Shown here: positions 1 to 64,000 of the stretch, piece by piece
How the letters are laid out: each line of letters begins with the position of its first letter
Numbering within the stretch: position 1 is the first letter of the stretch
Virus record (IMG/VR): IMGVR_UViG_3300042898_002521
Coordinates: 1 to 64,000 of that record
Source of the DNA: a virus
Strand: one strand, 5' to 3'
Length of the DNA stretch: 64,000 bases
The notes under the pieces: model-generated
The model's database searches: none
Told to the model about the DNA's origin: nothing
What the model saw: only the letters and a program-made list of their open reading frames with translations
Made by a program: the position numbers and the translations under genes

Positions 1-1
1 C

Positions 2-154
2 TTATCCTTGGGCGTTTCCATCTTGCTCCTCTGAGTAGTGGTTGCCTAATGCGCGCGCAGCTCTGTCATCTCGAAACGCGGACATAGCGGTACTTACACC
101 AAATGACTTTACTAGTCTATCCATGTGTAGTTTGTGTAGCTCATCAACAGTCAT
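2..154 (-). CDS. Small hypothetical protein (50 aa)
   Basis: I do not recognise this 50-residue acidic, mostly helical protein (starts MTVDELHKLHMDRL). It is an intact frame from an ATG at 154 to a TAA at 2-4. The ATG overlaps the TGA of the upstream Arr-like gene as ATGA, which is the main support for its being translated. It is the last visible member of the leftward accessory cluster. No cysteine motif, signal or membrane segment is seen. Confidence 0.55.
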   Translation of the reverse strand: MTVDELHKLHMDRLVKSFGVSTAMSAFRDDRAARALGNHYSEEQDGNAQG

Positions 155-516
155 TTTCCGTGCCTCTTTACTACTCTAAAGCCAGAACTGCTGCTATAGG
201 CGCTACCCATAGGGTATGAGCCTTCTTTATCGTATTTTAAGTCTTCAGGGTCTACAGGTTCAACTTCGTACACTTTAGCGTCATATGCGCCATTTTTGTT
301 GTTTCTCTCAGCTGAGTTTATTCCGTAAAACAAAGCCCCTCCTGGATGAGTAATAGCGTAAGCTTTACCACCTGGATTAAAGTCTGGTTTTAGGTTCCCT
401 ACTTCTGGGTCAAAGTTAGGGTTAGCTCCAGTGACATCTCTAGGTTGTACAAGGTCGCCTGGGTTTAAATCTACATGGGTGCCGTGATAGAACTGCGGTC
501 CTGGTTCAATAGCCAT
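151..516 (-). CDS. Arr-like (rifampin-type) ADP-ribosyltransferase
   Basis: This 121-residue protein resembles the small Arr family, which transfers ADP-ribose from NAD+ to rifampin. Visible matches are FYHGTHVDLNPGDLV near the N-terminus (Arr enzymes have FYHGT..L..GDLL with the catalytic His), a central AYAITHPGGALFYGI segment aligning with the NAD-binding Tyr region, and VYEVEP followed by an acidic stretch and a GSAYSS..FRVV end. It is slightly shorter than the usual roughly 140 aa. I chose the ATG at 516 over the one at 522: AGGA lies 9 nt before 516 but only 3 nt before 522, and 516 gives the MAIEPGPQF leader shared with neighbours. A phage copy may modify a host protein, small molecule or RNA polymerase rather than an antibiotic; that is inference. 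Confidence 0.6.
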   Translation of the reverse strand: MAIEPGPQFYHGTHVDLNPGDLVQPRDVTGANPNFDPEVGNLKPDFNPGGKAYAITHPGGALFYGINSAERNNKNGAYDAKVYEVEPVDPEDLKYDKEGSYPMGSAYSSSSGFRVVKRHGK

Positions 517-527
517 TATCATGTGTC

Positions 528-872
528 CTAGTGGTGAAAATGGGAATCACCCATAGTAGTGTGCGGCTCATGTTCATCTGCAGGACCAGAGTCACTAGCG
601 GCATGAGATTCTTCATGGAGTGCGTGTAGGTCTTCGTGGGCCATGTCAGGGTGGGTGGTTTCATAATGCCCTGCAGACTCTAAGTGTGCACGTAAAGCAT
701 GAGTGTCTTTTAGGCTAATAGGAGCGGTACGCATGTGCTCAGCCATTTGACCTTGCATACGAGAAGCATCACGAATTGCTGCCATTTCTCTGCGGTCTTG
801 ATCTGTGATGTGGATGTGGTCGTCTTTTCCGCCACATTCTTCACACCACTGTTGTCCTTTATCAATAGCCAT
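528..872 (-). CDS. His-rich putative zinc-binding protein with shared MAIDxG leader
   Basis: Function not recognised. The 114-residue protein starts MAIDKGQQW, the same leader type as three neighbours. It then has CEECGGKDDHIH, a plausible metal site, a helical middle, and a His/Asp/Glu-rich tail ending in HFHH. The start codon overlaps the stop of the upstream GNAT gene as TAATG, indicating translational coupling. The composition suggests a soluble metal-binding or partly disordered protein. Confidence 0.6.
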   Translation of the reverse strand: MAIDKGQQWCEECGGKDDHIHITDQDRREMAAIRDASRMQGQMAEHMRTAPISLKDTHALRAHLESAGHYETTHPDMAHEDLHALHEESHAASDSGPADEHEPHTTMGDSHFHH

Positions 873-1360
873 TATAAGTTCTTGTACTTTCTCTTAGGTA
901 CTGGGTCACCAGTGCTCTTTGCCCACTTTTCACCTTCGTTGGATAGGTGGGTGCTATGTACTGGTGGTGCAACTGTAGGGTCTGACTCTGACATTTTCTT
1001 TGCATAGCCGTACATGAAAGTAGCTAGTCCCTTACGTCTGTGGTCATCTCTGGTCCAGATGTCGTTAATCTCCCCCGCTTTAACAGGCCAAGGATCATTT
1101 GGTGCTTGTTCTTTCATTAAGTTGCTGTCTTTTGGTTCCCAGTTCATTGCAGCAATAAAGTTGGCGTTAGGCCTGTTTTCATCTTTTGGGACACCTTTTA
1201 AAGGCCTGATGGCAATTCTGTGTTGTTTATCATTTTCTTGATAGAAATAAGGTCTGCTGTATTCACCAACACTACGTCGTTCTACAGGAAGATCGCTTGT
1301 ATCTGATTCAATACGCCCGATAGGCATACCTATAAACTGAGGTCCTGAATCAATAGCCAT
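872..1360 (-). CDS. GNAT-family N-acetyltransferase
   Basis: Predicted acetyl-CoA-dependent N-acetyltransferase of 162 residues. The acetyl-CoA binding motif A is visible as HRRKGLATFMYGYA (R-x-x-G-x-A type) around residues 110-125, after a beta-strand pair that includes AAMNWEP and INDIWTRDD. The N-terminus carries the MAIDSGPQF leader, placed before the catalytic fold. The start is fixed by a TAATG overlap with the next GNAT gene upstream. Its substrate is unknown; phage GNATs often target host proteins or small molecules. Confidence 0.75.
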   Translation of the reverse strand: MAIDSGPQFIGMPIGRIESDTSDLPVERRSVGEYSRPYFYQENDKQHRIAIRPLKGVPKDENRPNANFIAAMNWEPKDSNLMKEQAPNDPWPVKAGEINDIWTRDDHRRKGLATFMYGYAKKMSESDPTVAPPVHSTHLSNEGEKWAKSTGDPVPKRKYKNL

Positions 1361-1647
1361 TATTTATCCTCTAAACTTTGTGCCCAAGCTTCGCCATCTT
1401 CAGTCTGAATCTTTGAATGGTATGGATTGGCTAGTTTTGGGTGTTGTGTAGCATAATCCCACATAGCCGTAGCAACACCTTTTCTTCTATGGTCGGGATG
1501 CACGTTTATCATTCCTATTTTACCAGTAGTAAATACACTAAGAAGCCCAACAGGGTATCCAGTTTTACGATGTGTGGCCCTTACGTCATAGCCATCATTA
1601 ATTTGTTTATGTGTAATGTCGTAGGGGAACTGTTGTCCCTTATCCAT
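1360..1647 (-). CDS. Small GNAT-family N-acetyltransferase
   Basis: A compact 95-residue acetyltransferase-like protein. INVHPDHRRKGVATAMWDYA is a clear GNAT motif A, preceded by the GLLSVFTTGKIG strand pair and followed by a YHSKIQTEDGEAWAQ helix. It resembles the preceding protein over motif A and the C-terminal EGEKWA/DGEAWA segment, so the two are probably paralogues. It lacks much of a standard GNAT N-terminus. The leader is shortened to MDKGQQF. It overlaps its upstream gene as TAATG. Confidence 0.72.
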   Translation of the reverse strand: MDKGQQFPYDITHKQINDGYDVRATHRKTGYPVGLLSVFTTGKIGMINVHPDHRRKGVATAMWDYATQHPKLANPYHSKIQTEDGEAWAQSLEDK

Positions 1648-1853
1648 TAGCGGTAGCCATCCTTAACAGATTCGTGATAAGTATGTAGAGCGTTTTGTGC
1701 CTCGCTTGGCTCAACATCAATTTTTTCAATGATGTTTGCGGGATCGCTAACATGGCTTACATGTAGTTGGCCTTCACGAATCTCTCCACGATACGGACCA
1801 GACTTATAAGTCGTGTCTCCAAACATAGTCATCTGACCGCGCTTTGGTTTCAT
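1647..1853 (-). CDS. Hypothetical protein (68 aa)
   Basis: Unrecognised 68-residue protein starting MKPKRGQMTMFGDT. A predicted beta-rich N-terminal half (YRGEIREGQLHVSHV) is followed by a helix with EPSEAQNALHTYH. It is coupled to the GNAT gene downstream by a TAATG overlap and sits 14 nt after the YozE-like gene. No known domain is visible. Confidence 0.5.
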   Translation of the reverse strand: MKPKRGQMTMFGDTTYKSGPYRGEIREGQLHVSHVSDPANIIEKIDVEPSEAQNALHTYHESVKDGYR

Positions 1854-1867
1854 TCATCTATTGTCCC

Positions 1868-2092
1868 TTATTTTACGCTTGACTGTGCTATGTACTCCAA
1901 ATAAGCATCCCCCAAGACACTCTTCACATTTTCATAATGATTATTATGTGAGTTCTTGAAGTGTTCTGCCCAGCCAATAGGGTCACGATACATCATGGCA
2001 CACCCTGCGTTGTAATCGCTGTAGCAAACCCGAGCTACCTTGCCGATTTCATCAGTTCTTTCTTGCTGTTCTAAAAACCATGTAGTAAACAC
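1868..2092 (-). CDS. YozE/SAM-like small protein
   Basis: This 74-residue protein has the W-F-L-x-x-Q...D.IG.x.A...D pattern of YozE-type small proteins, a SAM-like helical fold of unknown role in Gram-positives: FTTWFLEQQERTDEIGKVARVCYSD. It then ends with a second helix pair. The start is a GTG at 2092; no good ribosome binding site or ATG is seen upstream. It is the first gene of the leftward cluster and faces the divergent control region at 2093-2500. Confidence 0.5.
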   Translation of the reverse strand: MFTTWFLEQQERTDEIGKVARVCYSDYNAGCAMMYRDPIGWAEHFKNSHNNHYENVKSVLGDAYLEYIAQSSVK

Positions 2093-2185
2093 CCAATAAT
2101 GATAGCCAGCCCGTCGAACCCTGTCCGTCTTAAAAATACAACTATGACATCTTTGACATCTTTAACACGCCCACAAAGCCAAAAG

Positions 2186-2201
2186 TGTGATCCAGCTCAC
2201 A
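2186..2201. promoter_or_regulatory. CRP/GlxR-like operator 0
   Basis: TGTGATCCAGCTCACA is an exact TGTGA-N6-TCACA palindrome, the core of CRP/FNR-family sites. It lies between the divergent genes, with no obvious copy of the rightward TTGTTATCGGG promoter block 3' of it. It may therefore serve the leftward genes or act as a repressor site; direction is undecided. Confidence 0.55.
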
Positions 2202-2379
2202 ATCAAAATTGCTTATACCCCCTCAAACCCGTTTTCCCGATAAAAATAAGCCTATTCTATTAAAAACAACCCAAAACCAGGCTACTGTATCGATAATAAG
2301 CTCGTTACCAGAGCGTGACACCTGGCCCCACGCGCTCGGGCGTGTCGCTTAAGGGGTAGGGGTGCTATCTGAGCGAGAG

Positions 2380-2443
2380 TGTGACCTACCTCACATAAAT
2401 AAGTGAGAATTGTTATCGGGTTTGGCAGATACCGCGATACTCT
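2380..2443 (+). promoter_or_regulatory. CRP/GlxR-type promoter P1
   Basis: The operator TGTGACCTACCTCACA (2380-2395) matches the actinobacterial GlxR consensus with central TA. It is followed 14 nt later by TTGTTATCGGGTTTGGCA (2410-2427) and a candidate -10 TACTCT at 2438-2443. The distance from operator centre to first -10 base is 50.5 bp. Drives the 2501 gene. Confidence 0.6.
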
Positions 2444-2500
2444 TTAAAGAGTTAAGCAATACCGCTTAGCGAGAGTCACTCTAAGAGATAGGGAAACACT

Positions 2501-2833
2501 ATGAGTGAGAACACTATCGAACGCGCCGAGTTGCGCGCGTTTCTGCAAGGGCTAGGGAATAAGTTCTTTAGCGTAACTTACATCAAGCGCAAGACTGGCG
2601 AGGTGGCAACAATGACTGCCACGAACGCATACGGCAAGTTTCTTGCTGGCGGTACTCCTGCCTATGACGCTGAGGCAAAGGGACTTTATGTTCTACTTTC
2701 AACTAAGGCGGTTGCCATTGGCAAAGCTAAGGTTGACGCTGGCGAAACGGATAAGGTTCAAGGTATCCGTTCAGTAGGGCTTGAGGGCGTAATCACCGTC
2801 AAGTGTGACGGCACTCTCTACACCGTAGTCTAG
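2501..2833 (+). CDS. Hypothetical protein, possible small SH3-like barrel
   Basis: A 110-residue protein, first gene of operon 1. After a short N-terminal helix (ERAELRAFLQGL) the sequence is rich in alternating beta strands (FFSVTYIKRKTGEVATMTA, GLYVLLSTK, VITVKCDGTLYTVV). This resembles small phage proteins annotated as SH3-like barrels that bind nucleic acid or protein. That assignment is tentative; no catalytic residues are seen. The start has AAGAGATAGGGAAA upstream as ribosome binding site. Confidence 0.45.
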   Translation: MSENTIERAELRAFLQGLGNKFFSVTYIKRKTGEVATMTATNAYGKFLAGGTPAYDAEAKGLYVLLSTKAVAIGKAKVDAGETDKVQGIRSVGLEGVITVKCDGTLYTVV

Positions 2834-2841
2834 GTGACTAG

Positions 2842-2873
2842 CCTCGACTCTATCTCTCGGGATAGAGTCGGGG
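2842..2873 (+). terminator. Intercistronic hairpin after the 2501 gene
   Basis: CGACTCTATC at 2845-2854 pairs perfectly with GATAGAGTCG at 2861-2870 around a TCTCGG loop, with flanking C-G and G-U pairs extending it. No U-tract follows, so it is more likely an mRNA stabiliser or attenuator than a full terminator. It rules out the long upstream reading of the next gene. Confidence 0.5.
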
Positions 2874-2908
2874 TGGGCTACCTAGCCCCAATAACGAAAG
2901 GGAAAGTT

Positions 2909-3082
2909 ATGTTTGTAAACGGGTTCACCCTTTTACTCTGCCTAGTGTCTTTCATAGGTGGATACGGATACCGCGTGTTGGTTGTTAATTCACGCGAGTA
3001 TTACGATCAGCAACAACGCCAGCGACTACTGGCAAGTGACACGCCAATTCACGACAAACTATCTGAGGAGTGGGACTTCTAA
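2909..3082 (+). CDS. Small single-pass membrane protein
   Basis: This 57-residue protein begins MFVNGFTLLLCLVSFIGGYGYRVLVV, one N-terminal membrane span. A polar cytoplasmic-type tail follows (YYDQQQRQRLL...). The ATG at 2909 is preceded by GAAAGGGAAAG, a clear ribosome binding site; longer readings would run through the hairpin at 2842-2873. It overlaps the next gene as TAATG. Function unknown; host-envelope interference is only a possibility. Confidence 0.55.
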   Translation: MFVNGFTLLLCLVSFIGGYGYRVLVVNSREYYDQQQRQRLLASDTPIHDKLSEEWDF

Positions 3083-3246
3083 TGACTTACTACCGCAAAA
3101 TGACAGTAGTTCCAACACGCGCTGGAATTATGTACCAATGCTGTAACTGCGCGTTATCACTCTCGCCAGAGGAGGCAGATCAGCACCAAGAGGCTGACTG
3201 CCTAGCCTTGCAAGAGTTAGTGGATGCCGTAAGCGATCCACGATAA
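3082..3246 (+). CDS. Small Cys/His zinc-finger-like protein
   Basis: This 54-residue frame begins in a TAATG overlap with the preceding membrane protein. It contains MYQCCNCALSLSPEEADQH followed by a further C (EADC), a C-x2-C...H...C pattern plausible for one zinc ion. The C-terminus is helical (LALQELVDAVSDPR). It is the last gene of operon 1. Confidence 0.5.
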   Translation: MTYYRKMTVVPTRAGIMYQCCNCALSLSPEEADQHQEADCLALQELVDAVSDPR

Positions 3247-3252
3247 CCAACT

Positions 3253-3289
3253 GGATAGCCAGCCCGACTTCCCTGCGGGTTGGCTATCC
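3253..3289 (+). terminator. Terminator-like hairpin ending operon 1
   Basis: GGATAGCCAGCCCG (3253-3266) pairs with CGGGTTGGCTATCC (3276-3289), a 14-bp stem with one G-U pair. It starts 6 nt after the last stop codon. The 3' arm overlaps the first DnaA-like box. No U-tract is present. Confidence 0.55.
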
Positions 3290-3349
3290 ACAGGTTATCC
3301 CCAAGCTGTGGATAAAGTTTTCCCCAGCCTGTGGATAACCTGTGGAAAA
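3284..3349 (+). promoter_or_regulatory. DnaA-box array 1
   Basis: Two exact TGTGGATAA boxes (reverse complement of TTATCCACA) at 3307-3315 and 3330-3338 are joined by near-boxes CTATCCACA (3284), TTATCCCCA (3295) and TGTGGAAAA (3341). Neighbouring members are 11 bp apart (3284/3295 and 3330/3341) and the two perfect ones 23 bp apart. This is the density expected of a replication-origin or DnaA-titration site. Confidence 0.55.
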
Positions 3350-3350
3350 G

Positions 3351-3420
3351 TTTGTGTTGGCCGCCTTTGAGGGGGCCAATCGTCAGCTTTAAAGCTGACT
3401 CGGCCGAAGGCCGACACAAA
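3351..3420. repeat. TTTGTGTTGG/CACAAA inverted-repeat element E1
   Basis: The outer arms TTTGTGTTGGCC and GGCCGACACAAA pair over 12 positions with one G-T. Inside is the perfect 18-bp palindrome GTCAGCTTTAAAGCTGAC. First of five related elements, each placed between a terminator and a CRP-like promoter. Confidence 0.6.
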
Positions 3421-3430
3421 CAACGGGGAG

Positions 3431-3484
3431 TGTGACGAGCGTCACATAAATTGTTATCGGGTTTGGTAGGAATGGGCTTATTCT
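3431..3484 (+). promoter_or_regulatory. CRP/GlxR-type promoter P2
   Basis: The operator TGTGACGAGCGTCACA (3431-3446) is followed after only 4 nt (TAAA) by TTGTTATCGGGTTTGGTA (3451-3468) and the candidate -10 TATTCT at 3479-3484. Operator centre to -10 is 40.5 bp, exactly 10 bp shorter than in P1 and P3. Drives the DUF4192-like gene at 3525. Confidence 0.6.
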
Positions 3485-3524
3485 AGAAACAGTTGAGAAC
3501 CCGCTCAGCTAAAGAGAGGAAACT

Positions 3525-4043
3525 ATGTCTGAAATGACTAAAGTTGTTGCGTTAGCCATACTTGCTAATGACAACGGCAGGAAAGAAACAGCAATACCCC
3601 GCTTTACTGACCAAGTGAAGCGTGTTGCAAGGTTTAGCGAAGTCTTGGCTTCACTTGACCATAACTACACAGGTAAGTTTGATGTTAAGTCTGCATCTGC
3701 ACTAGCCGACATTCGTATCCGAGATGCGGTACTCCGCACCCTTTACGACTTGAAGCAAGAGGGTAACCTTGAACGGCTTACTAACTACCGCTTAACGCTT
3801 GAAACTTGGGCATCTAAGACAAGCGGTACTGCCCGTCTTGCTATCTTGGCACTTTGGGCAGGTTCGTATTGGCTCGAGGGTAATGATGCGCCAATTGAAG
3901 CCGTCCTTGAAACTGAGGACTTTGGCGAATACAGCCTTTGGCAACTGCTGGACATAGCCAAACGGCACAATGTCCCGTCCTTCGTTTGGGAGAACTCACT
4001 CAAGGAAACTCCCATTAACAAGTGTTTGCAGGGTGCGGGTTAG
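3525..4043 (+). CDS. DUF4192-family protein
   Basis: A 172-residue protein whose C-terminal half fits DUF4192, a family of unknown function confined largely to actinobacteria and their phages. Relevant segments are TARLAILALWAGSYWLEGNDAPIEAVLE and then YSLWQLLDIAKR, matching the family's A.LALLA...W..GDGA...AL and DYSLA.LL pattern. It is shorter than typical cellular members. It is a monocistronic unit between P2 and the hairpin at 4062. The start is supported by AAAGAGAGGAAACT. Confidence 0.6.
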   Translation: MSEMTKVVALAILANDNGRKETAIPRFTDQVKRVARFSEVLASLDHNYTGKFDVKSASALADIRIRDAVLRTLYDLKQEGNLERLTNYRLTLETWASKTSGTARLAILALWAGSYWLEGNDAPIEAVLETEDFGEYSLWQLLDIAKRHNVPSFVWENSLKETPINKCLQGAG

Positions 4044-4061
4044 CCCCGCAAGCAATAAGCC

Positions 4062-4087
4062 AAGCCAGCCCCTACGGGGGCTGGCTT
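4062..4087 (+). terminator. Terminator hairpin after the DUF4192 gene
   Basis: AAGCCAGCCCC (4062-4072) and GGGGCTGGCTT (4077-4087) form a perfect 11-bp stem with a TACG loop. The following GTCGCTTGAAATTTG is moderately T-rich. Confidence 0.65.
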
Positions 4088-4100
4088 GTCGCTTGAAATT

Positions 4101-4173
4101 TGTTTGTGTTGGCGGCTTCAAGGCCGCCGCAGCAGCTGCAAGCTTAATCGGGCTTTAAAGCCCGACACAAACA
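4101..4173. repeat. Inverted-repeat element E2
   Basis: Outer arms TGTTTGTGT (4101-4109) and ACACAAACA (4165-4173) are perfect complements. Internal hairpins are GGCGGC/GCCGCC near 4111-4128 and the palindrome CGGGCTTTAAAGCCCG near 4149-4164. Same design as E1. Confidence 0.6.
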
Positions 4174-4182
4174 TCGGCCTAA

Positions 4183-4246
4183 TGTGGCGTAGATCACATA
4201 AATAAATGAGAGTTGTTATCGGGTTTGGTAAATCCCATGAGACTAT
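4183..4246 (+). promoter_or_regulatory. CRP/GlxR-type promoter P3
   Basis: The operator TGTGGCGTAGATCACA (4183-4198) has one mismatch in the left arm and central TA. It is followed 14 nt later by TTGTTATCGGGTTTGGTA (4213-4230) and -10 GACTAT at 4241-4246. Spacing from operator centre to -10 is 50.5 bp, as in P1. Drives the DUF932 gene. Confidence 0.58.
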
Positions 4247-4324
4247 AGAAACAGTTAAGCAACGGCTGGCGCGAGAGATTCTCACGTATTCAGGGGTTAA
4301 CGAGAGATAAGGGGTGATTGCCTT

Positions 4325-5341
4325 ATGGCACACGACTTAGAGATGAACGCCAATGGCGACGTCGCATTTGCACTGCGTGGCGCGCCTGCATGGCATGGTC
4401 TGGCTCAACACATCTTCGATGAAGATGAACACGTCACGACCTCGCAAATGTTGGATAGCGCACTGCTGTCTAACTGGGACGTCCGACTAGAGGACGTAAT
4501 CCTGCCCGAGGGTTACACCACGAAATCACCTAGTTTCATGGTGGTTCGGAACGACGTGCTCAACAACAACACGCCCGACGTGTTGGCTGTCGTTGGTGAT
4601 CGTTATCACACCTACCAGAATGAGGATTTATTCGCATTCGGAGATAACCTGCTCGACGGTGGAGGTTACTGGGAGTCTGCTGGTGCAATTCGCAACGGGC
4701 GCACAGTGTTCGGAAGCCTTAAGCTTGGCAAAGACATTGTGATTGACCCTGAGGGTATTGGTGACAAAACCGACACCTACCTACTGGTTACCACAAGCCA
4801 CGACGGATCGAGTGCAATTCAGGCAATGACTACGCCAGTACGGGTAGTTTGCCAGAATACGCTTAACATGGCTCTTGGCTATGGCACTAAGCAATCTTTC
4901 AAAGTTCGCCACACAGCGACTGCGCAAGATCGTGTGTCACAGGCTCGCGAGGCTCTTGGAATCTCGTTTGCCTACCTTGACCAATTCGAGGCCGAGGCCA
5001 ATGCGCTATTCCAGTCGGCTATCACTGACAAGCAATTTGGTGAAATCATCGAATCGCTGTATCCGACACCAGATCGCGCAACTGCTGGTAAAGCAGTTCT
5101 CACCAAGTACGACGATAAAGTCGACACTATGTGGGAATTGTGGCGTGGCCCTACCCAACTGGGTATCAAAGGCACAGGTTGGGGCGCGATGAATGCACTA
5201 ACCGAACGTGTCGATTACTACCGACTAGGGCGCAAGGGTACTAACGCTGGTATTCTCGCCAGTGCTAGTGGGTTCGACGCTCAAGTGAACGCCGAGAAGT
5301 CGCGCATTCGCAAGGCAGTGCTCGAGACTGCTGGTCTGTAA
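4325..5341 (+). CDS. DUF932 phage/plasmid-like protein
   Basis: The 338-residue protein matches the DUF932 (phage/plasmid-like TIGR03299) family, common on phages and plasmids but without a settled function. Characteristic features are the N-terminal PAWHGLAQHI, the middle DRYHTYQNEDLFAFGDNLL, and SAIQAMTTPVRVVCQNTLNMAL at about residues 160-185. The C-terminus includes GTGWGAMNALTERVDYYRLGRKG. Length is typical. It is a single-gene unit with its own promoter and a perfect terminator, which suggests strong, separately tuned early expression. Confidence 0.85.
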   Translation: MAHDLEMNANGDVAFALRGAPAWHGLAQHIFDEDEHVTTSQMLDSALLSNWDVRLEDVILPEGYTTKSPSFMVVRNDVLNNNTPDVLAVVGDRYHTYQNEDLFAFGDNLLDGGGYWESAGAIRNGRTVFGSLKLGKDIVIDPEGIGDKTDTYLLVTTSHDGSSAIQAMTTPVRVVCQNTLNMALGYGTKQSFKVRHTATAQDRVSQAREALGISFAYLDQFEAEANALFQSAITDKQFGEIIESLYPTPDRATAGKAVLTKYDDKVDTMWELWRGPTQLGIKGTGWGAMNALTERVDYYRLGRKGTNAGILASASGFDAQVNAEKSRIRKAVLETAGL

Positions 5342-5344
5342 ACA

Positions 5345-5374
5345 ATAGTGGGGCAGGGCAACCTGCCCCACTAT
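5345..5374 (+). terminator. Terminator hairpin after the DUF932 gene
   Basis: ATAGTGGGGCAGG (5345-5357) and CCTGCCCCACTAT (5362-5374) pair perfectly over 13 bp, closed by a GCAA tetraloop. The hairpin starts 3 nt after the stop codon, and its 3' arm runs into the DnaA-box array. Confidence 0.75.
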
Positions 5375-5413
5375 CCACAGCCTGTGGATAAGTTGTGGAT
5401 AACCTGTGGATAA
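5372..5413 (+). promoter_or_regulatory. DnaA-box array 2 (11-bp phased)
   Basis: Three perfect TGTGGATAA boxes at 5383-5391, 5394-5402 and 5405-5413 are spaced exactly 11 bp apart in the same orientation. An inverted TATCCACA lies at 5372-5379. TTATCCACA is the classical DnaA-binding sequence, and one-turn phasing is what cooperative DnaA filament formation requires. Confidence 0.65.
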
Positions 5414-5418
5414 CTTTT

Positions 5419-5486
5419 TGTTTGTGTTGGCTGGCTGGCTTCAAGGCCAGCTGCGCCTAATCGGCCTTTAAAGGCCGACACAAACA
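5419..5486. repeat. Inverted-repeat element E3
   Basis: TGTTTGTGTTGG at 5419 and CGACACAAACA ending 5486 form the outer arms. Inside are CTGGCTTCAAGGCCAG and the palindrome CGGCCTTTAAAGGCCG (5462-5477). Same architecture as the other E elements. Confidence 0.6.
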
Positions 5487-5494
5487 ATCCGCTG

Positions 5495-5548
5495 TGTGAT
5501 CTATCTCACATAAATTGTTCTGGAGTCTGGCAAATACTAGGGCACAAT
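5495..5548 (+). promoter_or_regulatory. CRP/GlxR-type promoter P4
   Basis: The operator TGTGATCTATCTCACA (5495-5510) has central TA. After TAAA comes TTGTTCTGGAGTCTGGCA (5515-5532), a diverged version of the block, and a weak -10 candidate CACAAT at 5543-5548. The 40.5-bp spacing equals P2 and P5. Confidence 0.55.
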
Positions 5549-5583
5549 AAGAGAGTGAGAGATTAGGAAAGAGAGGTGATTAA

Positions 5584-5790
5584 ATGAGTCACAAAGCAAG
5601 AATACCAATGATAGTAGAGGTTACTTACGGGGGAGATGATTTCCTGACTCTAGACGAGGTAGCAAATCTGATTAACCTGACGGTTACGTCACACGATACA
5701 GATGAGCTCGACGTCTTGAATTATCATTGTGAAGCAACCTACACTGTCGATCAAGGCAGTGTGCGCCCACCTCGGGGAATCAAGGTCTAA
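5584..5790 (+). CDS. Hypothetical protein (68 aa)
   Basis: Not recognised. The 68-residue protein contains PMIVEVTYGGDDFLTLDEVANLINLTVTSHD, a beta strand plus helix. The ribosome binding site AAAGAGAGGTGATTAA precedes the ATG. It opens operon 4, which continues with a zinc-ribbon gene and the 171-residue protein at 6092. Confidence 0.5.
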   Translation: MSHKARIPMIVEVTYGGDDFLTLDEVANLINLTVTSHDTDELDVLNYHCEATYTVDQGSVRPPRGIKV

Positions 5791-5822
5791 GTAAGTGTGT
5801 CCTAGGTATGACAAAAACTGCC
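5788..5822 (+). repeat. 35-bp intercistronic direct repeat, copy 1
   Basis: The repeat begins at the TAA stop of the 5584 gene and runs through TGTCCTAGGTATGACA to AAAAACTGCC. It is identical to copy 2 (6026-6060) at 33 of 35 positions. It contains TGTC-N8-GACA dyad symmetry. Confidence 0.65.
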
Positions 5823-5854
5823 TACCAAAATAGAGGTTAGGAACAGAGGTGATT

Positions 5855-6028
5855 ATGTACAAAACAACTTGTGAGTCTTGCGAGTCTAAACTAACCGTTG
5901 ATGCCAAAACAGATACGGTTTCGTCTGGAGATCAGAAAGACGAGATTTATTACCTGCACGATGTGGGACTAGCGTATGAATGCCCCGTCTGCGGATACGA
6001 GTCAGGCTTAGTGTTAGACTCTATGTAA
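5855..6028 (+). CDS. Zinc-ribbon-like small protein (57 aa)
   Basis: This 57-residue protein has two CxxC knuckles, CESC near residue 6 and CPVC near residue 43 followed by GYESG. They flank a 33-residue acidic linker, typical of a single zinc ribbon. The ribosome binding site AACAGAGGTGATT precedes the ATG. It lies between the two copies of the 35-bp repeat, so expression of it and the next gene may be individually controlled. Confidence 0.6.
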   Translation: MYKTTCESCESKLTVDAKTDTVSSGDQKDEIYYLHDVGLAYECPVCGYESGLVLDSM

Positions 6029-6060
6029 GTAAGCGTGTCCTGGGTATGACAAAAACTGCC
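6026..6060 (+). repeat. 35-bp intercistronic direct repeat, copy 2
   Basis: The second copy again starts exactly at a TAA stop codon (of the 5855 gene) and differs from copy 1 at only two positions (T to C and A to G). The conserved placement immediately after stop codons suggests a processing, reinitiation or regulatory element rather than random duplication. Confidence 0.65.
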
Positions 6061-6091
6061 CAAATACCTAACTAGAGATGAGGAAAACAAA

Positions 6092-6607
6092 ATGGGTATG
6101 GATGTAATCGGTAAAGCCCCTGCGAACGAAACGGGGGAGTACTTTCGCAATAATGTTTGGTACTGGAAACCACTTTGGAACTACTGCGAGGTAGTTGCAC
6201 CAGAACTAACCAAGTCTGTTAGTGGATACACTAATGACGGTGACGGCTTGCAAGCCAAGGAGTCAGAGTTGTTAGCAAGACTGTTACTCAATGAAATTGA
6301 GTCAGGGCGTACTGTTTCTTACGAGGCAGAGTACCGCAAGGAACAGTCAGAACTACCGTTGGTAGACTGCAAGTTGTGCCACGCAACAGGTATTCGTGGG
6401 GCAGATAGTCCTAACGGTATTGACCAATCCGACAAGGAACTAACAGAACTACAACAATCCTTGTATGGTCGCACCTACGGGTGGTGCAACGGCTGTGATG
6501 GGGCAGGTAACAAGCCTCATTTTGGCACGCAGTACCCATTCTCGGTAGAGAACGTAAAGGAGTTTGCGGAGTTTCTGCAATACTCAGGTGGGTTCTCTAT
6601 CTGCTAA
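6092..6607 (+). CDS. Hypothetical phage protein with DnaJ-type zinc knuckles
   Basis: A 171-residue protein of unknown function. The N-terminus MGMDVIGKAP...GEYFRNNVWYWKPLWNYCE is a pattern I associate with a widespread uncharacterised phage family. The second half carries CKLCHATG and CNGCDGAG, two DnaJ-like CxxCxxxG knuckles about 40 residues apart, so one zinc ion is likely bound. It is the last gene of operon 4 and precedes a strong terminator. Confidence 0.6.
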   Translation: MGMDVIGKAPANETGEYFRNNVWYWKPLWNYCEVVAPELTKSVSGYTNDGDGLQAKESELLARLLLNEIESGRTVSYEAEYRKEQSELPLVDCKLCHATGIRGADSPNGIDQSDKELTELQQSLYGRTYGWCNGCDGAGNKPHFGTQYPFSVENVKEFAEFLQYSGGFSIC

Positions 6608-6636
6608 GCCTACGCGTTACCTAATCTCCGCGTAGT

Positions 6637-6683
6637 GAGTGGCTACCAGTCCTGAGAGGCTGGTAGCCACTCTGCTTTTTTTT
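6637..6683 (+). terminator. Strong rho-independent terminator, operon 4
   Basis: GAGTGGCTACCAG (6637-6649) pairs with CTGGTAGCCACTC (6660-6672), followed by TGC and a run of eight Ts (6676-6683). This is a textbook intrinsic terminator. Confidence 0.9.
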
Positions 6684-6755
6684 GTTTGTGTCGGCGTCGA
6701 GGCCGAAACAGCAGCTTTAAGCTGCAAAATTGGGCTTTAAAGCCCAACACAAACA
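6683..6755. repeat. Inverted-repeat element E4
   Basis: TGTTTGTGTCGG starts at the terminator T-run, and CCAACACAAACA ends at 6755. Internal units are CGGCGTCGAGGCCG, GCAGCTTTAAGCTGC and the palindrome TGGGCTTTAAAGCCCA (6731-6746). Confidence 0.6.
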
Positions 6756-6761
6756 TCGCAG

Positions 6762-6815
6762 TGTGAGGTAGATCACATAAATTGTTATGGGCTTTGGTAG
6801 AAATGACCTTACTAT
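6762..6815 (+). promoter_or_regulatory. CRP/GlxR-type promoter P5
   Basis: The operator TGTGAGGTAGATCACA (6762-6777) with central TA is followed after 4 nt by TTGTTATGGGCTTTGGTA (6782-6799) and -10 TACTAT at 6810-6815. Spacing from operator centre to -10 is 40.5 bp. The leader then has the GAGAGTGAGAGA tract also found after P4. Confidence 0.62.
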
Positions 6816-6859
6816 TTAGAGAGTGAGAGAAATACTTTCACTAGAGAGAGGTATCAACC

Positions 6860-7036
6860 GTGAGTAGTTGCCCACGTTGTATTACAGGCATAATGCCTGA
6901 CGCACCCGCCTTGTCACGCACAGATAACAAGACTCGTATCTGTTCAGCGTGTGGGTTATTAGAGGGAATTGAGCAGTTGCTTGATTGCCTGACACCACAG
7001 TCCCAATGGGGCATTACCGTTAATCAGGGGGTGTAG
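6860..7036 (+). CDS. Small zinc-ribbon protein of actinophage type
   Basis: This 58-residue protein starts at GTG 6860, with GAGAGAGG as ribosome binding site 8 nt upstream. It has CPRC at residues 4-7 and CSAC near residue 34, flanking PDAPALSRTDNKTRI. The ALSRTDNKT...CSACG arrangement is one I recognise from many actinophage small proteins of unknown function. First gene of operon 5. Confidence 0.65.
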   Translation: MSSCPRCITGIMPDAPALSRTDNKTRICSACGLLEGIEQLLDCLTPQSQWGITVNQGV

Positions 7037-7038
7037 GT

Positions 7039-7251
7039 ATGGATACATCAAACCTAACCACCGAAGCCGAACACGAGCGCGACTCTGGCTTTGAGACGTT
7101 TACAGTCCGTGCCAAACTTACTATCTGGCACACAGATACAGTCCAAGCCAAAAGTATCGAGGAGGCTTGGAAGCAAGTAGATGAGTGGGTAGCCGAGGAC
7201 TTTACCGAGGACTCGGACTGCTCTAGAAGTTGGGAGATAACCGTATGTTAA
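7039..7251 (+). CDS. Hypothetical protein (70 aa)
   Basis: Unrecognised 70-residue acidic protein. The second half (FTVRAKLTIWHTDTVQAKSIEEAWKQVDEWV) reads as a beta-beta-alpha unit like small phage proteins with a W-T-...-A-S-x-E-E-A motif. The same style recurs in the 13021 gene (YWVHAETAQEALDKW). It begins 2 nt after the previous stop and overlaps the next gene. Confidence 0.5.
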   Translation: MDTSNLTTEAEHERDSGFETFTVRAKLTIWHTDTVQAKSIEEAWKQVDEWVAEDFTEDSDCSRSWEITVC

Positions 7252-7460
7252 TGAACGCAGTAGTATGCCAAAATCAGTATCGGCTTACCAAGCAAAGTTT
7301 CCAAGAGTTAATTGAGGATCAACGGGAACACGAATACGTCGTAACTGACGAAGTCTGGGAAAGGGTTGCGGGCGAAATACTTGGTCGTATGGACAATTTC
7401 GTAGAGAACCTACTAACAGAACTAGTACACGACGTAATAGACGGAGATTACGACGAATAA
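7245..7460 (+). CDS. Hypothetical protein (71 aa)
   Basis: Unrecognised 71-residue acidic, helical protein. I chose ATG 7245 because GGGAG sits 9 nt upstream; an upstream TTG and a downstream ATG (7251) are less well placed. It overlaps the preceding gene by 7 nt. It is followed directly by the structured RNA element at 7466-7589. Confidence 0.5.
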   Translation: MLMNAVVCQNQYRLTKQSFQELIEDQREHEYVVTDEVWERVAGEILGRMDNFVENLLTELVHDVIDGDYDE

Positions 7461-7465
7461 CAATC

Positions 7466-7589
7466 TTGGTTAGGGGTAACAGAGTAATCTGCAATAAAGA
7501 ACACCCAGTCCTGTCATCGAGCAGGTACGGCTAGTACCGAGCAGACTCACAGTCACGGAAGTGGCACGGCTCTCTCTACCCCTAACCAA
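7466..7589 (+). ncRNA. Candidate multi-hairpin structured RNA
   Basis: The 124-nt intergenic segment is closed by a perfect 13-bp stem, TTGGTTAGGGGTA (7466-7478) with TACCCCTAACCAA (7577-7589). Inside are CAGA-GTAA-TCTG (7480-7491), CCTG/CAGG (7510-7525), GGTAC-GGCTA-GTACC (7524-7538) and GTCAC-GGAA-GTGGC (7552-7565). Two of the loops, GTAA and GGAA, are GNRA tetraloops. The last hairpin lies within a GAGC/GCTC helix (7539-7542 with 7569-7572). There is no start codon with a ribosome binding site inside. It ends 6 nt before the AAGGAGG of the next gene, so it could be a cis-acting leader or a processed small RNA. Confidence 0.6.
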
Positions 7590-7610
7590 CCTATTAAGGA
7601 GGAAAACGCT

Positions 7611-7787
7611 GTGGACATCAGCAAACTGTTCGAAATAGTACCAAAACTGGCAGATGAACTTGTAGAACTGCATAATGCGACAGGCATTGAGTTAGAACTG
7701 TGGGATACCGCGTATGCCCTAGTCAAGGAGTTCTACCACACAGAGGAAGTGGTACAGATCATCATCAGAGACAAGATAGTTAAGTAA
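7611..7787 (+). CDS. Hypothetical helical protein (58 aa)
   Basis: This 58-residue, largely alpha-helical protein (VDISKLFEIVPKLADELVEL...) starts at GTG 7611. A perfect ribosome binding site AAGGAGG lies 8 nt upstream, unusually strong for this region, so it is probably highly translated unless the structured RNA just upstream controls it. Unrecognised. Last gene of operon 5. Confidence 0.6.
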   Translation: MDISKLFEIVPKLADELVELHNATGIELELWDTAYALVKEFYHTEEVVQIIIRDKIVK

Positions 7788-7794
7788 GAAACCA

Positions 7795-7834
7795 CCCCGA
7801 GGTTGCCGAACTTGGTAGCCTCGGGGCTTTTTTT
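7795..7834 (+). terminator. Strong rho-independent terminator, operon 5
   Basis: CCCCGAGGTTGCC (7795-7807) pairs with GGTAGCCTCGGGG (7814-7826) over 13 positions with two G-U pairs, followed by a run of Ts (7828-7834). Confidence 0.88.
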
Positions 7835-7929
7835 GTTTGTGTTGACCCACCCACCCTAAGCCTTTAAAGGCTGTCCCTTAATGAATTCAGCTTTTAAAAG
7901 CTGAATTGGCTTTAAAGCCAACACAAACA
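7834..7929. repeat. Inverted-repeat element E5
   Basis: The longest E element. Outer arms are TGTTTGTGTTG and CAACACAAACA. Inside are three TTTAAA-centred palindromes: AGCCTTTAAAGGCT, the perfect 24-bp palindrome at 7884-7907 (AATTCAGCTTTT and its complement), and TTGGCTTTAAAGCCAA. Confidence 0.65.
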
Positions 7930-8534
7930 ATGTGACCAAAGTCACACCGCTTAAACGGCGTGTCGGCTTGACAGAGAGAGAGGAGAGTGATAGCTGGAGA
8001 GAGCCTAACAAGCTTGGTAGCCACCCCCGATTTGACAGCTAGGCTACTGCTGTGATATGGGACAAGCCTGACCGCTTGCGTGACCAGATCAGGAGACTAT
8101 CTGCCAGTCCTGTTATGTGATAAGAGATAACAGGCTTGAGAGAGTGAGAGAGTGATAACAGGCTAGTTACTAAAGTTGTTCATAGGTGGTTCAAGTGACC
8201 TGAAGTGTATTCAATCCTCTCTCTCTATCTCTATTAGTATTTGATAGCCAATTCAGGAAACCCCCCGATCTTTATTAGATTAGGTGTTGGGACACGCCCC
8301 GAAAGCTTTGAGACTCACCCCTAGCCTAAATCCTCCACCGCCACCAGATACACCGCCAAAAATAGTTTGAGAAAACTATTGACTTTTGACCCCTATGTGT
8401 GGTATGGGATTAGTCTAAATAAATGTGACGAGGATCACACTAAATCTTTTGATAATAATTATGTAATTTCACCCTTTACTGGTACGGTCTGTGTATTGGA
8501 TAAATAAAAGCTTTATGAAAGGAAGCAATCCACT
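7930..8534 (+). promoter_or_regulatory. Non-coding control region before the MoxR gene
   Basis: About 600 nt without a supported gene. It contains a CRP-like palindrome TGTGACCAAAGTCACA (7931-7946) and TTGACA at 7968-7973. There are two further promoter-like pairs with 18-bp spacers, TTGACA...TATGGG (8032-8061) and TTGACT...TATGGG (8379-8408). Several RNA-type pairings are present: ACAGC/GCTGT (8035-8053), CAGAT/ATCTG (8085-8103), and the competing pairs CAAGCCTG/CAGGCTTG (8063-8070 with 8131-8138) and CCTGTTAT/ATAACAGG (8109-8134). GAGAGTGAGAGA tracts also occur. Confidence 0.5.
8361..8439 (+). promoter_or_regulatory. Promoter with operator palindrome and CRP-like site before the MoxR gene
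   Basis: AATAGTTT-GAGA-AAACTATT (8361-8380) is a perfect 8-bp dyad whose right end forms the first two bases of the -35 TTGACT (8379-8384). The -10 TATGGG is at 8403-8408. The CRP-like palindrome TGTGACGAGGATCACA at 8424-8439 lies downstream of that -10, a position that would repress this promoter or serve a second start nearer the gene at 8535. Confidence 0.5.
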
Positions 8535-9971
8535 ATGACAATCGCACTCTACGTTGAGTCCCTGTCCGAGACCATTGGTGACAATGGCGAGGCAGGTCTT
8601 GACCAAACTATTATCGTGCCAAACTACACCGTTGGCGCAGTCCAGTTATTCCACCGCACCAGTACGGGTAAGCGTGGTCGTTCCGAGGCTTGGACACTAA
8701 CGCCTCTATCTGATCTACCTAATACCCGTGTCATTAAGAACCCTGTTGCTATCCGTCTCACCGACAATGACCACTTTGCTATTCAAGGTGGCAAGGTAAC
8801 TACTTTGGGATACAAGACCACCACCGCCTCCGATCAACTTACCAAGCTTGGTGGCGATTACACTCTTAACCACTTTGATCTAGTATCAGACTTGGTATCA
8901 CGTTTCGAGAACGCCGATAATAGCCTTGCTATCTACTTGACCGACTCTCGTTACAAGGACACCTCAATCGAGTTTCCTCCTCTAGTGCCTAACCGTGCCT
9001 TTGGTAATAGTCCTGTTAGCACTTCGATCAACCCGACAATTTCCAACGTGGCAGTCCCTAACCAGCCTGTTACACCTCGCCACACCACCACACCAAGCTT
9101 GGTAATGGAATTGGCTAGTGTGCCTGACATTAAATGGGCAAAGCAATACATCAACCGCAAGGTCGTAGGTGACGTTAGTGATTTTGATATCTTTGACGTT
9201 GCTATGCGTAATGACGAGAACGTGCTTATTACTGGTCACGCTGGTTCTGGTAAGACTTCCTCGGTTATGGCTTACGCCTCGGCTCGCGGATACCGTTACT
9301 ACAACTTCTCTTGCTCGGCTGGCACGGATACCAAGAAACTATTTGGTGGATACAACCCAAGCCCAGACGGTCACTTCCATTGGCAAGACGGGGCAATAAC
9401 AGACTTGGTACGCAACGGAGGAGTCCTGCTTATCGGTGAGATTACCTTTATGCCTGAACGTACCGCCTCGGAATTGTATTCTCTATTAGATTACCGCCGT
9501 GAAATCCAACTAACGGATAAAGACGGGGAGGTTGTCAAGGCTCACCCTGATCTGCTCATTATTGCTGACGGTAATCTTGGCTATCGTGGTACGCGCGAAC
9601 TATCCCAAGCTTTCAACGATAGGTTCACACACCACCTCGACTTCCCGTATGACCCAGACATTGAGGGTAAGCTAATCAAGAGTAAGGCAATCTTGGAAAT
9701 GGCTAATTCATTACGAGACCGTTTCGAGGAGGAGGAAATCCAGACCCCGATCTCGACTCGCTCACTTGTCGCTCTAATGGGTAACATTAACAGTCTTGGT
9801 TTGGACTACGGTATCTACGCCTACCTCAACTTATTCCCAATGCGCGAGCAAGCTAGTGTCAAGTTAGTTATTGACACCTACCGCTACAACATTGAGGAGG
9901 AACTAGGTTTGGTTCACTCTGCACCTGCCGAGCCTGTTATGGAGGTGCTTAATAATGGTAATGCCAACTAA
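8535..9971 (+). CDS. MoxR/CobS-type AAA+ ATPase
   Basis: This 478-residue ATPase has a roughly 200-residue unassigned N-terminal part and then an AAA+ core. Walker A is GHAGSGKT (residues 234-241), Walker B is VLLIGEI at about 297-303, and a sensor region SQAFNDRFTHHLDF follows. A C-terminal helical lid contains TPISTRSLVALM. The nearest families are MoxR and CobS, which remodel protein or metal-insertion complexes together with a VWA partner, and exactly such a partner is encoded next. It opens a long rightward operon after the 7930-8534 control region; ribosome binding site is GAAAGGAAG. Confidence 0.85.
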   Translation: MTIALYVESLSETIGDNGEAGLDQTIIVPNYTVGAVQLFHRTSTGKRGRSEAWTLTPLSDLPNTRVIKNPVAIRLTDNDHFAIQGGKVTTLGYKTTTASDQLTKLGGDYTLNHFDLVSDLVSRFENADNSLAIYLTDSRYKDTSIEFPPLVPNRAFGNSPVSTSINPTISNVAVPNQPVTPRHTTTPSLVMELASVPDIKWAKQYINRKVVGDVSDFDIFDVAMRNDENVLITGHAGSGKTSSVMAYASARGYRYYNFSCSAGTDTKKLFGGYNPSPDGHFHWQDGAITDLVRNGGVLLIGEITFMPERTASELYSLLDYRREIQLTDKDGEVVKAHPDLLIIADGNLGYRGTRELSQAFNDRFTHHLDFPYDPDIEGKLIKSKAILEMANSLRDRFEEEEIQTPISTRSLVALMGNINSLGLDYGIYAYLNLFPMREQASVKLVIDTYRYNIEEELGLVHSAPAEPVMEVLNNGNAN

Positions 9972-11820
9972 GAAACCTGCTAAGTCTGCCGATACTGGCA
10001 ACCTGTACCAAGACTGGTATGACTACAACAGCACCAACTCTAGCGAGGGTCTATCCCAGATCGAGCGTGAGGAACTCAAGGATTACCTTGTGGCTAAACA
10101 GGCTAAGAAGCTTGCTAGGTTTCAGGCTATCGCTGGTGTGTACCAGACTGCGGATAGTGTGCTTACCAAAGCTAGTATTACCGTTACTGCTGGTGACTTT
10201 AGTAACCTAGAGTCAATGGGTGAAGCACCTGCGTTCAATGACGGCAAGACTATCTATCTCAACACAAACGTCTTAGCCGAGATTGACGATAACAGTCTCA
10301 TTAGCCTTAACGGTATCAACTACCACGAAGTTGCTCATATCCTGTGGTCACCGCGAGGCAACTCCGAGTTTGGGCGCAAGGTTACTAAAGGTGGATACCA
10401 AACCTCTTTCAATATCCTTGAGGACTTGCGTATCGAAACTCTTATGACCGCGCGTTTCCCAAGCACTACCCTGTCACTTACCCAGTCTGTTTTGACCTAC
10501 ATTATGGATAACCCAGACCCAAGTGACTCGTTTCCTCTAATCCGAGGTCGGCGTTACTTGCCTATCGAGGTGCGCCAACTATCTGCTGATCTCTATGTAG
10601 GTCGGCACGGCTCAACTCACGCTAACAATGTCGCTCGTATCGTAGATGAATACCGACTACTTACTTACCCAAGTGATTATGAACGTGGTTACGATCTCAT
10701 TGTTGAGTTTCATAATCTGCTCAAGCTTGCTGACCCAAAGAATAAGACCGAGGGACAATGTGGCTCACGCCCAATGCTCAAGTCTGGCAGACCTGAAAGT
10801 AACGATAAGCAAAGCAATATTGCTAATCGCGCTAAGGGTATGGACAAGAAAGCCGAGGATATCCCACCCAACGACAAGTCAGGTGCAGGTGCAGGTGACG
10901 AGGGTGAGTCCCAAGAATATGACCCACTTCAAGAACGTACCGAAATGGATACCGAGTTTGCTAACGTAGTGCGCGAGGCTATCAAAACCATTATGAAGTC
11001 CAAGCAAGTCAAGACCGAGGCTCGACAACTACGTTCTGCTATCCGTGAGTCTGACCGTGCAGGTCGTACAGACCTCAAGGCAACCTCCGATCTACTCCCA
11101 GTAGATAACGTGTACCGCGTGGCAAGCAAAGCTTTCGCACAGGAACTTAGCAAACTGCGTATTGACAGCGACCCACATTGGGATATTGAGAAACCTGTTG
11201 GTCGGCTCAATATCAACCGTGTTATGAATATGGATATTAACGATATCAACACGGTCTTTGACGAGTGGCGTGAGGGGCGTGACGAGTTTAATATCGAAGC
11301 CGTTATTATGTGCGACACATCAGGCTCTATGGGCAACGTAATCAAGGAGGTCTCTCAATCTATGTGGGCGATCAAACGTGCGCTGGAGGAAATTGACGGC
11401 AAGGTTACGGTCATTGGCTTTAGTGACAAGACCAAGCTTGTTTATGGAAGCAACGAACGTGCCACTAGCCAATACCGATTTTGGTATGACGGTGGAGGTA
11501 CTGACCCACTTGACGCTTTACTTGACGCGGAAGCAATACTTGAGTCCTCTCGGCGCAAGACTAAGTTGTTATTCGTAATCACAGACGGGGAGTGGTCACG
11601 GTCTGACGATTGTGACTCTACTATTAAGCGTATTAACAATATTGACGGCACTATTAGTCAGATTGTATTCATTAGTAGTAGTGAATACATTATGGAACAG
11701 ACCGTGACGGACAGGGAAGCCACAATGAAGCGTTACCGTCATCACGCTCACGCCATTGAGTTAGTCTCTAAGCCTAATGAACTTGTTAGTGTTGCCCGTA
11801 ACATCTTACGGAGTCTCTAA
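9955..11820 (+). CDS. VWA-domain protein with HExxH metallopeptidase motif
   Basis: This 621-residue protein combines two features. One is YHEVAHILWSPR (HEVAH from residue 124), a zinc-peptidase HExxH signature. The other is a C-terminal von Willebrand A domain with an intact MIDAS DTSGS at 454-458 and downstream GGGTDP and FVITDGEWS. A charged linker (about 260-330) separates them. This order fits the DUF2201-like metallopeptidase/VWA family more than CobT. It overlaps the AAA ATPase by 17 nt, with GGAGG 9 nt before its ATG. The pair probably forms a MoxR-VWA chaperone or protease machine; its target is unknown. Confidence 0.8.
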   Translation: MVMPTKKPAKSADTGNLYQDWYDYNSTNSSEGLSQIEREELKDYLVAKQAKKLARFQAIAGVYQTADSVLTKASITVTAGDFSNLESMGEAPAFNDGKTIYLNTNVLAEIDDNSLISLNGINYHEVAHILWSPRGNSEFGRKVTKGGYQTSFNILEDLRIETLMTARFPSTTLSLTQSVLTYIMDNPDPSDSFPLIRGRRYLPIEVRQLSADLYVGRHGSTHANNVARIVDEYRLLTYPSDYERGYDLIVEFHNLLKLADPKNKTEGQCGSRPMLKSGRPESNDKQSNIANRAKGMDKKAEDIPPNDKSGAGAGDEGESQEYDPLQERTEMDTEFANVVREAIKTIMKSKQVKTEARQLRSAIRESDRAGRTDLKATSDLLPVDNVYRVASKAFAQELSKLRIDSDPHWDIEKPVGRLNINRVMNMDINDINTVFDEWREGRDEFNIEAVIMCDTSGSMGNVIKEVSQSMWAIKRALEEIDGKVTVIGFSDKTKLVYGSNERATSQYRFWYDGGGTDPLDALLDAEAILESSRRKTKLLFVITDGEWSRSDDCDSTIKRINNIDGTISQIVFISSSEYIMEQTVTDREATMKRYRHHAHAIELVSKPNELVSVARNILRSL

Positions 11821-12560
11821 TGACTTGTGGCATAGGCGTTAAACCGAGTCGTGAAATCTCGGCAAGGACTTCCATAATAAGCACTTACTTCCTTTCAGCT
11901 TTAGAAGTACCTGCGCTTATGCCACTTACTAAACTTAGTACGCCCAACTCCCATTTACGAACGGAACGCCTGTCTGAACGCGCTATGCGTAAGAGTGACT
12001 GTGGTTCACTATTAGAACTTGGGACTCTGGGCGTACTAACAAGCTTAGTAGGCGCAACGTACAACCTGCGTTTGCATATTGCAACAATGACCGTGCCTCT
12101 GCGCCTACTAACTAACTTGGTATCAACAACGGTATCTATCCGAACCACAGAGAACACGCTACGACAGGTTGTCAGGGTTGGTAGTGCTAGATCGCTCTCT
12201 GTTGATACCAAACCCTTTAACCACGCACGTTCAGGAGTATCTTGCCTGTGTCTGGTAAGTAAAGGTCGTGGTAACTACGTTCCGCTTTGCTTATCTATGA
12301 GGTGTTTCCCTCAAATTGGAAACCGTGTTAGACGAAGCGAGCATAATAGGAGTCTCAACTTACGACCTTTACCTCGCGTGGTTAATCCCATTACTACTGG
12401 TGAGAGTGACGATACAACTACTGGTCTGTTCCAAGATGTCCTAAAGCTTACCCAACTTAGGTTGTGGTCTGCTTGTGACCGAGAGAACCACCGAACGGTT
12501 TATCCTCCGCTCTCACCAGTAATAATGCTTATCCCAACACAAACTTTTGCAGGTGCATAA
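11820..12560 (+). CDS. Open frame over the structured RNA, doubtful protein
   Basis: A 246-codon frame runs through the structured region. It begins in a TAATG overlap with the VWA gene, with GGAG 6 nt upstream, and ends in a TAATG overlap with the 12560 gene. This coupling argues for translation, and a chance frame of this length is unlikely. Against it, the predicted protein has very few lysines, is packed with Arg, Ser, Thr and Leu, and shows no domain. The long paired arms also dictate much of its sequence. I regard the RNA as the likelier product; both could be true. Confidence 0.2.
   Translation: MTCGIGVKPSREISARTSIISTYFLSALEVPALMPLTKLSTPNSHLRTERLSERAMRKSDCGSLLELGTLGVLTSLVGATYNLRLHIATMTVPLRLLTNLVSTTVSIRTTENTLRQVVRVGSARSLSVDTKPFNHARSGVSCLCLVSKGRGNYVPLCLSMRCFPQIGNRVRRSEHNRSLNLRPLPRVVNPITTGESDDTTTGLFQDVLKLTQLRLWSACDRENHRTVYPPLSPVIMLIPTQTFAGA
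11827..12526 (+). ncRNA. Candidate giant structured RNA (about 700 nt), GOLLD/ROOL-like class
   Basis: The stretch folds into a consistent set of non-crossing long helices. H1 is GTGGCATAGGCG 11827-11838 with 11914-11925 (one G-U). H2 is 11935-11946 with 12028-12039 (perfect 12 bp). H3 is 12045-12056 with 12100-12111 (perfect 12 bp). H4 is 12117-12128 with 12200-12211 (perfect 12 bp). H5 is 12217-12226 with 12376-12385 (10 bp), enclosing H6, 12259-12269 with 12362-12372 (11 bp). H7 is 12390-12406 with 12510-12526 (16 of 17). Shorter hairpins fill each domain, for example TTGCA-TAT-TGCAA (12072-12084), GTTTCC/GGAAAC (12304-12323) and CGCTTT/GAAGCG (12283-12339). Such density of long perfect helices is not expected in protein-coding DNA. 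The size and phage setting recall GOLLD and ROOL RNAs; homology is untested. Confidence 0.7.
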
Positions 12561-12769
12561 TGGCTCTAATACATTCAAGCGGATTAGTTATTACAGAACG
12601 GTCAGAACATCTACCAGAATATGACGGTGACTCTAAGTATGTCGTATGGAACTTATCCGAGGCAGAGCCGAAGGCAAGCTTCACCGCTAGTTATCTACCA
12701 ACTTTGATTAGATATCTTGATATTAACTACACTATTGCTAATAAATACAAACCCGAGAGAGGTATCTGA
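12560..12769 (+). CDS. Hypothetical protein (69 aa)
   Basis: Unrecognised 69-residue protein (MALIHSSGLVITERSEHLP...). AGGTG lies about 6 nt before the ATG, giving it its own ribosome binding site immediately after the structured RNA. Its TGA overlaps the ATG of the next gene. Predicted mixed alpha/beta; no motifs. Confidence 0.5.
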   Translation: MALIHSSGLVITERSEHLPEYDGDSKYVVWNLSEAEPKASFTASYLPTLIRYLDINYTIANKYKPERGI

Positions 12770-12981
12770 TGACCGAACCAGAACAACCAAAACCACCCCG
12801 ACCCGACTACGAAGTTGCGATCTTAGGTACGCAAGACGGGAATAACATCACATACGAGATGAAAGTCTTTGCTGATGACCCTGCTCACGCGAGCGAGCAA
12901 GGGTTCGAGTGGGCGCAACACCATACAGACGATTGGGCAACCGCAACATACCGTATCAACAAGATCAAGTATTACAACTAA
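12769..12981 (+). CDS. Hypothetical protein (70 aa)
   Basis: Unrecognised 70-residue protein. The Pro-rich N-terminus (EPEQPKPPRPD) is followed by a beta-hairpin and the helix AHASEQGFEWAQHH, then a final strand ATYRINKIKYY. This beta-beta-alpha-beta layout resembles the 7039 and 13021 products. It is coupled to the previous gene. Confidence 0.5.
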   Translation: MTEPEQPKPPRPDYEVAILGTQDGNNITYEMKVFADDPAHASEQGFEWAQHHTDDWATATYRINKIKYYN

Positions 12982-13020
12982 TAAGTTTATTAGTATTAAC
13001 TACTACAAGAAAGAATAGAA

Positions 13021-13179
13021 ATGGAATATCAAATAACACAAGTAATTACTTACTGGGTACACGCCGAGACAGCTCAGGAAGCTCTCGACAAGTGGAACGC
13101 TAACCCCCGAACAGGCGTGACACAATGGCAAGACGGGGATATTGAACTATCTGATGAACACGTTGAACTAAATGGATAA
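13021..13179 (+). CDS. Small hypothetical protein (52 aa)
   Basis: This 52-residue frame starts at ATG 13021, with AAGAAAGAATAGAA upstream. It contains the strand-helix unit VITYWVHAETAQEALDKW seen in other small actinophage proteins, followed by a variable acidic tail. Its stop overlaps the start of the next frame by 8 nt. Not recognised at family level. Confidence 0.55.
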   Translation: MEYQITQVITYWVHAETAQEALDKWNANPRTGVTQWQDGDIELSDEHVELNG

Positions 13180-13342
13180 GGAAACTAACAAGGAAATGAA
13201 GCCAATACTTCACCCAATAACTATTAAAGACACCCTTTACTACCTAACTTACCGCGAACTATCTGCTCTCTATGCTCAACTTCAATGTGCCGTAGAGGAA
13301 GCTGATGTGCTTGAGTACGTCACAAGAAAGGAACTAAGCTAG
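13172..13342 (+). CDS. Small hypothetical protein (56 aa)
   Basis: Unrecognised 56-residue, mainly helical protein (DTLYYLTYRELSALYAQLQCAVEEADVLEYVTRKELS). It overlaps the previous frame and ends 2 nt before the ClgR-like gene, so it belongs to the same tightly packed operon. Confidence 0.5.
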   Translation: MDKETNKEMKPILHPITIKDTLYYLTYRELSALYAQLQCAVEEADVLEYVTRKELS

Positions 13343-13344
13343 TT

Positions 13345-13584
13345 ATGCTGTACCGAGTTGCGCTAGGAATAGTGCTTAAAGACTTACGGATTAAACAGGG
13401 TTGGACTTTGCGAGAGTTATCTACCAAAGCTCTTATGTCTCTAGGCTACCTATCCGAGATAGAAAGAGGAGTCAAAGAGGTGTCCAGCGACCTTATGTTT
13501 GGACTATGTGAAGCGTTAGACTCTAACGTGCCTGACGTATTAGATCAAGTATCAACCCTAATGAGAGAGAGAGTAACAGTATGA
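13345..13584 (+). CDS. ClgR-like XRE-family transcription regulator
   Basis: This 79-residue DNA-binding protein carries one Cro/CI-type helix-turn-helix: LRIKQGWTLRELSTKALMSL, then GYLSEIERGVKEVSSDLMFGLCEAL. The LGYLSE(I/V)ERG.KE.SS..L..(I/L)CEAL signature is that of ClgR, the actinobacterial activator of clp protease genes. The protein consists of the HTH alone. A phage copy could retarget host Clp proteolysis or control phage genes. It overlaps the next gene by ATGA. Confidence 0.8.
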   Translation: MLYRVALGIVLKDLRIKQGWTLRELSTKALMSLGYLSEIERGVKEVSSDLMFGLCEALDSNVPDVLDQVSTLMRERVTV

Positions 13585-13850
13585 GTAACAACTTAAGAAT
13601 TAGAGGCTCGGTCACAATCTCAACGCCTCAACACAAACTAATTGTGCAAGATATCTTAGACTTCTTATCTAGTTTAGAAAAGCTTGGCGTACCTATCACA
13701 GCAGAAATCCCTGATGGTTTCCTGCACTTCGAGTGGTTCAGCAAAAACGTAGACGTTATCCAATGTGGCGAACACCTTGTAGATGAAGCTGACAAGTTTG
13801 ATTTTGTGATTAACGCCCACGAATGTGAGAAAGAGAGTAATACCGATTAG
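13581..13850 (+). CDS. Hypothetical protein (89 aa)
   Basis: Unrecognised 89-residue protein, coupled to the ClgR-like gene by an ATGA overlap. Its layout is strand-helix-strand (VTISTPQHKLIVQDILDFLSSLEKLG...FLHFEWF) with an acidic C-terminus. It could be a partner or modulator of the regulator, by position only. Confidence 0.5.
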   Translation: MSNNLRIRGSVTISTPQHKLIVQDILDFLSSLEKLGVPITAEIPDGFLHFEWFSKNVDVIQCGEHLVDEADKFDFVINAHECEKESNTD

Positions 13851-13971
13851 TAAGAGAAACTTATTTGGTTGGTGTGGTGGCGCAGGTGCTACCCATACTG
13901 ATTGCCGAGTATCATTTACATCAAGCCTGACGGAGAAAACCTACACTTGCGAGTGTGAGTGTCATAAATAA
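13825..13971 (+). CDS. Small Cys-rich protein (48 aa)
   Basis: A 48-codon frame starting at GTG 13825 inside the end of the previous gene. Its second half, WCGGAGATHTDCRVSFTSS...YTCECECHK, has a Cys/His pattern ending CxCxCH like other actinophage mini-proteins. The start is uncertain because no clear ribosome binding site is present. The conserved-looking metal site is the reason for calling it. Confidence 0.45.
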   Translation: MRKRVIPISKRNLFGWCGGAGATHTDCRVSFTSSLTEKTYTCECECHK

Positions 13972-14005
13972 TTATGGTAATGTGTACCAAAGAGAGAGAG
14001 AGAGA

Positions 14006-14326
14006 ATGGCAACTAGCCCCGAAATGAAACAGTTTGTAATAGATGTAGCAGACATTATTACTGAATGTAGTAACCTGCTTATCTCAAAGCAAAACGATTA
14101 TGGCCCTCTAAACATAGCGAACGCCCCTGGCGGAGCATTAAATGGTTTAAGAGTCCGTATCTTTGATAAAGTATCTCGCATTAACAATTTAATAGATGAA
14201 AACAAAGACCCAAAGCACGAGTCGCTGAGGGACAGCTTCCTAGACTTAGCCAACTACGGCATTATTGCTTTAATGGTTATTGACGGAGTATGGCCTAAAC
14301 TAGAAAACGGAGAGAACAATGGCTAA
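14006..14326 (+). CDS. DUF1599/Nmad1-like protein
   Basis: This 106-residue protein matches the DUF1599 (nucleotide modification associated domain 1) pattern: SKQNDYGPLNI, then RIFDKVSRINNL, then SLRDSFLDLANYGIIALM. The family is common in phages and has been proposed to act in nucleotide or base modification; its chemistry is unproven. I used ATG 14006, directly after an (AG)n tract serving as ribosome binding site, rather than an upstream GTG. It overlaps the next gene by 8 nt. Confidence 0.7.
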   Translation: MATSPEMKQFVIDVADIITECSNLLISKQNDYGPLNIANAPGGALNGLRVRIFDKVSRINNLIDENKDPKHESLRDSFLDLANYGIIALMVIDGVWPKLENGENNG

Positions 14327-14591
14327 AAAAGATAAGAAGAAAAAGAGTGATAACATCACCATTGAGAAAGTAAGCCTTGAGTTTATTCTTAAGCTTAATA
14401 ACGACAACCCTTTAGTTGAGTTTTTTAACACGTTACCTGATGAAGCAAAGCAGGAAATACTAAAGGGAACTATTTACAGCTCTTTAATAAACTCAAAGGC
14501 TATGCACCTATTAAACGCTGACAACAGTTGGGCAGAACTTAGTCTTGTCCCACTTGATACCTGCACCTGTCCACCAGAGGAGGAGAAATAA
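14319..14591 (+). CDS. Hypothetical protein (90 aa)
   Basis: Unrecognised 90-residue protein. It has a Lys-rich N-terminus (AKKDKKKKSDN), an all-helical middle (EFFNTLPDEAKQEILKGTIYSSLI) and a C-terminal CTCPPEEEK. The basic tail suggests nucleic-acid or membrane contact. It overlaps the genes on both sides (8 nt and TAATG). Confidence 0.5.
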   Translation: MAKKDKKKKSDNITIEKVSLEFILKLNNDNPLVEFFNTLPDEAKQEILKGTIYSSLINSKAMHLLNADNSWAELSLVPLDTCTCPPEEEK

Positions 14592-14797
14592 TGAGAACGG
14601 CACTGTGGATAATTGCGTTTGCCCAGATGTATAACATTGTAGAGGCTTGGGTCTGGGCAATACATTGGAGACTCAAAGGAAAGAAAAAGTTTGAGGAGCG
14701 AATGAAAGACCGAGATCGTTCAACGGATTTAGAAAGTTTATTGGCTCTTTACAGCAACGACATTGACAAGCTTGAGAAGAGAAAAAATGGAAAGTAA
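14591..14797 (+). CDS. Small membrane-associated protein
   Basis: This 68-residue protein has a hydrophobic N-terminal segment (RTALWIIAFAQMYNIVEAWVWAI) followed by a strongly basic region and a coiled-coil-like tail (LESLLALYSNDIDKLEKRKN). It is probably anchored or peripheral on the inner side of the membrane. Function unknown. Confidence 0.5.
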   Translation: MRTALWIIAFAQMYNIVEAWVWAIHWRLKGKKKFEERMKDRDRSTDLESLLALYSNDIDKLEKRKNGK

Positions 14798-15143
14798 TAC
14801 TTTGTTCTGTATCTTTTGTAGTGCTGACTTGGGAGAGGAAGCCACGCATTGTGCGTCTTGCTCTGAATACAAAGGTGTTATGACCTACGAGGACATAGTA
14901 AAACACTATCCTGAATTGGCTAAGGAACTTGTTGAGTCTAATGATCTTGAGGAATACTTTGAGTGGTTAAACACAGGGTTTACTAACAAGTGGATTACCC
15001 CACCGTTTTGTATGACTCACGACGGAGACCCATACCTTACCGAGCAAGAGAGTAATGATTGGGAGGAGGGCGGAGACCCTTGCGCTCACGTTGTTAAGTT
15101 AGCTTTAGAAACCGATTACTACAAGGAGAACCCAAATGGGTAA
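14787..15143 (+). CDS. Zinc-ribbon hypothetical protein (118 aa)
   Basis: The 118-residue protein opens with MESNTLFCIFCSADLGEEATHCASC, a CxxC...CxxC zinc ribbon. A helical middle (YEDIVKHYPELAKELVESNDLEEYFEWL) follows, then a C-terminal part FCMTHDGDPYLTEQESNDWEEGGDPC with two more cysteines. I chose ATG 14787 (GAAGAGAAAAA upstream) because it begins at the ribbon; an upstream start would overlap the previous gene more. Function unknown. Confidence 0.6.
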   Translation: MESNTLFCIFCSADLGEEATHCASCSEYKGVMTYEDIVKHYPELAKELVESNDLEEYFEWLNTGFTNKWITPPFCMTHDGDPYLTEQESNDWEEGGDPCAHVVKLALETDYYKENPNG

Positions 15144-15273
15144 GCACCACGATAAAATATTAGAAGCATTAGAAGTCCGTAAGCGGAACGTGCCTAACCG
15201 TAGTGGGTACAACACACCTGGGTCTATGAATAAGAAAAAAACTGGGTATGCGGGAAAGGCTAAGAAACGATAA
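15136..15273 (+). CDS. Small basic protein (45 aa)
   Basis: A 45-residue, very Lys/Arg-rich frame (MGKHHDKILEALEVRKRNVP...KKKTGYAGKAKKR), overlapping the previous gene by 8 nt and the next as TAATG. It is preceded by AAGGAGAA, a good ribosome binding site. Likely binds nucleic acid by charge; otherwise unrecognised. Confidence 0.55.
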   Translation: MGKHHDKILEALEVRKRNVPNRSGYNTPGSMNKKKTGYAGKAKKR

Positions 15274-15491
15274 TGGCTAACAAGCACGTTGAGACTCCTT
15301 GCTATTACACAGGAGAGATAGATTTAGATACTGCCGAGGTCTGGCATTATCCAGAGTCTAGTAAAGTAACTACTAAATGCCCTGCTTGCAGTAACATAGT
15401 AGCAATCAACCAAGTTAATAAGAGACTTCGTAAGCACAACGGAATTAGCATAGCTCCAAACGAGAGAGACTTAATTTATAGCTTCGAATAA
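15273..15491 (+). CDS. Zinc-knuckle hypothetical protein (72 aa)
   Basis: This 72-residue protein has a CPAC motif near residue 37 and an earlier Cys at about 10 (PCYYTG). A C-terminal helix and the end SIAPNERDLIYSFE follow. Last gene of the rightward operon, followed by a terminator. Function unknown. Confidence 0.5.
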   Translation: MANKHVETPCYYTGEIDLDTAEVWHYPESSKVTTKCPACSNIVAINQVNKRLRKHNGISIAPNERDLIYSFE

Positions 15492-15511
15492 TATAAAATA
15501 GACCAGGAACT

Positions 15512-15549
15512 GCCACCTCTCTCCTAATCGGGAACGGGTGGCTTTTTCT
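15512..15549 (+). terminator. Terminator for the rightward operon
   Basis: GCCACC (15512-15517) pairs with GGTGGC (15537-15542), followed by TTTTTCTT. It stands 20 nt after the last rightward stop codon. Confidence 0.75.
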
Positions 15550-15563
15550 TGTTTAATAATTAG

Positions 15564-15616
15564 CTTATGTTCTTCGTACCCCTCAGGCGCAGCTGGAAGG
15601 GGAGACTTGGCATAAG
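15564..15616. other. Nested inverted repeats between convergent operons
   Basis: CTTATG (15564-15569) pairs with CATAAG (15611-15616), and CCCCT (15579-15583) with AGGGG (15598-15602) inside it, with a CAGCTG-containing loop. It sits between two terminators and may be a small stable RNA or only a barrier to read-through. Confidence 0.35.
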
Positions 15617-15618
15617 AA

Positions 15619-15646
15619 AAGCCCCCTAGTTTTGACTAGGGGGCTT
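15619..15646. terminator. Bidirectional terminator between convergent operons
   Basis: AAGCCCCCTAGT (15619-15630) and ACTAGGGGGCTT (15635-15646) pair perfectly over 12 bp with a TTTG loop. Read leftward, the stem is followed by TTTTC, so it serves the RNR gene ending at 15661 and also blocks rightward transcription. Confidence 0.85.
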
Positions 15647-15660
15647 ATTCTATTTAATTA

Positions 15661-17679
15661 TTACTTTGGTATTTCGCAGAAGTCCGTACTGCAGTATTTC
15701 TCACCGATAGCGTCGGCTGCCATACCTGCATAGACATCTGTGAAGTCAATGGGTAGCAGTTTCATTTTATAAGCTTCATACTGTTCGGCAGTTATCTGTG
15801 TATACGGCATTTGCGGGTAAGTCTTGTTCCCCATTGGTAAGAAGGAAACAGTTTTGAGTTGCCCGTCAAAGAGGTGTAGGACTGTACCAACATCTTTAGT
15901 TTCCGTGTCCTTATTAAAGGATACAGTAACCGAGACCGAGTTGTCTGACCAATGGCGTTGAGCTACCGAAGCGAGAGACATTTTTTCATAGATTGAAACA
16001 TCTTTTTCACTACGAGAAGCGTCTGATTCCACAGGAAAGAAAACTACGCTGGTAGTCTTTGGAGACTCACTAGCAGGTTCAACCGTGTAACCAGAGAACT
16101 CAAAGAGAGGTAACATTGGGTCATCATTAGCAAATCGGATAGCTCGCAAGAAATGCTTACCACCTGGAGTCCAATGCACACCTGGGCTTTCTCCAGCTAG
16201 AATAGACACAGTTCCGCTTGGCTTAACGGTAGTAGTCTTGATTGACTCACGAATACCCAACCATTCCGAGTACATCTTGTCGTACTTCAGCACTGTGTCG
16301 TACCCAGAGTCCATCCAAGTACGCAAAGTTGGAAGCCCGTTCTTATCAGCAAAGTTAGCAATACCTGACATTGAAGTACCAATACGGCGATTGCGTTGCA
16401 TAATAGCGTTGGTTTCTTCCCAATGGGTAGGTAGAAGTGTAACCGTCTTGGCATATAGGTATGCAAACTTCAGGCTTCTTAAGTAGTCTGCCATATCGTC
16501 GTGACGGTTAAGGTAAGTCTCGACTAGAGTACAGCACTCAAACGATTCTAGGCTCTGCTCTGCACAAGGGTTGTAACCAGCCGCTCGCCAATCTTTGTTG
16601 TTAGGTGGGTCAATCAAACGACCGTACTTGCGGGTCACATCCATCCAAATAACACCAGGCTCACCATTCAAAGCAATACCATCAATGATATTGGATAGGT
16701 CGTCACCAACCGAGATGCCAACAGAGTTATTAGACATCCAACCCCAACCTGGAGCTTTCTTGTCATAGCTATTACGCTCTGGAAAACGCTCACTATTTTT
16801 TAGATTAAGGAAGTCATCATCATCCAAGCGACCCATCAGTAGCTCAGCTGAACGGCGCACGTTACCTGACACTACGCATACTCCAATAAGGTTACCCAAA
16901 TCGGCAATGTCCACTCTAGTTAATAGTGTGCCTTCTCTATCTTTAAAGATTCGGGTAATGTGGTCGTGGAGCATCTTCAGAGGTTCAGGGCCCGCTGCCG
17001 TTCCACCAAACGTTCTAATAGGTTCTCCCGCTTTACGGATTTCACTATAATCAAAACTAATGCAGTTTTGGTCGTGGCGCAGGTATGAGTTGATGAGCGC
17101 TGTGGTAGATTCAACCCACCCCTCACGGGTATCGGGGATTACATACTCGGTACAGGTTTGTGTTGGCGCGTAAATGGTGAACTCTTTGTCTGCACCTTTG
17201 TCATCAAAACCCACACCTACACCTAGCATTGAGGCTTCCATTAGGAACGCAAATGGCTTGGCGGGGTTAAACTTGGTCATTGACTCGGTAGATACAAATG
17301 AGCAGTTTTGGAGGGCTGCGCTATTCTTTTGCACAGTAACGATAGGTGTACCCATTACCCATAGCCCACGGCCTGGCGGAGTCCACTTGAGTTCGAACAG
17401 GCGTTCGAAAGCCTCTTTAGCCGAGGCCTGTGCCTTGTTCTCATTCCACGGCAGACGGTTGGTCTTGCAGTGGTCTTTTTGGATTGAGTACATACCCTCA
17501 ATAACGCGACGGCATACTTCTACCCAAGTCTCTTTAGTGCCATCTTCTTTCTTTCTAGAATAGGTTCGTAGAAACGTGATTTCCCCGACCGCGTTTCCAC
17601 CTGCGTCTTGGTAACCCCAGGGAACTTTTTTACCTTCATACGACGAGATGAACTCGTCAGTCAATTTAAATGACAACAT
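15661..17679 (-). CDS. Class II (adenosylcobalamin-dependent) ribonucleoside-triphosphate reductase
   Basis: The 672-residue monomeric enzyme reduces ribonucleotides to deoxyribonucleotides using a B12 cofactor, supplying dNTPs for replication. Visible hallmarks are QNCSFVST (first redox Cys), SGNVRRSAELLMG, and NPCAEQ.LESFECC with the thiyl-radical Cys, active-site Glu and second redox Cys. KPSGTVSILAGESPGVH and a C-terminal Cys pair (YCSTDFCEIPK) that re-reduces the site follow. Length and motifs fit the single-chain Lactobacillus-type RTPR rather than NrdJ dimers. It is transcribed leftward into a strong terminator. It needs host-derived or imported cobalamin. Confidence 0.93.
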   Translation of the reverse strand: MLSFKLTDEFISSYEGKKVPWGYQDAGGNAVGEITFLRTYSRKKEDGTKETWVEVCRRVIEGMYSIQKDHCKTNRLPWNENKAQASAKEAFERLFELKWTPPGRGLWVMGTPIVTVQKNSAALQNCSFVSTESMTKFNPAKPFAFLMEASMLGVGVGFDDKGADKEFTIYAPTQTCTEYVIPDTREGWVESTTALINSYLRHDQNCISFDYSEIRKAGEPIRTFGGTAAGPEPLKMLHDHITRIFKDREGTLLTRVDIADLGNLIGVCVVSGNVRRSAELLMGRLDDDDFLNLKNSERFPERNSYDKKAPGWGWMSNNSVGISVGDDLSNIIDGIALNGEPGVIWMDVTRKYGRLIDPPNNKDWRAAGYNPCAEQSLESFECCTLVETYLNRHDDMADYLRSLKFAYLYAKTVTLLPTHWEETNAIMQRNRRIGTSMSGIANFADKNGLPTLRTWMDSGYDTVLKYDKMYSEWLGIRESIKTTTVKPSGTVSILAGESPGVHWTPGGKHFLRAIRFANDDPMLPLFEFSGYTVEPASESPKTTSVVFFPVESDASRSEKDVSIYEKMSLASVAQRHWSDNSVSVTVSFNKDTETKDVGTVLHLFDGQLKTVSFLPMGNKTYPQMPYTQITAEQYEAYKMKLLPIDFTDVYAGMAADAIGEKYCSTDFCEIPK

Positions 17680-17753
17680 ACCTATCCTTATTTGTGTGGG
17701 TTTTACTATAGTGCTGTTCCACAGGGGAACGGGGGGCTCTTATAATATAAGAG

Positions 17754-19250
17754 CTAGTCTTCAATTGCTCTTCGGATGACCTGTGTAGTGTCATCTTCAG
17801 ACAGTCCGTTGTTTGGCAACTGACTCAAATCGCGGGCTCTTTCACCAAATATTTGGCTTAAAACCCCGCCTCCATTCTTTGCTTCAACAGTCATCTTAAT
17901 GAATGACGAAGTGTCTTGCAAGTCCTTAGCGTTCTTTACAAGTTTAAGTAATCTGTCCATTTCTTGACCCGTGTTAGGGTCTGGATAACCGCCGTTTAAT
18001 TCCTCAGCAAACCTTGAAAAAGCTACACGCTGGGCCTGCATTTCAATGATTGCATTAAGTAACGAAACTAGTTGTTCTTTTGTTTTAACCTCTACTGGGA
18101 GGTTAAAAGCACAGGTGTTTGCGGGCTTAAACGCGGGGCAATTTGAGGCCACAAAACAGGTATCACACATACGAAGGCTGGTTGCGTTTGACCGCATAAG
18201 GGGAACATCTTTAATGACATCAAACCCGTTTTCATCCTGCTCAACAATGGTTTTGTACTCGGTTCCAAACACAGGAAGCGTAGCCATTTCGGTGCTATCC
18301 CTATGTTCAAGTTTCCGCACCTGACCCCCCTTCTTATCATGTACGGCGGGGGTAGTTTCCGCGTTTCCAGTAGTATGCAATAAGTCGCTGTTATAATATA
18401 ACTCGTCTTCTTGATTGTAGTCATCTTCTGGACTTAAAAAGGGGTTATTCACCATATTAAAGCGCTCCTCAAACTGGTCATATGACCACAAGGCAAGCTT
18501 TGCTACCTCTACTGGGTCGTCTTGTATAATTTTATCAAAGTCTAGCCCAGCTTTCTCATACACCGCTTTGTATCTTGGGCGAGCTTGATCTTTCATTTTC
18601 TTTGGGTATCTAACCAACTTGTTACCATCCCACACAATGGTCTCTCCACGCATCATAGGGGACAGCCAGGACTGAGTAGTGGCTGACTCCACCTGAATCT
18701 GGCGCAAGTTATCTGGCTTGGCACAGGCAAGGGCGTGGAACACCGTACCGTATTGATTAGTCAAGGAACGGGTCTTAGCGGCTAGGGACACGTCTGACTC
18801 AATTAAGTCGTATGGGATGGCTACGTTCTTGTACTGTTGGCACAGGTCTAAGATTTCGGCGTAAGAACTATCTGACCTGATGGTCACCCAAAACTTATCC
18901 TCTTCAGACCAGGCGGCTTGTCGCTGTAGTTGAAGATTCAACTTGTCTACTTGTGGGTGCGTTATTTCTGTAAATGATGCAATCCTATCCATATTATGGG
19001 CTAGAAAGTCCTCATAAGCCTCTGCAAACTCCTCCAACTCAGCTGCCGTTAGCACTGTTGCCTCTGGAATGCCAGGATGAACGTGTATTTCCATGTAGGG
19101 TTGAAAGTAGTTTTCTAGTAAATACCGTTTGCTTTTAGGTAATCCACGGCGGGTTAGTCTCCAAAAGGACACGCCAACGCGTTTAATCCCCATGGTTTCT
19201 AGAATTACCCTATTACTAGGTACATCCGCTCCTAAATAAATTAGGTGCAC
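17754..19250 (-). CDS. Hypothetical protein (498 aa) with C-terminal Cys cluster
   Basis: Not recognised with confidence. The first 220 residues alternate strands and helices (MHLIYLGADVPSNRVILETM.IKRVGVSFWRL, VTIRSDSSYAEILDLCQQYKNVAIPYDLIE), reminiscent of a TIM-barrel-type enzyme. A middle acidic, low-complexity part (about 270-330) leads to CDTCFVASNCPAFKPANTC near 375-395, a four-Cys cluster able to hold zinc or iron-sulfur. The C-terminus is helical. It is coupled to the next upstream gene, whose product looks like a small nucleotide- or phosphate-binding fold. An RNA or nucleotide modification role is possible but unproven. Confidence 0.6.
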   Translation of the reverse strand: MHLIYLGADVPSNRVILETMGIKRVGVSFWRLTRRGLPKSKRYLLENYFQPYMEIHVHPGIPEATVLTAAELEEFAEAYEDFLAHNMDRIASFTEITHPQVDKLNLQLQRQAAWSEEDKFWVTIRSDSSYAEILDLCQQYKNVAIPYDLIESDVSLAAKTRSLTNQYGTVFHALACAKPDNLRQIQVESATTQSWLSPMMRGETIVWDGNKLVRYPKKMKDQARPRYKAVYEKAGLDFDKIIQDDPVEVAKLALWSYDQFEERFNMVNNPFLSPEDDYNQEDELYYNSDLLHTTGNAETTPAVHDKKGGQVRKLEHRDSTEMATLPVFGTEYKTIVEQDENGFDVIKDVPLMRSNATSLRMCDTCFVASNCPAFKPANTCAFNLPVEVKTKEQLVSLLNAIIEMQAQRVAFSRFAEELNGGYPDPNTGQEMDRLLKLVKNAKDLQDTSSFIKMTVEAKNGGGVLSQIFGERARDLSQLPNNGLSEDDTTQVIRRAIED

Positions 19251-19717
19251 TACTTTTCCTCAAGTCTGGCATCGTCATCATATAACCCTTGCTGACGGTC
19301 TAACTCCTCGTTAATGGCATCCCAGCTTTTTTTGCCTTCACGCCCATCTGGGCGGAACTCCAGCCTAGTATATCTTGGATTAAGGAACACTAAAACGGGA
19401 ATACCTATTTCAATTAACTGGGTAGCTAGTTCAGTGTCCTCTGTGACAACGTAATCAATTTTGCCTTTACTGCGTATGGTTTCAATAGTGAGTAAACGAG
19501 GGCGTTCTAGAGGGGTATCAACCACTGCTATAATGTCGTCTAATTTTTTAGCCAAATTGTTAGTCTTTAACCAAACGTCTGTTCGTTCTGCGTCATCGCA
19601 CACCAAAATAACCCTGTTAGTTTCATTAAGGGACTTATATAGGGCTACACCTTCCATAATAATGGACTGGTCACGCACTCGGCGCATTACCCCATCAACA
19701 AAAATTACGACTGACAT
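19250..19717 (-). CDS. Hypothetical protein, possible HAD-like or Rossmann fold
   Basis: This 155-residue alpha/beta protein starts VVIFVDGVMRR, and later has NRVILVCDDAERTDVW and KIDYVVTEDTELATQLIEIGIPVLVFLNP. The DGV near the first strand and the late VTED resemble HAD phosphatase motifs I and IV, but the usual second Asp of DxD is absent, so activity is doubtful. Its last base is shared with the first base of the 498-aa gene, so they are probably co-translated. Confidence 0.5.
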   Translation of the reverse strand: MSVVIFVDGVMRRVRDQSIIMEGVALYKSLNETNRVILVCDDAERTDVWLKTNNLAKKLDDIIAVVDTPLERPRLLTIETIRSKGKIDYVVTEDTELATQLIEIGIPVLVFLNPRYTRLEFRPDGREGKKSWDAINEELDRQQGLYDDDARLEEK

Positions 19718-19827
19718 TTAGAGCACGCACGTTTTCCAGAATGGTACGTTACGTCTACACGTAGTTCGTGGCACACGTCGCATAATTGCCAGATTTCCTC
19801 GTACTCTTCTTCAAATGTACCTGTCAT
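19705..19827 (-). CDS. Mini zinc-ribbon protein (40 aa)
   Basis: This 40-codon frame starts at 19827, overlapping the glycosyltransferase stop as ATGA, and ends 13 nt inside the next gene. It has CDVC at 16-19 and CSKC at 35-38, a complete CxxC...CxxC zinc ribbon with an acidic N-terminus. Confidence 0.6.
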   Translation of the reverse strand: MTGTFEEEYEEIWQLCDVCHELRVDVTYHSGKRACSKCQS

Positions 19828-20540
19828 TTTAGCTGGTCCAATCCAGTTCCAGGCTCGTTCATAGACGCCCAAGACTTGTAGTGCGCTTCATCTAGCCACA
19901 TAGGCTTATGATGTTGCAGTACAGCCCCCGTGTGTGCGTGCATTGGTATTCCAAGTGAGGTAAGCTTTGAACAAAACATCAAGTCTTCGGATAACCATTT
20001 ACCGTCACCAATAGGGCCGTCTTGGAACCAGCACCAATCTTTTAGACCATCGTCTACAGAGTCACGCAGTTTCTGCAAGGCTGAACGGTGCATCAATAAT
20101 GCTCCAGTACCTGCTGCATGGATTTGTACCACTTGATTTTCTGGGTAGTTGTCCCACGGCTGTAATCCATTTTCTTCGTCTAATGTAAAAATTAAAGGCA
20201 CTGGTCGTAACGAAGGGCCTTCCCAAAGGGCTGCAAAGTATAGCCCAGCCATTATTGGGCGCTCGACTTGATCTGCAGTAGCGGATAACAAGTTGAAAGT
20301 GTCTGGGGAAATACGCTCATCAGAATCTAGCATTAATAACCAGTCATCTGTTGTTTTATCTAAAAAATGCTTAACCATAATGTTGCGGCTCTTAGCCAGC
20401 AGCCCTAAGCCCTCTACACAGAAAAATGTACCTACGCGTTTAGGATTTTCGCGGATAATCTGCATAATGCTTAATGCAAATTCAGTGTCTACTTCACCTG
20501 CGTGGCACCAACCAATGGCTACGGTATCTTTTGCTTTCAT
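19824..20540 (-). CDS. Family 2 (GT-A) glycosyltransferase
   Basis: A 238-residue predicted sugar transferase. The nucleotide-sugar binding core includes AIGWCHAGEVDTEF, a KSRNIMV segment and DWLLMLDSDERISPDTF with the metal-binding D-S-D. The acceptor side has LSEDLMFCSKLTSLGIPMHAHTGAVLQHH, matching the family's SED...GY/LG..V...H pattern. Phage members may glycosylate DNA, virion proteins or host surface. The neighbouring nucleotidyltransferase-like and beta-rich proteins suggest one modification locus. Confidence 0.8.
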   Translation of the reverse strand: MKAKDTVAIGWCHAGEVDTEFALSIMQIIRENPKRVGTFFCVEGLGLLAKSRNIMVKHFLDKTTDDWLLMLDSDERISPDTFNLLSATADQVERPIMAGLYFAALWEGPSLRPVPLIFTLDEENGLQPWDNYPENQVVQIHAAGTGALLMHRSALQKLRDSVDDGLKDWCWFQDGPIGDGKWLSEDLMFCSKLTSLGIPMHAHTGAVLQHHKPMWLDEAHYKSWASMNEPGTGLDQLK

Positions 20541-20585
20541 TTAATTCTCCATTTAGTAGAAATCTTGCGTTTACACTATCACAGT

Positions 20586-20978
20586 TTAAGGAATCCACAA
20601 TTTAAATTCGCGGGTAATAATCACCATGTCTTTTGCACCTGCGTGGTACACCTCAAGGCCTACGGGTTGACCCTTGTTGGCTTTAAAAAACCAAGTACCC
20701 GAATGTATGTTATCTAAAGTTAAATCAAGCATGCGCTGCCCAGTAAAATCTGCGTCTTTAGTTCCAATGTCGCGGGTAAAACGAATCTTCATATTTTTAG
20801 CTCCGCCAAGGTCTTTTATGTTAACGTAAAACGCCCAGTTAGCATGGCCTGTGTTTTTTGGAACGATTGAGTCTTGTGCGCCAAAGTCTAGTTGTGTCCA
20901 TACTTTTGGGCGAATTGTTTGCGGAGATGGCTTGATCTTTGGGTCTCCAGCTTTCCAGGATACATATTCAATAGTCAT
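20586..20978 (-). CDS. Hypothetical beta-sandwich protein (130 aa)
   Basis: Unrecognised 130-residue protein dominated by beta strands (WTQLDFGAQ, WAFYVNIKD, MKIRFTRDIG, GTWFFKANKGQPVGLEVYHAG, MVIITREFKLWIP). This is consistent with a jelly-roll or immunoglobulin-like sandwich, perhaps a structural or sugar-binding virion component. It ends 1 nt before the adjacent nucleotidyltransferase-like gene region begins. Confidence 0.5.
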   Translation of the reverse strand: MTIEYVSWKAGDPKIKPSPQTIRPKVWTQLDFGAQDSIVPKNTGHANWAFYVNIKDLGGAKNMKIRFTRDIGTKDADFTGQRMLDLTLDNIHSGTWFFKANKGQPVGLEVYHAGAKDMVIITREFKLWIP

Positions 20979-20979
20979 T

Positions 20980-21906
20980 TTATTTCCTCATTGTTCGTGA
21001 TAGTAGTGTACTTGTATCTGGTAATTCTATACCATAAGTCTCTTTTGAAAACCGCTCGCTGGCTTCTTTAGACATTGCATGTATTTTTCTTAATGCTGGA
21101 ACCACACCACTTTGCTTTCCCGCTTGCCAACGGTAGTTTGCAAAATCTGCATAGCCTGCACCCGTAGGGCTAAAAGCTCCACTTCGTGAGGTGTGAATGT
21201 CTTCAAACATTGCGGCTCCCTGTTGCACCGATACAGCCAAAGCCGCCTCTGCATTTATACGCATTGCATCATTAGCCGCGTTCTTGATTTGATCTAACGC
21301 TGTTGAATATCTTTTAACAAGTTCAACGGCTTTGACTTTATCACGCTCAACCGCAGTCATCCATTCAGGGTTAGATGGCGGTTCTAGTTTTGTTGGTGGA
21401 ACTACCCAAGTGTTATTTGTAACTGAATACGCTGCGTAGGGTTTTAGCTCTGTAATGTTTGGATTAGGGTTTACATAAAAAGTAAGCTCAAAGTCATTCA
21501 TAAAATTATCTGTACGGGGATGCAATTCGTTTCTAAACCCCTGGTTAATCTCAGCTGCAATTTCTCTATCCGACCAGCCCTTGTACTCTTGATTAGACTG
21601 GCGAAATTGAATGTAATCTACACTAACTAAGCAATCTAAGTCTGCTGGGGCTCTGTGGGCTTGCCAGTTAAACGACACCCCAGAACCAGCTAAAAATACC
21701 TGTACCCAGGACATAGGTTCGTTATACCCAAGTTCTAAATGGTTTTTAAGTAAAACTAAAACAGCGTTACGCACATTAGGAATTAGGGTAGCCCCACGAA
21801 ATAACCTTGAGTCTAAATGACCAGCAGATTCACTAAAGTAAGAGGTTTCGCTTGGTTCAAACTCTACGGATTCCGCTTGTTTAGCTAGCGTTTCGTAGTA
21901 ATTCAT
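20980..21906 (-). CDS. Nucleotidyltransferase-like protein
   Basis: The 308-residue protein contains VFLAGSGVSFNWQAHRAPADLDCLV. This is a G-S...D-x-D arrangement typical of the polymerase-beta-like nucleotidyltransferase fold, here at about residues 72-96. It is followed by SVDYIQFR and the NFMNDFELTFYVN third-carboxylate region. The C-terminal half is helical with an Ala-rich coiled segment. The substrate is unknown; it may act on tRNA, protein or a small molecule. It couples to the small gene upstream by TAATG. Confidence 0.6.
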   Translation of the reverse strand: MNYYETLAKQAESVEFEPSETSYFSESAGHLDSRLFRGATLIPNVRNAVLVLLKNHLELGYNEPMSWVQVFLAGSGVSFNWQAHRAPADLDCLVSVDYIQFRQSNQEYKGWSDREIAAEINQGFRNELHPRTDNFMNDFELTFYVNPNPNITELKPYAAYSVTNNTWVVPPTKLEPPSNPEWMTAVERDKVKAVELVKRYSTALDQIKNAANDAMRINAEAALAVSVQQGAAMFEDIHTSRSGAFSPTGAGYADFANYRWQAGKQSGVVPALRKIHAMSKEASERFSKETYGIELPDTSTLLSRTMRK

Positions 21907-22133
21907 TATTTTTCCTGGTCTATGTTAAACGGTTTGGTTGGGGTTTCACGTTGCTCAAGTAAAGGACTAACTAAACCACACTCAATGTGTGCATTAGTAA
22001 ATCTGTTTACAAGTAACCAACCTGCGTCTTCTCTATTTTTTTCCAGGTCTACACTAATTGAAGCCATGCACGAGCACACCAATTCGACGAACATGGTAGC
22101 ACCACCCCTGCTGATAGGATTTTGTAATCCCAT
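21906..22133 (-). CDS. Hypothetical protein (75 aa)
   Basis: Unrecognised 75-residue protein. The ATG at 22133 follows GAGGGGGTAGA, a strong ribosome binding site, so the full N-terminus (MGLQNPISRGGATMF) is retained. Cysteines in LVCSCMASI and IECGL might bind metal. It overlaps the next gene by one base. Confidence 0.5.
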   Translation of the reverse strand: MGLQNPISRGGATMFVELVCSCMASISVDLEKNREDAGWLLVNRFTNAHIECGLVSPLLEQRETPTKPFNIDQEK

Positions 22134-22148
22134 TCTACCCCCTCAAGG

Positions 22149-22691
22149 CTACTTATACAGCCCCTTCTCGGCGTTAGACTTTTGCATATTAAAGGATTTT
22201 ACGGGGCAGAAGTCACATAAATAGACTTTAGGGCCAGTTTTGCCTGCTTTTTCAAGGCCAGCCTCTTTACGGTCGGCATCTGTGTCAGGCTTAAGCAATT
22301 TCTTATCCGACTTGTAGTCTGGACACTGGCCTTTAGGGCGCATATGGTCTGAATAGCAGGACATGGCGTCCTCAGCAAACTGGTTTTTAGTCTCGTAAAA
22401 CTTAGTTTGAAATACGTCTAAACCTTCAGAGCCGCCACGAATCTGTTTAATGATTTCTTCTTGGATTTTAGGTACTGCCCAGTACTTAAACGGGAACTTC
22501 ATAAGCAAACCAATATGCTCTACAGGTTTTTGGTGCTTAGATACCAATATATTTAATAACGTGTCAGTAGCTGGATCGCCATCGTAGTCTGGCATTTCCT
22601 CAATTGTTTTACAATTACGACATACCAGTACACGAATCATAGGTTCGTCTTTGCTGGCTGGGCTTAGGTCTTTTGCTCCGTTAAAATCCAT
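22149..22691 (-). CDS. Zinc-binding hypothetical protein (180 aa)
   Basis: The 180-residue protein has CRNCKTIEEMPDYDGD near residue 24 and a C-terminal YLCDFCPVKS with further Cys at SCYSDH and GQCPDYK. This implies one or two zinc sites. The C.NCKT.EE.PD.(E/D)G pattern is one I recall from other actinophage proteins of unknown role. It precedes the block of disordered proteins in transcription order after 22718. Confidence 0.55.
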   Translation of the reverse strand: MDFNGAKDLSPASKDEPMIRVLVCRNCKTIEEMPDYDGDPATDTLLNILVSKHQKPVEHIGLLMKFPFKYWAVPKIQEEIIKQIRGGSEGLDVFQTKFYETKNQFAEDAMSCYSDHMRPKGQCPDYKSDKKLLKPDTDADRKEAGLEKAGKTGPKVYLCDFCPVKSFNMQKSNAEKGLYK

Positions 22692-22717
22692 GACCCAATT
22701 TTACCACAAAAGGTTAA

Positions 22718-23389
22718 TTATCCTCGGGCACGTCGAACCATAAATTGCTCAGCAATGTCTTGTTGTCCTGAGGAAGTAAGGGAACTAGCTACAGGGGTAC
22801 AAGTAGCACATAGCGTGTCATCACGAGTAGGCTCTTCAAATGTTGTGTTGGTATTACGTCCTACTAATTGCTGACGAGGAGGTTTTCCTGGGCCACCATA
22901 TACTGGAACATACCTAGGTTTGTTTTCTTTAGGGGTTGCTGCTTCTATATCTGGTATAGCAGAATCACAATTAGTGCAAAATCCGCCAACACCACTCTTT
23001 GCTTCAATATCGCTAGAGGCACCACGTTTAGCTACGCTACTCCAATAAGCAGCTGCATTTCCAGACTCTGCGGCACGGCGTTGTTCGTACATTCCTGCTG
23101 GTCGTCCCATAGCATTTCTTTGACCTGTAAGCGTACGGTTTGGCTCTGGGTCTACACGGTTTGCGCTTGTTGATTTAAATAGTCGCCCAGCTTCTGGGTC
23201 TTCCGAACCTATTTCTCCAGCAAATCTTTCGTTTTTTGCAGACCTGTAACGTTGCTGATCATCAGTAGATTCAACTTTACTAGGGCCACGTCTAATAACG
23301 GGACGCGTAGTTGGAATTTCAATTCGGTTGTAGGGACCTTCTATGTCACGACCAAAAAGAAGTTTTTTTGGCTTAGCTGCTTCTTCCAT
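22718..23389 (-). CDS. Disordered Cys-knuckle protein (223 aa)
   Basis: A 223-residue charged, Gly/Ser/Arg-rich protein predicted to be largely disordered, with one CTNC (about 138) and one CATC (about 197). The two may form a split zinc ribbon. Unrecognised. It belongs to a run of nine small leftward genes of similar composition between 22.7 and 26.7 kb. Confidence 0.5.
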   Translation of the reverse strand: MEEAAKPKKLLFGRDIEGPYNRIEIPTTRPVIRRGPSKVESTDDQQRYRSAKNERFAGEIGSEDPEAGRLFKSTSANRVDPEPNRTLTGQRNAMGRPAGMYEQRRAAESGNAAAYWSSVAKRGASSDIEAKSGVGGFCTNCDSAIPDIEAATPKENKPRYVPVYGGPGKPPRQQLVGRNTNTTFEEPTRDDTLCATCTPVASSLTSSGQQDIAEQFMVRRARG

Positions 23390-23391
23390 AA

Positions 23392-23808
23392 TTAATGCCT
23401 ATCGTATCTATTTTCTTCAGGAATGTCTTCGCCTTTATAAGATTTGCCGTGTTTTCCACCCATAGCTGAAAATTCTGGGTAGTAACGATTCTTGCCTTCT
23501 ATAGGTTTTAATGGCATATTTACAGGTTCGTCATATTTACCGCCACGAGTAGTGCGCTCAGATTTGGCATGACGTGCGTAACTAGTAGCTTCAGCTAAAC
23601 CTGCATATCCAGCTTCCCTATCAGCTATGTCTTCTCTGATGTCAGACTCATCCATTTGCATCATGTAACTGCTGGCTTGTTCATAAGCATTTGGGCGACG
23701 ACCTGGATCGCTACCACGGTCTGGTGGAGTTAGGGACTCAGCGTGTTCATCTTGCCATTCAGATGTATGGCTAAAATCGTTAGGATTGTCGTTATCTCCG
23801 CGTGACAT
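23392..23808 (-). CDS. Disordered protein with PPDRGSDPxRRPN motif (138 aa)
   Basis: This 138-residue polar protein of unknown function has PPDRGSDPGRRPN near residue 30. Closely related motifs occur in the three neighbours at 23810, 24265 and 25720. I placed the start at ATG 23808, just after the upstream stop (TAATATG); the longer reading adds an unrelated hydrophobic stretch. Tyr- and Met-rich segments follow. Confidence 0.55.
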   Translation of the reverse strand: MSRGDNDNPNDFSHTSEWQDEHAESLTPPDRGSDPGRRPNAYEQASSYMMQMDESDIREDIADREAGYAGLAEATSYARHAKSERTTRGGKYDEPVNMPLKPIEGKNRYYPEFSAMGGKHGKSYKGEDIPEENRYDRH

Positions 23809-23809
23809 A

Positions 23810-24262
23810 TTAGTACCCGCCCATATTAGGACGACGTGCCTCACTATTACCGCGGTCTGGTGGAACTACGGGCGTGTCATTAACATCATAACCATCGCGA
23901 TCACGCGTTGCGTACAATGATTTTCCACCCAGTTTAGCCAAGTCGTCTCCACTTATAGGATAACCTGGAATGTCTCGTTCGGCTTCTTTTTTTGTATAGC
24001 CCTTTTTTCCATACTTTAAAATAAAATCATGCTGTTGTTCTATGTGGTCTGAGTACCGTTCTTTAACATCTTCTACACTAGAATGGGCTATAGAAGGGGT
24101 AATGGCTGGGCCAAAGTAAGGATGATAATCTTCTTGATGATCCTCTGGATTATCTAAAATAGCTACGTTTTCAGTAGGCTGTAAATTATTGTCGCGCAAA
24201 TCTTTAACATTTTCGGCAGAAACAGCCCTGTCAAAAGTTGGTTTTTTTGATTTCTTAGCCAT
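23810..24262 (-). CDS. Disordered protein with PPDRGNSEARRPN motif (150 aa)
   Basis: The 150-residue protein begins MAKKSKKPTFDRAVSAENVKDLRD, has GYPISGDDLAKLGGKSLYATR in its second half, and ends with PPDRGNSEARRPNMGGY. The start and the SGDDLAK segment are shared with the 24265 product, so the two are diverged duplicates. Function unknown; a virion or scaffold-associated role is conceivable. Confidence 0.55.
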   Translation of the reverse strand: MAKKSKKPTFDRAVSAENVKDLRDNNLQPTENVAILDNPEDHQEDYHPYFGPAITPSIAHSSVEDVKERYSDHIEQQHDFILKYGKKGYTKKEAERDIPGYPISGDDLAKLGGKSLYATRDRDGYDVNDTPVVPPDRGNSEARRPNMGGY

Positions 24263-24264
24263 TG

Positions 24265-24708
24265 TTATACCTTTGAACGGCGTGCAGGGTCGCTGCCACG
24301 ATCTGGTGGAGCTACTACATTTGCACGAATAGCAGATTTACTAGGGGTTAACATGTTTGGGCGAATAGGATATCCGCCTTCATCTGCGTCATCATATGAC
24401 CTGTACAGAGTGGTGTACCCCTCTTCATCGTCATAATTACCCCTTCTTGGACTAGGGTCAAGTTCAGTTCGTGAGTTACGCATTTTTGCAATGTCGTCCC
24501 CACTTACGGGACCGCTAGGTGCGTCTTCAAATCTTGAGTTTACAAGACGATCAACTGGTGCTTTATACCCATTTCGAGGGTGCTGTAAAAATTTTTCTGG
24601 TTCATCTAGTACAGCTTCGTCATCAATATGCACTGCTTTACCTAAAGTATCGCGGGCCTTAGCGTGCTCTCGTGTAATAGCTTTACTAAATTTTGACTTT
24701 TTAGCCAT
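24265..24708 (-). CDS. Disordered protein with PPDRGSDPARR motif (147 aa)
   Basis: The 147-residue paralogue of the 23810 product begins MAKKSKFSKAITREHAKARD, has GPVSGDDIAKMRNSRTE in the middle, and ends VVAPPDRGSDPARRSKV. The start is ATG 24708, two bases after the upstream TAA (TAATATG), the same junction style as at 23808. Confidence 0.55.
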   Translation of the reverse strand: MAKKSKFSKAITREHAKARDTLGKAVHIDDEAVLDEPEKFLQHPRNGYKAPVDRLVNSRFEDAPSGPVSGDDIAKMRNSRTELDPSPRRGNYDDEEGYTTLYRSYDDADEGGYPIRPNMLTPSKSAIRANVVAPPDRGSDPARRSKV

Positions 24709-24709
24709 A

Positions 24710-24916
24710 TTATGCTCCTGGGTTGACTTTTTGCGGTTCCTCGGAGTTAATAAAACCATAGTTCATGTAAGGATGCAAACCTGCGCGGTTAGCTACGACA
24801 GACTGGTCACCCATGCCAGCAGCGACTGTTGTATTTGGGCGACGCTTTCGGTATTTTCCATCGGTAGACCCTTCATTAAGCTCTGCATTAGGCGAGCGGC
24901 GATATGGTACGGTCAT
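24710..24916 (-). CDS. Small disordered protein (68 aa)
   Basis: A 68-residue Arg/Asn-rich protein (MTVPYRRSPNAELNEGSTDGKYRKRRPNTTVAAGMGDQ...). The RRSPN and RRPN pieces echo the C-terminal half of the shared motif in its neighbours. It shares one base with the upstream gene (TAATG-type junction). Unrecognised. Confidence 0.5.
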   Translation of the reverse strand: MTVPYRRSPNAELNEGSTDGKYRKRRPNTTVAAGMGDQSVVANRAGLHPYMNYGFINSEEPQKVNPGA

Positions 24917-25149
24917 TAGGACACCATTCCGTTCTTTACGTGGTTGTAAGACTTGCGATTACTGCACCCTGCACAATATTGATTATGCAATGCACGGTAG
25001 GGGTCTAAATTTAAACCGCATTCTATACAAGGCTTACTATTATTGTAGTACGTATTCTCAAGGTTTTTCTGGGTAACTAAGGAAACATCTGTGGCTCCCG
25101 CCATACCCTCGCCTGTAGCGTCTGTCATTATTCCTGGATCAATAGCCAT
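24916..25149 (-). CDS. Zinc-ribbon protein with MAIDPG leader (77 aa)
   Basis: The 77-residue protein starts MAIDPGIMTD, similar at protein and DNA level to the leader of the proteins at 151-1360. Its C-terminal half has CIECGLNLDPYRALHNQYCAGC, a clean CxxC-x15-CxxC zinc ribbon. Coupled to its neighbours by one-base overlaps. Function unknown. Confidence 0.58.
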   Translation of the reverse strand: MAIDPGIMTDATGEGMAGATDVSLVTQKNLENTYYNNSKPCIECGLNLDPYRALHNQYCAGCSNRKSYNHVKNGMVS

Positions 25150-25496
25150 TAGACTCCGCCTCCTAAAGTATTTCGTGAGCTTGGTTCAGCCTGGGCCGCT
25201 GGCTTAGCTGTGTCCACACGCTCGGTCATTGGAACATTCAAGTCTATCATGTCATCTATCCCGTACTCACGGGTTTCGTAACCAAATCGTGGGGGAAATA
25301 ATTGAATCTGCGGCAGGTTAGGACGAACGTACTGTTGGATGTCTTCGCTGGACATCTGAAGGGACGCCAGGGCCTGTGACAAGTTTTGCTCTTGGTTGCT
25401 AGCAAAAGGACCAATGTACGCCTGTGGAGGATACGCAGCCTCTGGTGGGGCAATCCACGGCCTATTAGAATAGACACCGCTAGTTAAATTAGGCAT
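25149..25496 (-). CDS. Pro-rich hypothetical protein (115 aa)
   Basis: An unrecognised 115-residue Pro/Gln-rich protein (NRPWIAPPEAAYPPQAYIGPF...). One helix (EQNLSQALASLQMSSEDIQQYV) lies in the middle, and an extended acidic tail follows. Position and composition place it with the disordered block. Confidence 0.5.
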   Translation of the reverse strand: MPNLTSGVYSNRPWIAPPEAAYPPQAYIGPFASNQEQNLSQALASLQMSSEDIQQYVRPNLPQIQLFPPRFGYETREYGIDDMIDLNVPMTERVDTAKPAAQAEPSSRNTLGGGV

Positions 25497-25720
25497 TATT
25501 TACCCCTTTTAAGACATGTGTCACTGTGTGTTTCTAAAGTACCGACGCAATCTCTGCAAGGCATGTCCGCAAACATACTACGGGAAACTTTATAATAAGG
25601 GTATTCTCCAACCATGTTTTCTGGTTTGGATGCTTCCGCAGCAGCTCGCATGGTGGCTCCATGTTGTTGTTCTGGGGTAAACCCCTTAGCATCAAGAAAA
25701 TCTTTTTTGTTTCTTGGCAT
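25496..25720 (-). CDS. Small CxxC protein (74 aa)
   Basis: The 74-residue protein has a helical N-terminus (DFLDAKGFTPEQQHGATMRAAAEA) and a C-terminal CRDCVGTLETHSDTC motif (CxxC...H...C), plausible for one zinc. Coupled to both neighbours. Unrecognised. Confidence 0.5.
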   Translation of the reverse strand: MPRNKKDFLDAKGFTPEQQHGATMRAAAEASKPENMVGEYPYYKVSRSMFADMPCRDCVGTLETHSDTCLKRGK

Positions 25721-26193
25721 TATTGGTATTCCTTAGGATAAACTTCTTTAACTTTTTTCAAGTGTTCTTCATGGGCTTGAATAAACTTCTTTGGGTCCAT
25801 ATCAACTGGGCCCATAACGTTGGGGTCAGGGTGACTAATGTTAGTAACGTCTAATGTTCCGTGCTTAGCATGGGTATGGTCAATATAAATGCCGCCACTC
25901 CATGTTGATTTCCAAGGGCCACTTGAATGCTCAACATAAGGTGAGTTATCTTCATCAGTTTTAACCATATGAGGTGGAAACGATCTCATTTTGTACAAAT
26001 TATGCGCATCTACAGCGGCTCTAAACCCGCCCTTTTCCCCCGTCATTGCCATTTCTAAACCTTCAAACAAGTGTTCACCAATGGCACGCCCCTGCATTTC
26101 ACGAGATTCACGTTGACTAATGCCAAAATCTTCAGGGTTAAGATTAGGAGTACGGCGTGGGTCAGACCCTTTATCTGAAGGGGTTTCGTTCAT
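25720..26193 (-). CDS. Hypothetical protein with SDKGSDPRRTPN motif (157 aa)
   Basis: The 157-residue protein begins MNETPSDKGSDPRRTPN, carrying the shared linear motif at its N-terminus rather than the C-terminus. It then has a more ordered, His-rich body (IYIDHTHAKHGTLDVTNISHPDPN). ATG 26193 lies two bases past the upstream stop; the longer reading is in a different frame of the neighbouring gene and is rejected. Confidence 0.55.
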   Translation of the reverse strand: MNETPSDKGSDPRRTPNLNPEDFGISQRESREMQGRAIGEHLFEGLEMAMTGEKGGFRAAVDAHNLYKMRSFPPHMVKTDEDNSPYVEHSSGPWKSTWSGGIYIDHTHAKHGTLDVTNISHPDPNVMGPVDMDPKKFIQAHEEHLKKVKEVYPKEYQ

Positions 26194-26194
26194 G

Positions 26195-26734
26195 TTATCT
26201 CCAGCTTGGGCGCATGTTACGAAGCTGGGATGCCCGCTTTTGGTCAATGTTGTAGGGGGAATCGCTACGTACGTCAGGGCCAGCCTTGCCATCATTTGGA
26301 AGGTGAGGGGCTGGAACAAGTTTTTGGTTCTCAACGTGACGAGGCACCATGTAGGTACTGCCATCAAACTTAGCTTTCATTTGACGCTTAACCCCACGGG
26401 CTGGGTCTAATTCAGTTGGGTAGTAGTAATCAGACGGGTCAATGCGCTCACCACGGTGAACGCCTCTTTGATAACCGCGCTGACCGAGGCGTTGCTTCAT
26501 GCTATTCAGAACTGTGTCTGAAGTGCTAGAAGGACGACCTCGGTCATCACGGCGGGAACGAATAGTTCCTAAATAGCCATCAGGGTATTCAGCAGATGGA
26601 ACCCTACCTACACCAAGGCGCAAGAAATCAAGCTCTCCGCGAGCTACGGGTACGCCACCGCCACCATATGTGGTGTTAGTGCCGTATAGACCGTTGGCGC
26701 CTAGATTTTGAATGTTCTGGTGGGCTTGAGGCAT
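26195..26734 (-). CDS. Gly/Arg-rich hypothetical protein (179 aa)
   Basis: An unrecognised 179-residue basic protein, low complexity at the start (LGANGLYGTNTTYGGGGVPV) and rich in Arg, Gly, Asp and Tyr throughout (RRDDRGRPSS, RGYQRGVHRGER). Likely disordered. It is the first gene of the disordered block in transcription order. Confidence 0.5.
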   Translation of the reverse strand: MPQAHQNIQNLGANGLYGTNTTYGGGGVPVARGELDFLRLGVGRVPSAEYPDGYLGTIRSRRDDRGRPSSTSDTVLNSMKQRLGQRGYQRGVHRGERIDPSDYYYPTELDPARGVKRQMKAKFDGSTYMVPRHVENQKLVPAPHLPNDGKAGPDVRSDSPYNIDQKRASQLRNMRPSWR

Positions 26735-26754
26735 ACCCTAATTTTACGGGTAAA

Positions 26755-27783
26755 TTACCTTGCTGTTGACCTAAACTCAGTACCTGCGTAAACTGCCCAG
26801 CCATCCATGATATGAATATTTTCAATACTAAAATCGTTGGCACCTTTAAAGTCGCCTGCTGATTTGTACCAAACTAGACCCATACCTTGTTGCCAGTCTT
26901 CGTACTGTAATACTGGGCGTTCATCAGCTTTAATCCCGCCTTTAACGGAAGGAACTGCGCCATCAATACGGCATAAGCAACCTGGGCTATACGCACCGTT
27001 TTGAACAGGACCTGCAAGTGTATCGTGAGTCTTGTAATGCAAATCCATGCGGTGTGAATGACCGTAAACAGTAGTGTACATAGGCTCTTTACTTACGTAC
27101 TTTGCCGCTGTAGAACCGTTAGAGTTGGCGGTCACGCCGTGGCGTGCTACAAGACGATCGTTAATCCAAAACTTATCTGCTGGATACCCGTCTACATAGG
27201 TTACGCCAATATCGTCAAACCTAAGCAAATGAGGAATACTCATAACGGGAGTATCACTACCAATTTGTTTCATACGTGAACTAGCCATTGCGTTTAAGCC
27301 CACGTATCTTACAAGACGGCAATCATGGTTTCCTTCAATAAACACAATTTCTGCGTCAGGGGAGATTGCTCTTTGACCAGCAATGTAATCATGACCAGCT
27401 TTTAAGGACTCATTAACAGTGTTAAAAAATGCATTTTCTTGAGCATACTTACCAAACATAGGTAGGTCAATAGTATCTCCAAGATTAATAATTTGATCAA
27501 TTCCGTATTCTTCTTCTAAAGTAGCCGTTACTTGCATGGCAACATTAATAGCATTTATATCGTGGAATGGGTCTAAAGAACCGTCTTCATAACGACGGTA
27601 TCCAATTTGGGTATCTGGCAATAGAACTGCCAATTTCCAATCGGTTTTGCCTTTTTTATTTTTAGTCTTTGTGGTTTTAGGCAATTTAGCGGCATTTACT
27701 GGTTTGAGAGTTGTTGACTCATCTACTTGTGGCTCGTTTAACGCAGCCATAATGATGTCGATAAACTCTATTGTGTTTGACAT
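26755..27783 (-). CDS. Calcineurin-like metallophosphoesterase
   Basis: This 342-residue predicted phosphodiesterase or phosphatase shows the family's metal-ligand series in order: LLPDTQIG (D), NLGDTID (GD), EGNHDCRL (GNHD), a later His in ARHGVTAN, and YGHSHRMD (GHSH). A Lys-rich N-terminal extension (KTKNKKGKTDWK) precedes the fold. The phage role could be nucleic-acid end processing or signalling-nucleotide cleavage. It overlaps the small upstream gene by 16 nt. Confidence 0.85.
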   Translation of the reverse strand: MSNTIEFIDIIMAALNEPQVDESTTLKPVNAAKLPKTTKTKNKKGKTDWKLAVLLPDTQIGYRRYEDGSLDPFHDINAINVAMQVTATLEEEYGIDQIINLGDTIDLPMFGKYAQENAFFNTVNESLKAGHDYIAGQRAISPDAEIVFIEGNHDCRLVRYVGLNAMASSRMKQIGSDTPVMSIPHLLRFDDIGVTYVDGYPADKFWINDRLVARHGVTANSNGSTAAKYVSKEPMYTTVYGHSHRMDLHYKTHDTLAGPVQNGAYSPGCLCRIDGAVPSVKGGIKADERPVLQYEDWQQGMGLVWYKSAGDFKGANDFSIENIHIMDGWAVYAGTEFRSTAR

Positions 27784-28004
27784 TTACAGTCCCCTCGCAC
27801 ATGCGATTTAAAAGTGGTTGATTTGAATGGAAGGTCGGTTAAGGTAGTCATAGAACGGTATAAATTAGCTACATTGATTGATTTTTTTTGCATTAATAAA
27901 GCAAAACCTTCTTGGTCTGATTTACTTTGTTGATGTAACCAAGCGCCAAAACTACACTTAGCATCTGCATCATTTAAATGCTGTTTAATAATTTCACTAA
28001 ACAC
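27768..28004 (-). CDS. Hypothetical helical protein (78 aa)
   Basis: The 78-residue, mostly helical protein (EIIKQHLNDADAKCSFGAWLHQQSKSDQEGFALLMQKKSINVANLYRSM) has a basic C-terminus ending CKCQTQ. The helix pattern with ...NVANLYRSM could be a small HTH, but I cannot assign it. It overlaps the phosphoesterase gene. Confidence 0.5.
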   Translation of the reverse strand: MFSEIIKQHLNDADAKCSFGAWLHQQSKSDQEGFALLMQKKSINVANLYRSMTTLTDLPFKSTTFKSHVRGDCKCQTQ

Positions 28005-28069
28005 GATTCCTCCTTGGAATTTCGTTGCCCATTCAGACTAGCATACACATAAATCTAAAAACAACAAAA

Positions 28070-28093
28070 CCCCAACTGAAAATTCAGTTGGGG
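28070..28093 (-). terminator. Leftward terminator
   Basis: CCCCAACTGA (28070-28079) and TCAGTTGGGG (28084-28093) form a 10-bp stem. Read leftward, it is followed by TTTTGTTGTTTTT. It terminates the 28130 gene. Confidence 0.85.
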
Positions 28094-28129
28094 CGTGTCG
28101 AAAGTCCACCGTAGTCCACGGTAGTCTAT

Positions 28130-28459
28130 TTAGTTAGTGCTGTACATTCCTGCAAGGAAATTAGGTGCGCTTCGGTTGATAGCATGCTGGAACAAACGTC
28201 CGTTAGCCTGCGTCATACCAGCTTCTGGAGCAGTGTGAGCTTCAAAGCCGACCTGTATGCCGTAGCATGCGCCACAACGCTCTTTTGGAGCAAATACATA
28301 GGCAGGACCTGCTGGAGACAAAGCTGGGTTTACAGATTTGCTGTGTCCCTTAGGCATTAGCATTGTGTTCTTTGATGGCGCACCTGATGCGTTCACAACA
28401 GCGCCAGCGCCCATAGGGGCTGAACCGTCTGCTGGAACAGGGGCAATATTTTTAGCCAT
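28130..28459 (-). CDS. Hypothetical protein (109 aa)
   Basis: An unrecognised 109-residue Ala/Gly/Pro-rich protein (MAKNIAPVPADGSAPMGAGAVV...). CGACYG lies in the middle and the C-terminus is more ordered (NGRLFQHAINRSAPNFLAGMY). It has its own gap upstream and a strong terminator downstream, so it is probably independently expressed at high level, as for a virion-associated protein. Confidence 0.5.
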   Translation of the reverse strand: MAKNIAPVPADGSAPMGAGAVVNASGAPSKNTMLMPKGHSKSVNPALSPAGPAYVFAPKERCGACYGIQVGFEAHTAPEAGMTQANGRLFQHAINRSAPNFLAGMYSTN

Positions 28460-28524
28460 TTAAACCTCTTTAAGAGTGGGATATCCTTATTAAAGGATAA
28501 AGGGGTTTTCTTTAATAGTCAGGC

Positions 28525-28803
28525 TTAATCAGAAGTGATTGTAAAAACAATAGCTGAAATATCGCCATCATGACTTGTAATAGTGGAAAACCCTGGAATG
28601 CACTTAAGGTCTAAACCTCTAGGAGCTGTGTAACCGCGTGCAATGGCAATAGCTTTAACAGCCTGGTTAACCGCGCCTGCGCCAACGGCACGAAGCTTGC
28701 AAGAATGATTTTCATAAATACTGTGGGCAATAGCCGCAGCCACTGACTGGGGGTTAGACCCAGCGCCAACTTTTAAAATTTGCTCGTCTTGTATTTCAGA
28801 CAT
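28525..28803 (-). CDS. SpoVS-family protein
   Basis: This 92-residue protein is a clear SpoVS homologue: ILKVGAGSNPQSVAAAIAHSIYEN, then LRAVGAGAVNQAVKAIAIARGYTAPRGLDLKCIPGF, matching the family's VGAGA.NQAVKA.AIARG...P.G.DL..IP.F core. In Bacillus and Streptomyces-type bacteria this Alba-like protein affects sporulation and septation. A phage copy may bind nucleic acid or influence host cell state. It has an N-terminal extension of about 10 residues. Confidence 0.88.
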   Translation of the reverse strand: MSEIQDEQILKVGAGSNPQSVAAAIAHSIYENHSCKLRAVGAGAVNQAVKAIAIARGYTAPRGLDLKCIPGFSTITSHDGDISAIVFTITSD

Positions 28804-28861
28804 TTTGTACCTCGTATTGTAATAGTGTTTTTATCAATTATGAGGTATTACACCCGCATTT

Positions 28862-29404
28862 TCAGGGTGAAGTTAACTTATCGTACACTTCTTTTTCATA
28901 TTCAAAATCATGCTTATTCATTACAATACGAGCTAATCCATAGGAATCTGCTGCGTTATCGTCAGTAAAATCAACATCCCATTTTTTGTAAACCGCTAGT
29001 AACATCTGGCTTTTACTTATTCCTGTGCCTTTTCCAGTCACGTATTTCTTTAGGCTAGTTGGAGGTACCACTAAAGGGAACCGCGCTTGGGGAACCGCTG
29101 GGTACAAGTCATACATTAGTAACCTAAGCATTCCACCTAATTCACCTGCCATGTTAGCCATCTGTGATCCAAATGCATAGCCTTCCATGCAAGTTTTTTG
29201 CACATCATAACTAGATAAAAAATCTTCAGTATAGTTACGCAAGTTTGAAAGTCTTTCTACACCAGTTCCCTCTGGCTTATACACCTCAGTGTAATAGTTA
29301 AGATTTTTATCAATAGCGGTTATAGCAAACCCGCTATACGACTGGTCAATACCTACGGCTACTGCTCCTCGCAGGTTTGGCTTACCAAAAATTTTCTTAG
29401 CCAC
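28862..29404 (-). CDS. RuvC-like Holliday junction resolvase
   Basis: The 180-residue RNase-H-fold endonuclease has the catalytic acids D20 (VGIDQSYSG), E74 (CMEGYAFGS) and a C-terminal DDNAADSYGLAR Asp pair; PPTSLKKYVTGKGTGISKSQM is the expected basic segment. It probably resolves branched replication intermediates before packaging. The start is GTG 29404, sharing a base with the stop of the zinc-finger gene upstream. It opens the recombination cluster. Confidence 0.85.
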   Translation of the reverse strand: MAKKIFGKPNLRGAVAVGIDQSYSGFAITAIDKNLNYYTEVYKPEGTGVERLSNLRNYTEDFLSSYDVQKTCMEGYAFGSQMANMAGELGGMLRLLMYDLYPAVPQARFPLVVPPTSLKKYVTGKGTGISKSQMLLAVYKKWDVDFTDDNAADSYGLARIVMNKHDFEYEKEVYDKLTSP

Positions 29405-29529
29405 TACTTTTTGTGCTTTTCTTTAATGTGAGCTATAAGGTCTAGAACCTCAACAAACGTGGACTCACAATAAGAACAACGGTGTTCTTGGTTATACATT
29501 CGCATCATATCCTCAGTTTTATTGCACAT
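29404..29529 (-). CDS. Mini C2H2 zinc-finger protein (41 aa)
   Basis: The 41-codon frame encodes a single finger: C18-S-Y-C21, twelve residues, then H34-IKEK-H39. This is a near-classical C2H2 spacing, preceded by MCNKTEDMM. It overlaps the next gene on both sides by one or a few bases, as expected in this packed operon. Likely binds nucleic acid or a partner protein. Confidence 0.65.
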   Translation of the reverse strand: MCNKTEDMMRMYNQEHRCSYCESTFVEVLDLIAHIKEKHKK

Positions 29530-30017
29530 TAGGTTGTAAACTTACTGGCTCTGTTAGTAAAGCTGGAAGATGTGCGGCGAGTAAGATCACGGCTAATAAA
29601 CGCACAGTCGCGTTCTACGTTAGCGTGCATCATTTCCATACCTTTGCGGTACGCATTGGCCTCTGTGTGTGCTTGAGCTAGTTTAAATACGTTAGGATCA
29701 GCCATAACTTTAGCCTTAATAGCTGAGACAGTCATTTTAGGTTGAGTATAGTCTTCCATGGCAGAAGCCTCAGCGTAGTCCAACCGTTTCTTAGCGTTGA
29801 CTTCATCAATTTGTGCGCACGCCATTTGAGCAGTAATAAAAGACAAGAAAGCGTTGTATTCTTGAAATAGTCTCATAGCACCCAAATCATCTAAGTCTGT
29901 AATATCAGACGGCATTATTGGGTTGATACCAGTAAACTCTGAATCAAAAGTAAATCCTTGAGCACGAATTGTATCAATAGTACGTTGGCTTTCCTCAGCC
30001 CTAAGTTTAATTGACAT
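29529..30017 (-). CDS. Hypothetical helical protein (162 aa)
   Basis: The 162-residue, strongly helical protein (MSIKLRAEESQRTIDTIRAQGF...) includes a long coiled segment around QMACAQIDEVNAKKRLDYAEASAM. It lies directly after a Cas4/RecB-like nuclease, overlapping by 11 nt, and before the RuvC-like gene. Position suggests an accessory recombination or DNA-end factor. Not recognised. Confidence 0.5.
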   Translation of the reverse strand: MSIKLRAEESQRTIDTIRAQGFTFDSEFTGINPIMPSDITDLDDLGAMRLFQEYNAFLSFITAQMACAQIDEVNAKKRLDYAEASAMEDYTQPKMTVSAIKAKVMADPNVFKLAQAHTEANAYRKGMEMMHANVERDCAFISRDLTRRTSSSFTNRASKFTT

Positions 30018-30882
30018 TAAACACCTCACATTTAGAACAGCTACCTGTTGGAGATATATTACACCCAGGAGGCTGTTGTTTGTCAATTGCAGCCATAATC
30101 ATGGTAGCGGCTTCAAACAAAGGTGTTACCCCAAAATCACTTTTAGGAATAATAAATTCTTTAACTTCTTGATTAGGTTTAGCTTCGTAAATAAATACAG
30201 CTTCTTTAGGGTAGTTAGTTGGGTCCATAAGTTCCAGTAGTTTCATGTAAACCTGAGCTTGCATGATATGAGTATAAAACGGAGACTTTAAATTAGACCA
30301 TGCTTTTTTAAAATCTTCTCCCTGTTCTTGCCAACCCATTCGGTCTTCCCAAGCAAATGTACCTTCACCTACGGACTTAATCTCAAGCAATAAGTCATCC
30401 CCAAAATCTTTAAGCCAACCGTCAGCATGACCTGAGATACCATGCGCTGGACTGGACACAGGAACTTCGTTGTATACCACTGGCCCACAACCGTCAATGT
30501 GAGGTTCCATTTCAGCCGATAAGCCCCACTCTTTAAGTCCGCAATTTAAACATTTCCATTGACCATACAGCTTACCCATATCTCTAAACCAGTTTTGCCA
30601 ACGAGCATGGATGCGATGACCCTCTTCAAAAGTAAGATGAGTCTTCATGCTGGAACGGTATTTAGGAGGAGCAGGCTCCGCGCCCTGTAAGTGGTAGTAC
30701 TCAGCTCGGTGGCACCAGTCAGGCTTAATCATAGCCGAAGGGTGAATTACATCAGTAGCACGGCTCTTGTCAGCTGGTCGTGCAAGAATCCAACGCTCTA
30801 CAGAACCAACAACTCTAGTTTGTTTTTTCCCAACGTCTACCAATTTTTTAAGAGTACCTAATGGGCGGGTGATTTGGGTCAT
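30007..30882 (-). CDS. PD-(D/E)XK nuclease, Cas4/RecB-like
   Basis: The 291-residue exonuclease-like protein has GISGHADGWL, DDLLLEIKSV (the D...E-x-K catalytic triad) and then HIMQAQVYMKLLEL, the QxxxY helix of RecB-type nucleases. A C-terminal Cys group (PGCNISPTGSCSKC) plus an earlier Cys pair (WKCLNCG) may hold an iron-sulfur cluster as in Cas4/AddB. I used ATG 30882 with AAGAAGGA upstream. It probably processes DNA ends for RecA-mediated recombination. Confidence 0.82.
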   Translation of the reverse strand: MTQITRPLGTLKKLVDVGKKQTRVVGSVERWILARPADKSRATDVIHPSAMIKPDWCHRAEYYHLQGAEPAPPKYRSSMKTHLTFEEGHRIHARWQNWFRDMGKLYGQWKCLNCGLKEWGLSAEMEPHIDGCGPVVYNEVPVSSPAHGISGHADGWLKDFGDDLLLEIKSVGEGTFAWEDRMGWQEQGEDFKKAWSNLKSPFYTHIMQAQVYMKLLELMDPTNYPKEAVFIYEAKPNQEVKEFIIPKSDFGVTPLFEAATMIMAAIDKQQPPGCNISPTGSCSKCEVFNVN

Positions 30883-31099
30883 GTGGGTCCTTCTTATTTG
30901 GTTTATGGTAGTCATTGCAAGAATGCCAATCGTACTTAGTTACATTCTTACCACACATTGGACAAGAAATCCAACCTTTGCGTGGAGAGTCTGTAGCTTT
31001 GCGTTGATAATCTGTATTTGATTTTGCAACTATGCATTTGTGCGTCTCTCCACGCCACCATACACTACAGTCAGGACATTTAAAAGGATCATACGTCAT
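30848..31099 (-). CDS. Double zinc-knuckle protein (83 aa)
   Basis: The 83-residue protein has CPDC...HKC near the start and CPMC...HSC in the middle, two similar C-x2-C...H-x-C units, and a His/Pro-rich tail. It is coupled to the WhiB gene by ATGA and overlaps the nuclease start. Possible single-strand nucleic-acid binding. Confidence 0.58.
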   Translation of the reverse strand: MTYDPFKCPDCSVWWRGETHKCIVAKSNTDYQRKATDSPRKGWISCPMCGKNVTKYDWHSCNDYHKPNKKDPHDPNHPPIRYS

Positions 31100-31419
31100 T
31101 TTTTTTTACCACTTTCTACCCAGTCTTTCAGGGTCACTCCGTTACGTTCAGCTTTGCGTTTTAACGCATTTCTTTCTCTATGGCTTAGCCCACCCCAAAT
31201 ACCATACTGCTCGTTCATAGTTTCTGAGTACATCAAACACTCTTTACGAACAGGGCATTCAGGACGACCGTCTCTACCAAAGCATATTCCTTTAGAAACA
31301 TCAGCAATAGATTTGTAAAGTTCTTTTTCTCTGGGTGGAAACCATAGCTCCGTATCCATACCTTTACATTTAGCGTCTGCGCGCCAGTTCTCTACGTCTA
31401 AGGGGTCTCGCACGAACAC
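31096..31419 (-). CDS. WhiB-family transcription factor
   Basis: The 107-residue protein has the four iron-sulfur cysteines C18, C46, C55 and C61 and the G-I-W-G-G turn at 73-77, followed by SHRERNALKRKAE, the basic helix. WhiB proteins are confined to actinobacteria and their phages; they bind the primary sigma factor through a 4Fe-4S cluster and retune transcription. Its place among replication genes suggests middle-stage control. This is the best single marker for the host phylum. Confidence 0.95.
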   Translation of the reverse strand: MFVRDPLDVENWRADAKCKGMDTELWFPPREKELYKSIADVSKGICFGRDGRPECPVRKECLMYSETMNEQYGIWGGLSHRERNALKRKAERNGVTLKDWVESGKKK

Positions 31420-31730
31420 TCCTGGAGCTTTTGGCGAAGCTCCAGGAAATCGTTTTCATCTAACATGACATAGTTCTCGCCATTAAGATGGAAACCTAGG
31501 ACAGGCATCCTACCGTCAAGGATAGCTTCCTTAACAATTTTTTCCAGGACCCCCGCTTTAACGGTTACCTGTTGCTTGCCTGTCCACTTATGTTCTATAA
31601 GTAGGTCGCGAGACCTGACATCACCTTTGCGGCTCCAAAAAGCTCCACTGGCAGCTACGGTACTACCGCCAACTGCTTTAGCTAGTCTGTTCTCGTGCTT
31701 CTTAGACTGCTTTTGCCCTTCAGAGCGCAC
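31398..31730 (-). CDS. HJR-like PD-(D/E)XK endonuclease
   Basis: The 110-residue protein contains AFWSRKGDVRSRDLLIEHKWTGK, a D...E-x-K catalytic motif as in archaeal-type Holliday junction resolvases and small phage nucleases. An earlier helix carries KKHENRLAKAVGG, with the expected acidic residue, and VLGFHLNGENYVML is the last strand. GTG 31730 was chosen because GAGG lies 6 nt upstream; a GTG at 31751 is the alternative. It overlaps recA by 11 nt. Confidence 0.75.
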   Translation of the reverse strand: MRSEGQKQSKKHENRLAKAVGGSTVAASGAFWSRKGDVRSRDLLIEHKWTGKQQVTVKAGVLEKIVKEAILDGRMPVLGFHLNGENYVMLDENDFLELRQKLQECSCETP

Positions 31731-32778
31731 CAGCCACCTCGTAAGTTGCACTAGCTTCTGGACGTACGATTCTTCGTACGTCTCGTTCTAGAGCTTCTTT
31801 GAGGTCAACCTCTTCCCTAATAGAGTTTACCACAGCATCTCCGCCTAGCCATTTTCGATCTCCGTAGCTGTAATAAGCGCCTGCACGAGTAATTATCTTG
31901 TAAATAATGCCCAAGGCTACAATCTCTTTTGCAAAGTCAAAATCACCTGCGTAACAGTTACCACCGTCACTGAAGTAAAAATCTACGTACGCTACCTGTG
32001 CTGGTGGGGCTGACTTATTCTTTATGGTGCGTACCTTGATAGTTTGACCTACCTTACGCTTCTCCTGTCCTGTACCAGCCTCAATCCACTCATCACGCTT
32101 TACTTCAAGACGAGTAAAGAACGCGTAGTTCTTAGCCTCTCCACCTGGGGTGGTACGAGGATCACCGTACATAACGCCAATCTTCATGCGGTACTGGTTA
32201 ATGATAATGCCAATGAATGGTCTTTCTGATTCTACAAGGGAACGACGTGATGCCTTACCTACCTTGCGGAAAAACTTACCTGTAAGCAGTGCACCGCGAC
32301 CAACGGTTGCTTCGTCCATGTTCTTGTCATCTTCTGCTATTGGTACAAGAGCAGGTAACGAGTCAATAACTACGCAGTCAATGGCTTTGGTCTCTACTAA
32401 TTCAATAACTGCTTCGTAGGCTTCTTCCATAATGTTAGTAGCAACTACGTACACGCGAGATAAATCTATGCCACACATCTCTGCGTATTGTGGCACCCAA
32501 GTTTCAGCGGCTACCCAAACAGTAGTAAATTCTGGATCACGGGCTTGGTTGGCAGCAACAGTCTTAAGCGCAAGAGCTGTCTTACCGTTAGACGCTTCGC
32601 CTACGATCTCATGCCATTGATTAACAGGAAACCCGCCACCAAGAATCATGTCTACTGCAAGTGATCCTGTAGTCATACGACCTAGGACATCGTCTTTAAT
32701 GTCTGCTCCTAGGACAATCATTTCTGAACCAAACTTTTTGTTAAGTTTGGCAATTGCTTTGGCGAGGTCTAAGTCCAT
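31720..32778 (-). CDS. recA: RecA-like recombinase
   Basis: The 352-residue strand-exchange ATPase has Walker A GEASNGKT (60-67), Walker B-type strand AIDCVVIDSLPALVP, and the DNA-binding loop region INQYRMKIGVMYGDPRTTPGGEAKNYA. The C-terminus is shorter and more acidic than in cellular RecA, as in phage UvsX-like enzymes. The set of RecA, two PD-(D/E)XK nucleases and a RuvC-like resolvase makes an autonomous recombination pathway. Confidence 0.93.
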   Translation of the reverse strand: MDLDLAKAIAKLNKKFGSEMIVLGADIKDDVLGRMTTGSLAVDMILGGGFPVNQWHEIVGEASNGKTALALKTVAANQARDPEFTTVWVAAETWVPQYAEMCGIDLSRVYVVATNIMEEAYEAVIELVETKAIDCVVIDSLPALVPIAEDDKNMDEATVGRGALLTGKFFRKVGKASRRSLVESERPFIGIIINQYRMKIGVMYGDPRTTPGGEAKNYAFFTRLEVKRDEWIEAGTGQEKRKVGQTIKVRTIKNKSAPPAQVAYVDFYFSDGGNCYAGDFDFAKEIVALGIIYKIITRAGAYYSYGDRKWLGGDAVVNSIREEVDLKEALERDVRRIVRPEASATYEVAGAL

Positions 32779-33161
32779 TATTCAATCTTTCCGATGATAG
32801 TTTGCGGGTTAAAATTATTAGCAGTACTAATTTGTCTAGCTGGAGTGGCTGGTCCCCCGCCACCTTGTTGAGAAACGCCTCTACCCATACCGCTACCTGA
32901 TTGAACTATAGGGTAGCCACAGTCGTAACACCTAGCTTTAGACTCAAGAGTTACCGATCCATAGTTTCCGCTACCGCAACCAGGGCACCTATTGGCTGTT
33001 CTAGCGCTCTGAGGCAGCGTAGAAGCCTCTTGAGGGGGCATATTAGGTTGGGGTACGGGATTGTAGGGAACTGGCGCTGGAGGCGTGTACGGAGGCGTAG
33101 GAGAAGGCCTACTTGTTGGAACTGGGGCACCTAGTTTGTCTGCCCACCAATTACCGCTCAT
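32778..33161 (-). CDS. Pro-rich zinc-ribbon protein (127 aa)
   Basis: The 127-residue protein has a Pro-rich N-terminal half (RPSPTPPYTPPAPVPYNPVPQP) and a zinc ribbon CPGCGSGNYGS...CYDCG, followed by a Gly/Gln-rich tail. Start at 33161 with GGGAG 7 nt upstream. It lies between polA-side genes and recA; a scaffold or adaptor role is possible. Unrecognised. Confidence 0.55.
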   Translation of the reverse strand: MSGNWWADKLGAPVPTSRPSPTPPYTPPAPVPYNPVPQPNMPPQEASTLPQSARTANRCPGCGSGNYGSVTLESKARCYDCGYPIVQSGSGMGRGVSQQGGGGPATPARQISTANNFNPQTIIGKIE

Positions 33162-33615
33162 AGAAATCTCCCGATACAAATGACCCTGGGTTTACCAAGA
33201 TACCTAACTCTAAAGCAGCCGCAAGAGCTGGAATAAGAACTGCTGCTGACACCCGTGTGTAAATCTCAGCCATTAATTCCATGTCTTCTGCAAGGCTTGA
33301 GTCATCACCAATAACGCCATCTTCTTTTAACGTTGTAGTAAGGGTCTCCGCTAAAACTTGTCCGTTCATGGAAGCCATCATGTCAACAAAAGCTTTGTAA
33401 GGAATAACTTGAAGCAATCTGTCAAGGCTTTCTTTACGTTCCATCTCGTCACCCTCATCACTTACAGGGGTAAACCCAGCCGTTACTGCGTATTTATTAG
33501 GGTTATCAATACCACTATCGTACAAGAACCACCTGTAAAGAGTAGTTGCAGGAACGTCTGCGGTCTCAAACACATACTCAGGCTCGCTATTACGTTCCCA
33601 AAATTTCCAATTCAT
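33151..33615 (-). CDS. Hypothetical protein (154 aa)
   Basis: The 154-residue, mainly helical protein starts MNWKFWERNSEPEYVFE at ATG 33615, which overlaps the polA stop by 4 nt. The C-terminal half is Ala/Leu-rich (AAVLIPALAAALELGILVNPG) but not convincingly a membrane span. Unrecognised; position suggests a replication accessory protein. Confidence 0.5.
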   Translation of the reverse strand: MNWKFWERNSEPEYVFETADVPATTLYRWFLYDSGIDNPNKYAVTAGFTPVSDEGDEMERKESLDRLLQVIPYKAFVDMMASMNGQVLAETLTTTLKEDGVIGDDSSLAEDMELMAEIYTRVSAAVLIPALAAALELGILVNPGSFVSGDFYER

Positions 33616-35591
33616 TTTGCTTCTCCCCAACGGTCTACTACTTTTATGTCAGCTACTATAGGCACAGATAACAAATCAATACCCTCCATAGCATCTCGGA
33701 TTGCTGACACCGTGTCATCAACCTTATCATTTGGAGTTAGTGTAACCAACTCGTCATGAACTGTAAGAAGGAGCCTAGCACCTTCTGGCAGCCTTTTGTA
33801 CGCACGCACCATAGCCAACTTAATAATGTCAGCGGCAGAGCCTTGAATGCGTGTATTAAAAGCCTGTCGCTCTGCGGCAGACCTTAAAAATGGGTCACTA
33901 GATAAAATGTCTGGAAGGTACCGTTTACGACCTAATACGGTAGTTACATAAGGAGGAGTGTTAGCTTTAGTTGCCCCAATAACTTTTATCCTATAAGAAC
34001 TTACGGATGAAAACTCTGCCCCAAACCTAGAAAGCAAATCGCGGGCCTCAGTAATAGAACACCCAATAGAACGAGAAATTTTATCTGGGCCTACTCCGTA
34101 TGCCATAGCGAGCACTAACACCTTACCTGCTTTACGATCCACTCCCATGGTGTCACCTACTGTTGTGTAGATATCCCCACCCCTTGAATAGTTTTCCATC
34201 ATAATAGGGTCTTTAGACATAGAGGCAATAACGCGGGGTTCAATCTGGGAGTAATCCGCCACTACAAGTTTGTATCCTTCGGGGGCAAAGAAAAGGTTTC
34301 TGATTGCCTTTCCGTGTGCTGTATGAGGTGCAGGAACGTTTTGAAGGTTAGGGTTACGACTGCTGAAACGACCAGTTTCCGCGCCGTGCTGTATGAAATC
34401 GCAATGAATCCTACCGCTAATAAGGAGCGAGTTTTTATGTTCACGTTTTTCCTTTCCTCCTGTAGTTCGAACTACTTCCCCACCTAAATAAGGCACTACA
34501 TAAGTAGTACTCAATTTGTTAAGATCAGCGTAGGTAAGCATAGCATCCACTAAAGGATCAGCTAACTTGTACGCTTCTAAAGCCTCGGCTGACACAGAGT
34601 AGTCTGAATAAGTAAGTTCCAAACCTTGTTCGGCCTTACGATTTCCAGCGGTAGTAAGAATTTTAGGCTTAAGCCCCCTACCGCCCTCGTCCTTAGAGCC
34701 GTACAACAATAATTGTTTTTCCTGGTTAGAGTTAATATTAAATGGGCGCTCAGCAATACGGAATATCTCTGCCCTGGCAGTTTCAATGTCAATTCGTAAT
34801 TGCGCATCAAGGGCCTCTAGTTCAACCACATCTATTGGAGCACCTTCAAGTTTCATAGCGCATAAAACTTTAAGCACGTCCATTTCTAAACTCATAATAA
34901 CGTCAAGCTCTGAGTCTTTAATTTTTGGAACTAAAGCTTTCCATAATAAGAAAGTATATTTAGCATCAAGAAAAGCATACTTGGCAACTTCGGTAAACGA
35001 ATACTTCTCTACCTCTTTACCTACACCTTTAACCATCTCGTAACCAAACTCACGCTTAAGGCAAGCGTCAAGCCCGCACTTGTTCTTGTTACGGTTATCA
35101 CTAATAAATGATGCAATCATAGTGTCAAAATATGGGCCTGTAGGAACTTCCCCTTTATAGTACTTTGCGATGGATGTCAAATCAAAGATTAGGTTATGAC
35201 CTACTGTAAGAAGGTTACTATTGAATAGAATAGGACGCAAAGCCTTAAACACTTCATTAGGGTACAGCTGGGCTGGTGGGGGACCAAACTTTTTAGTGGC
35301 TTTTTTCTTATCCCGTGAGTAATCACTAGGGCGAGCGGTAAGGCCTGCTTCTACGCGTTTCTCGCCTTGGCCTGTAAGTGGAAACACTTCCTCTACAAAA
35401 TCACCGTTAGGGTGTCCCATTGGAATTACATCGCACCGACCGTGAGTGGCAAAAGTAATCCATAAGACCTCGTTAATCGGAGTAACCCCACGATTATCGC
35501 CAACGGTTTCTACGTCAAATGCAAAAGCGTCTTGTGTTAAATAATGTGCGACCATGTCATTTAACTGGTCAAGTGTAGTAATAATATTCAT
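33612..35591 (-). CDS. polA: DNA polymerase family A with 3'-5' exonuclease domain
   Basis: This 659-residue replicative-type polymerase has an N-terminal DnaQ-like exonuclease (FAFDVETVGDN, VGHNLIFDLTSI, AKYAFLDAKYT). The palm and fingers follow: motif A ADYSQIEPRV with D446, motif B R486-x3-K490-x7-Y498, and motif C VHDEL with H612-D613. The residue equivalent to E. coli Phe762 is Leu494. There is no 5'-3' exonuclease domain. ATG 35591 has AAGGGG upstream; a GTG at 35612 would lie inside the hairpin 35608-35647. Confidence 0.95.
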   Translation of the reverse strand: MNIITTLDQLNDMVAHYLTQDAFAFDVETVGDNRGVTPINEVLWITFATHGRCDVIPMGHPNGDFVEEVFPLTGQGEKRVEAGLTARPSDYSRDKKKATKKFGPPPAQLYPNEVFKALRPILFNSNLLTVGHNLIFDLTSIAKYYKGEVPTGPYFDTMIASFISDNRNKNKCGLDACLKREFGYEMVKGVGKEVEKYSFTEVAKYAFLDAKYTFLLWKALVPKIKDSELDVIMSLEMDVLKVLCAMKLEGAPIDVVELEALDAQLRIDIETARAEIFRIAERPFNINSNQEKQLLLYGSKDEGGRGLKPKILTTAGNRKAEQGLELTYSDYSVSAEALEAYKLADPLVDAMLTYADLNKLSTTYVVPYLGGEVVRTTGGKEKREHKNSLLISGRIHCDFIQHGAETGRFSSRNPNLQNVPAPHTAHGKAIRNLFFAPEGYKLVVADYSQIEPRVIASMSKDPIMMENYSRGGDIYTTVGDTMGVDRKAGKVLVLAMAYGVGPDKISRSIGCSITEARDLLSRFGAEFSSVSSYRIKVIGATKANTPPYVTTVLGRKRYLPDILSSDPFLRSAAERQAFNTRIQGSAADIIKLAMVRAYKRLPEGARLLLTVHDELVTLTPNDKVDDTVSAIRDAMEGIDLLSVPIVADIKVVDRWGEAK

Positions 35592-35607
35592 AGCATGCCC
35601 CTTAAGA

Positions 35608-35647
35608 GCCACTAGCGGTAGGAAAGGGGGTACCTACCGCTAGTGGC
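35608..35647 (-). promoter_or_regulatory. 15-bp hairpin just upstream of the polA ribosome binding site
   Basis: GCCACTAGCGGTAGG (35608-35622) and CCTACCGCTAGTGGC (35633-35647) pair perfectly around a 10-nt loop. In the leftward transcript the stem ends 1-2 nt before AAGGGG, the polA ribosome binding site. There is no U-tract, so a translational operator or processing site is likelier than a terminator. Confidence 0.6.
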
Positions 35648-35661
35648 AGTCTGTGTGTTAT

Positions 35662-36345
35662 TTAGGAATTACGAAGGCTTTCAGCAATTTCAAGAAGCTG
35701 ATCGTAAGGTGTTTCACGGATTACTTCGTCAGTATAAACCTCTACTGTTGCAATGTAAGCGTCTGCATCTGCCTGGTTAATTCCCCAGTCTTCATCTAGA
35801 TCGCGTGCCTTAATAGCGTTGACGTGGTAAGTAGTACCAGCCTTTTCTCCTGTGCGACTAATCGCCCAGTAGTTCTTATTAATTGGACCTTGTGGAGAAC
35901 TGTTTGCCTGCAACAAAGTGCGAAACAAAGGAGGGGTTGCAGTAAGGATTTGGCGCTGTGGGCCACCTTCTGCGCTTAGGTTAACAATCGTGAAGCCACG
36001 CTTGTCGTCTGGACGGTGATCTAAAACTGTGCACAATGGGCAAGTCTGACCACTTGGCTTGAGGCAAATGTATGACTTTTTGCCTGGCTTGTTAGTTAAG
36101 AAATGTTGCTTGTAGGTAGCAAAGGGGCCACCTTCATCCAAAAACTTTACAACTTGCAAAGTTTCACTTGCTTTGAAGTCAATTGGAAAACTACCTGATG
36201 GGGTAGTCATGCTTTCGGCTGCATCCCAGCCTGACTTAACTGCACCGCTACTTGCTTGAGCGGGACGGGCGTTTACATCGAAGTCTTCACCAAAGCTATC
36301 TGCTACGGAGTACTTCTCTTCTTCTATCGAACGGTTAACTGGCAT
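35662..36345 (-). CDS. Candidate single-stranded DNA-binding protein
   Basis: The 227-residue protein has a disordered N-terminus and then a predicted OB-like core with a Cys motif, KKSYICLKPSGQTCPLCTVLDHRPDDKRGFTIVNL. This resembles the zinc-containing core of gp32-type phage SSBs. The C-terminus is acidic helices (DAYIATVEVYTDEVIRE.PYDQLLEIAESL), again typical. Start at ATG 36345. Immediate linkage to polA supports the call; proof would need a structure search. Confidence 0.55.
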   Translation of the reverse strand: MPVNRSIEEEKYSVADSFGEDFDVNARPAQASSGAVKSGWDAAESMTTPSGSFPIDFKASETLQVVKFLDEGGPFATYKQHFLTNKPGKKSYICLKPSGQTCPLCTVLDHRPDDKRGFTIVNLSAEGGPQRQILTATPPLFRTLLQANSSPQGPINKNYWAISRTGEKAGTTYHVNAIKARDLDEDWGINQADADAYIATVEVYTDEVIRETPYDQLLEIAESLRNS

Positions 36346-36346
36346 T

Positions 36347-36841
36347 TTATTTCTCTTTTTCTGCTTTATCGGCATTGTTGGTTGTTTCTTGCATCTTAAT
36401 GTGTTCCCACATCTCAGCAAGTTCTTGGGGAACTTGCTGGTATTCGGACCACTCGATTCTATCTAAACCTAATAGTCCGTGCTTGTCAAATAGATCGACA
36501 GCTGCATCTACCATAGCACGGCTGTACAGCTTTCGACCTCTTCTTGTGTCACCATTTTTATCAACTACATCAGGTAATCGATATGGTGCGTTAGGTAAAT
36601 ACCCTAACATACCCCAGGTTCGTACCGTGACAATCGGTCTACCTAGAGCCTGTGCCAAAGCACCGAGCGTAAACATTTCTACGTCAATACCACTTGGCAA
36701 AGTTTTTACAAAAGGACGAGCATCCCAAGTTTTTTCTACAATTACTTTGGGCTTCTCTTCTTTAACTAATTTTCTTTTACGTTTACTGCCTGGGTAATAC
36801 TGGTCAATAGCAGAAAACATTTCATCAATTAAATCTTCCAT
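36347..36841 (-). CDS. MerR-like winged-helix DNA-binding protein
   Basis: The 164-residue protein contains EMFTLGALAQALGRPIVTVRTWGMLGYLP, a MerR/excisionase-type helix-turn-helix. It is followed by a wing (PYRLPDVVDKNGDTRRGRKLYSRAMVDAAVDLF). A basic N-terminal stretch (SKRKRKLVKEEKPK) precedes it. It could regulate the replication operon or act in DNA architecture. It ends next to the SSB-like gene. Confidence 0.7.
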   Translation of the reverse strand: MEDLIDEMFSAIDQYYPGSKRKRKLVKEEKPKVIVEKTWDARPFVKTLPSGIDVEMFTLGALAQALGRPIVTVRTWGMLGYLPNAPYRLPDVVDKNGDTRRGRKLYSRAMVDAAVDLFDKHGLLGLDRIEWSEYQQVPQELAEMWEHIKMQETTNNADKAEKEK

Positions 36842-36842
36842 G

Positions 36843-37250
36843 TTAACTCTTTGACATTACTAACGCCCAAGTTATTTTAGCTGGAAACATCTTGTCAATA
36901 TCTTCTTCAGTAACTAAGCCTTCGTAATAAGCAGCCATAATTGCTTCCTCATCTAGAACAGGAATCATTGTGACGCAGCGCTCGTGCAATCCCTTTTCTT
37001 TTAAGATGTCCTCAGCAATATCCATGTCTAAAGACTTGGATACTTTCCGCTGATTAAGTACTCTCTTGATGCCTGTTATGTCGTCATTAATTTCTACTAC
37101 AACATGCCCACGATCATCAACTTCACCTAGCTCTTTTAAACCGTCGCGTAGTTTTTCTTTAATGTCATTTTGAATTGCAATTGTGCTATCAATACGATCT
37201 TTAAGCGTAGCGTTTTGGCGGACTAGGTCTAACATATCTTCTACGTTCAT
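36843..37250 (-). CDS. Hypothetical helical protein (135 aa)
   Basis: An unrecognised 135-residue protein. The N-terminal coiled helix (VEDMLDLVRQNATLKDRIDSTIAIQNDIKEKLRDGLKELG) is followed by a strand-rich centre (HVVVEINDDITGIKRVLNQRKV) and C-terminal helices. Layout and place upstream of a MerR-like gene, SSB and polymerase suggest a replication-associated protein. Confidence 0.5.
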   Translation of the reverse strand: MNVEDMLDLVRQNATLKDRIDSTIAIQNDIKEKLRDGLKELGEVDDRGHVVVEINDDITGIKRVLNQRKVSKSLDMDIAEDILKEKGLHERCVTMIPVLDEEAIMAAYYEGLVTEEDIDKMFPAKITWALVMSKS

Positions 37251-37274
37251 GTGAACCCCCTTCTTAGGTAGAGA

Positions 37275-37448
37275 TTACTCTAGCACATCAACCTGACGTG
37301 CACGGGCACTCTTTAGATACGAGTACAACCCGTCAATAATAATACTAGTTACCGTAACTCCGTCAATTCGGGCTTGGTCTTGAACAGCAAGCCAAAGCTC
37401 GTCATCTACCCGTAGGGTGCGAGTTGGCGTCTTAGGTGCGTTAGGCAT
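37275..37448 (-). CDS. Ribbon-helix-helix DNA-binding protein (57 aa)
   Basis: The 57-residue protein fits the Arc/CopG fold: TRTLRVDDELWLAVQDQARIDG supplies the beta strand and first helix, and VTVTSIIIDGLYSYLKSARAR the second helix. Such proteins dimerise and usually repress their own operon. It starts at ATG 37448, 41 nt after the methyltransferase gene, with a short dyad (ACTGA/TCAGT) upstream as a possible operator. Confidence 0.75.
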   Translation of the reverse strand: MPNAPKTPTRTLRVDDELWLAVQDQARIDGVTVTSIIIDGLYSYLKSARARQVDVLE

Positions 37449-37489
37449 ACCTATATTGTACCAAGATGTACTGACAAAATCAGTAAAGA

Positions 37490-38056
37490 TTATAATTTTT
37501 TAAACCAAACTTGCGAGTTAGCCACTAAAAGTTCTATTAAATCCTTACAAATATGGTGAAAAGCATCAACTCCTGGGGCTGGGTCATAGTATGAACCCTT
37601 ACCTGATGCCCAAGTGTAGTCATCAAACGCAATGATTCCCCCAGGCTTAAGTAACTGAAAAGCGTTAAGCCCGTCTTTAACAGTTTGACTAGCCGTGTGA
37701 TCACCGTCAATGTAAATAAAATCATACTCATCTGATTGCTGATAGTATTCATAGAAGAAACAATCGCTAGTCATTTTCCATTTGCGAATTGACTTATTAT
37801 CTTTATGGCGAGAATCGTAAACAGATTCAACTTTAGTAAAATCTATTTGCTCGTGCGCATCTTCCTGACTACCCTGCCAAGTATCAACGTCATCAAGTTC
37901 CCATTTAGTATTGTTTGCAATCCACTCAGTAGCATCTCCTGTGTAAGCACCAATTTGTAAAGCTTTTATACTGGAGTTACTACGCATTTTTTTAGGCAGT
38001 AAAGTGTCAAAGTTGTCTTTGGCAGTAATGTTAAACCAGTTGGGAAAATCAGACAT
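37490..38056 (-). CDS. Class I SAM-dependent methyltransferase
   Basis: The 188-residue Rossmann-fold protein has SSIKALQIGAYTGDATEWI (SAM-binding glycine loop), then YDFIYIDGDHTASQTVKDGLNAFQLLKPGGIIAFDDY, which is the Methyltransf_24 pattern seen in O-methyltransferases and sugar or polysaccharide methylases. The target is unknown. It stands alone between the RHH gene and the membrane protein at 38083. Confidence 0.8.
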   Translation of the reverse strand: MSDFPNWFNITAKDNFDTLLPKKMRSNSSIKALQIGAYTGDATEWIANNTKWELDDVDTWQGSQEDAHEQIDFTKVESVYDSRHKDNKSIRKWKMTSDCFFYEYYQQSDEYDFIYIDGDHTASQTVKDGLNAFQLLKPGGIIAFDDYTWASGKGSYYDPAPGVDAFHHICKDLIELLVANSQVWFKKL

Positions 38057-38082
38057 GCCAAGATAGTATCACAAGATACTAA

Positions 38083-38268
38083 CTACTCGTCGTTGTCTTT
38101 ATCTTCACGAATCCGAATAGTGATTAGATGTATAAGGGTTACTAATAGGATTGCGTAGCCCACAACTGTGCGTGCGCTGCCTTCCAATAGTAGCCAGGCT
38201 ACAAAGAACCCAAGGAGTGTGTATCCCTGGTTCAATGATTCAATGATTGCGTCTTTTAACCAGCGCAT
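38083..38268 (-). CDS. Small two-span membrane protein, holin candidate
   Basis: The 61-residue protein has two hydrophobic segments (YTLLGFFVAWLLLEG and VVGYAILLVTLIHLITI) and a charged C-terminus (REDKDNDE), the layout of class II holins. It follows the secreted 564-aa protein, with AAGGAGAT as ribosome binding site. Two peptidoglycan hydrolase genes lie 2-4 kb upstream in the same direction, so a lysis role is plausible but unproven. Confidence 0.5.
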   Translation of the reverse strand: MRWLKDAIIESLNQGYTLLGFFVAWLLLEGSARTVVGYAILLVTLIHLITIRIREDKDNDE

Positions 38269-38269
38269 T

Positions 38270-39964
38270 TTATCTCCTTGCTAACGAGGTGGTAACTCCA
38301 CCAACAATTACTTGTCCAACAAGAACCACAGCTACTGTGCCTTGTTGAGCGGTCTTTCTAATTTCTTTTGGTAGGTCTGCACCTACGTTGGAAATAGCTT
38401 TAAGGGCTTTTTCTGGGTCTGTGAATACTGTGGCAAGAAGTTCTGCTGGGTCTTCAAAGATTTCAATAGCGTCTGCAATTTCTGCAAGCAAAACCACACC
38501 GTTTTCTAATGTGATCGGTTGGTCTGGAGGCAAATCTTCGTAATCCAAACCAGACTCTTCAAATACATCAGCGGGAATGGCTGTATCTTCGTACGCGGCT
38601 ACCAAAACATCAGATAAAAATTCTTTTTCATCTTCAGTTAAAACCACAGTAGGGTCAAAAGTATCAAACAGATTTGTTAATTCTTCTTCAGTAATCTCTC
38701 CATCAGACAAAAAAGCATCAATTACATCAGCCGTATCCGCTGCAGAAATTGAACCGTCAGATAGTGCTTCAGAAACAAGTTCTGTAGTTTCTTCTGCGGA
38801 TGTTATAGTTGGTTCTATTGTAGGTTCAGGAAATGGTGATTCACTTTGAGTAGGTTCAGGTATTGGCGTTGGCTCTGGGTCCAGAGGTGGCTCAACACTC
38901 GCAGTCGGTTCAGGCTCTGGAGTCTGTGTTTCTACTGGCGTTGGTACAACAACTTCAGGAGTTGGTTCAGGTGTTAAAGTTTCTGAAGGGCTTGGGGTTG
39001 GCTCTGGGGTTGGTTCTGGGGATGGCGTTGGTTCAAGGCTTGGTGTTGGCTCTGGCGTGGGTGTTACTGTTGGTTCTGGTGTCGGGGTGGGACTAGGTTC
39101 CACAGGGCACGTCTGATTCCACATAATTACAGACCCGTCCCAGCAAGTAATGTCTGGTGGCGTAGGCGGACATTGAGCGTCCCAGCTAACTGAAGTACCG
39201 TCCCAGCACTCAAGTGGTGGAGGTTGTTGAGGGCAGGTTTGGCTCCAAGTAATCCATGACCCATCCCAACACTGTGTATCAGGCGGTACGGGTGGGCAAG
39301 TCTCATTCCAAGCTACGGTAGACCCATCCCAGCATTGGCCTGGAGGGGGCTCTGGAGGGCACGTAGAGGTCAAGGGAATGACAGACCCATCCCAGCATGA
39401 CTGCATCTCTACAGGAAGCCCACCGTTGACGGTAAAGGCCTCAGAGATGGTTACAACGTCTGTGTTAGGGGCAAATCGGATACCACGCCGCAAGTCTGCA
39501 GGAAGCCATCCTGTGGTTTCTACAGTGCCCGACCATGAAGGGTACCTGGCTATATCTACAGTTAATTTAATTTCAGTTATTGCTCCAGTTGATTGTGGGT
39601 AAGGTCGAACCTTCCAAAGCACACAAAAACCTGTGTTGTTAACGCCATAACTTAAACTAGTACCCTCACCAAAAGTTACCCAGTCATACCCAGCAAGGGA
39701 AATAGATGGGGTATTAGGGTAGGAACTAAAATTAGCGTCAGGAGTACCAAACGTAAGCGTTCCATTAGTAGTTACATACGTAATGTCATAGGTAGTATCA
39801 CCTAGTGGTAATGAAAATGGCAAAATCATTTGATGCGCAGCGTCATCTTCCCGCGTCCATGAGTAAGTGTCACAGGGAGCATCTACCACTGCGTAAGCGG
39901 GCACAGCGTTTAACGGAAAAGCAAATGCAAATGCCAGGGCAGCAAAAATTTTAAAGGATTTCAA
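38270..39964 (-). CDS. Secreted/anchored repeat protein with CWDGS repeats and Pro-Glu-Thr stalk
   Basis: The 564-residue protein has a signal peptide (KIFAALAFAFAFPLNAVPAYA) and a beta-rich domain to about residue 190. Five cysteine repeats follow, each with CWDGS...CP spaced by proline linkers. Next come about 100 residues of PTPEPTPSPEP-type stalk, an acidic helical domain with EF-hand-like DGSISAADTADVIDAFLSDGEI repeats, and a hydrophobic C-terminal segment VAVVLVGQVIVGGVTT before LARR. It looks like a host surface protein captured by the phage, possibly displayed or used for wall attachment. Confidence 0.7.
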   Translation of the reverse strand: MKSFKIFAALAFAFAFPLNAVPAYAVVDAPCDTYSWTREDDAAHQMILPFSLPLGDTTYDITYVTTNGTLTFGTPDANFSSYPNTPSISLAGYDWVTFGEGTSLSYGVNNTGFCVLWKVRPYPQSTGAITEIKLTVDIARYPSWSGTVETTGWLPADLRRGIRFAPNTDVVTISEAFTVNGGLPVEMQSCWDGSVIPLTSTCPPEPPPGQCWDGSTVAWNETCPPVPPDTQCWDGSWITWSQTCPQQPPPLECWDGTSVSWDAQCPPTPPDITCWDGSVIMWNQTCPVEPSPTPTPEPTVTPTPEPTPSLEPTPSPEPTPEPTPSPSETLTPEPTPEVVVPTPVETQTPEPEPTASVEPPLDPEPTPIPEPTQSESPFPEPTIEPTITSAEETTELVSEALSDGSISAADTADVIDAFLSDGEITEEELTNLFDTFDPTVVLTEDEKEFLSDVLVAAYEDTAIPADVFEESGLDYEDLPPDQPITLENGVVLLAEIADAIEIFEDPAELLATVFTDPEKALKAISNVGADLPKEIRKTAQQGTVAVVLVGQVIVGGVTTSLARR

Positions 39965-40029
39965 TGCCAGTTCTCTCCTAAGGGCAATACATAAAGTTTA
40001 CCCGAAGAAAGAATAATAATCTTGGCTTG

Positions 40030-40101
40030 CTCCCCGCCGTGGACTTGAACCACGAACATTTCGATTAACAGTCGAACGCTCTGCCATTGAGCTAGCAGGG
40101 A
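40030..40101 (-). tRNA. tRNA-Asn (anticodon GTT)
   Basis: On the minus strand all arms fold. Acceptor is TCCCTGC with GCGGGGA, D stem GCTC/GAGC, anticodon stem TTCGA/TCGAA with loop CTGTTAA (anticodon GTT), and T stem CGTGG/CCACG with loop TTCAAGT. The CCA end is not encoded. It lies 4 nt downstream of the tmRNA-like RNA, so both are probably cut from one transcript. Confidence 0.92.
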
Positions 40102-40105
40102 TTAG

Positions 40106-40184
40106 TGGAGCAGTCGAGAGTCGAACTCGATTCCTAACATTTCCGACATGCGGAGTTAATGCCAGTCGATACCAAATCTGCCCC
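40106..40184 (-). ncRNA. tmRNA-like tRNA-like domain without tag-coding region (79 nt)
   Basis: The RNA reads GGGGCAGATTTGGTATCGAC at its 5' end, like actinobacterial tmRNA (GGGGCTGA..GGTTTCGACT). Its 3' end is TAGGA, then a TCGAG/CTCGA T stem with loop TTCGACT, then CTGCTCC-A. The acceptor stem includes G3-U70, the alanine identity pair, and the discriminator is A. There is no D stem. Where tmRNA has the long mRNA-like insert, this RNA has only TTAAC/GTTAG and TCCG/CGGA stacked helices closed by CATGT. No tag reading frame or pseudoknot is present. CCA is not encoded. Confidence 0.68.
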
Positions 40185-40193
40185 TGGTAGAAA

Positions 40194-40667
40194 TTAAACT
40201 CTACCATAGCGGACGTTAGACGTCCAGATACTTTCTATTCGTACACGGTGCCCGTGTTTAGGAGAATGAATAACCTTTCCATTACCTACATAAATTGCTA
40301 CATGGTAAGCGTAACCTTGCTTAGTGACAAAAAATACTAAGTCTCCTGGTTTTGCTTTTGAAGCAACAATTTTTGTGGCAATACGATATTGACCTTGTGC
40401 AGTTGGTGGCAACTTAATGCCCTGATGGTTATATACGTATTTTGTAAATCCAGAGCAATCAAAGCATCTGGGGTTTTGTCCACCCCGACAGTACGGGGTT
40501 CCGATATATTGTTTAGCAATAGCTACGATCGATTTAACCGCAACTTTTGTTTCGATTTTTGTCTGCATTTCATTAGCATTAGCCTGACCCTGGGCTACTG
40601 GTAGCGATACAAGTAAACTTGCAAGAAGCGCAATAGCGGTGGTCAGACGTTTGGTTCTGTCTAACAT
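40194..40667 (-). CDS. NlpC/P60 peptidoglycan endopeptidase
   Basis: The 157-residue secreted hydrolase has a signal peptide (RLTTAIALLASLLVSLPVAQGQANA) and an NlpC/P60 domain with catalytic C71 (RCFDCSGFTKYVYN), H122 (YAYHVAIYVGNGKVIH) and H134. It cleaves peptide bonds in cell wall stem peptides. The signal peptide implies export by the host Sec system, so it may act as a lysis enzyme or in late wall remodelling. The tmRNA-like RNA starts 10 nt after its stop. Confidence 0.88.
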   Translation of the reverse strand: MLDRTKRLTTAIALLASLLVSLPVAQGQANANEMQTKIETKVAVKSIVAIAKQYIGTPYCRGGQNPRCFDCSGFTKYVYNHQGIKLPPTAQGQYRIATKIVASKAKPGDLVFFVTKQGYAYHVAIYVGNGKVIHSPKHGHRVRIESIWTSNVRYGRV

Positions 40668-40722
40668 ACATTTCTACCCTAACATAAAAAAAGTTAAGGT
40701 TCAGATAGACAGGGTGTATTAC

Positions 40723-42306
40723 TTAAACAGATGTTCCTTCAATAAATGACTTCAAAGAACCAAGAGTTAGGTCTACTCCGCCTTTATCGTCAATGCCTTC
40801 GCCGTCCATAACAGCGTTAGCTATTGAATTTTTCTGCTGTAGTGACTCATGTTGGCGGACTTCAATAGAGCCAGACACTAGAAAATCCTGAATAACAATA
40901 GTTTCCCAAGTAGATGAAGCTCTTTTTATTCGACCGTTTCTTTGCGTCGCAAGGCCAGACGACCACGGCATGTCATAATTAACCAGTAGATTGGCAGCAG
41001 GAAGGTCAACACCATAACCCCCAGCGTCGCTACTAATAAGAACACGCACATCAGGGTTAGTGTTAAATTCAATCTTATTATCTTCTTTAGATTTTGCATC
41101 AAGCTGCCCTGTGTAGGTTCGACAAATGTCTTCTCCTAGCTTATCTTTAATCATGCTTACCATGTCTATGTAAGTAGCAAAGATTACAACTTTATTGTCT
41201 GGGCGTTGCCCTAAAAAATCTTGTACATATTCAATTAAAGCGTCTAGTTTAGGAGAGGCGGTAACTCCATCTAATAACCCTTCTAACAAGAGGTAACTAG
41301 CGTATTGGGAACCTGCGTCTCCTACGGCTTGAAATTTTTCTGCACTTAACTTAACTAGCTCTGGGTGGGAACATAGCATCTTAAGGCATCCTACTTTAGA
41401 CATAATTCTGCCGCGTATCTCATCGGCTCGGCTACCTGTTTTATCGGCATACCCGTAGTGGGAAAGCATATTAAAAGAACCGCCAAATAAATCTTTAGCA
41501 TTATCAAGTTCTTGAATTAGATCATCAACAATTTTTCTGTATAACTTTGCAGATTTCCTGTCAAAGTAAACAAGAATAGGTTCTTTATGAATTGAGTCAG
41601 GTAAGTATGGAGCTACGTCTGGGTCTTTCTGCGACTTCCTTACGGAAGCCTCTTTCATTTTCGTATGTAGCGTAGGTAAATTTCTGTACCTATCAACGCC
41701 GCCCCAAGTATTACGGACAATAAATGTTGTGTCAAAAATATCAAAACGTCCCAGCACTTTCTGATCTACAAATTGCATGATTGAATACAGCTCTTCAGGC
41801 TTACCGTTTTCAATAGGTGTTCCCGTAAGGGCAAATTTAAAAGGAGCATTAGCTAACTTCTTTACTTGTTTAGCTCTTTTAGACTTAAAAGATTTAATAG
41901 CGGTGGCTTCATCTAAAACAACAAACCCGCGAGGTAACTTAGATACGTAAGCCCAGTCGTTTACTACTTGTTCGTAGTTCATAATGATGTAGTCAACTTC
42001 AGAAGTTTCCCAGTTCATTGCTTCTGCGTATTGGGCTTGGCGTTGTTTGGGGGTTCCGTCAATTACTAGTGAAGTAGAGTCACTAAATTTTGTAATAGAG
42101 TTAGCCCACTGGTATTTAAGGCTGGACAAGCATACTACTAGTCCAGGCTCATAGATTTTGTCTTCATCCATTAATCGTTCAACAGCTGCAATGGTTAGTA
42201 CAGTTTTACCTAGTCCTAAATCATAAGCAACCAACATTGAGCCTTGTTCACACATACGGTCTACAGCTTCTACCTGATAAGGCAGAAGTGTTCCAATAAA
42301 TGACAT
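40723..42306 (-). CDS. SNF2-family DEAD-like helicase
   Basis: The 527-residue superfamily 2 ATPase has LLPYQVEAVDRM (motif Q-like), DLGLGKT (Walker A), VVLDEATAIKS (DEAx), ALTGTPIENGKPEELYSI (motif III), KVVIFATYIDMVS, and SSDAGGYGVDLPAANLLVNYDMPWSSGLATQRNGRIKR (motifs V-VI). SNF2 proteins move on double-stranded DNA to remodel bound proteins or branched DNA. It lies in the replication region and is a likely counterpart of T4 UvsW-type functions. Confidence 0.9.
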   Translation of the reverse strand: MSFIGTLLPYQVEAVDRMCEQGSMLVAYDLGLGKTVLTIAAVERLMDEDKIYEPGLVVCLSSLKYQWANSITKFSDSTSLVIDGTPKQRQAQYAEAMNWETSEVDYIIMNYEQVVNDWAYVSKLPRGFVVLDEATAIKSFKSKRAKQVKKLANAPFKFALTGTPIENGKPEELYSIMQFVDQKVLGRFDIFDTTFIVRNTWGGVDRYRNLPTLHTKMKEASVRKSQKDPDVAPYLPDSIHKEPILVYFDRKSAKLYRKIVDDLIQELDNAKDLFGGSFNMLSHYGYADKTGSRADEIRGRIMSKVGCLKMLCSHPELVKLSAEKFQAVGDAGSQYASYLLLEGLLDGVTASPKLDALIEYVQDFLGQRPDNKVVIFATYIDMVSMIKDKLGEDICRTYTGQLDAKSKEDNKIEFNTNPDVRVLISSDAGGYGVDLPAANLLVNYDMPWSSGLATQRNGRIKRASSTWETIVIQDFLVSGSIEVRQHESLQQKNSIANAVMDGEGIDDKGGVDLTLGSLKSFIEGTSV

Positions 42307-42340
42307 ACAAAAAGACTACACCACGTTAAGCAAAAAGAAA

Positions 42341-42360
42341 ACCCACCCTTTGGGGTGGGT
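42341..42360 (-). terminator. Leftward terminator after the M23 gene
   Basis: ACCCACCC (42341-42348) and GGGTGGGT (42353-42360) pair perfectly. Leftward, they are followed by TTTCTTTTT. It ends transcription from the peptidase gene at 42376. Confidence 0.82.
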
Positions 42361-42375
42361 CATCTTTAGTAAAAA

Positions 42376-42780
42376 CTATGCGTCTAGAATTGCCTGTGGA
42401 TTAAGACCTGCGCCTTTTTTCCAGCCTGGACCCTTTTGAAGTTCCATGTGAAGATGTGGACCCGTGACATTGCCTTCGGCTCCAACCTTCCCAATTACAT
42501 CTCCAACTGCAAGAGCTTGACCAACCTTGACGTTATTGGAAGATAGGTGAGCAAAAAGAAGGTGTCCACCTGCAACTTTCATTAATACGGAGTGTTGACC
42601 AAAGGCAGCACCCCAGCATTGACCAACTTTGACTACCTTGCCAGCTACAGGAGCAACAACTACAGCACCCGTTGGAGCAGCAAAGTCTACTCCTTCATGC
42701 TTTCCGCTGGACCATCGTTTCCCCGCGATACCCCAAGGTGTCGTGACCTTATACTTTTTATCTTTCATTGGTGAAGCCAT
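42376..42780 (-). CDS. M23-family peptidase (LytM-like lysin)
   Basis: The 134-residue zinc endopeptidase consists of the catalytic domain only: H28-x3-D32 in KHEGVDFAAP, H78 in LLFAHLSS, and the H109-x-H111 motif in NVTGPHLHMEL. It cuts cross-bridges in peptidoglycan and has no signal peptide, so it would need a holin or act as a virion lysin. It is the second lytic enzyme in the window, following the NlpC/P60 protein. Confidence 0.9.
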   Translation of the reverse strand: MASPMKDKKYKVTTPWGIAGKRWSSGKHEGVDFAAPTGAVVVAPVAGKVVKVGQCWGAAFGQHSVLMKVAGGHLLFAHLSSNNVKVGQALAVGDVIGKVGAEGNVTGPHLHMELQKGPGWKKGAGLNPQAILDA

Positions 42781-42789
42781 GTTCTCTCC

Positions 42790-43716
42790 TTAGAGACTAG
42801 TTTTATATCGAATTGAATGTCTAGCAGATTCCAAACCAAGGAGTACCTCGGTTTTGCTCATGCCACCAACATCCTTCATATCAGTACCAGAGTAGTCAAA
42901 GAACCAAGCTTCAAAGTTTTGAGTCTTAGTTAGCTGTGCCAGTTTAAAAGAAGCTGACGTACCAGCCTCATCGGAATCTAACGCCATTACAATTCTATCA
43001 GCGGAACGTATGTATTTCAGTTGAATGTCTGAAATTAATGCCCCATAGACAGCTACTCCACCAGGTATTCCTATAGACGCAAGCCGTACAACGTCTAGTG
43101 GGGACTCTACAACTATCATGTCGCCATCTGTGTACTGCTGAAACCCAAATAATCCGTTGGACTTCTTTACCCCCACAGGGTAATTTCGGAAGTGCCTTCC
43201 AGTAAAGGCTTTAACTTGCCAGCCTTGCAGGTTACCTGTTTGAGGGTCTCTAATAGGAATGATCCAGCTTTCAGTAGATCGTTCCCACCGTAAACCAAAC
43301 TGCTGAGCAGCAGCTAGTGTCAACCCACGAGCTTGCAAGGCATGCTCTGGAGGGTCTGTAAAAGCTGCTAGAGAGGCTTCTGAAATGTAAACCAACTCTT
43401 CAAAAATTTCTTTGGGTTTACTAATTGCTCGCTCAAAAGCATCCATAAGTTCTCCGCCACTAGACAACCAAGCCTTAGCATCGTCGTAGTTTAATTCACG
43501 CAAAGTTGCTGTAAGAGAAATGATGTTACCGCGGTACTCGCACGAGAAACAGATGTGAGCTCCAGTATCGGCGTTTATATACCAAGAAGGATTGCGGTCT
43601 GCTTTCCCTGTGCGCTGTTCATGCATGGGGCAAAACCCTTGTATCTCGTTTCCACGAGAACCTACATGCTCAATACCTAAGTCGTCTAAGACGCGCTCCA
43701 TTTCATCTATGGTCAC
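42790..43716 (-). CDS. DnaG-like primase (Toprim)
   Basis: The 308-residue primase has an N-terminal zinc-binding domain (FCPMHEQ with C29 and H32; ICFSCEYRG with C56 and C59). A Toprim core with DMIVVESPLDVVRL (Glu) and IVMALDSDEAGT (D-x-D) follows. It synthesises RNA primers for lagging-strand replication. It lacks a C-terminal helicase-interaction domain, in line with a separate DnaB-like helicase encoded immediately upstream with a 4-nt overlap. Confidence 0.88.
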   Translation of the reverse strand: MTIDEMERVLDDLGIEHVGSRGNEIQGFCPMHEQRTGKADRNPSWYINADTGAHICFSCEYRGNIISLTATLRELNYDDAKAWLSSGGELMDAFERAISKPKEIFEELVYISEASLAAFTDPPEHALQARGLTLAAAQQFGLRWERSTESWIIPIRDPQTGNLQGWQVKAFTGRHFRNYPVGVKKSNGLFGFQQYTDGDMIVVESPLDVVRLASIGIPGGVAVYGALISDIQLKYIRSADRIVMALDSDEAGTSASFKLAQLTKTQNFEAWFFDYSGTDMKDVGGMSKTEVLLGLESARHSIRYKTSL

Positions 43717-44942
43717 ATGTCATCACTACTAATCTCACGGAACTCACCTGTGTTCCAATCCCACACTAATGAAACCTCTAAAGGGCCACAGTTACGGCTA
43801 GCCATAACCTTTAACAACCTAGTGTCGTCTACGTTTTCATCCTCACGTTGCAAACCAAATACAACATCAGCATCTTGAAAAAACGAGGAGGAGTAACCAA
43901 TAGAGTCTACTGTTACGTTACCCTTACGCATCTTCCATCCCAAAGCCTGAGTGGTAATAACAATTGGAATCTGATGCTTCTGTGCAAGACGCTTAAGACT
44001 ACGTGTGATGTTAGTAAGAGCTAAAGCAGTGTTTGCTTCTCCAGACTGCTCATCCATCATTAAGTACACACCGTCAATAAATAAAACGTTAGGCTGCAAC
44101 TGCTGAATCTTATTTGATATTCCAGAAACTACGGATGCTCCTGCTGAGTCGGTCAACCAAAACTTATGTTGAAGCATTGTCATACCGCGAAGCTTTGCTT
44201 GGTACCGCGCTTCTTCCTCTGAGGTAAGAGTTCCTGTGGTTAGGCGGTGGTGTGAGATACGAGCACGCATAGCATCGTAACGAGTAATTTGTTCTTGGTT
44301 ACTCATTTCAAATGATTGAAAAACAGGAACCTTTCCACCACTATGAATGTTATGAGCCATCTGTAATGCAAGAGTTGACTTACCAGTTTTAGGTGGAGCA
44401 ACAATTACAATCAGCTGACCTGGCTGTAGACCGCTGGTTGCTTGATCAATAGTACTAAACCCTGTTGCCATTCCACGAAGACCTCCTGGAAGGTTCTTAC
44501 GCTCAAGGTACTCTTCCCAACGCTGATCAGTGTTCTGGGTAATATCAATGTCACTAACCGCGTGAAATCCATTGTCGTCAAGTGTGGAAAACCCGCTTTG
44601 TAAAATAGATACAGCGTTTTCGTGGTTACCAAACTTTTCAATCTCTTCAATTGCTTTTCGAATAGAGTTATTAACAATAGCTTTACGTTGGGCTTTGACT
44701 ACTTCATCTACTAAAAAATCAAGAGAGTCGCTAACTTCAACAAGAGCGTACGTAGGAAAATTATCTTTAATAACTTCTGTGCTAGGAACTTCATTGTAAT
44801 TGGTGTAATGGTTCCTGACAAAAGACCATACTCTTCGGTCCTCATTGTTTGAAAACCAGGGCTCGGACACGCCGCGCTCAAGCAGAAAACTAATGCTTCG
44901 TTCGTTTAATGCTCGGTTTAGTAGTAGGTTTTCGTAGTTCAT
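43713..44942 (-). CDS. DnaB-like replicative helicase
   Basis: The 409-residue helicase has an N-terminal helical domain (NYENLLLNRALNERSISFLLERGVSEPWFS, residues 1-130) and a RecA-like motor. Motifs are Walker A IVAPPKTGKSTLALQM, then VPVFQSFEMSNQEQ, Walker B PNVLFIDGVYLM, and the Q-containing IPIVITTQALGWK. It unwinds DNA ahead of the polymerase and is coupled to the primase gene. The DnaC-like ATPase at 45659 would load it. Confidence 0.88.
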   Translation of the reverse strand: MNYENLLLNRALNERSISFLLERGVSEPWFSNNEDRRVWSFVRNHYTNYNEVPSTEVIKDNFPTYALVEVSDSLDFLVDEVVKAQRKAIVNNSIRKAIEEIEKFGNHENAVSILQSGFSTLDDNGFHAVSDIDITQNTDQRWEEYLERKNLPGGLRGMATGFSTIDQATSGLQPGQLIVIVAPPKTGKSTLALQMAHNIHSGGKVPVFQSFEMSNQEQITRYDAMRARISHHRLTTGTLTSEEEARYQAKLRGMTMLQHKFWLTDSAGASVVSGISNKIQQLQPNVLFIDGVYLMMDEQSGEANTALALTNITRSLKRLAQKHQIPIVITTQALGWKMRKGNVTVDSIGYSSSFFQDADVVFGLQREDENVDDTRLLKVMASRNCGPLEVSLVWDWNTGEFREISSDDM

Positions 44943-44951
44943 CTGTTCCCC

Positions 44952-45347
44952 TTAAAAGTCCAATCCTAAGCGACCATACATTAGTTGGTGCTCTGGGTCA
45001 ATTACGCCGATTACTTCTGGTCTGTATGGTAAGTCTGCAACTAACTTCTTTGGAGAAGCGTAATGGTTATAGTACCTGAACGGGTTGTTGCCTGCCCTAT
45101 CAATTTTGTTAAACAAGATTTCAAGTTCAGAATCTTTGTACTCAAATGAAACTAGCTCAAGTGTTATCCCTGCACGAGTAGTGTACAAGTAAAACTTGTT
45201 TAAAAGAAACTTGTCAAACCCAATCTCTTCAGACTTAACATTAAATATTTTTAATTTCTTTTCTATTACGGGTACCTTGATAAATATTAAATTAGCATTT
45301 ACAAGTACACGCCGTGGCATGTCATTGCTTATGTCCCCTTTATACAT
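44952..45347 (-). CDS. Hypothetical protein (131 aa)
   Basis: An unrecognised 131-residue protein with strand-rich N-terminal half (RRVLVNANLIFIKVPVIEKKLKIFNV) and aromatic C-terminal half (NPFRYYNHYASPKKL). It lies between the helicase and the SWIM-finger gene in the replication operon. Confidence 0.48.
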   Translation of the reverse strand: MYKGDISNDMPRRVLVNANLIFIKVPVIEKKLKIFNVKSEEIGFDKFLLNKFYLYTTRAGITLELVSFEYKDSELEILFNKIDRAGNNPFRYYNHYASPKKLVADLPYRPEVIGVIDPEHQLMYGRLGLDF

Positions 45348-45350
45348 GGT

Positions 45351-45662
45351 TTAACAAACCTCTATTTTTCCAAATTTAATAATGAACTTTCGCAGTTCTT
45401 CTGAAGACTCGTGAGCCCTATCAGTTTCTTCATCAGTTACTTCTGTAGAAATTTGTAATGGGTAAGTACCGTGGTTTTGTTTGACGCGTGAGGTTACAAA
45501 TTTAGTATGCTTGCACGTCCCACGTCCAGCGTATCCTGGACAAGTGCAGATAAAGTTTCTATCTCTGTTAATACTTACTTCAAAAATACCTGGGCCTGGG
45601 GTGCCTGAACCGCCTAAGAAAATCTGAACTAACTTGGTGTCTTCCATAACTCCCTCGCTCAT
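45351..45662 (-). CDS. SWIM-type zinc-finger protein
   Basis: The 103-residue protein has FICTCPGYAGRGTCKHTKFV, the C-x-C-xn-C-x-H signature of a SWIM zinc finger, which binds DNA or protein. A strand precedes it and an acidic helix follows (ESSEELRKFIIKFG). The start at 45662 overlaps the DnaC-like stop as ATGA; an internal ATG at 45647 with GAGG upstream is the alternative. SWIM mini-proteins in other systems assist recombinases. Confidence 0.7.
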   Translation of the reverse strand: MSEGVMEDTKLVQIFLGGSGTPGPGIFEVSINRDRNFICTCPGYAGRGTCKHTKFVTSRVKQNHGTYPLQISTEVTDEETDRAHESSEELRKFIIKFGKIEVC

Positions 45663-46354
45663 TTTTTTCGTAAGTCTCCCTTAGTAGATTTTAGTTCAAT
45701 TGTGGCAAAAGCTTCGTGTATAAACGACCCAGTTGCTTCACCATACGCAGCGGACCAAGCATCTATGGGAAGATTTGTGGTAACTATGGTGGGAAGTCCT
45801 AGGTTAAATCTGGTACGCAAAATATGATGAAGCAAGTTCTTGTTCCAGCCACTGCCTGATACATGCTCTTTACCTACGTCATCAATGACTAGTACTCGAA
45901 TGTTATATGCATCGTCTTCGCACTCACCGTGCATACCTAAAAACAAACGCTCTTGCTCATCGGTTTTATCTGATCCCATCAATGCGCCTTTAAGTTCAAT
46001 AATGTCGTTATAAGTAGCAAAGTGACATGGCTTTACAAGAACTCTACCTTTGTTTACAGCAAAATCTTCTAAATCAAATGTCCGCATCATCTCTTGGATA
46101 ACCGCCAAAGAAAGAGTAGTCTTCCCATGCCCTGGCTCCCCAACAAGTAACAAGCCTTTGCCACAAATAGGTTTACCATCTGCACGGATTACGTCTCCAG
46201 ACTTAACCTTGCGTATCCAATTAGATACAAGTTTTAAGTCTTGCGCAGATACCTCTTTGCAGTCTGATAACTCCCAGCCCCTGCGGTTTGAAGGGACGTT
46301 AGCAATAGTTAACCAGGACTTACGTCGCACAGGTAACTCGCTAACATTAATCAT
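45659..46354 (-). CDS. DnaC/IstB-like ATPase, helicase loader
   Basis: The 231-residue AAA+ protein has Walker A LLLVGEPGHGKTTLSLAV and Walker B VRVLVIDDVGKEHVSG, then LHHILRTRFNLGLPTIVTTNL (sensor 1) as in DnaC. An N-terminal segment (VSELPVRRKSWLTIANVP...) would contact the helicase. It likely loads the DnaB-like protein encoded 0.7 kb downstream. Confidence 0.85.
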   Translation of the reverse strand: MINVSELPVRRKSWLTIANVPSNRRGWELSDCKEVSAQDLKLVSNWIRKVKSGDVIRADGKPICGKGLLLVGEPGHGKTTLSLAVIQEMMRTFDLEDFAVNKGRVLVKPCHFATYNDIIELKGALMGSDKTDEQERLFLGMHGECEDDAYNIRVLVIDDVGKEHVSGSGWNKNLLHHILRTRFNLGLPTIVTTNLPIDAWSAAYGEATGSFIHEAFATIELKSTKGDLRKK

Positions 46355-46514
46355 TTGCTTCCTCTGACTTACCGCAACTGCAATTAGTGCACTTACAATC
46401 TGGGTTAGACTTCTCTGCTTTCTGAATCCACTCAGTTATGCGCTGAACAGATTCTGAAGTTAAACCTGCTTGACGGTAATCACGCTCAATACTTTCTTCA
46501 AACGCACGTTTCAT
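46347..46514 (-). CDS. Small Cys-rich protein (55 aa)
   Basis: The 55-residue frame has a helical body (MKRAFEESIERDYRQAGLTSESVQRITEWI) and a C-terminal CKCTNCSCGK cluster suited to zinc or iron. It overlaps the start of the DnaC-like gene by 8 nt and begins 2 nt after the stop of the winged-helix gene. Confidence 0.58.
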   Translation of the reverse strand: MKRAFEESIERDYRQAGLTSESVQRITEWIQKAEKSNPDCKCTNCSCGKSEEAND

Positions 46515-46515
46515 A

Positions 46516-47448
46516 TTACTCACTTAACCACTCCTGTGACTTAGCAGCTTGTAAAGCTGATGTTTCTTTTTCCTCTGGTGTTTGTACCATACGTTTTGCC
46601 TGTACTGCAAGTTCGGGTGAACGAGTAATAAACAGTTTCCACATATGCTCTCCGTCTTCGTACTTTTCAAACTTTGTAGTTTCAAAGAATAAATCTAACA
46701 TCTTGTACTCAGTCTCACCATCAGTCTGATGCACCATTCGCATTTTAGCAAATGCGCCTGTAATCCTGCGTACGGTAATGTTGTTTTTAATATGAAAATA
46801 CCGAGTTAAACGATCCATAAATTCATAAGCAACTTCGTTACTACCCCATTTTTCAACTGCAAGATCGTGACGAGAGCCTAACTTAGCCCTTTTCGTAGAA
46901 GTAAAAGTTGTCTGAGACTCCGCCATCTTAGCATCCCGTAGTTTACGCCGTTCTTCTTTACCGTCCTGAGTGTAATCATCTTCTGACTCATTTGCGTTAA
47001 AAAAATGATACGGCATTTCCTTCTCCTCTACCAAGATGTTAAATGTCTTGTCTTCGTTACGAGGGTTTCCCCTCGTAACTTCTTTACTAGTTATACTAGT
47101 TATATTATTAGGATTAATAAGCTGGTTCCCACTTAAAAGGACGACGGGTTTTCCGACCCCCGACCCCCACTCCGCAGTCGGATTATCCGACCGCGGCAAC
47201 CAGTCTCTGATGTACATCCAACCAAGGTCGGTAATGTCTTCAAAGTTGTTCCATTGTTTTTGCGGCCCTGTTTGATAGCTGCCTCTTTTGATCATGCCCG
47301 CTTCCTCAAGCTCCTTTAAAGCCCCGCTCCAATAGTCTCTACCGAACCCTGGAAAGGCCTCCATAAGCCCAGGCCTGGTCATGCGAACCTTACCTGTAGC
47401 TCCTGCCATAAGGGCAACTAGTGCCTTAGGCGATAACATGCTTATCAT
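46516..47448 (-). CDS. Winged-helix replication protein, DnaD-like
   Basis: The 310-residue protein starts with a helix-turn-helix/winged-helix region (TRPGLMEAFPGFGRDYWSGALKELEEAGMIKRGSYQ). A polar linker and a C-terminal domain with FMDRLTRYFHIKNNITVRRITGAFAKMR follow. A similar layout is found in phage replication initiators placed directly upstream of DnaC and DnaB homologues, which is the case here. The linker coding sequence holds a perfect 10-bp hairpin (47056-47079) and tandem repeats. Confidence 0.6.
   Translation of the reverse strand: MISMLSPKALVALMAGATGKVRMTRPGLMEAFPGFGRDYWSGALKELEEAGMIKRGSYQTGPQKQWNNFEDITDLGWMYIRDWLPRSDNPTAEWGSGVGKPVVLLSGNQLINPNNITSITSKEVTRGNPRNEDKTFNILVEEKEMPYHFFNANESEDDYTQDGKEERRKLRDAKMAESQTTFTSTKRAKLGSRHDLAVEKWGSNEVAYEFMDRLTRYFHIKNNITVRRITGAFAKMRMVHQTDGETEYKMLDLFFETTKFEKYEDGEHMWKLFITRSPELAVQAKRMVQTPEEKETSALQAAKSQEWLSE
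47056..47120 (-). repeat. Intragenic hairpin and ATAACTAGT tandem repeats
   Basis: GTTACGAGGG (47056-47065) pairs with CCCTCGTAAC (47070-47079). Next to it are tandem copies of ACTAGTTAT, coding for ITSITS in the linker of the winged-helix protein. They may be iterons for an initiator that binds its own gene, as in lambda O. Confidence 0.4.
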
Positions 47449-47981
47449 TTCTTTAATACTCGCTTTAACTCTTTGCCAATAGCCTCGGCAAAAATGTCAG
47501 CAATAATACGAACGGCTTCATATAGTGGGTCTTCAAATTCCTCTGGGTCCTCGTCATCCTCAGAGTCAGACTCAAGTTCTTCTTCCGTCATTTGTTCTTG
47601 TTCAGGAATAGCAGGTGCCGTAACAGCTTTGATTGAATCTTGAGGTACTAGTTCGTTAAGCCCCTCAGTCAAGTCAAACGCTGGAATTCCGTTTTCTTTA
47701 GCAATAGCAAGGCTAGATAAAGACTCAGGATCATCGTCATCCCAAAGAATGAACATAGCTGAGTTATCTGGCATATCCTCAGGGTTTGAAAGCTCTGTCT
47801 TAAACTCAATTTCCTTATCGGCAAGGTATTGTTTAAGCCAAACTTGACCCTCGGAAAGTCTAACAGGGTTAGCTAATGTAAACTTAATTTTTGGGTTAGC
47901 GTGAATGTAGTCATCTACTAAAGCCTCAACATTTGCACGGCTAGTTTTACCATTTCCCGTAACTATAATGTGGTCGTACAT
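47445..47981 (-). CDS. Hypothetical protein with Rossmann-like N-terminus (178 aa)
   Basis: The 178-residue protein begins MYDHIIVTGNGKTSRANVEALVDDYI, a nucleotide-binding-like beta-loop-alpha, continues alternating (IKFTLANP, AMFILWDDDDPESLSSLAIAK), and ends with a very acidic linker (EEELESDSEDDEDPEEFED) and a helix. No catalytic motif is visible. It is the first gene after the promoter at 48008 and so may lead the replication transcript. Confidence 0.5.
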   Translation of the reverse strand: MYDHIIVTGNGKTSRANVEALVDDYIHANPKIKFTLANPVRLSEGQVWLKQYLADKEIEFKTELSNPEDMPDNSAMFILWDDDDPESLSSLAIAKENGIPAFDLTEGLNELVPQDSIKAVTAPAIPEQEQMTEEELESDSEDDEDPEEFEDPLYEAVRIIADIFAEAIGKELKRVLKK

Positions 47982-48007
47982 AAAATCTCCTTATAGGTAG
48001 GAGACCT

Positions 48008-48035
48008 ACTATACACGTACTGTTATAATTTACAA
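48008..48035 (-). promoter_or_regulatory. Leftward promoter for the replication module
   Basis: On the minus strand TTGTAA (48030-48035) and TATAGT (48008-48013) are separated by 16 bp. The AAGGAG ribosome binding site of the 47981 gene follows. It separates the tail genes on the right from the replication genes on the left. Confidence 0.5.
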
Positions 48036-48036
48036 A

Positions 48037-51000
48037 TTAAGGTACATTCCAAGATGGAACTACATTATAATTCACAGTAAAATAAGGTTTTAGACTGTTA
48101 GAAGATACCGCGTGCCCATACACCTTACTGTAATAAGTTAACGAGGTTGAAGTAGGTGGTCCAAGCGTAAATCCTCTTACACCTCCATCGTATAGTAAAT
48201 CCCTAATAGTTGAGTTTAATGTAACTGTTACAGTAGTATCATCTGCATGGCTGTATGATTGTTTACGAGGGTTTATGGTACCAAAAGCTGTTTCTCCATA
48301 AGTATCCCAACTTGTACTTGAACCGCTTGCGTTTTCGTGAGTACCAATGTAAACGGTTCCAGGGTCTGTACCAGCAGCATTACCTCTAGATAAACGCAGC
48401 GTTGCAGAGTTAATTGCATTCGAAGCGTCAAGTTTTTCCCATGCTGGAAATGTCGTAAAGCCCATTGCACTCTTTTGTGTATCCCATGATGTGTCATAGT
48501 AACCAAAGTATAGGAAGTCTCCTTGACCTGTACGGACCGCATTAGAACCCGCGTAAGAACGAGAAATGTTAGCGTAAGCAACATCGGTTTCATTTACATA
48601 AATTGTGTAATACGCCTCATCACCAGCTACAGAAGTATAATTATTTTTAGTTGCACTAATAAAGAACTCAAAAGAAGTAGTTAAGTCAAGTGCTGGTGAC
48701 GCACTACTTAAAGTTAACGTTGCTTGACCGCTAGCGTTTGTAGTGCCTGTTGCTCTAGATGTGTAAGAAGATGCTGGGAATTGAACAGCACTCCAAGTAA
48801 TTGCTGCTCCTTCTACAGGTGTGTTGTACACATCAGTTACTTCAACTGTTACAGTTCCTGTAGATGCTATAGCTGGAGCTGACCCTCCTGGGGCATTAAA
48901 CGTACCTTGATGGTTATATGTATCAGCAACAACAACTACATATAAAGTATTGGATACAGGGTCAATAGTTACAGTATTGCTAATGGTTTGAGTGTATGTA
49001 GAGTCTTGAGCAACTACCATTCTAAAGTATCTAGCGGCTGTGGTATCAGCGGTCCATGTTATGTCGTTAGTTCCACTGCTAGTGTACGTGGTAAGGTCAC
49101 TCCAACCAGAAGTTCCTGTTGTAGATATTTGAATAGCTACCGACCTACCCGATTGTGTAACTCCACGCAATGTTGTGCCTGTGTTAAAGTACGGAGAAGC
49201 TCCCGAAGGAGCTGACAAAGAAGCCGACCCTTCAACTCTTACAGGTGTAGCCGTAGCAACAATTGCACTTGAAGTGCTTGATGTACCAATACTATTAACC
49301 GCAAGAACACGGAAGTTATACGCAGAGTCAGCAGTCAACCCATTTAATGTATAGGAGCTTGAACCCGCAGAAATTCCCGTAAGAGTTGTGTAAGTAGTAG
49401 TGCTAGTTAACTTATACCCAAGCGTGTAACTTGTAATTGGTGTGTTAACACTATTAACACTAGCGCCCGACCAAGTAATTGCAACCGTTGATGCGTTTAT
49501 TGAGCTTGCACTAACGCTGGTTGGGTTAAATGGAATTGAATACGAAAGCACGGAGTTACTTGAAGCAGACCAACTCAAGGTTGTAAGTTCAGAGTTTTTA
49601 GCTTTGACCTGGTACAAGTATGAAGTATTTGCAGATACAGAAGTATCAACATATGGAAGCGTAATAGAGAAGTTAGTTGCACCAACAGACGAGAACGATG
49701 TTGGAGAGCTAGTAAGTGCGCGTTGTATGTTGTAGCCACTAATAGCTGGGTTAGCTGTGTATGACCCTGTAACTGTAAGACTTGTTGTAGACGTAGATGA
49801 GTTGCTAGTTACAGGTGCGCTTATTGGATCGGCTAAATAGAATGCTTGTATAGAGTTACTCTCTACGTACGCGCTAGTTAATTGAGTATTTAAAGCCCTA
49901 ACTCTGTACTTGTAATAGATAGCAGAGGACGCGGCAGTATCAGAATACGAAGTTGCGGTAGGCGAACCAAGAGTTAAACTTGACCACCCAGAAAAAGTAG
50001 AGTTATTACTAGACGAGGCTCTTTGAAGTTCGTAACTTGTAACAGCTGGGTTTGCCGCAGAAACAGCACTCCACGATACAAGTAATCTGTTTGCAGTAGA
50101 GGCAACTGTAGCCGCAGTAGGAGTTGTTGTAGATATAAAGAATGGGTAAATTGCCGAGCTACTTGTGTAAGAACTATAAATATCTCCACCAACTCCAGCG
50201 GCGTACGCGGCTTTAGCCCTAATTCTATACGTGTAAGCCGTACTTCCATTTGCAGTTGCTGTTGTATCTGCATAAGCAAAAATAGAACTTGATGTAGTAG
50301 CTAAAGTTGACCATGAAGACCCGCCGTTAGAACTTCTATCAATTTCATATTGACTTATTGCAGCATTTGTTTCAGGAGCGCCCCAAGATAAAGAAACAGC
50401 ATTTGCCGTATTGGGCTTAGCCACTGCAGTTAAAGCAGATATTGCACTAATGTATAACGTAGTTACGCTACTAGTAGCCACTTGACTTGAAATAGAGTTT
50501 AACGCGCTAACTCTATAAGTGTAAGATACTCCAGAGGTTAAGCTTCCGTCTAAAACATAAGATGCAGAAGTAGAAACACTAGTAGCCGCAGTGCTAATTA
50601 CTGTGGTAGTTGTTCCAAGAATTCTTTCAACTGATACTGTTGCTTGAGGGTTAGATACGCCCAACGCGTCCCAGGTTACAAGAACACCGTTTCCAGAAGC
50701 AACTAATGATATTTCAGGAGAAATAAAATTAAAGTATTGCGGTCTAACAAGTTTTTCAGGCTGTGCAAATAATAACTCTGAAGACATTAACGAGCCATTA
50801 ATTGAATAGACTGTTGCATCACTACTAACAGCTAATGTTGCTGGGAAAGTTCCTCCGTATGTGAAGTCAGAACCTGGTTTAACACTAAAAGAAGTTGCAT
50901 TGTTTACTTTGTACACTAAAGCACTAGTTACGTTTGGCAGTACTCCAGTAGTTGCTGTAATGCCCGTTACTGTTACTTTAGCACCTTCAAAAATTGAGTG

Positions 51001-51096
51001 CGGGTTAGGCGTAGTGTACGTAATAAGAGTATTAGACTCTACAGTAGCAGTAGCTACTTGGGCAGCTGAGTTTCCCAAACTTGCTTTTTTAAGCAT
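48037..51096 (-). CDS. Large tail fibre/adhesin with fibronectin type III domains
   Basis: The 1019-residue beta protein consists of about six to seven fibronectin type III repeats (patterns such as VSLSWGAPETNAAISQYEIDRS and LLVSWSAVSAANPAVTSYEL, each ending with YTYRIRAKN-type strands). An Ig-like domain (VTVEVTDVYNTPVEGAAITWSAV) follows. The C-terminal carbohydrate-binding-like domain (TLRLSRGNAAGTDPGTVYIGTH, VTVTLNSTIRDLLYDGG) is of DNRLRE type. It overlaps the next tail gene by 8 nt and is the most likely host-receptor binder. Confidence 0.78.
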   Translation of the reverse strand: MLKKASLGNSAAQVATATVESNTLITYTTPNPHSIFEGAKVTVTGITATTGVLPNVTSALVYKVNNATSFSVKPGSDFTYGGTFPATLAVSSDATVYSINGSLMSSELLFAQPEKLVRPQYFNFISPEISLVASGNGVLVTWDALGVSNPQATVSVERILGTTTTVISTAATSVSTSASYVLDGSLTSGVSYTYRVSALNSISSQVATSSVTTLYISAISALTAVAKPNTANAVSLSWGAPETNAAISQYEIDRSSNGGSSWSTLATTSSSIFAYADTTATANGSTAYTYRIRAKAAYAAGVGGDIYSSYTSSSAIYPFFISTTTPTAATVASTANRLLVSWSAVSAANPAVTSYELQRASSSNNSTFSGWSSLTLGSPTATSYSDTAASSAIYYKYRVRALNTQLTSAYVESNSIQAFYLADPISAPVTSNSSTSTTSLTVTGSYTANPAISGYNIQRALTSSPTSFSSVGATNFSITLPYVDTSVSANTSYLYQVKAKNSELTTLSWSASSNSVLSYSIPFNPTSVSASSINASTVAITWSGASVNSVNTPITSYTLGYKLTSTTTYTTLTGISAGSSSYTLNGLTADSAYNFRVLAVNSIGTSSTSSAIVATATPVRVEGSASLSAPSGASPYFNTGTTLRGVTQSGRSVAIQISTTGTSGWSDLTTYTSSGTNDITWTADTTAARYFRMVVAQDSTYTQTISNTVTIDPVSNTLYVVVVADTYNHQGTFNAPGGSAPAIASTGTVTVEVTDVYNTPVEGAAITWSAVQFPASSYTSRATGTTNASGQATLTLSSASPALDLTTSFEFFISATKNNYTSVAGDEAYYTIYVNETDVAYANISRSYAGSNAVRTGQGDFLYFGYYDTSWDTQKSAMGFTTFPAWEKLDASNAINSATLRLSRGNAAGTDPGTVYIGTHENASGSSTSWDTYGETAFGTINPRKQSYSHADDTTVTVTLNSTIRDLLYDGGVRGFTLGPPTSTSLTYYSKVYGHAVSSNSLKPYFTVNYNVVPSWNVP

Positions 51097-54000
51097 AGTA
51101 AGTCACATCCGTAATTAATGAGTCTAGTTTACCAAATGTAGTTACCCTATCAATGTACAAATGGCTAGGGCTTAATCGAGCCGTAGCCTCCCACATTGAG
51201 TCTCTATCATCCGAGTAATTTTGTCCGTCGTAATCTCCGTCAAAGTAATAATCTAAAAACTCAGACTTTTCTGCCATTACTGCGTCTACTAAAAATGTAG
51301 CTGTGTTAGTCATTGCACTTAGTTTTCTAACAGAAACCGCAGCTCTAAAAACGCCGCTAGGGGCCGTACCTTTAACGGTTAACCTTGTCCATCCGCTAGC
51401 AGTAGTTATTGTTGTAGCGGTAGTAGTAGATAAAGTACCAAGTACTGCTGGGGAAGCTACACTGGAATCATACCAAACTACGTTAAGATCATAATTTGCG
51501 GAAGCCCCATTTGTTACTTTTACATAAGCACTAAATGTATATATCTCTCCACTGCTTACTTTTATTGGGTAAGACGTATCACTTGACACCACCCCGCTGT
51601 TAACCGCAGCGGCCGAAGCTACAACTGCTTCCAAAGAGGCTGAGCCTTTATAATAATCTGACGTTACCCTAGAGATTGTTACCGCAGAAGTACTTGCTGC
51701 TGCTGCCCAACTAGTAGTATTTGTTTCAAAAGAAGGATTAGGAACTAAGTTAGTTCTATTTGATTCTACTGTAATTTCAGAGGCTCTTGCATCTACAAAA
51801 TTTGTTGGGATTGACGCGGCGTAGCCTAAACAAATATCCCCAATAATATTAGCATTAGTAGCTGCATAAGTAAACGAATAATTACCTGTAGAAGCATTGT
51901 TAGTTACTGCTGTTATAGTAAAAGTTCCATCAAACGGCGCTCCTAAACCAGTAACACTAACCGTGCGATTAGCTACAAAGTTATTTTCTTCGCTAGTAGA
52001 TAAAGTAGCAAAGTCATCTGTAAGACTTCTGTAGGTTATTTGTATAGGGTGAGTAAATGAGGACGCGTCTACGTAATAACTTTCGGCAGAACCCATACTG
52101 TTAATAGCAAATGCAGGCTCAGCATAGGCCGCATTAACTGGACTAACTGCAGTTATATGATTTAAGTACCAAGCGTTTGCAGTAGATTGAGTAGCAGATG
52201 CCAACGATCCAGTAGCTGTAGTTCCTACTGATTCACCTTTTACGTTGTACCAAGATACTCTAACTTCAGTAGTCCTAGCAGTTCCTGCGCCTTTACTAAA
52301 GTACATCCCAAACGCATACGGTTTATTTGATTGAACCGCTTGCCAGGCTGTAGATGCTGCAGGAATATCTGAAGCAGGAGGTGGAGAAAGCCAAACAGAT
52401 TGGGCAGATGCTATTGATCCCCCAGTAGGATTAGATATAGATGCGGTTGCAGATGAACTTGTAGCAGAAGTTACGTAAGTTCCTTCTATAATTGAAATGC
52501 TTGAATTACCAGTAGGTAATAGCACGTAGTCATTTGTAGCTGCAATATTTGGTTTTAAACTTAATGAAGTAGCTCCGCTACTAGCCGTAGCAGTTAGCTC
52601 CGCTCTTTTAGGCCCTGTAGAGAACAAAGGGGACCCTGCGGTTGCGGCCGTTATTTTTCCCATTCCAGATACTATGTTATCTGAAAATTGAATAGTAGCA
52701 CCGCTCAAAGGAGTGCCTGGAGTTAAATTAACTATAAAAGTAGTTGAACTTTCAACATACGTTACTACGGTACCAACAGCAAACGCTCCAGTTCCAGAGG
52801 ATACGTTAACGCGCATACCAGAACGTATTTTTGAAGTGTCTGCGCCTGATAAAGTTACAGTTTTTCCCACAGAAGATGCGGTAGCAAGAGTTAAGTTCCA
52901 GTTTGCGTAAGAAGCTAGGCTTCCATCAACAGGCCCTACTAAAGTTAAAAGGCTTGAAAAAGGAGCACTAGTCCCATACGCAGCGGAGTTTCTAGGGTAC
53001 CAATCCCCAGTGTTTTCTACAAACGAAGAAGTATTGTAATCGTGTAAATAGTTAGTCCCCGCTTGTATTGAAACTGGGTATCCGCTATGTGATTCAAGTT
53101 GATTAGCTACACCAATAGAAGAACCTGAAGTCGAGTAGTTTCTAATAAGATTTGCTAATAATGTTCTAGCTTGAATTAAACTACTTACGTTTTCGTAAGA
53201 ACCGCCCAATTGTTTTATTAATAGTTTTAGTAATGGCTCATCAACTGTTTTTGGATCGGACATCTCAAATACAGCTTTATTTGAAGTACGGTAAAGGTCT
53301 ATATGAAAAGCAAACAAACTTAAAAAGTCTTTTAAATCTTGGTTGTCTTGACCTCTAGCATTAAGTTTATATATTGCAGGGAGGTGTTGACGAATTGTTT
53401 CTACCGTCCCAGCATTAATAATAGCAAAACTAGATGCTTGATTTAATTTTTTCCATCTACGAGTGGCTCCGTCGTTATACTCCGCAAATAATGAATAATA
53501 GTATTTTGGAGAGTTTAATGGGCTACCAGTAACGCCTTTACCTGGGTTGGAAGTTAACGCAGAGCTAGTTCCTGTATCGTATATGTGAAATGATCCCTCT
53601 ACACCCAGTTCAATTTCTGTTACCCTACCTCCAATAAGAGACGCAGGTATTCTAATTTTATCTCCCACATTATAGTTAGAGCCGCTATTTCTAAGCGTAA
53701 CTGTTGTTGTAGCAGTAGTTCCGTTACCTACTCTAGACACGTCAAAAGTTGCACCCCTACCTTTTGATGACCCTACCGAAACTCCTGCTAAATTAGTATA
53801 CGTAAACGTACCGCTATCAGGAATTATTTTTGATTTGTCATACGTAACAGTACTAAACCCAGTAGCTGTAATACCTTTTTGAGTTCCTCCTAAAGCCGTT
53901 ACGGTTAAAACTAGATCAGTAACTAGTGGAGTAGCAGTAGTTGAAACATACCCAATGCTAGCTTTTGGTATTGTTAAAGTATCCCCAACAGCATACCCAC

Positions 54001-54412
54001 TACCGTATGAAATAATTTCAACTTCAATCACGGCTCCAAGGTCTGCTGATGCTCGTGCTACATTAAATTTTGCACCTTTTGTATCACCACTTGCAGTCAG
54101 GTTTGTATAGTACACATAGTCTTCGGATAACGGAGCGTTACCCCCACCAGCGTAAGTAAGAGCTCCAAGAGAATTTGCACCAGAAACGGCTGTAGCTACA
54201 GTAATAATTATAGATTCAGGTCCTTCAGAAAATATAGCTACGCCATCATTAATGTTTCTAGGGTATCCAGACGTGTTTCTAATTATTCTTAAGTCTGTCC
54301 AATCAGTTGCTTCAGAAGGAGGTTCCCAAGCAATATGATTAATTAAATAGTTAGATGGTTGTGCGGAAACCTCTGAAGTAAAAAGAGCATCAAGGCTATT
54401 TACTAAAGGCAT
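51089..54412 (-). CDS. Baseplate/tail protein I-like with large C-terminal extension
   Basis: The 1107-residue protein has a P2 gpI-type core at about residues 330-430: TIRQHLPAIYKLNARGQDNQDLKDFLSLFAFHIDLYR, then LLKLLIKQLGGSY and ANLIRNYSTSGSSIGVANQLE. It is flanked by beta-rich domains, and the C-terminal half has carbohydrate-binding-like modules (NLVPNPSFETNTTSW). The core joins the fibre to the baseplate wedge; the extension probably carries attachment domains. It overlaps the gpJ gene by one base. Confidence 0.75.
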   Translation of the reverse strand: MPLVNSLDALFTSEVSAQPSNYLINHIAWEPPSEATDWTDLRIIRNTSGYPRNINDGVAIFSEGPESIIITVATAVSGANSLGALTYAGGGNAPLSEDYVYYTNLTASGDTKGAKFNVARASADLGAVIEVEIISYGSGYAVGDTLTIPKASIGYVSTTATPLVTDLVLTVTALGGTQKGITATGFSTVTYDKSKIIPDSGTFTYTNLAGVSVGSSKGRGATFDVSRVGNGTTATTTVTLRNSGSNYNVGDKIRIPASLIGGRVTEIELGVEGSFHIYDTGTSSALTSNPGKGVTGSPLNSPKYYYSLFAEYNDGATRRWKKLNQASSFAIINAGTVETIRQHLPAIYKLNARGQDNQDLKDFLSLFAFHIDLYRTSNKAVFEMSDPKTVDEPLLKLLIKQLGGSYENVSSLIQARTLLANLIRNYSTSGSSIGVANQLESHSGYPVSIQAGTNYLHDYNTSSFVENTGDWYPRNSAAYGTSAPFSSLLTLVGPVDGSLASYANWNLTLATASSVGKTVTLSGADTSKIRSGMRVNVSSGTGAFAVGTVVTYVESSTTFIVNLTPGTPLSGATIQFSDNIVSGMGKITAATAGSPLFSTGPKRAELTATASSGATSLSLKPNIAATNDYVLLPTGNSSISIIEGTYVTSATSSSATASISNPTGGSIASAQSVWLSPPPASDIPAASTAWQAVQSNKPYAFGMYFSKGAGTARTTEVRVSWYNVKGESVGTTATGSLASATQSTANAWYLNHITAVSPVNAAYAEPAFAINSMGSAESYYVDASSFTHPIQITYRSLTDDFATLSTSEENNFVANRTVSVTGLGAPFDGTFTITAVTNNASTGNYSFTYAATNANIIGDICLGYAASIPTNFVDARASEITVESNRTNLVPNPSFETNTTSWAAAASTSAVTISRVTSDYYKGSASLEAVVASAAAVNSGVVSSDTSYPIKVSSGEIYTFSAYVKVTNGASANYDLNVVWYDSSVASPAVLGTLSTTTATTITTASGWTRLTVKGTAPSGVFRAAVSVRKLSAMTNTATFLVDAVMAEKSEFLDYYFDGDYDGQNYSDDRDSMWEATARLSPSHLYIDRVTTFGKLDSLITDVTYYA

Positions 54413-56322
54413 TAACTAGCACCGCCCGTAGTAATAATGTTAATGTACGAGCTCTCAAGAATTGGAACTTCATTTACAGAGCACGATAGGTCTGCTACGT
54501 TTCCGTAACCTTGAATAACAATTGCTGTTCCACTACTTACTGTTGAAGATGGGGCAGTACTAACGGTTACCCCACCCGTTGTAGCGTTTGCAACAGCAGT
54601 AGATGTAGAACCCGAAGCAGCTGTTGCTACAATAGTAAACTGTGTTGCAGTAGCGCTAGCAATTGGTAAAGTTACGTTGTACTGAGTGCTAGTTGCTCCA
54701 GTAACTGCCACCGTTTGCCCAGGAACAAACGTGTTGCCTGCCGTGTAGGTAATGACCGTTCCTGATGAGGTATAAGAAATTGCTGTAATACTGGCACTAG
54801 TTCCAGCTAAGCTAGATATGGTTGCGTTATTAAAAGCCGTTGGAGAAATGATTCTAGGCTTAACTGTTCCAGATGACCATAATCCAGCTGTGCTGTCTAC
54901 TATTAACACGGTTGACCCTGTAGTAGCGTTAGTCTGTAGAGTTGCAGTTTGGCTATAGATTCCTGAACCGCTACTTGGGTTGCTAATAAACTTTTCAAAG
55001 TCATTTATAATGACATACTCAACCCCATCTACGGCATTACAAGTTGCGTAAATGTCACCCAAAGTAATTAAATCATTAAAAGTAACGTTTGCAAAGTTTA
55101 GTAACGTTTCTAAAGCATCCGCTACAGCAGCTCCTACAAGAGCCGCGTTATATTGATTGCGAACATGAACAGTAACTGTTAAGTATGGGTAAACCGCAGT
55201 AAAATCTTGAATAGACACAGTTGTTCCAGGTGGAATTTTATCAACAAAATACTCAGACACAGTTTGTTTAAACGCAGTGGTAGTTAATCTACCGCCAGAA
55301 GCAGCAATAAATAAAACAATAGAAGCTAAATTTGTTGCCATAGCATTTGCTTTTTCTACCCCGTTAAACTGCACGGCAAGACTTGCGTAGTCTTTTAGAG
55401 ACACTGCCCTATCTAAAGCTCTTAAAGAAAGCGGAGCATTTATTCTAACGGAGTCAGTAGGTTCAGCATCAGTTCCTCCAGAAAAACCAAGCGCGTTATT
55501 TACAGAAATTCCAAACTCGTTTACAGTTTTTACTGAGCTAGCCGCCACATTTCCAGCAGCGCCTGCGGTTGATGAGTACCTGTAAGTTACTGAAATTGAA
55601 GACCCGTTTGGTGGAATGCGGCCAGATACCCCATCACCAAACACTACATACGTAATTCCAGCGCCATCAGTATAAGTGTAGTAAACAGCGTCCGTGCTAT
55701 TTGCGTCAATAATAAAATTAATTTTACTGTAGTTAATCCCACCAACAGTAACAGTAATTCCTGATCCAGTTATTACTCCAGTATTTAATAAAGGAAATTC
55801 TTGGTTAGGCGTGCCGATAGACGTGCCTACAGTTTCTGTTATAACTTTTCCTTGAGTTACTGTGGCAGTTTTTGTACCATTAACAATACCAACTTGTGGC
55901 GGCACTGTTACTGTGGAGTCAACAGTAAAAATTATTGCTGGATTAATTCCGTCAGACGTTGTAGAGACTTCAGTTCCAGCAACAATGTCTTTTTCAATAG
56001 CTTCAGAGTTACTAAATGTTACTGTGCCCGTTGCGGCATTAACCTCGTTTGGAATATAATTTAATAATTTAGCTAAATTAAGAACTGTTTCTCTTTGGGT
56101 AGCCGTAGAAATAAATGATTCATTAGCTGCTCTGTCAATTTGGTAGTTAAGGAGATCACCAAGATAAGCAAACAATTCAAGCAATACAATGCCAAAGTCT
56201 CCCGAGTCACGGGAAGTCCACTGAGGAGCAAAATTTGGGATAAGAGCTTTAAGGTCTTTACTTAAAGACGCGTAGTCCCTAGATGTGTAATCTACCTGTG
56301 GTAGGTATAAATTGTCAGCCAC
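54412..56322 (-). CDS. Baseplate J-like protein
   Basis: The 636-residue baseplate wedge protein has the conserved N-terminal part DYTSRDYASLSKDLKALIPNF...DSGDFGIVLLELFAYLGDLLNYQIDRAANESFISTATQRETV, diagnostic of the gpJ/gp6 family. The GGTDAEPTDSVRINAPLSLRALDRAVSLKDYASLA segment follows. The C-terminal 200 residues are a beta-rich addition. It forms the baseplate ring with the gp25-like protein encoded next. Confidence 0.92.
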   Translation of the reverse strand: MADNLYLPQVDYTSRDYASLSKDLKALIPNFAPQWTSRDSGDFGIVLLELFAYLGDLLNYQIDRAANESFISTATQRETVLNLAKLLNYIPNEVNAATGTVTFSNSEAIEKDIVAGTEVSTTSDGINPAIIFTVDSTVTVPPQVGIVNGTKTATVTQGKVITETVGTSIGTPNQEFPLLNTGVITGSGITVTVGGINYSKINFIIDANSTDAVYYTYTDGAGITYVVFGDGVSGRIPPNGSSISVTYRYSSTAGAAGNVAASSVKTVNEFGISVNNALGFSGGTDAEPTDSVRINAPLSLRALDRAVSLKDYASLAVQFNGVEKANAMATNLASIVLFIAASGGRLTTTAFKQTVSEYFVDKIPPGTTVSIQDFTAVYPYLTVTVHVRNQYNAALVGAAVADALETLLNFANVTFNDLITLGDIYATCNAVDGVEYVIINDFEKFISNPSSGSGIYSQTATLQTNATTGSTVLIVDSTAGLWSSGTVKPRIISPTAFNNATISSLAGTSASITAISYTSSGTVITYTAGNTFVPGQTVAVTGATSTQYNVTLPIASATATQFTIVATAASGSTSTAVANATTGGVTVSTAPSSTVSSGTAIVIQGYGNVADLSCSVNEVPILESSYINIITTGGAS

Positions 56323-56742
56323 TTAAAGCACCTCTAACGTTTCACCCGCATTATTGAGGGAAGATGTTGATATTTTAACAGAATCTGTATCCCCAGAGGG
56401 AAGTAAATAAATTATAGTAAAAGTAACCGCTGCATTGTCTGAGTCAATTTCAACAGCAACTTCAGATAGTTCTAGGTCGGGCAACCAGGATACAAATAGT
56501 TGGGAAATAGCTGTTCTTGCATCTTCCACAACTTGAGAACTGGTTTCAAATATTAGACTGTTTAAGTTAGCTCCATAAATATAATACCAAACTCGCTCGT
56601 TAATTCCCGTTGATAACAGGGCTAAAAGCTTGTTTCTCCAAACTTTTGGAGAGTTATCAACAATAGAATTAACCCTGCCTTTAGTAGATAAATCAAAAGG
56701 AAGGTCAATAACATAAGAGTTATCTAGTACCGTTTTTTTCAT
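56323..56742 (-). CDS. gp25/GpW-like baseplate wedge protein
   Basis: The 139-residue protein has the EPR-like core of gp25 lysozyme-fold wedge proteins: INERVWYYIYGANLNSLIFE, VVEDARTAISQLFVSWLPDLELSEVAVE, AAVTFTIIYLLPSG. It initiates sheath polymerisation from the baseplate. Order gpV, gp25, gpJ is standard for contractile tails. Confidence 0.85.
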   Translation of the reverse strand: MKKTVLDNSYVIDLPFDLSTKGRVNSIVDNSPKVWRNKLLALLSTGINERVWYYIYGANLNSLIFETSSQVVEDARTAISQLFVSWLPDLELSEVAVEIDSDNAAVTFTIIYLLPSGDTDSVKISTSSLNNAGETLEVL

Positions 56743-56743
56743 T

Positions 56744-56998
56744 TTAGAACGCTCCTAGCCATAGTGGAAAATTAGGGTCTCCGCCTTCAAACATTACCCA
56801 GACCCCCGTACCAGGATTACCTGGAGAAGTGCTAATAATAGGATAAGACCAACCTGTAACAGCACTACCTAAAATTTGCGGAATTTGCACTTTAATGCGG
56901 TTTGCATTTTCTGGGTCGTTTTTATCAACAACAATTCCACGGTAAATACCATAAAACCTTTTATCGGCAAGATCATTAGCAAGTAGGTTAGATAACAC
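56744..56998 (-). CDS. Baseplate assembly protein V-like spike (OB domain)
   Basis: The 84-residue protein matches the OB-fold start of gpV/gp5-type spikes: RFYGIYRGIVVDKNDPENANRIKVQIPQIL, WSYPI and GVWVMFEGGDPNFPLWLGAF. It lacks a long beta-helical needle, so it is a short spike hub or the needle is on another protein. Start GTG 56998 is supported by GGAG 7 nt upstream, inside the end of the gpD-like gene; a longer ATG reading would duplicate that gene's coding region. Confidence 0.78.
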   Translation of the reverse strand: MLSNLLANDLADKRFYGIYRGIVVDKNDPENANRIKVQIPQILGSAVTGWSYPIISTSPGNPGTGVWVMFEGGDPNFPLWLGAF

Positions 56999-58316
56999 CG
57001 CGAGACTCCAACCTGGTAGCTGCTGCTCGAGAACGTACCCGTGTGTCACTTGCAGTAGTTGCTTCTGACTTAGGGAGTTTTGCTCTCCATGTTGTTGCCT
57101 TATTAGTGACTGCAATATTTGGCAAAACTGCATTTGTTACAAGAGTAAACCCATCATTAGCCGTTGCTTGTGACCCCGTTATTAATACGGACTTTGAATT
57201 TACTGAAACATTTTTTACTCCAGAAACTAAAATTCTTTCTGGAATATTGTTTGGCGCTTGTACAAGTCCGTCAGACCATACAGAAGCTGCTCCAATTGAG
57301 TCAGACCCAACTTCTAGAATAGTTGTATACCGTAATATATTAGGGCTAGTTTCAACTATGCGATGCGCAGCTGATAGAACTATCCAATAACCAGTGTAGT
57401 CTTTGCCAATACCACTTAAGTAAATAGGTTTATCTGGCCCTAACGTAGGAGTTCCTAAGACTTCAATTTTAGCCCTGTAAGGGAAACGGTTTCTTTGGTT
57501 GACCCCAATAGCTTCATAGTATGCTGCATCGTAGCCAGGGGCCACGGTATCCACAGAATAGCTATCAAATAATTCAGTTCTGTATACTTCTCTTAAAGTA
57601 TCTAATCTAGTGTCTGTTACTAAATTTAAATTAGTATTTTTTGGGTCAACGCCGCCAATTTGAGTTGCGGACTTATAGGCATCTAAATACCGTACAGACT
57701 CACCAAGAGTTAAATTAAAAGAATATAAAGTAGAGCCTGCTGGGTTATTAGCTTCTCGCATAATAAAAGATTTAGCATTTTTTCTTTGGTACGTATACTC
57801 GCTAGTTAATCCTTGAAAAAATATTGAGGTGTTTTGAATACGAAACGTGTACCCACATTGTTTAGCTAGTCTAGTTATTAATTGGAGTTCAGTTTGACCA
57901 GCCTGCACAATTTGCTCGTAAACTCTGGGATGTGGTTCTACAATAGCTTGTAAAGAATACTCCTGTGCTATTTGCTCTACTACTTGGGACGCGGTTACAT
58001 TAGTAAATACTCGTTGCCTCGCTTGTTTTAACTTATAAGATGCCCCAATTAAAGTCATTTTTACAAACGCTTTTCCAGGAGTTATCTCAGGGTTAATGTC
58101 GTGGATGTACCCCACAAATTCCCGAAGCTCTTCTCGACCTTTAATTACACAACGAACTGGCTCACCTGGTCTGATGTTAGCGTACTTTACATCCCAATCC
58201 CTAAATTTAACAACGGCTACTTCATGTGCGTAACGCTCTTGATTTAGGGTAAACGAAAGTAACCGTTGAGGCGGAGTTTCTGCCAACGGAAATTCAATCG
58301 TAACGTAATTAAGCAT
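56988..58316 (-). CDS. gpD/gp27-like baseplate hub protein
   Basis: The 442-residue protein resembles phage late control D: SFTLNQERYAHEVAVVKFRDWDV, GEPVRCVIKGREELREFVGYIHDINPEI, SYKLKQARQRVFTNVTASQVVEQIAQEY, and AGQTELQLITRLAKQCGYTFRIQNTSIFF. Two such domains form the central hub of contractile baseplates. Adjacent LysM and gpV genes complete the hub and spike set. Confidence 0.85.
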   Translation of the reverse strand: MLNYVTIEFPLAETPPQRLLSFTLNQERYAHEVAVVKFRDWDVKYANIRPGEPVRCVIKGREELREFVGYIHDINPEITPGKAFVKMTLIGASYKLKQARQRVFTNVTASQVVEQIAQEYSLQAIVEPHPRVYEQIVQAGQTELQLITRLAKQCGYTFRIQNTSIFFQGLTSEYTYQRKNAKSFIMREANNPAGSTLYSFNLTLGESVRYLDAYKSATQIGGVDPKNTNLNLVTDTRLDTLREVYRTELFDSYSVDTVAPGYDAAYYEAIGVNQRNRFPYRAKIEVLGTPTLGPDKPIYLSGIGKDYTGYWIVLSAAHRIVETSPNILRYTTILEVGSDSIGAASVWSDGLVQAPNNIPERILVSGVKNVSVNSKSVLITGSQATANDGFTLVTNAVLPNIAVTNKATTWRAKLPKSEATTASDTRVRSRAAATRLESRGVI

Positions 58317-58590
58317 TAGGTATTCTTAACTCAGTTCCTGCAGGTATATTTATAAAATCCGTTACTTCGGGGTTGTACTCAGCAATAGCCCACCATAAAT
58401 CTGGTCGGTTATAGTATTTATTTGATATCCCTTGTAGAGTTTCTCCTTCAATAAGTGTATGAAGGTTAAACGATATGTTAGTTAAAGAATCAAAAGAATA
58501 AAAAACAATAGGGTAGGTATTACCATTTTCGTCTTTTTTAAAGTAATCAACAATTGAGTTTTCATACCTAGAGCCTGATACAATAGCCAT
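58309..58590 (-). CDS. LysM/gp53-like baseplate protein
   Basis: The 93-residue protein has a LysM-like core: HTLIEGETLQGISNKYYNRPDLWWAIAEYNPEVTDFINIPAGTELRIPN. In contractile tails such gp53/gpX-like proteins sit between hub and wedge or tube. It overlaps gpD by 8 nt and starts one base into the next gene's stop. Confidence 0.85.
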   Translation of the reverse strand: MAIVSGSRYENSIVDYFKKDENGNTYPIVFYSFDSLTNISFNLHTLIEGETLQGISNKYYNRPDLWWAIAEYNPEVTDFINIPAGTELRIPNA

Positions 58591-59624
58591 TATTTTGTCG
58601 CCAATCCTGCAGTAGCCATTAAGTTGAACTGAAGGGATACATCAGTTCTAATTGGAACCATGCTTCTATTAAAAGCTATATGGCTTACCGAAATGTTATT
58701 TACATAACCTAAGTAACTCAAAGGCCCAATATCTACACGAAGAAGGGTAGGGCTTAGGAAACCAATATCAGAGCTGTCACGCCCAGTAGCTTGGTTTGTC
58801 CAACCAGGACCATTAATAGCTTTATATAAGTACTCAATGTCGGCTATAGTTCCAAGTTTTCTAAGTTCTTTTATTTTATTTTTAAAATAATCCTGGTAAG
58901 AGCCAGTAGTATCAAACGTTCCCGCTAAATCGTAGTATTGTTTATCTGCAAATTTTTTTGCAATTTGATCTTCACTTGGATTTGCAGCTCCAGGGGCAAT
59001 ACCTTGAATACAAGCAAAGTCATTAGTCCTATCTAGACGAATTGTAAATGCAAGCGCCTCACCACTTGGAAATGCCCCAGCAACATCAACAAACTTATCA
59101 GCAAACGTGGGGGTAATGTCAAGGTTTACAGCAACTGAGGTGGTAATTGTGTCAGGGTTCCATAGAAACTGAAATCCGTATCTAGGGTCTTTTTTATTGG
59201 TTCCGTTATTATTACCAGTTGAAGTAGCGTATGTATTACCAGGTCGGGCATACCAATAAATTCTTCCTCGCCTATACCTATCGGATACGCCAATGTTTAA
59301 CTGTCGAACTTTTTGATTAACTACAGTATTGCCTATCATAGTTGACGGTTCAACGGGCATACTCCATTGGTGTGGAGGTAAGTTCCATTGATACCGATAT
59401 AAAATGTTTGGAGTAGCACTCAACGTTGGAATAGCAGTAGCGAGAGGGGCTGAAGACAAAGCATCATCTATTTTACCTAGCAACTCATCTGTTGCGGATG
59501 TTCCAAGATTTACTGGATTAAAAGGTAAACTTTCTGTTACTACACTGTTGTTTTGTGCAATTTGCCTCGAAGAAGACGCGCTAGAGCTTGGTAGACTGCT
59601 GTTACCATTAGTAATATTTGCCAT
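58590..59624 (-). CDS. Tail/baseplate structural protein (344 aa)
   Basis: The 344-residue protein lies between the tape measure and the LysM gene. It has a Ser/Asn-rich disordered N-terminus, then structured segments (YRYQWNLPPHQWSMPVEP, YGFQFLWNPDTITTSVAVNLDITPT, GYVNNISVSHIAFNRSMVPIRTDVSLQFNL). The last resembles the beta ending of tube-terminator or LysM-linked proteins that cap the inner tube in contractile systems. Exact family not assigned. Confidence 0.6.
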   Translation of the reverse strand: MANITNGNSSLPSSSASSSRQIAQNNSVVTESLPFNPVNLGTSATDELLGKIDDALSSAPLATAIPTLSATPNILYRYQWNLPPHQWSMPVEPSTMIGNTVVNQKVRQLNIGVSDRYRRGRIYWYARPGNTYATSTGNNNGTNKKDPRYGFQFLWNPDTITTSVAVNLDITPTFADKFVDVAGAFPSGEALAFTIRLDRTNDFACIQGIAPGAANPSEDQIAKKFADKQYYDLAGTFDTTGSYQDYFKNKIKELRKLGTIADIEYLYKAINGPGWTNQATGRDSSDIGFLSPTLLRVDIGPLSYLGYVNNISVSHIAFNRSMVPIRTDVSLQFNLMATAGLATK

Positions 59625-59632
59625 TGTGTCCT

Positions 59633-61171
59633 CTAACTCTTAGCCGTCATAGCTTTGTAAATTGCATCCCCAAATGCATATGGATCGTCAGAACTGCTAG
59701 TAACATTAATTGTTATGCTGCCTGTGTATAAAGGTCCAGCTTTTGAAGCCATAGTTGCGCCTGTTGTACGTATACCAGTTGACTCAATGGCTTGGTCTGC
59801 AACACCAAAATTTCTGTTTTCTGCATCTTTTAAGACTGCAGCTAGTGCCGCACCGCCAAGAAAATGACTAGCGTTTCCAGCAGATAATGCGTCCGATAAA
59901 ACTCCACCAGCTCCGCCTCGTATTCCCGCAAATGTTTCCATTACGGTAGCTAAATTTAATCCTTTTCTCATAGCTGTTCTCATTTTATCTTGCGCCCCAG
60001 CCGCTTTTCCTGTTCCATATTCGCTACCAAAAATATTAAACATTCCTTGAATTGCGTTATTTGCGCTAGTAAGCCCTTGAATAACAGGATTAGACAAGTT
60101 TTGTAACATTTGTAACTCTGAAGAACTTCTGTTACTTGTGGTCATTGCGCCTTGACTTAAAGCGCCACTTTCTTCAAGAGAACCTCTTTTAGGATATTTT
60201 TTGCTTGTATTTTTTGAAAAACCCATTCCTTTTGATTTTTGAATAAGTCCAGCAATAATTGTAGAACGAATATTAGGGTCTCCGCCAAAATATTGATTAA
60301 TAATACTATCTAACGCATTACCAGACATAGCAGATATAGCAATGTCTCTTTCAGTAAGGGCCCCACCTCTAGCTAGTAATGTGTATAACTGGTCAATAAT
60401 ATTACTTAAATCATTCATACCAGTACCATCAGGAGTTCTAACTTGAACGCCAAACATTCTTAACATGTTTACGTTAGACGCTTGGTTTAATCCAGCCATT
60501 ACTCCAGCACCACCAGTAATTCCTATACCAGGAGTAAGGTTTGAGGCTAGTGCTGCGCCACCAAGAATTCCTGTGTATCCTGTGCCAGCTCTAAAATTTT
60601 TTAAACCAGGCATTAATCCCGATGAAGTTAAACTATTAATTGCGGTAGGGGCGTCTAGTGCACTAATTGCGGTACCCATACTTGAGGCTTGTTTTTGAAT
60701 ATTAAAGCCTTCTTTATTGGATATATTTCCGTTATTGTAAAATCTAAGCCTATTTGAAAGTTGCTCCAGATACACAGCTTCATTAGTGGTTGGACCTAGT
60801 GCGGCTCCAGCCATTCCAACATTAAGCGCATAGGACCCAACTTTTCCTAGCATGCCAAGGCTTTTTTGAAGTCCCGTACGATCGTCTGCCGATTTAAATC
60901 TTTCGGGAGTACTAGGTATTGTAGCGCTCGGTGCGGTACTTGTAGGTGCCCCGCCTGCAAATGAGGCAAACCCAGTAGAGCCAAAAGTTCCGCCAGGACC
61001 AGGTTTAGATGTGCTTACGTTGCCTTGGCTAGAGGAACCACCACCAGAAGAAGATGAGCCACCAGATATAGCCGCACCACCTCGTTCCAGGTGGTTTGCG
61101 GTTTTTTCAGCTTTAGATACGATACTATCTAAAATTTTATCGGTATTCTCTAAATCATCATTGAGTGCCAT
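59633..61171 (-). CDS. Short tape measure-like protein
   Basis: The 512-residue protein has a Gly/Ser-rich N-terminus, a long Ala/Gly helical body and a C-terminus SITINVTSSSDDPYAFGDAIYKAM typical of tape measure ends. Position after the chaperone genes and before the hub genes fits. It is small for a tape measure and would predict a short tail; it could instead be an ejected virion protein. Confidence 0.65.
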   Translation of the reverse strand: MALNDDLENTDKILDSIVSKAEKTANHLERGGAAISGGSSSSGGGSSSQGNVSTSKPGPGGTFGSTGFASFAGGAPTSTAPSATIPSTPERFKSADDRTGLQKSLGMLGKVGSYALNVGMAGAALGPTTNEAVYLEQLSNRLRFYNNGNISNKEGFNIQKQASSMGTAISALDAPTAINSLTSSGLMPGLKNFRAGTGYTGILGGAALASNLTPGIGITGGAGVMAGLNQASNVNMLRMFGVQVRTPDGTGMNDLSNIIDQLYTLLARGGALTERDIAISAMSGNALDSIINQYFGGDPNIRSTIIAGLIQKSKGMGFSKNTSKKYPKRGSLEESGALSQGAMTTSNRSSSELQMLQNLSNPVIQGLTSANNAIQGMFNIFGSEYGTGKAAGAQDKMRTAMRKGLNLATVMETFAGIRGGAGGVLSDALSAGNASHFLGGAALAAVLKDAENRNFGVADQAIESTGIRTTGATMASKAGPLYTGSITINVTSSSDDPYAFGDAIYKAMTAKS

Positions 61172-61180
61172 GCTAATCCT

Positions 61181-61291
61181 TTATCTTCTGGCTCTTCTAA
61201 GCCAATTTTGCCTTTCCCTAAAAGAAAGAGAGCGCACATCGCTCATGCTCCAACCAGGAAATGCACGGATTAGTACTTCATAGGTGTCCAT
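61181..61291 (-). CDS. Tail assembly chaperone, second frame (36 codons from ATG)
   Basis: The small frame encodes MDTYEVLIRAFPGWSMSDVRSLSFRERQNWLRRARR, with the S-x-x-E-R-x-x-W pattern of T-region chaperone proteins. The ATG has no recognisable ribosome binding site. The frame is open upstream to within the last seven codons of the 61314 gene, in the +1 frame. It may be made only as a frameshift fusion to that gene. Confidence 0.6.
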   Translation of the reverse strand: MDTYEVLIRAFPGWSMSDVRSLSFRERQNWLRRARR

Positions 61292-61313
61292 TAGGTATTC
61301 GTAGTCTTTATTA

Positions 61314-62111
61314 TTATAAGCGAAATAAGTCCGCTAGACTTAGTGATAACGGAATTTCCGTACCACATGCCTTGCAAGCCTTACTCACCTCCCCAAGGCG
61401 TGGGCCTGGGTTTCTTTTGTATATTTCATTTGCAAGAAGTTCTCGGTCAGCCATTCCCAGTCCTAGAGCAGTACTTCTACCCATTGAAGGCTCACCGTCT
61501 ATAGAGATTAAACATCCTGATAGCAGCGCAGTAACAAGTTCTGGAAAAGCGCCGTTTTCAATTTCTAGTAGGCGTTTTGTTGTTACGCCATTAGGCATTC
61601 CAACTTTAAATTCGCCAGCTTTTCCTTTTACGGTAAACACTCGATCATTAATTGGGTTTTCTAGAAATTCAGTTTTTAAATCTGTTTCTAAATCAAACTC
61701 AATATCTTGAAGTTCTCCGCAAGTGCAGGTTACTTTAAATGGAACAGTGCTGCCAAAAGTAGCAATCCTAATACCTACAAGAATAGATTCTCTATCCCCA
61801 GCTAATAAAGTATCTAAATCTTGTTTTGTAGGAGGCTCGTCCCCTAACAATACAAGGCCTTGTTTAAAGATAACTTCTAGCGCACGACCTACAGAAAGTG
61901 TTGAGGCAATAAGTTCCTCATCAGCCCCAGTAAGTTCACGAATAGTAGCAGATTTAATTAATATTCCCTCGTTATTAATTAAACCCCCAGGTAAAAATAC
62001 CTCATTACTAATTGGCATTTGAGTAGTAATAGGCTCTAGGTCACTAGACTCGTCCATAAACTGCTTAGCAAGTTCATTAATTTTATCTGGGTTGGTAATT
62101 GTTTGTTCCAT
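61314..62111 (-). CDS. Tail assembly chaperone or baseplate assembly protein (265 aa)
   Basis: The 265-residue protein sits between the tail tube and tape measure genes, where contractile-tailed phages encode a chaperone. IKSATIRELTGADEELIAS and VTTKRLLEIENGAFPELV are the helical core. Two Cys knuckles, CTCGELQDIEF and ACKACGTEIPLSLSLADLF, frame a zinc-binding end as in gp26/gp51-like hub assembly proteins. It ends in CGC TTA TAA, with an overlapping +1 frame (see 61181). Confidence 0.65.
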   Translation of the reverse strand: MEQTITNPDKINELAKQFMDESSDLEPITTQMPISNEVFLPGGLINNEGILIKSATIRELTGADEELIASTLSVGRALEVIFKQGLVLLGDEPPTKQDLDTLLAGDRESILVGIRIATFGSTVPFKVTCTCGELQDIEFDLETDLKTEFLENPINDRVFTVKGKAGEFKVGMPNGVTTKRLLEIENGAFPELVTALLSGCLISIDGEPSMGRSTALGLGMADRELLANEIYKRNPGPRLGEVSKACKACGTEIPLSLSLADLFRL

Positions 62112-62149
62112 TAGTGCTCCTTATTTAACTCGAAATAGTCTATCGTAGT

Positions 62150-62773
62150 TTAAGCAAACCCAGCTGGTTTGTAGTTTCCAGTAGCAGCAGTTCCATCTGC
62201 GTTAAGCATTGCTACAGATAAACCTTCGTGAACTAATGTCATTTGCTCAAACATAAGCTCGTTAGCACCAGCGTTTAGATCAGAAAACGCTAGGCTAGTA
62301 ATCCAAGCATTGTGTAGGTAAAATCCAATTCTTGGAATGTTGGTGGAAGTCCCAGCATTTGGGTGGTCCATAGCTTCAATAGTTACTTTACAACGGAAGT
62401 TGTTAGCGTTACTGGTAGTACCTACAGCCAGTCCTTCTCCCGATGCTGCGGCAAATAAGCCTCTCATCCAAGTAATAGCACTATCATTTCCGTACAAAGC
62501 TCCACGGCTAAACGTTACAGGCGAGAATGTAGCCATGCCAGGAACCTGGTGCATAGTAGTGTTGTACCCACCCTCACGGTACGTGATAGGAGCTACCGTA
62601 GTATTAAGACCAGATACAGAGTTAAACCCGCCACTAAAGCTAGTAATAGCGGAACTAAATGCGGTTCCACCAGCAATGTTAAATTTAGCGCGGAATCTAA
62701 ATGCACGCATTGGGTCAGTTTGAATGGTAGAACGTGAGTCAATCACATTCAGATTTTTAGTTGTTTCTGACAT
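62150..62773 (-). CDS. Tail tube protein (gp19-like)
   Basis: The 207-residue protein matches the T4 gp19-like tube family: DPMRAFRFRAKFN, FSGGFNSVSGLNTTVAPITYREGGYNTTMHQVPG, FSPVTFSRGALYGNDSAITWMRGLF, then ...SLAFSDLNAGANELMFEQMTLVHEGL. Subunits stack into the inner tube through which DNA passes. It directly follows the sheath gene. Confidence 0.92.
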   Translation of the reverse strand: MSETTKNLNVIDSRSTIQTDPMRAFRFRAKFNIAGGTAFSSAITSFSGGFNSVSGLNTTVAPITYREGGYNTTMHQVPGMATFSPVTFSRGALYGNDSAITWMRGLFAAASGEGLAVGTTSNANNFRCKVTIEAMDHPNAGTSTNIPRIGFYLHNAWITSLAFSDLNAGANELMFEQMTLVHEGLSVAMLNADGTAATGNYKPAGFA

Positions 62774-62787
62774 GTTGTGTTGTCTCC

Positions 62788-64000
62788 TTAAATAGAGGTA
62801 GTAACGGTGGCTCCACCGTCAATCTGACCAAGTTTAATAATTACGAATTCAGCTGGGCGAAGCAACGCTACGCCTACCTCAATTCTGAGTTCTCCAGCAG
62901 CAATTACTTGTGAGGTATTAATAGTTGCATCACATTTAACGTAAAACGCTTCAGATTCTGTAGAACCAAATAAGCCACCATCGTTCCAGAAGTCTGAAAG
63001 AATTCCTCTTACAGTTCCAGTTACAGTGTTCCACAATGTAGCGTTGTTAGGCTCAAATACTGCAAATGCAGTGGAGTTTTTAAGGGTGTTTGACAAGTAG
63101 TTCAAAGTACGACGCACTGGAACATACTTATCTGAGTACAAGCTGCTAAGAGTTCTAGCTCCCATTACACAAATTCCTGAACCTGGTACAAAACGAATAA
63201 CGTTTAAGTTGCTTGTACTTCCGCTAATTAAATCAAACTCTTCGCTAGTTAGCGCGGGTACAGAGACCGCTGAACGAACCAATGCATTTGAACCCGCAGG
63301 AGCTTTAAACACGCCTCTAGCTGCGTCTGTGGACGCGTAAAGAGCAGCTACAGCGCCTCCAGGACCGACAGTCTTGGTAGCACCAGTTGTAGATGCTGGA
63401 TCAGCAATTACAATGTACGGGTAGTAGGCAGCACCATAATTCAAGTTATTTGTGTAAGAACCGATTCCAACATCAGCTGTGGTGCTTAATACATTAGCTA
63501 CCGTATCGTTTTTAGCATCAATTACTACAAATGAATCTCCGCGGGTTGCCGCGTAGCTTAATAACCCGTTAATTGTTGCCGTAGTGCTAACATTTGGGTA
63601 GTTTAAAATAAGTGGAGAAGAAACAGCGTCTAATCTAGCAAGTACTTGAGAAGATAAAGTAGGCGCAGTTGAACCGTCAGAACCAGCAACTCCTGCAAGA
63701 GTAACAACGGTTGTACCTGTTTTTCCAAGTTTTGCAGCAGACAAAGTTGCTGTACTAAAACTTGCGGTATTCCAAACAAACGAACCGTCTACTCCGCTAA
63801 TATTTGCAGACGTAGTTGCAGTTCCCCAGTAGCCAGTAAATGCTGGAAGGTCGTACCGTCCAGTAGTAGCCGCTGCATTATCTGATACCGTAATCCAATT
63901 AGAGTTGCTTCCAATAATATTTACAAAATAACGAGCGTTTGTTGAATCCATGCTTAAACTAGTAAACCGCTCAACCCTGTTAGTGGCGGTAAGTTCAGTA
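62788..64000 (-). CDS. Tail sheath protein, 5' end beyond the window
   Basis: The open frame continues past the right edge (in-frame TELTATNRVERFTSLS before MDSTNARY), so the N-terminus is missing and at least 404 residues are present. The C-terminal domain is typical of sheath proteins: VRRTLNYLSNTLKNSTAFAVFEPNNATLWNTV, ILSDFWNDGGLFG, and ELRIEVGVALLRPAEFVIIKLGQ. The sheath contracts to drive the tube through the host envelope. Confidence 0.92.
   Translation of the reverse strand, partial: TELTATNRVERFTSLSMDSTNARYFVNIIGSNSNWITVSDNAAATTGRYDLPAFTGYWGTATTSANISGVDGSFVWNTASFSTATLSAAKLGKTGTTVVTLAGVAGSDGSTAPTLSSQVLARLDAVSSPLILNYPNVSTTATINGLLSYAATRGDSFVVIDAKNDTVANVLSTTADVGIGSYTNNLNYGAAYYPYIVIADPASTTGATKTVGPGGAVAALYASTDAARGVFKAPAGSNALVRSAVSVPALTSEEFDLISGSTSNLNVIRFVPGSGICVMGARTLSSLYSDKYVPVRRTLNYLSNTLKNSTAFAVFEPNNATLWNTVTGTVRGILSDFWNDGGLFGSTESEAFYVKCDATINTSQVIAAGELRIEVGVALLRPAEFVIIKLGQIDGGATVTTSI

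Follow-up and report, generated by a model that had tools for sequence, protein, structure and literature searches.

A modular RNA of reorderable beads in the MoxR–VWA operon of a phage, distinct from GOLLD and ROOL by the tests made

GOLLD and ROOL are phage-borne RNAs that form RNA-only homo-multimeric cages (PMC12286853). GOLLD is located near tRNA islands and is conserved in its 3' half, while ROOL possesses pseudoknots and intertwined 5' and 3' regions (PMC12286853). Structured RNA units in tandem are represented by the type III antitoxins, which are short repeats (pseudoknots of 36 and 45 nt in two solved cases) placed upstream of a nuclease toxin (PMC4627078).

The locus described here belongs to a stretch of 64,000 nucleotides (the window), which forms part of an 87.5-kb IMG/VR virus record. 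The presence of tail-sheath and baseplate proteins in the record indicates a contractile-tailed phage. The host is probably an actinobacterium, as the relatives of its VWA protein are found in Gordonia (Bendigovirus) and Brevibacterium phages. The original prediction placed a giant structured RNA directly after a MoxR–VWA gene pair and inside an operon, with an unbroken frame of 246 codons running through it. The placement proved correct and the frame is real, with its two ends exactly at successive TAATG overlaps. Two close relatives carry the RNA, with about 90–91% nucleotide identity: L002/L004 (G001) and L003/L005 (G002). In a further relative, L009 (G003), whose VWA protein is 65% identical, a strongly diverged RNA follows the VWA gene directly and has the same GGAG...TAATG start. 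The GGAG...ATG start at the VWA stop is kept in all four array-bearing phages. The elements of the locus are the following:

8535–9971, + strand: MoxR-like AAA ATPase gene, in the same operon as the array (context)
9955–11820, + strand: VWA (CobT/DUF2201-like) protein gene, in the same operon as the array (context)
11810–11822, + strand: Shine-Dalgarno-like GGAG, with an ATG that overlaps the stop codon of VWA
11820–12560, + strand: bead-array RNA with the 246-codon frame running through it, from TAATG to TAATG
12560–12769, + strand: small gene whose start is the stop of the 246-codon frame (context); not found in L009's phage

The array RNA (window 11820–12560, + strand) has a length of about 740 bases and consists of six consecutive beads, D1–D6, of 67–169 nt each, closed by helices of 10–14 bp and separated by linkers of 9 nt after D1 and of 3–5 nt at the remaining junctions. 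Beads D2–D6, five of the six, possess a 2x3 internal loop, 5'-AC/5'-CUC, immediately on top of the closing helix; D1 lacks it. A C-loop identity was considered for this loop but not adopted. The layout of D2–D6 is uniform: closing helix, AC on the 5' side, CUC on the 3' side, and an inner helix of 2–5 bp, the first pair of which varies by bead (G-C, G-U or A-U; U-A in the window's D2). A solitary bead of the same construction is located about 4 kb upstream of the array. The beads are as follows:

11827–11925, + strand: bead D1, AC/CUC motif missing; contains CUUACUUCCUUUC, a segment also present in L009
11935–12039, + strand: bead D2, 12-bp closing helix and AC/CUC loop
12045–12111, + strand: bead D3, 12-bp closing helix and AC/CUC loop; missing from L009
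12117–12211, + strand: bead D4, 12-bp closing helix and AC/CUC loop; 9 double-change pairs; placed after D5 in L009
12217–12385, + strand: bead D5, 10-bp closing helix and AC/CUC loop; 15 double-change pairs
12390–12526, + strand: bead D6, longest closing helix and AC/CUC loop; nearly invariant in close relatives
7466–7589, + strand: solitary bead, intergenic between two small genes; 13-bp closing helix and AC/CUC loop

The original prediction had proposed a member of the GOLLD/ROOL class. The structured RNA itself is borne out by covariation and stands on firmer ground than first proposed, whereas the class assignment finds no support in the Rfam models or the architecture. A search of Rfam 15, at the gathering score or at E ≤ 10, gave no meaningful match to the array, and likewise, under both thresholds, nothing meaningful for the solitary bead, the L009 array or the candidate hairpin of L115. 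The GOLLD model (RF02032) gave only chance matches of 10 and 4 bits, elsewhere in the phages. The ROOL model (RF03087), searched without a positive-control match, gave none at E ≤ 10 in the window's record, and none appeared in the all-Rfam scans of the window. GOLLD shares with the array the character of a large ornate phage-borne RNA of 700–800 nt, but here independent, reorderable beads are built on an AC/CUC base, inside an operon and away from any tRNA island; no such island lies near the array, and the only tRNA of the window, at 40029–40101, is 28 kb off. ROOL is likewise a large phage RNA with many stems, yet pseudoknots and intertwined ends are ROOL features, and the array does not match RF03087. 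As no known family was matched, the array is regarded as a large phage RNA of a new family with an unusual reorderable bead architecture, neither GOLLD nor ROOL by the tests made. An RNA-only multimeric assembly, functionally similar to GOLLD or ROOL though unrelated to them, would agree with the phage-borne nature, the similar size and the many helices, given that both families form homo-multimeric cages (PMC12286853); with neither model matched, such an assembly is considered unlikely.

Beside tRNA-Asn, at 40103–40184 on the – strand, lies an 82-nt tRNA-like piece matching both ends of tmRNA (RF00023, 61.7 bits). Its whole middle, the tag included, is missing, which makes it a candidate phage mini-tmRNA, and its acceptor stem contains the alanine-type pair G3-U70. 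G001 and G002 carry the piece in the same 82-nt form (56.7 bits), and it was not found in G003 or G004.

Ro60 is a VWA-containing protein with Y RNA. The likeness to the present locus, a VWA protein gene beside a structured RNA, hints at a type of partner. In contrast to Ro60, the phage VWA protein is CobT/DUF2201-like, paired with MoxR, and common in phages without the RNA.

All helices of the original prediction are present, at 11827/11925, 11935/12039, 12045/12111, 12117/12211, 12217/12385, 12259/12372 and 12390/12526. Its description of four consecutive domains closed by 12-bp helices holds for D2, D3 and D4, where the helix is perfect and exactly 12 bp long, but not for D1 (12–13 bp with a G·U pair), D5 or D6 (18 bp with one mismatch, or 14 bp counted from the mismatch to the AC/CUC loop). 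In the single-sequence fold, the closing helix of D5 encloses an 11-bp helix, 12259–12269/12362–12372, and the D5 interior is the most conserved among the beads. The region 11810–12570 folds at –252 kcal/mol, compared to –205 ± 6 in dinucleotide shuffles (z = –8.2). Perfect helices of at least 10 bp with a span of 45–180 number six in the array, against a mean of 0.09 and a maximum of 1 in 400 dinucleotide shuffles; the window as a whole averages 0.38 per 740 nt under span limits that are a little wider. In sliding 300-nt z-scores the array signal is weak, and the fold of the whole array is the better measure. Comparable excess folding energy occurs elsewhere in the window only at about 3.0–6.9 kb, the region of the intergenic cassettes.

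These cassettes, repeated at 2380–8450, contain inverted repeats TTGTTTGTGTTGGC...GCC(G/A)ACACAAACAA around 70–100 nt. After the repeats come TGTGA-N6-TCACA boxes and a stretch of conserved sequence, ATAAATTGTTATCGGGTTTGG. Many genes in related phages are likewise preceded by the half-site (C)AACACAAAC. At 3282–3358 and 5370–5422, clusters of TTATCCACA-like (DnaA-box-like) repeats form strong hairpins. Nowhere in the window is the signal of local folding stronger than here (300-nt z = –13.5 at 3151–3450), and the clusters possibly represent an origin region.

The comparison between phages indicates that the beads behave as separate units. The bead order in L009 is D1-D2-D5-D4-D6: D4 and D5 are swapped, D3 is missing, and an extra small hairpin lies between D5 and D4. 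A D4 model built without L009 (from the window, L004 and L005) found the D4 of L009 as its sole match in 350 kb, with 64.7 bits and E = 2.8e-14; the sequence weights of this model are independent of L009, while its base-pair assignment was first seen in the four-sequence alignment. The recovery of D4 in its swapped place by an L009-free model indicates that the beads are autonomous.

Alignment of the homologues demonstrates that pairs co-vary, even against L009, in which the frame is broken. In a set of only three distinct sequences, the 52 pairs of D5 are formed in 97.4% of cells, compared to 28–47% with one strand slid, and 15 of them have changed on both sides, a covariation reached by none of 500 shuffles. 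For D4 the 28 pairs are formed in 97.6% of cells, compared to 30–56% in slid controls, with 9 double-change pairs. Compensatory changes in D4 and D5 thus exceed both shuffled and slid controls, and double changes are also present in the closing helices of D1 and D2. Covariation is not claimed for the D2 interior and D6, where the MAFFT alignment across L009 is poor. The inner folds of D2, D3 and D6 are accordingly predictions, as L009 has no D3 and the D2 and D6 interiors align badly. Where only one side of a D5 pair has changed, the result is a G-U pair on the + strand, which shows the + strand to be the RNA. Taken as a whole, 11820–12560 is almost certainly a conserved structured RNA.

Tandem units with a common element that are gained, lost and reordered are also what would be expected of a processed antitoxin RNA of the type III toxin–antitoxin kind, or of hairpins acting at the DNA level as recombination sites. 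The likeness to ToxI and CptI is limited to tandem structured RNA units: those arrays combine short pseudoknot repeats with a nuclease toxin, whereas the present beads are non-identical and 67–169 nt long, and Pfam and PHROGs searches of the flanking genes recognised no toxin gene beside them. A role of the DNA only would leave the covarying interior pairs unexplained, and the + strand G-U changes in D5 mark an RNA. Both possibilities are accordingly held to be quite improbable.

The long open frame requires separate consideration. At the local stop rate, 246 open codons have a probability of about 1.2e-6, and an ordinary protein-coding gene with incidental structure would account for a frame open in three phages, with TAATG at both ends and a Shine-Dalgarno-like sequence. 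Coding-constraint tests among the close relatives are weak, consisting of a slight third-position excess of changes (P = 0.04), in the direction of a protein, and an absence of new stops (P = 0.20). The dN/dS of the frame, however, is 0.54–0.63 against 0.12–0.15 for VWA, and its coding score of –0.07 is the lowest of 30, the other 29 ORFs (at least 200 codons) ranging from 0.006 to 0.248. The frame product has no family match in Pfam or PHROGs. In L009 the frame is broken by five stops from codon 148 on. D5 starts there in codon phase 0 instead of phase 1 as in the window, so that the peptide is entirely different although the base pairs are kept. Neither purifying selection on amino acids nor a conserved frame is therefore observed, and the feature that is kept is the base pairs and not the amino acids, the reverse of homologues with preserved protein and broken helices. 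A conserved protein was rejected on the dN/dS, the coding score and the differing frames of D5, and a protein-coding gene is deemed very improbable.

The distribution of stops suggests another reason for the open frame. Stops in D5, by frame, number 2/7/0 in the window and 0/2/3 in L009, and D5 is stop-free only in the frame used by each phage, which argues that stops have been removed for the passage of ribosomes and not for a peptide. The window lineage gives strong evidence of stop removal and L009 moderate evidence, since 148 open codons there have a probability of about 2.6e-4 at the same stop rate and the ancestry is partly shared with the window lineage. Ribosomes thus probably traverse the RNA. 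The oddity of the frame, raised in the original prediction, is in this way explained in part, the frame apparently being open to let ribosomes pass and not to encode a protein.

The AC/CUC base is not confined to the array. A descriptor scan of the 64 kb returned exactly six sites, D2–D6 and 7466–7589, against a random expectation of 0.35. Among 1024 pairs of 2-nt and 3-nt motifs atop long helices, AC/CUC is the extreme, with 18 matches (including homologous copies and a doubtful hairpin in L115, and representing six independent bead families) compared to a mean of 0.88 (sd 1.2) and 9 for the next pair. In L009's phage the loop is found in D2, D4, D5 and D6 and in a bead at the site equivalent to 7466. 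Two adjacent beads, 5 nt apart, occupy that site, and the neighbour bead has UC/CUC. The L115 hairpin (13461–13524, – strand), intergenic in L009's phage, is a 14-bp hairpin AGGTGCTCCTCAAC with AC/CUC, followed by a T-rich tail; as a possible small bead or chance terminator, it is left out of the evidence.

Among the records compared, the array is carried by only four contigs, in three lineages. Covariance models of D5 (R2, 47 records) and D4 (R1, 35 records) recover exactly these four known carriers and one 13-bit chance match. BLAST of the array region and its translation against phage records gave no match, nor did the VWA profile against genome contigs. Beyond the known phages, DNA-pattern scans gave chance-like matches only, both in viral contigs (linker ACTAACAAGCTTAGTA, one D4 and two D5 motifs) and in genome contigs (one D5 motif). 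In L010 (VWA 43%) the site after the VWA gene contains a simple hairpin only, and in most other relatives it is occupied by a short hairpin or by a normal gene. The ancestral state of the site was apparently a hairpin, which one phage lineage would have elaborated into the array.

Short hairpins with pyrimidine-rich loops (CCUUCC type) right after the VWA stop were observed in L010 (5172–5222), L014, L016, L021 and L024. These loops resemble a segment within D1.

No promoter (sigma-70 types scanned) or terminator around the array was recognised beyond chance. The best explanation would be a large modular noncoding RNA, transcribed as part of the phage MoxR–VWA operon. As to its function, a modular protein-docking RNA is the preferred reading, held with somewhat less than even confidence. 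The common base element, namely the closing helix, AC/CUC loop and second helix, would serve as docking site for one shared partner, most likely a phage or host protein, and the array would act as a multivalent scaffold or decoy, to which the bead interiors, D5 above all, would add specific contacts. With the RNA embedded in a polycistronic message, the frame entered at the VWA stop/start overlap would stay stop-free to let ribosomes through, and the peptide would be a by-product.

The main rival is a cis-acting mRNA element, whose beads would serve to insulate or stabilise parts of the operon message, or to control, via ribosomes that must melt the structures, how much VWA is made relative to the downstream products. 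An array with no recognised promoter or terminator of its own is fitted equally well by such a role. Some cis role is indeed favoured by the operon embedding and the start at the VWA stop, since the array is intergenic within one operon and extends from a Shine-Dalgarno-like ATG at the VWA stop to the start of the following gene. The open frame, the simple hairpins after the VWA gene in many relatives, and the position of the solitary bead about 20 nt upstream of a start codon point in the same direction. The genes on the regulated side, by contrast, change across lineages while the beads remain: the small gene downstream of the array is missing in L009, where two unrelated genes are found instead, and the genes on both sides of the solitary bead differ as well. 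The beads thus do not depend on any single regulated gene, and this speaks against gene-specific regulation. Nor would a stability hairpin need an interior as elaborate and conserved as that of D5. A cis element is regarded as somewhat less probable than the docking RNA, which is preferred.

Concerning the partner of such a docking RNA, MoxR–VWA pairs are common in phages without the array, so that MoxR–VWA is not obviously the partner. The search for a protein specific to array-bearing phages gave only small, fast-evolving candidates. A lysine-rich small protein (14319–14591, + strand) and a zinc-ribbon-like protein (14763–15143, + strand) have homologues, among the records compared, only in array-bearing phages, and may be taken as weak leads.

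Few RNAs of such size and complexity are known, and the phage-borne GOLLD and ROOL are still without an assigned function. The coexistence of a strong RNA structure with a stop-free frame means that gene finders will annotate the locus as a protein. The array may, as a tentative proposal, represent a new class of phage RNA machine, in which shuffleable modules on a common base, arranged as an array and as single beads, would be translated through to give a meaningless peptide. Its new architecture of reorderable modules with a common base motif makes the function testable module by module.
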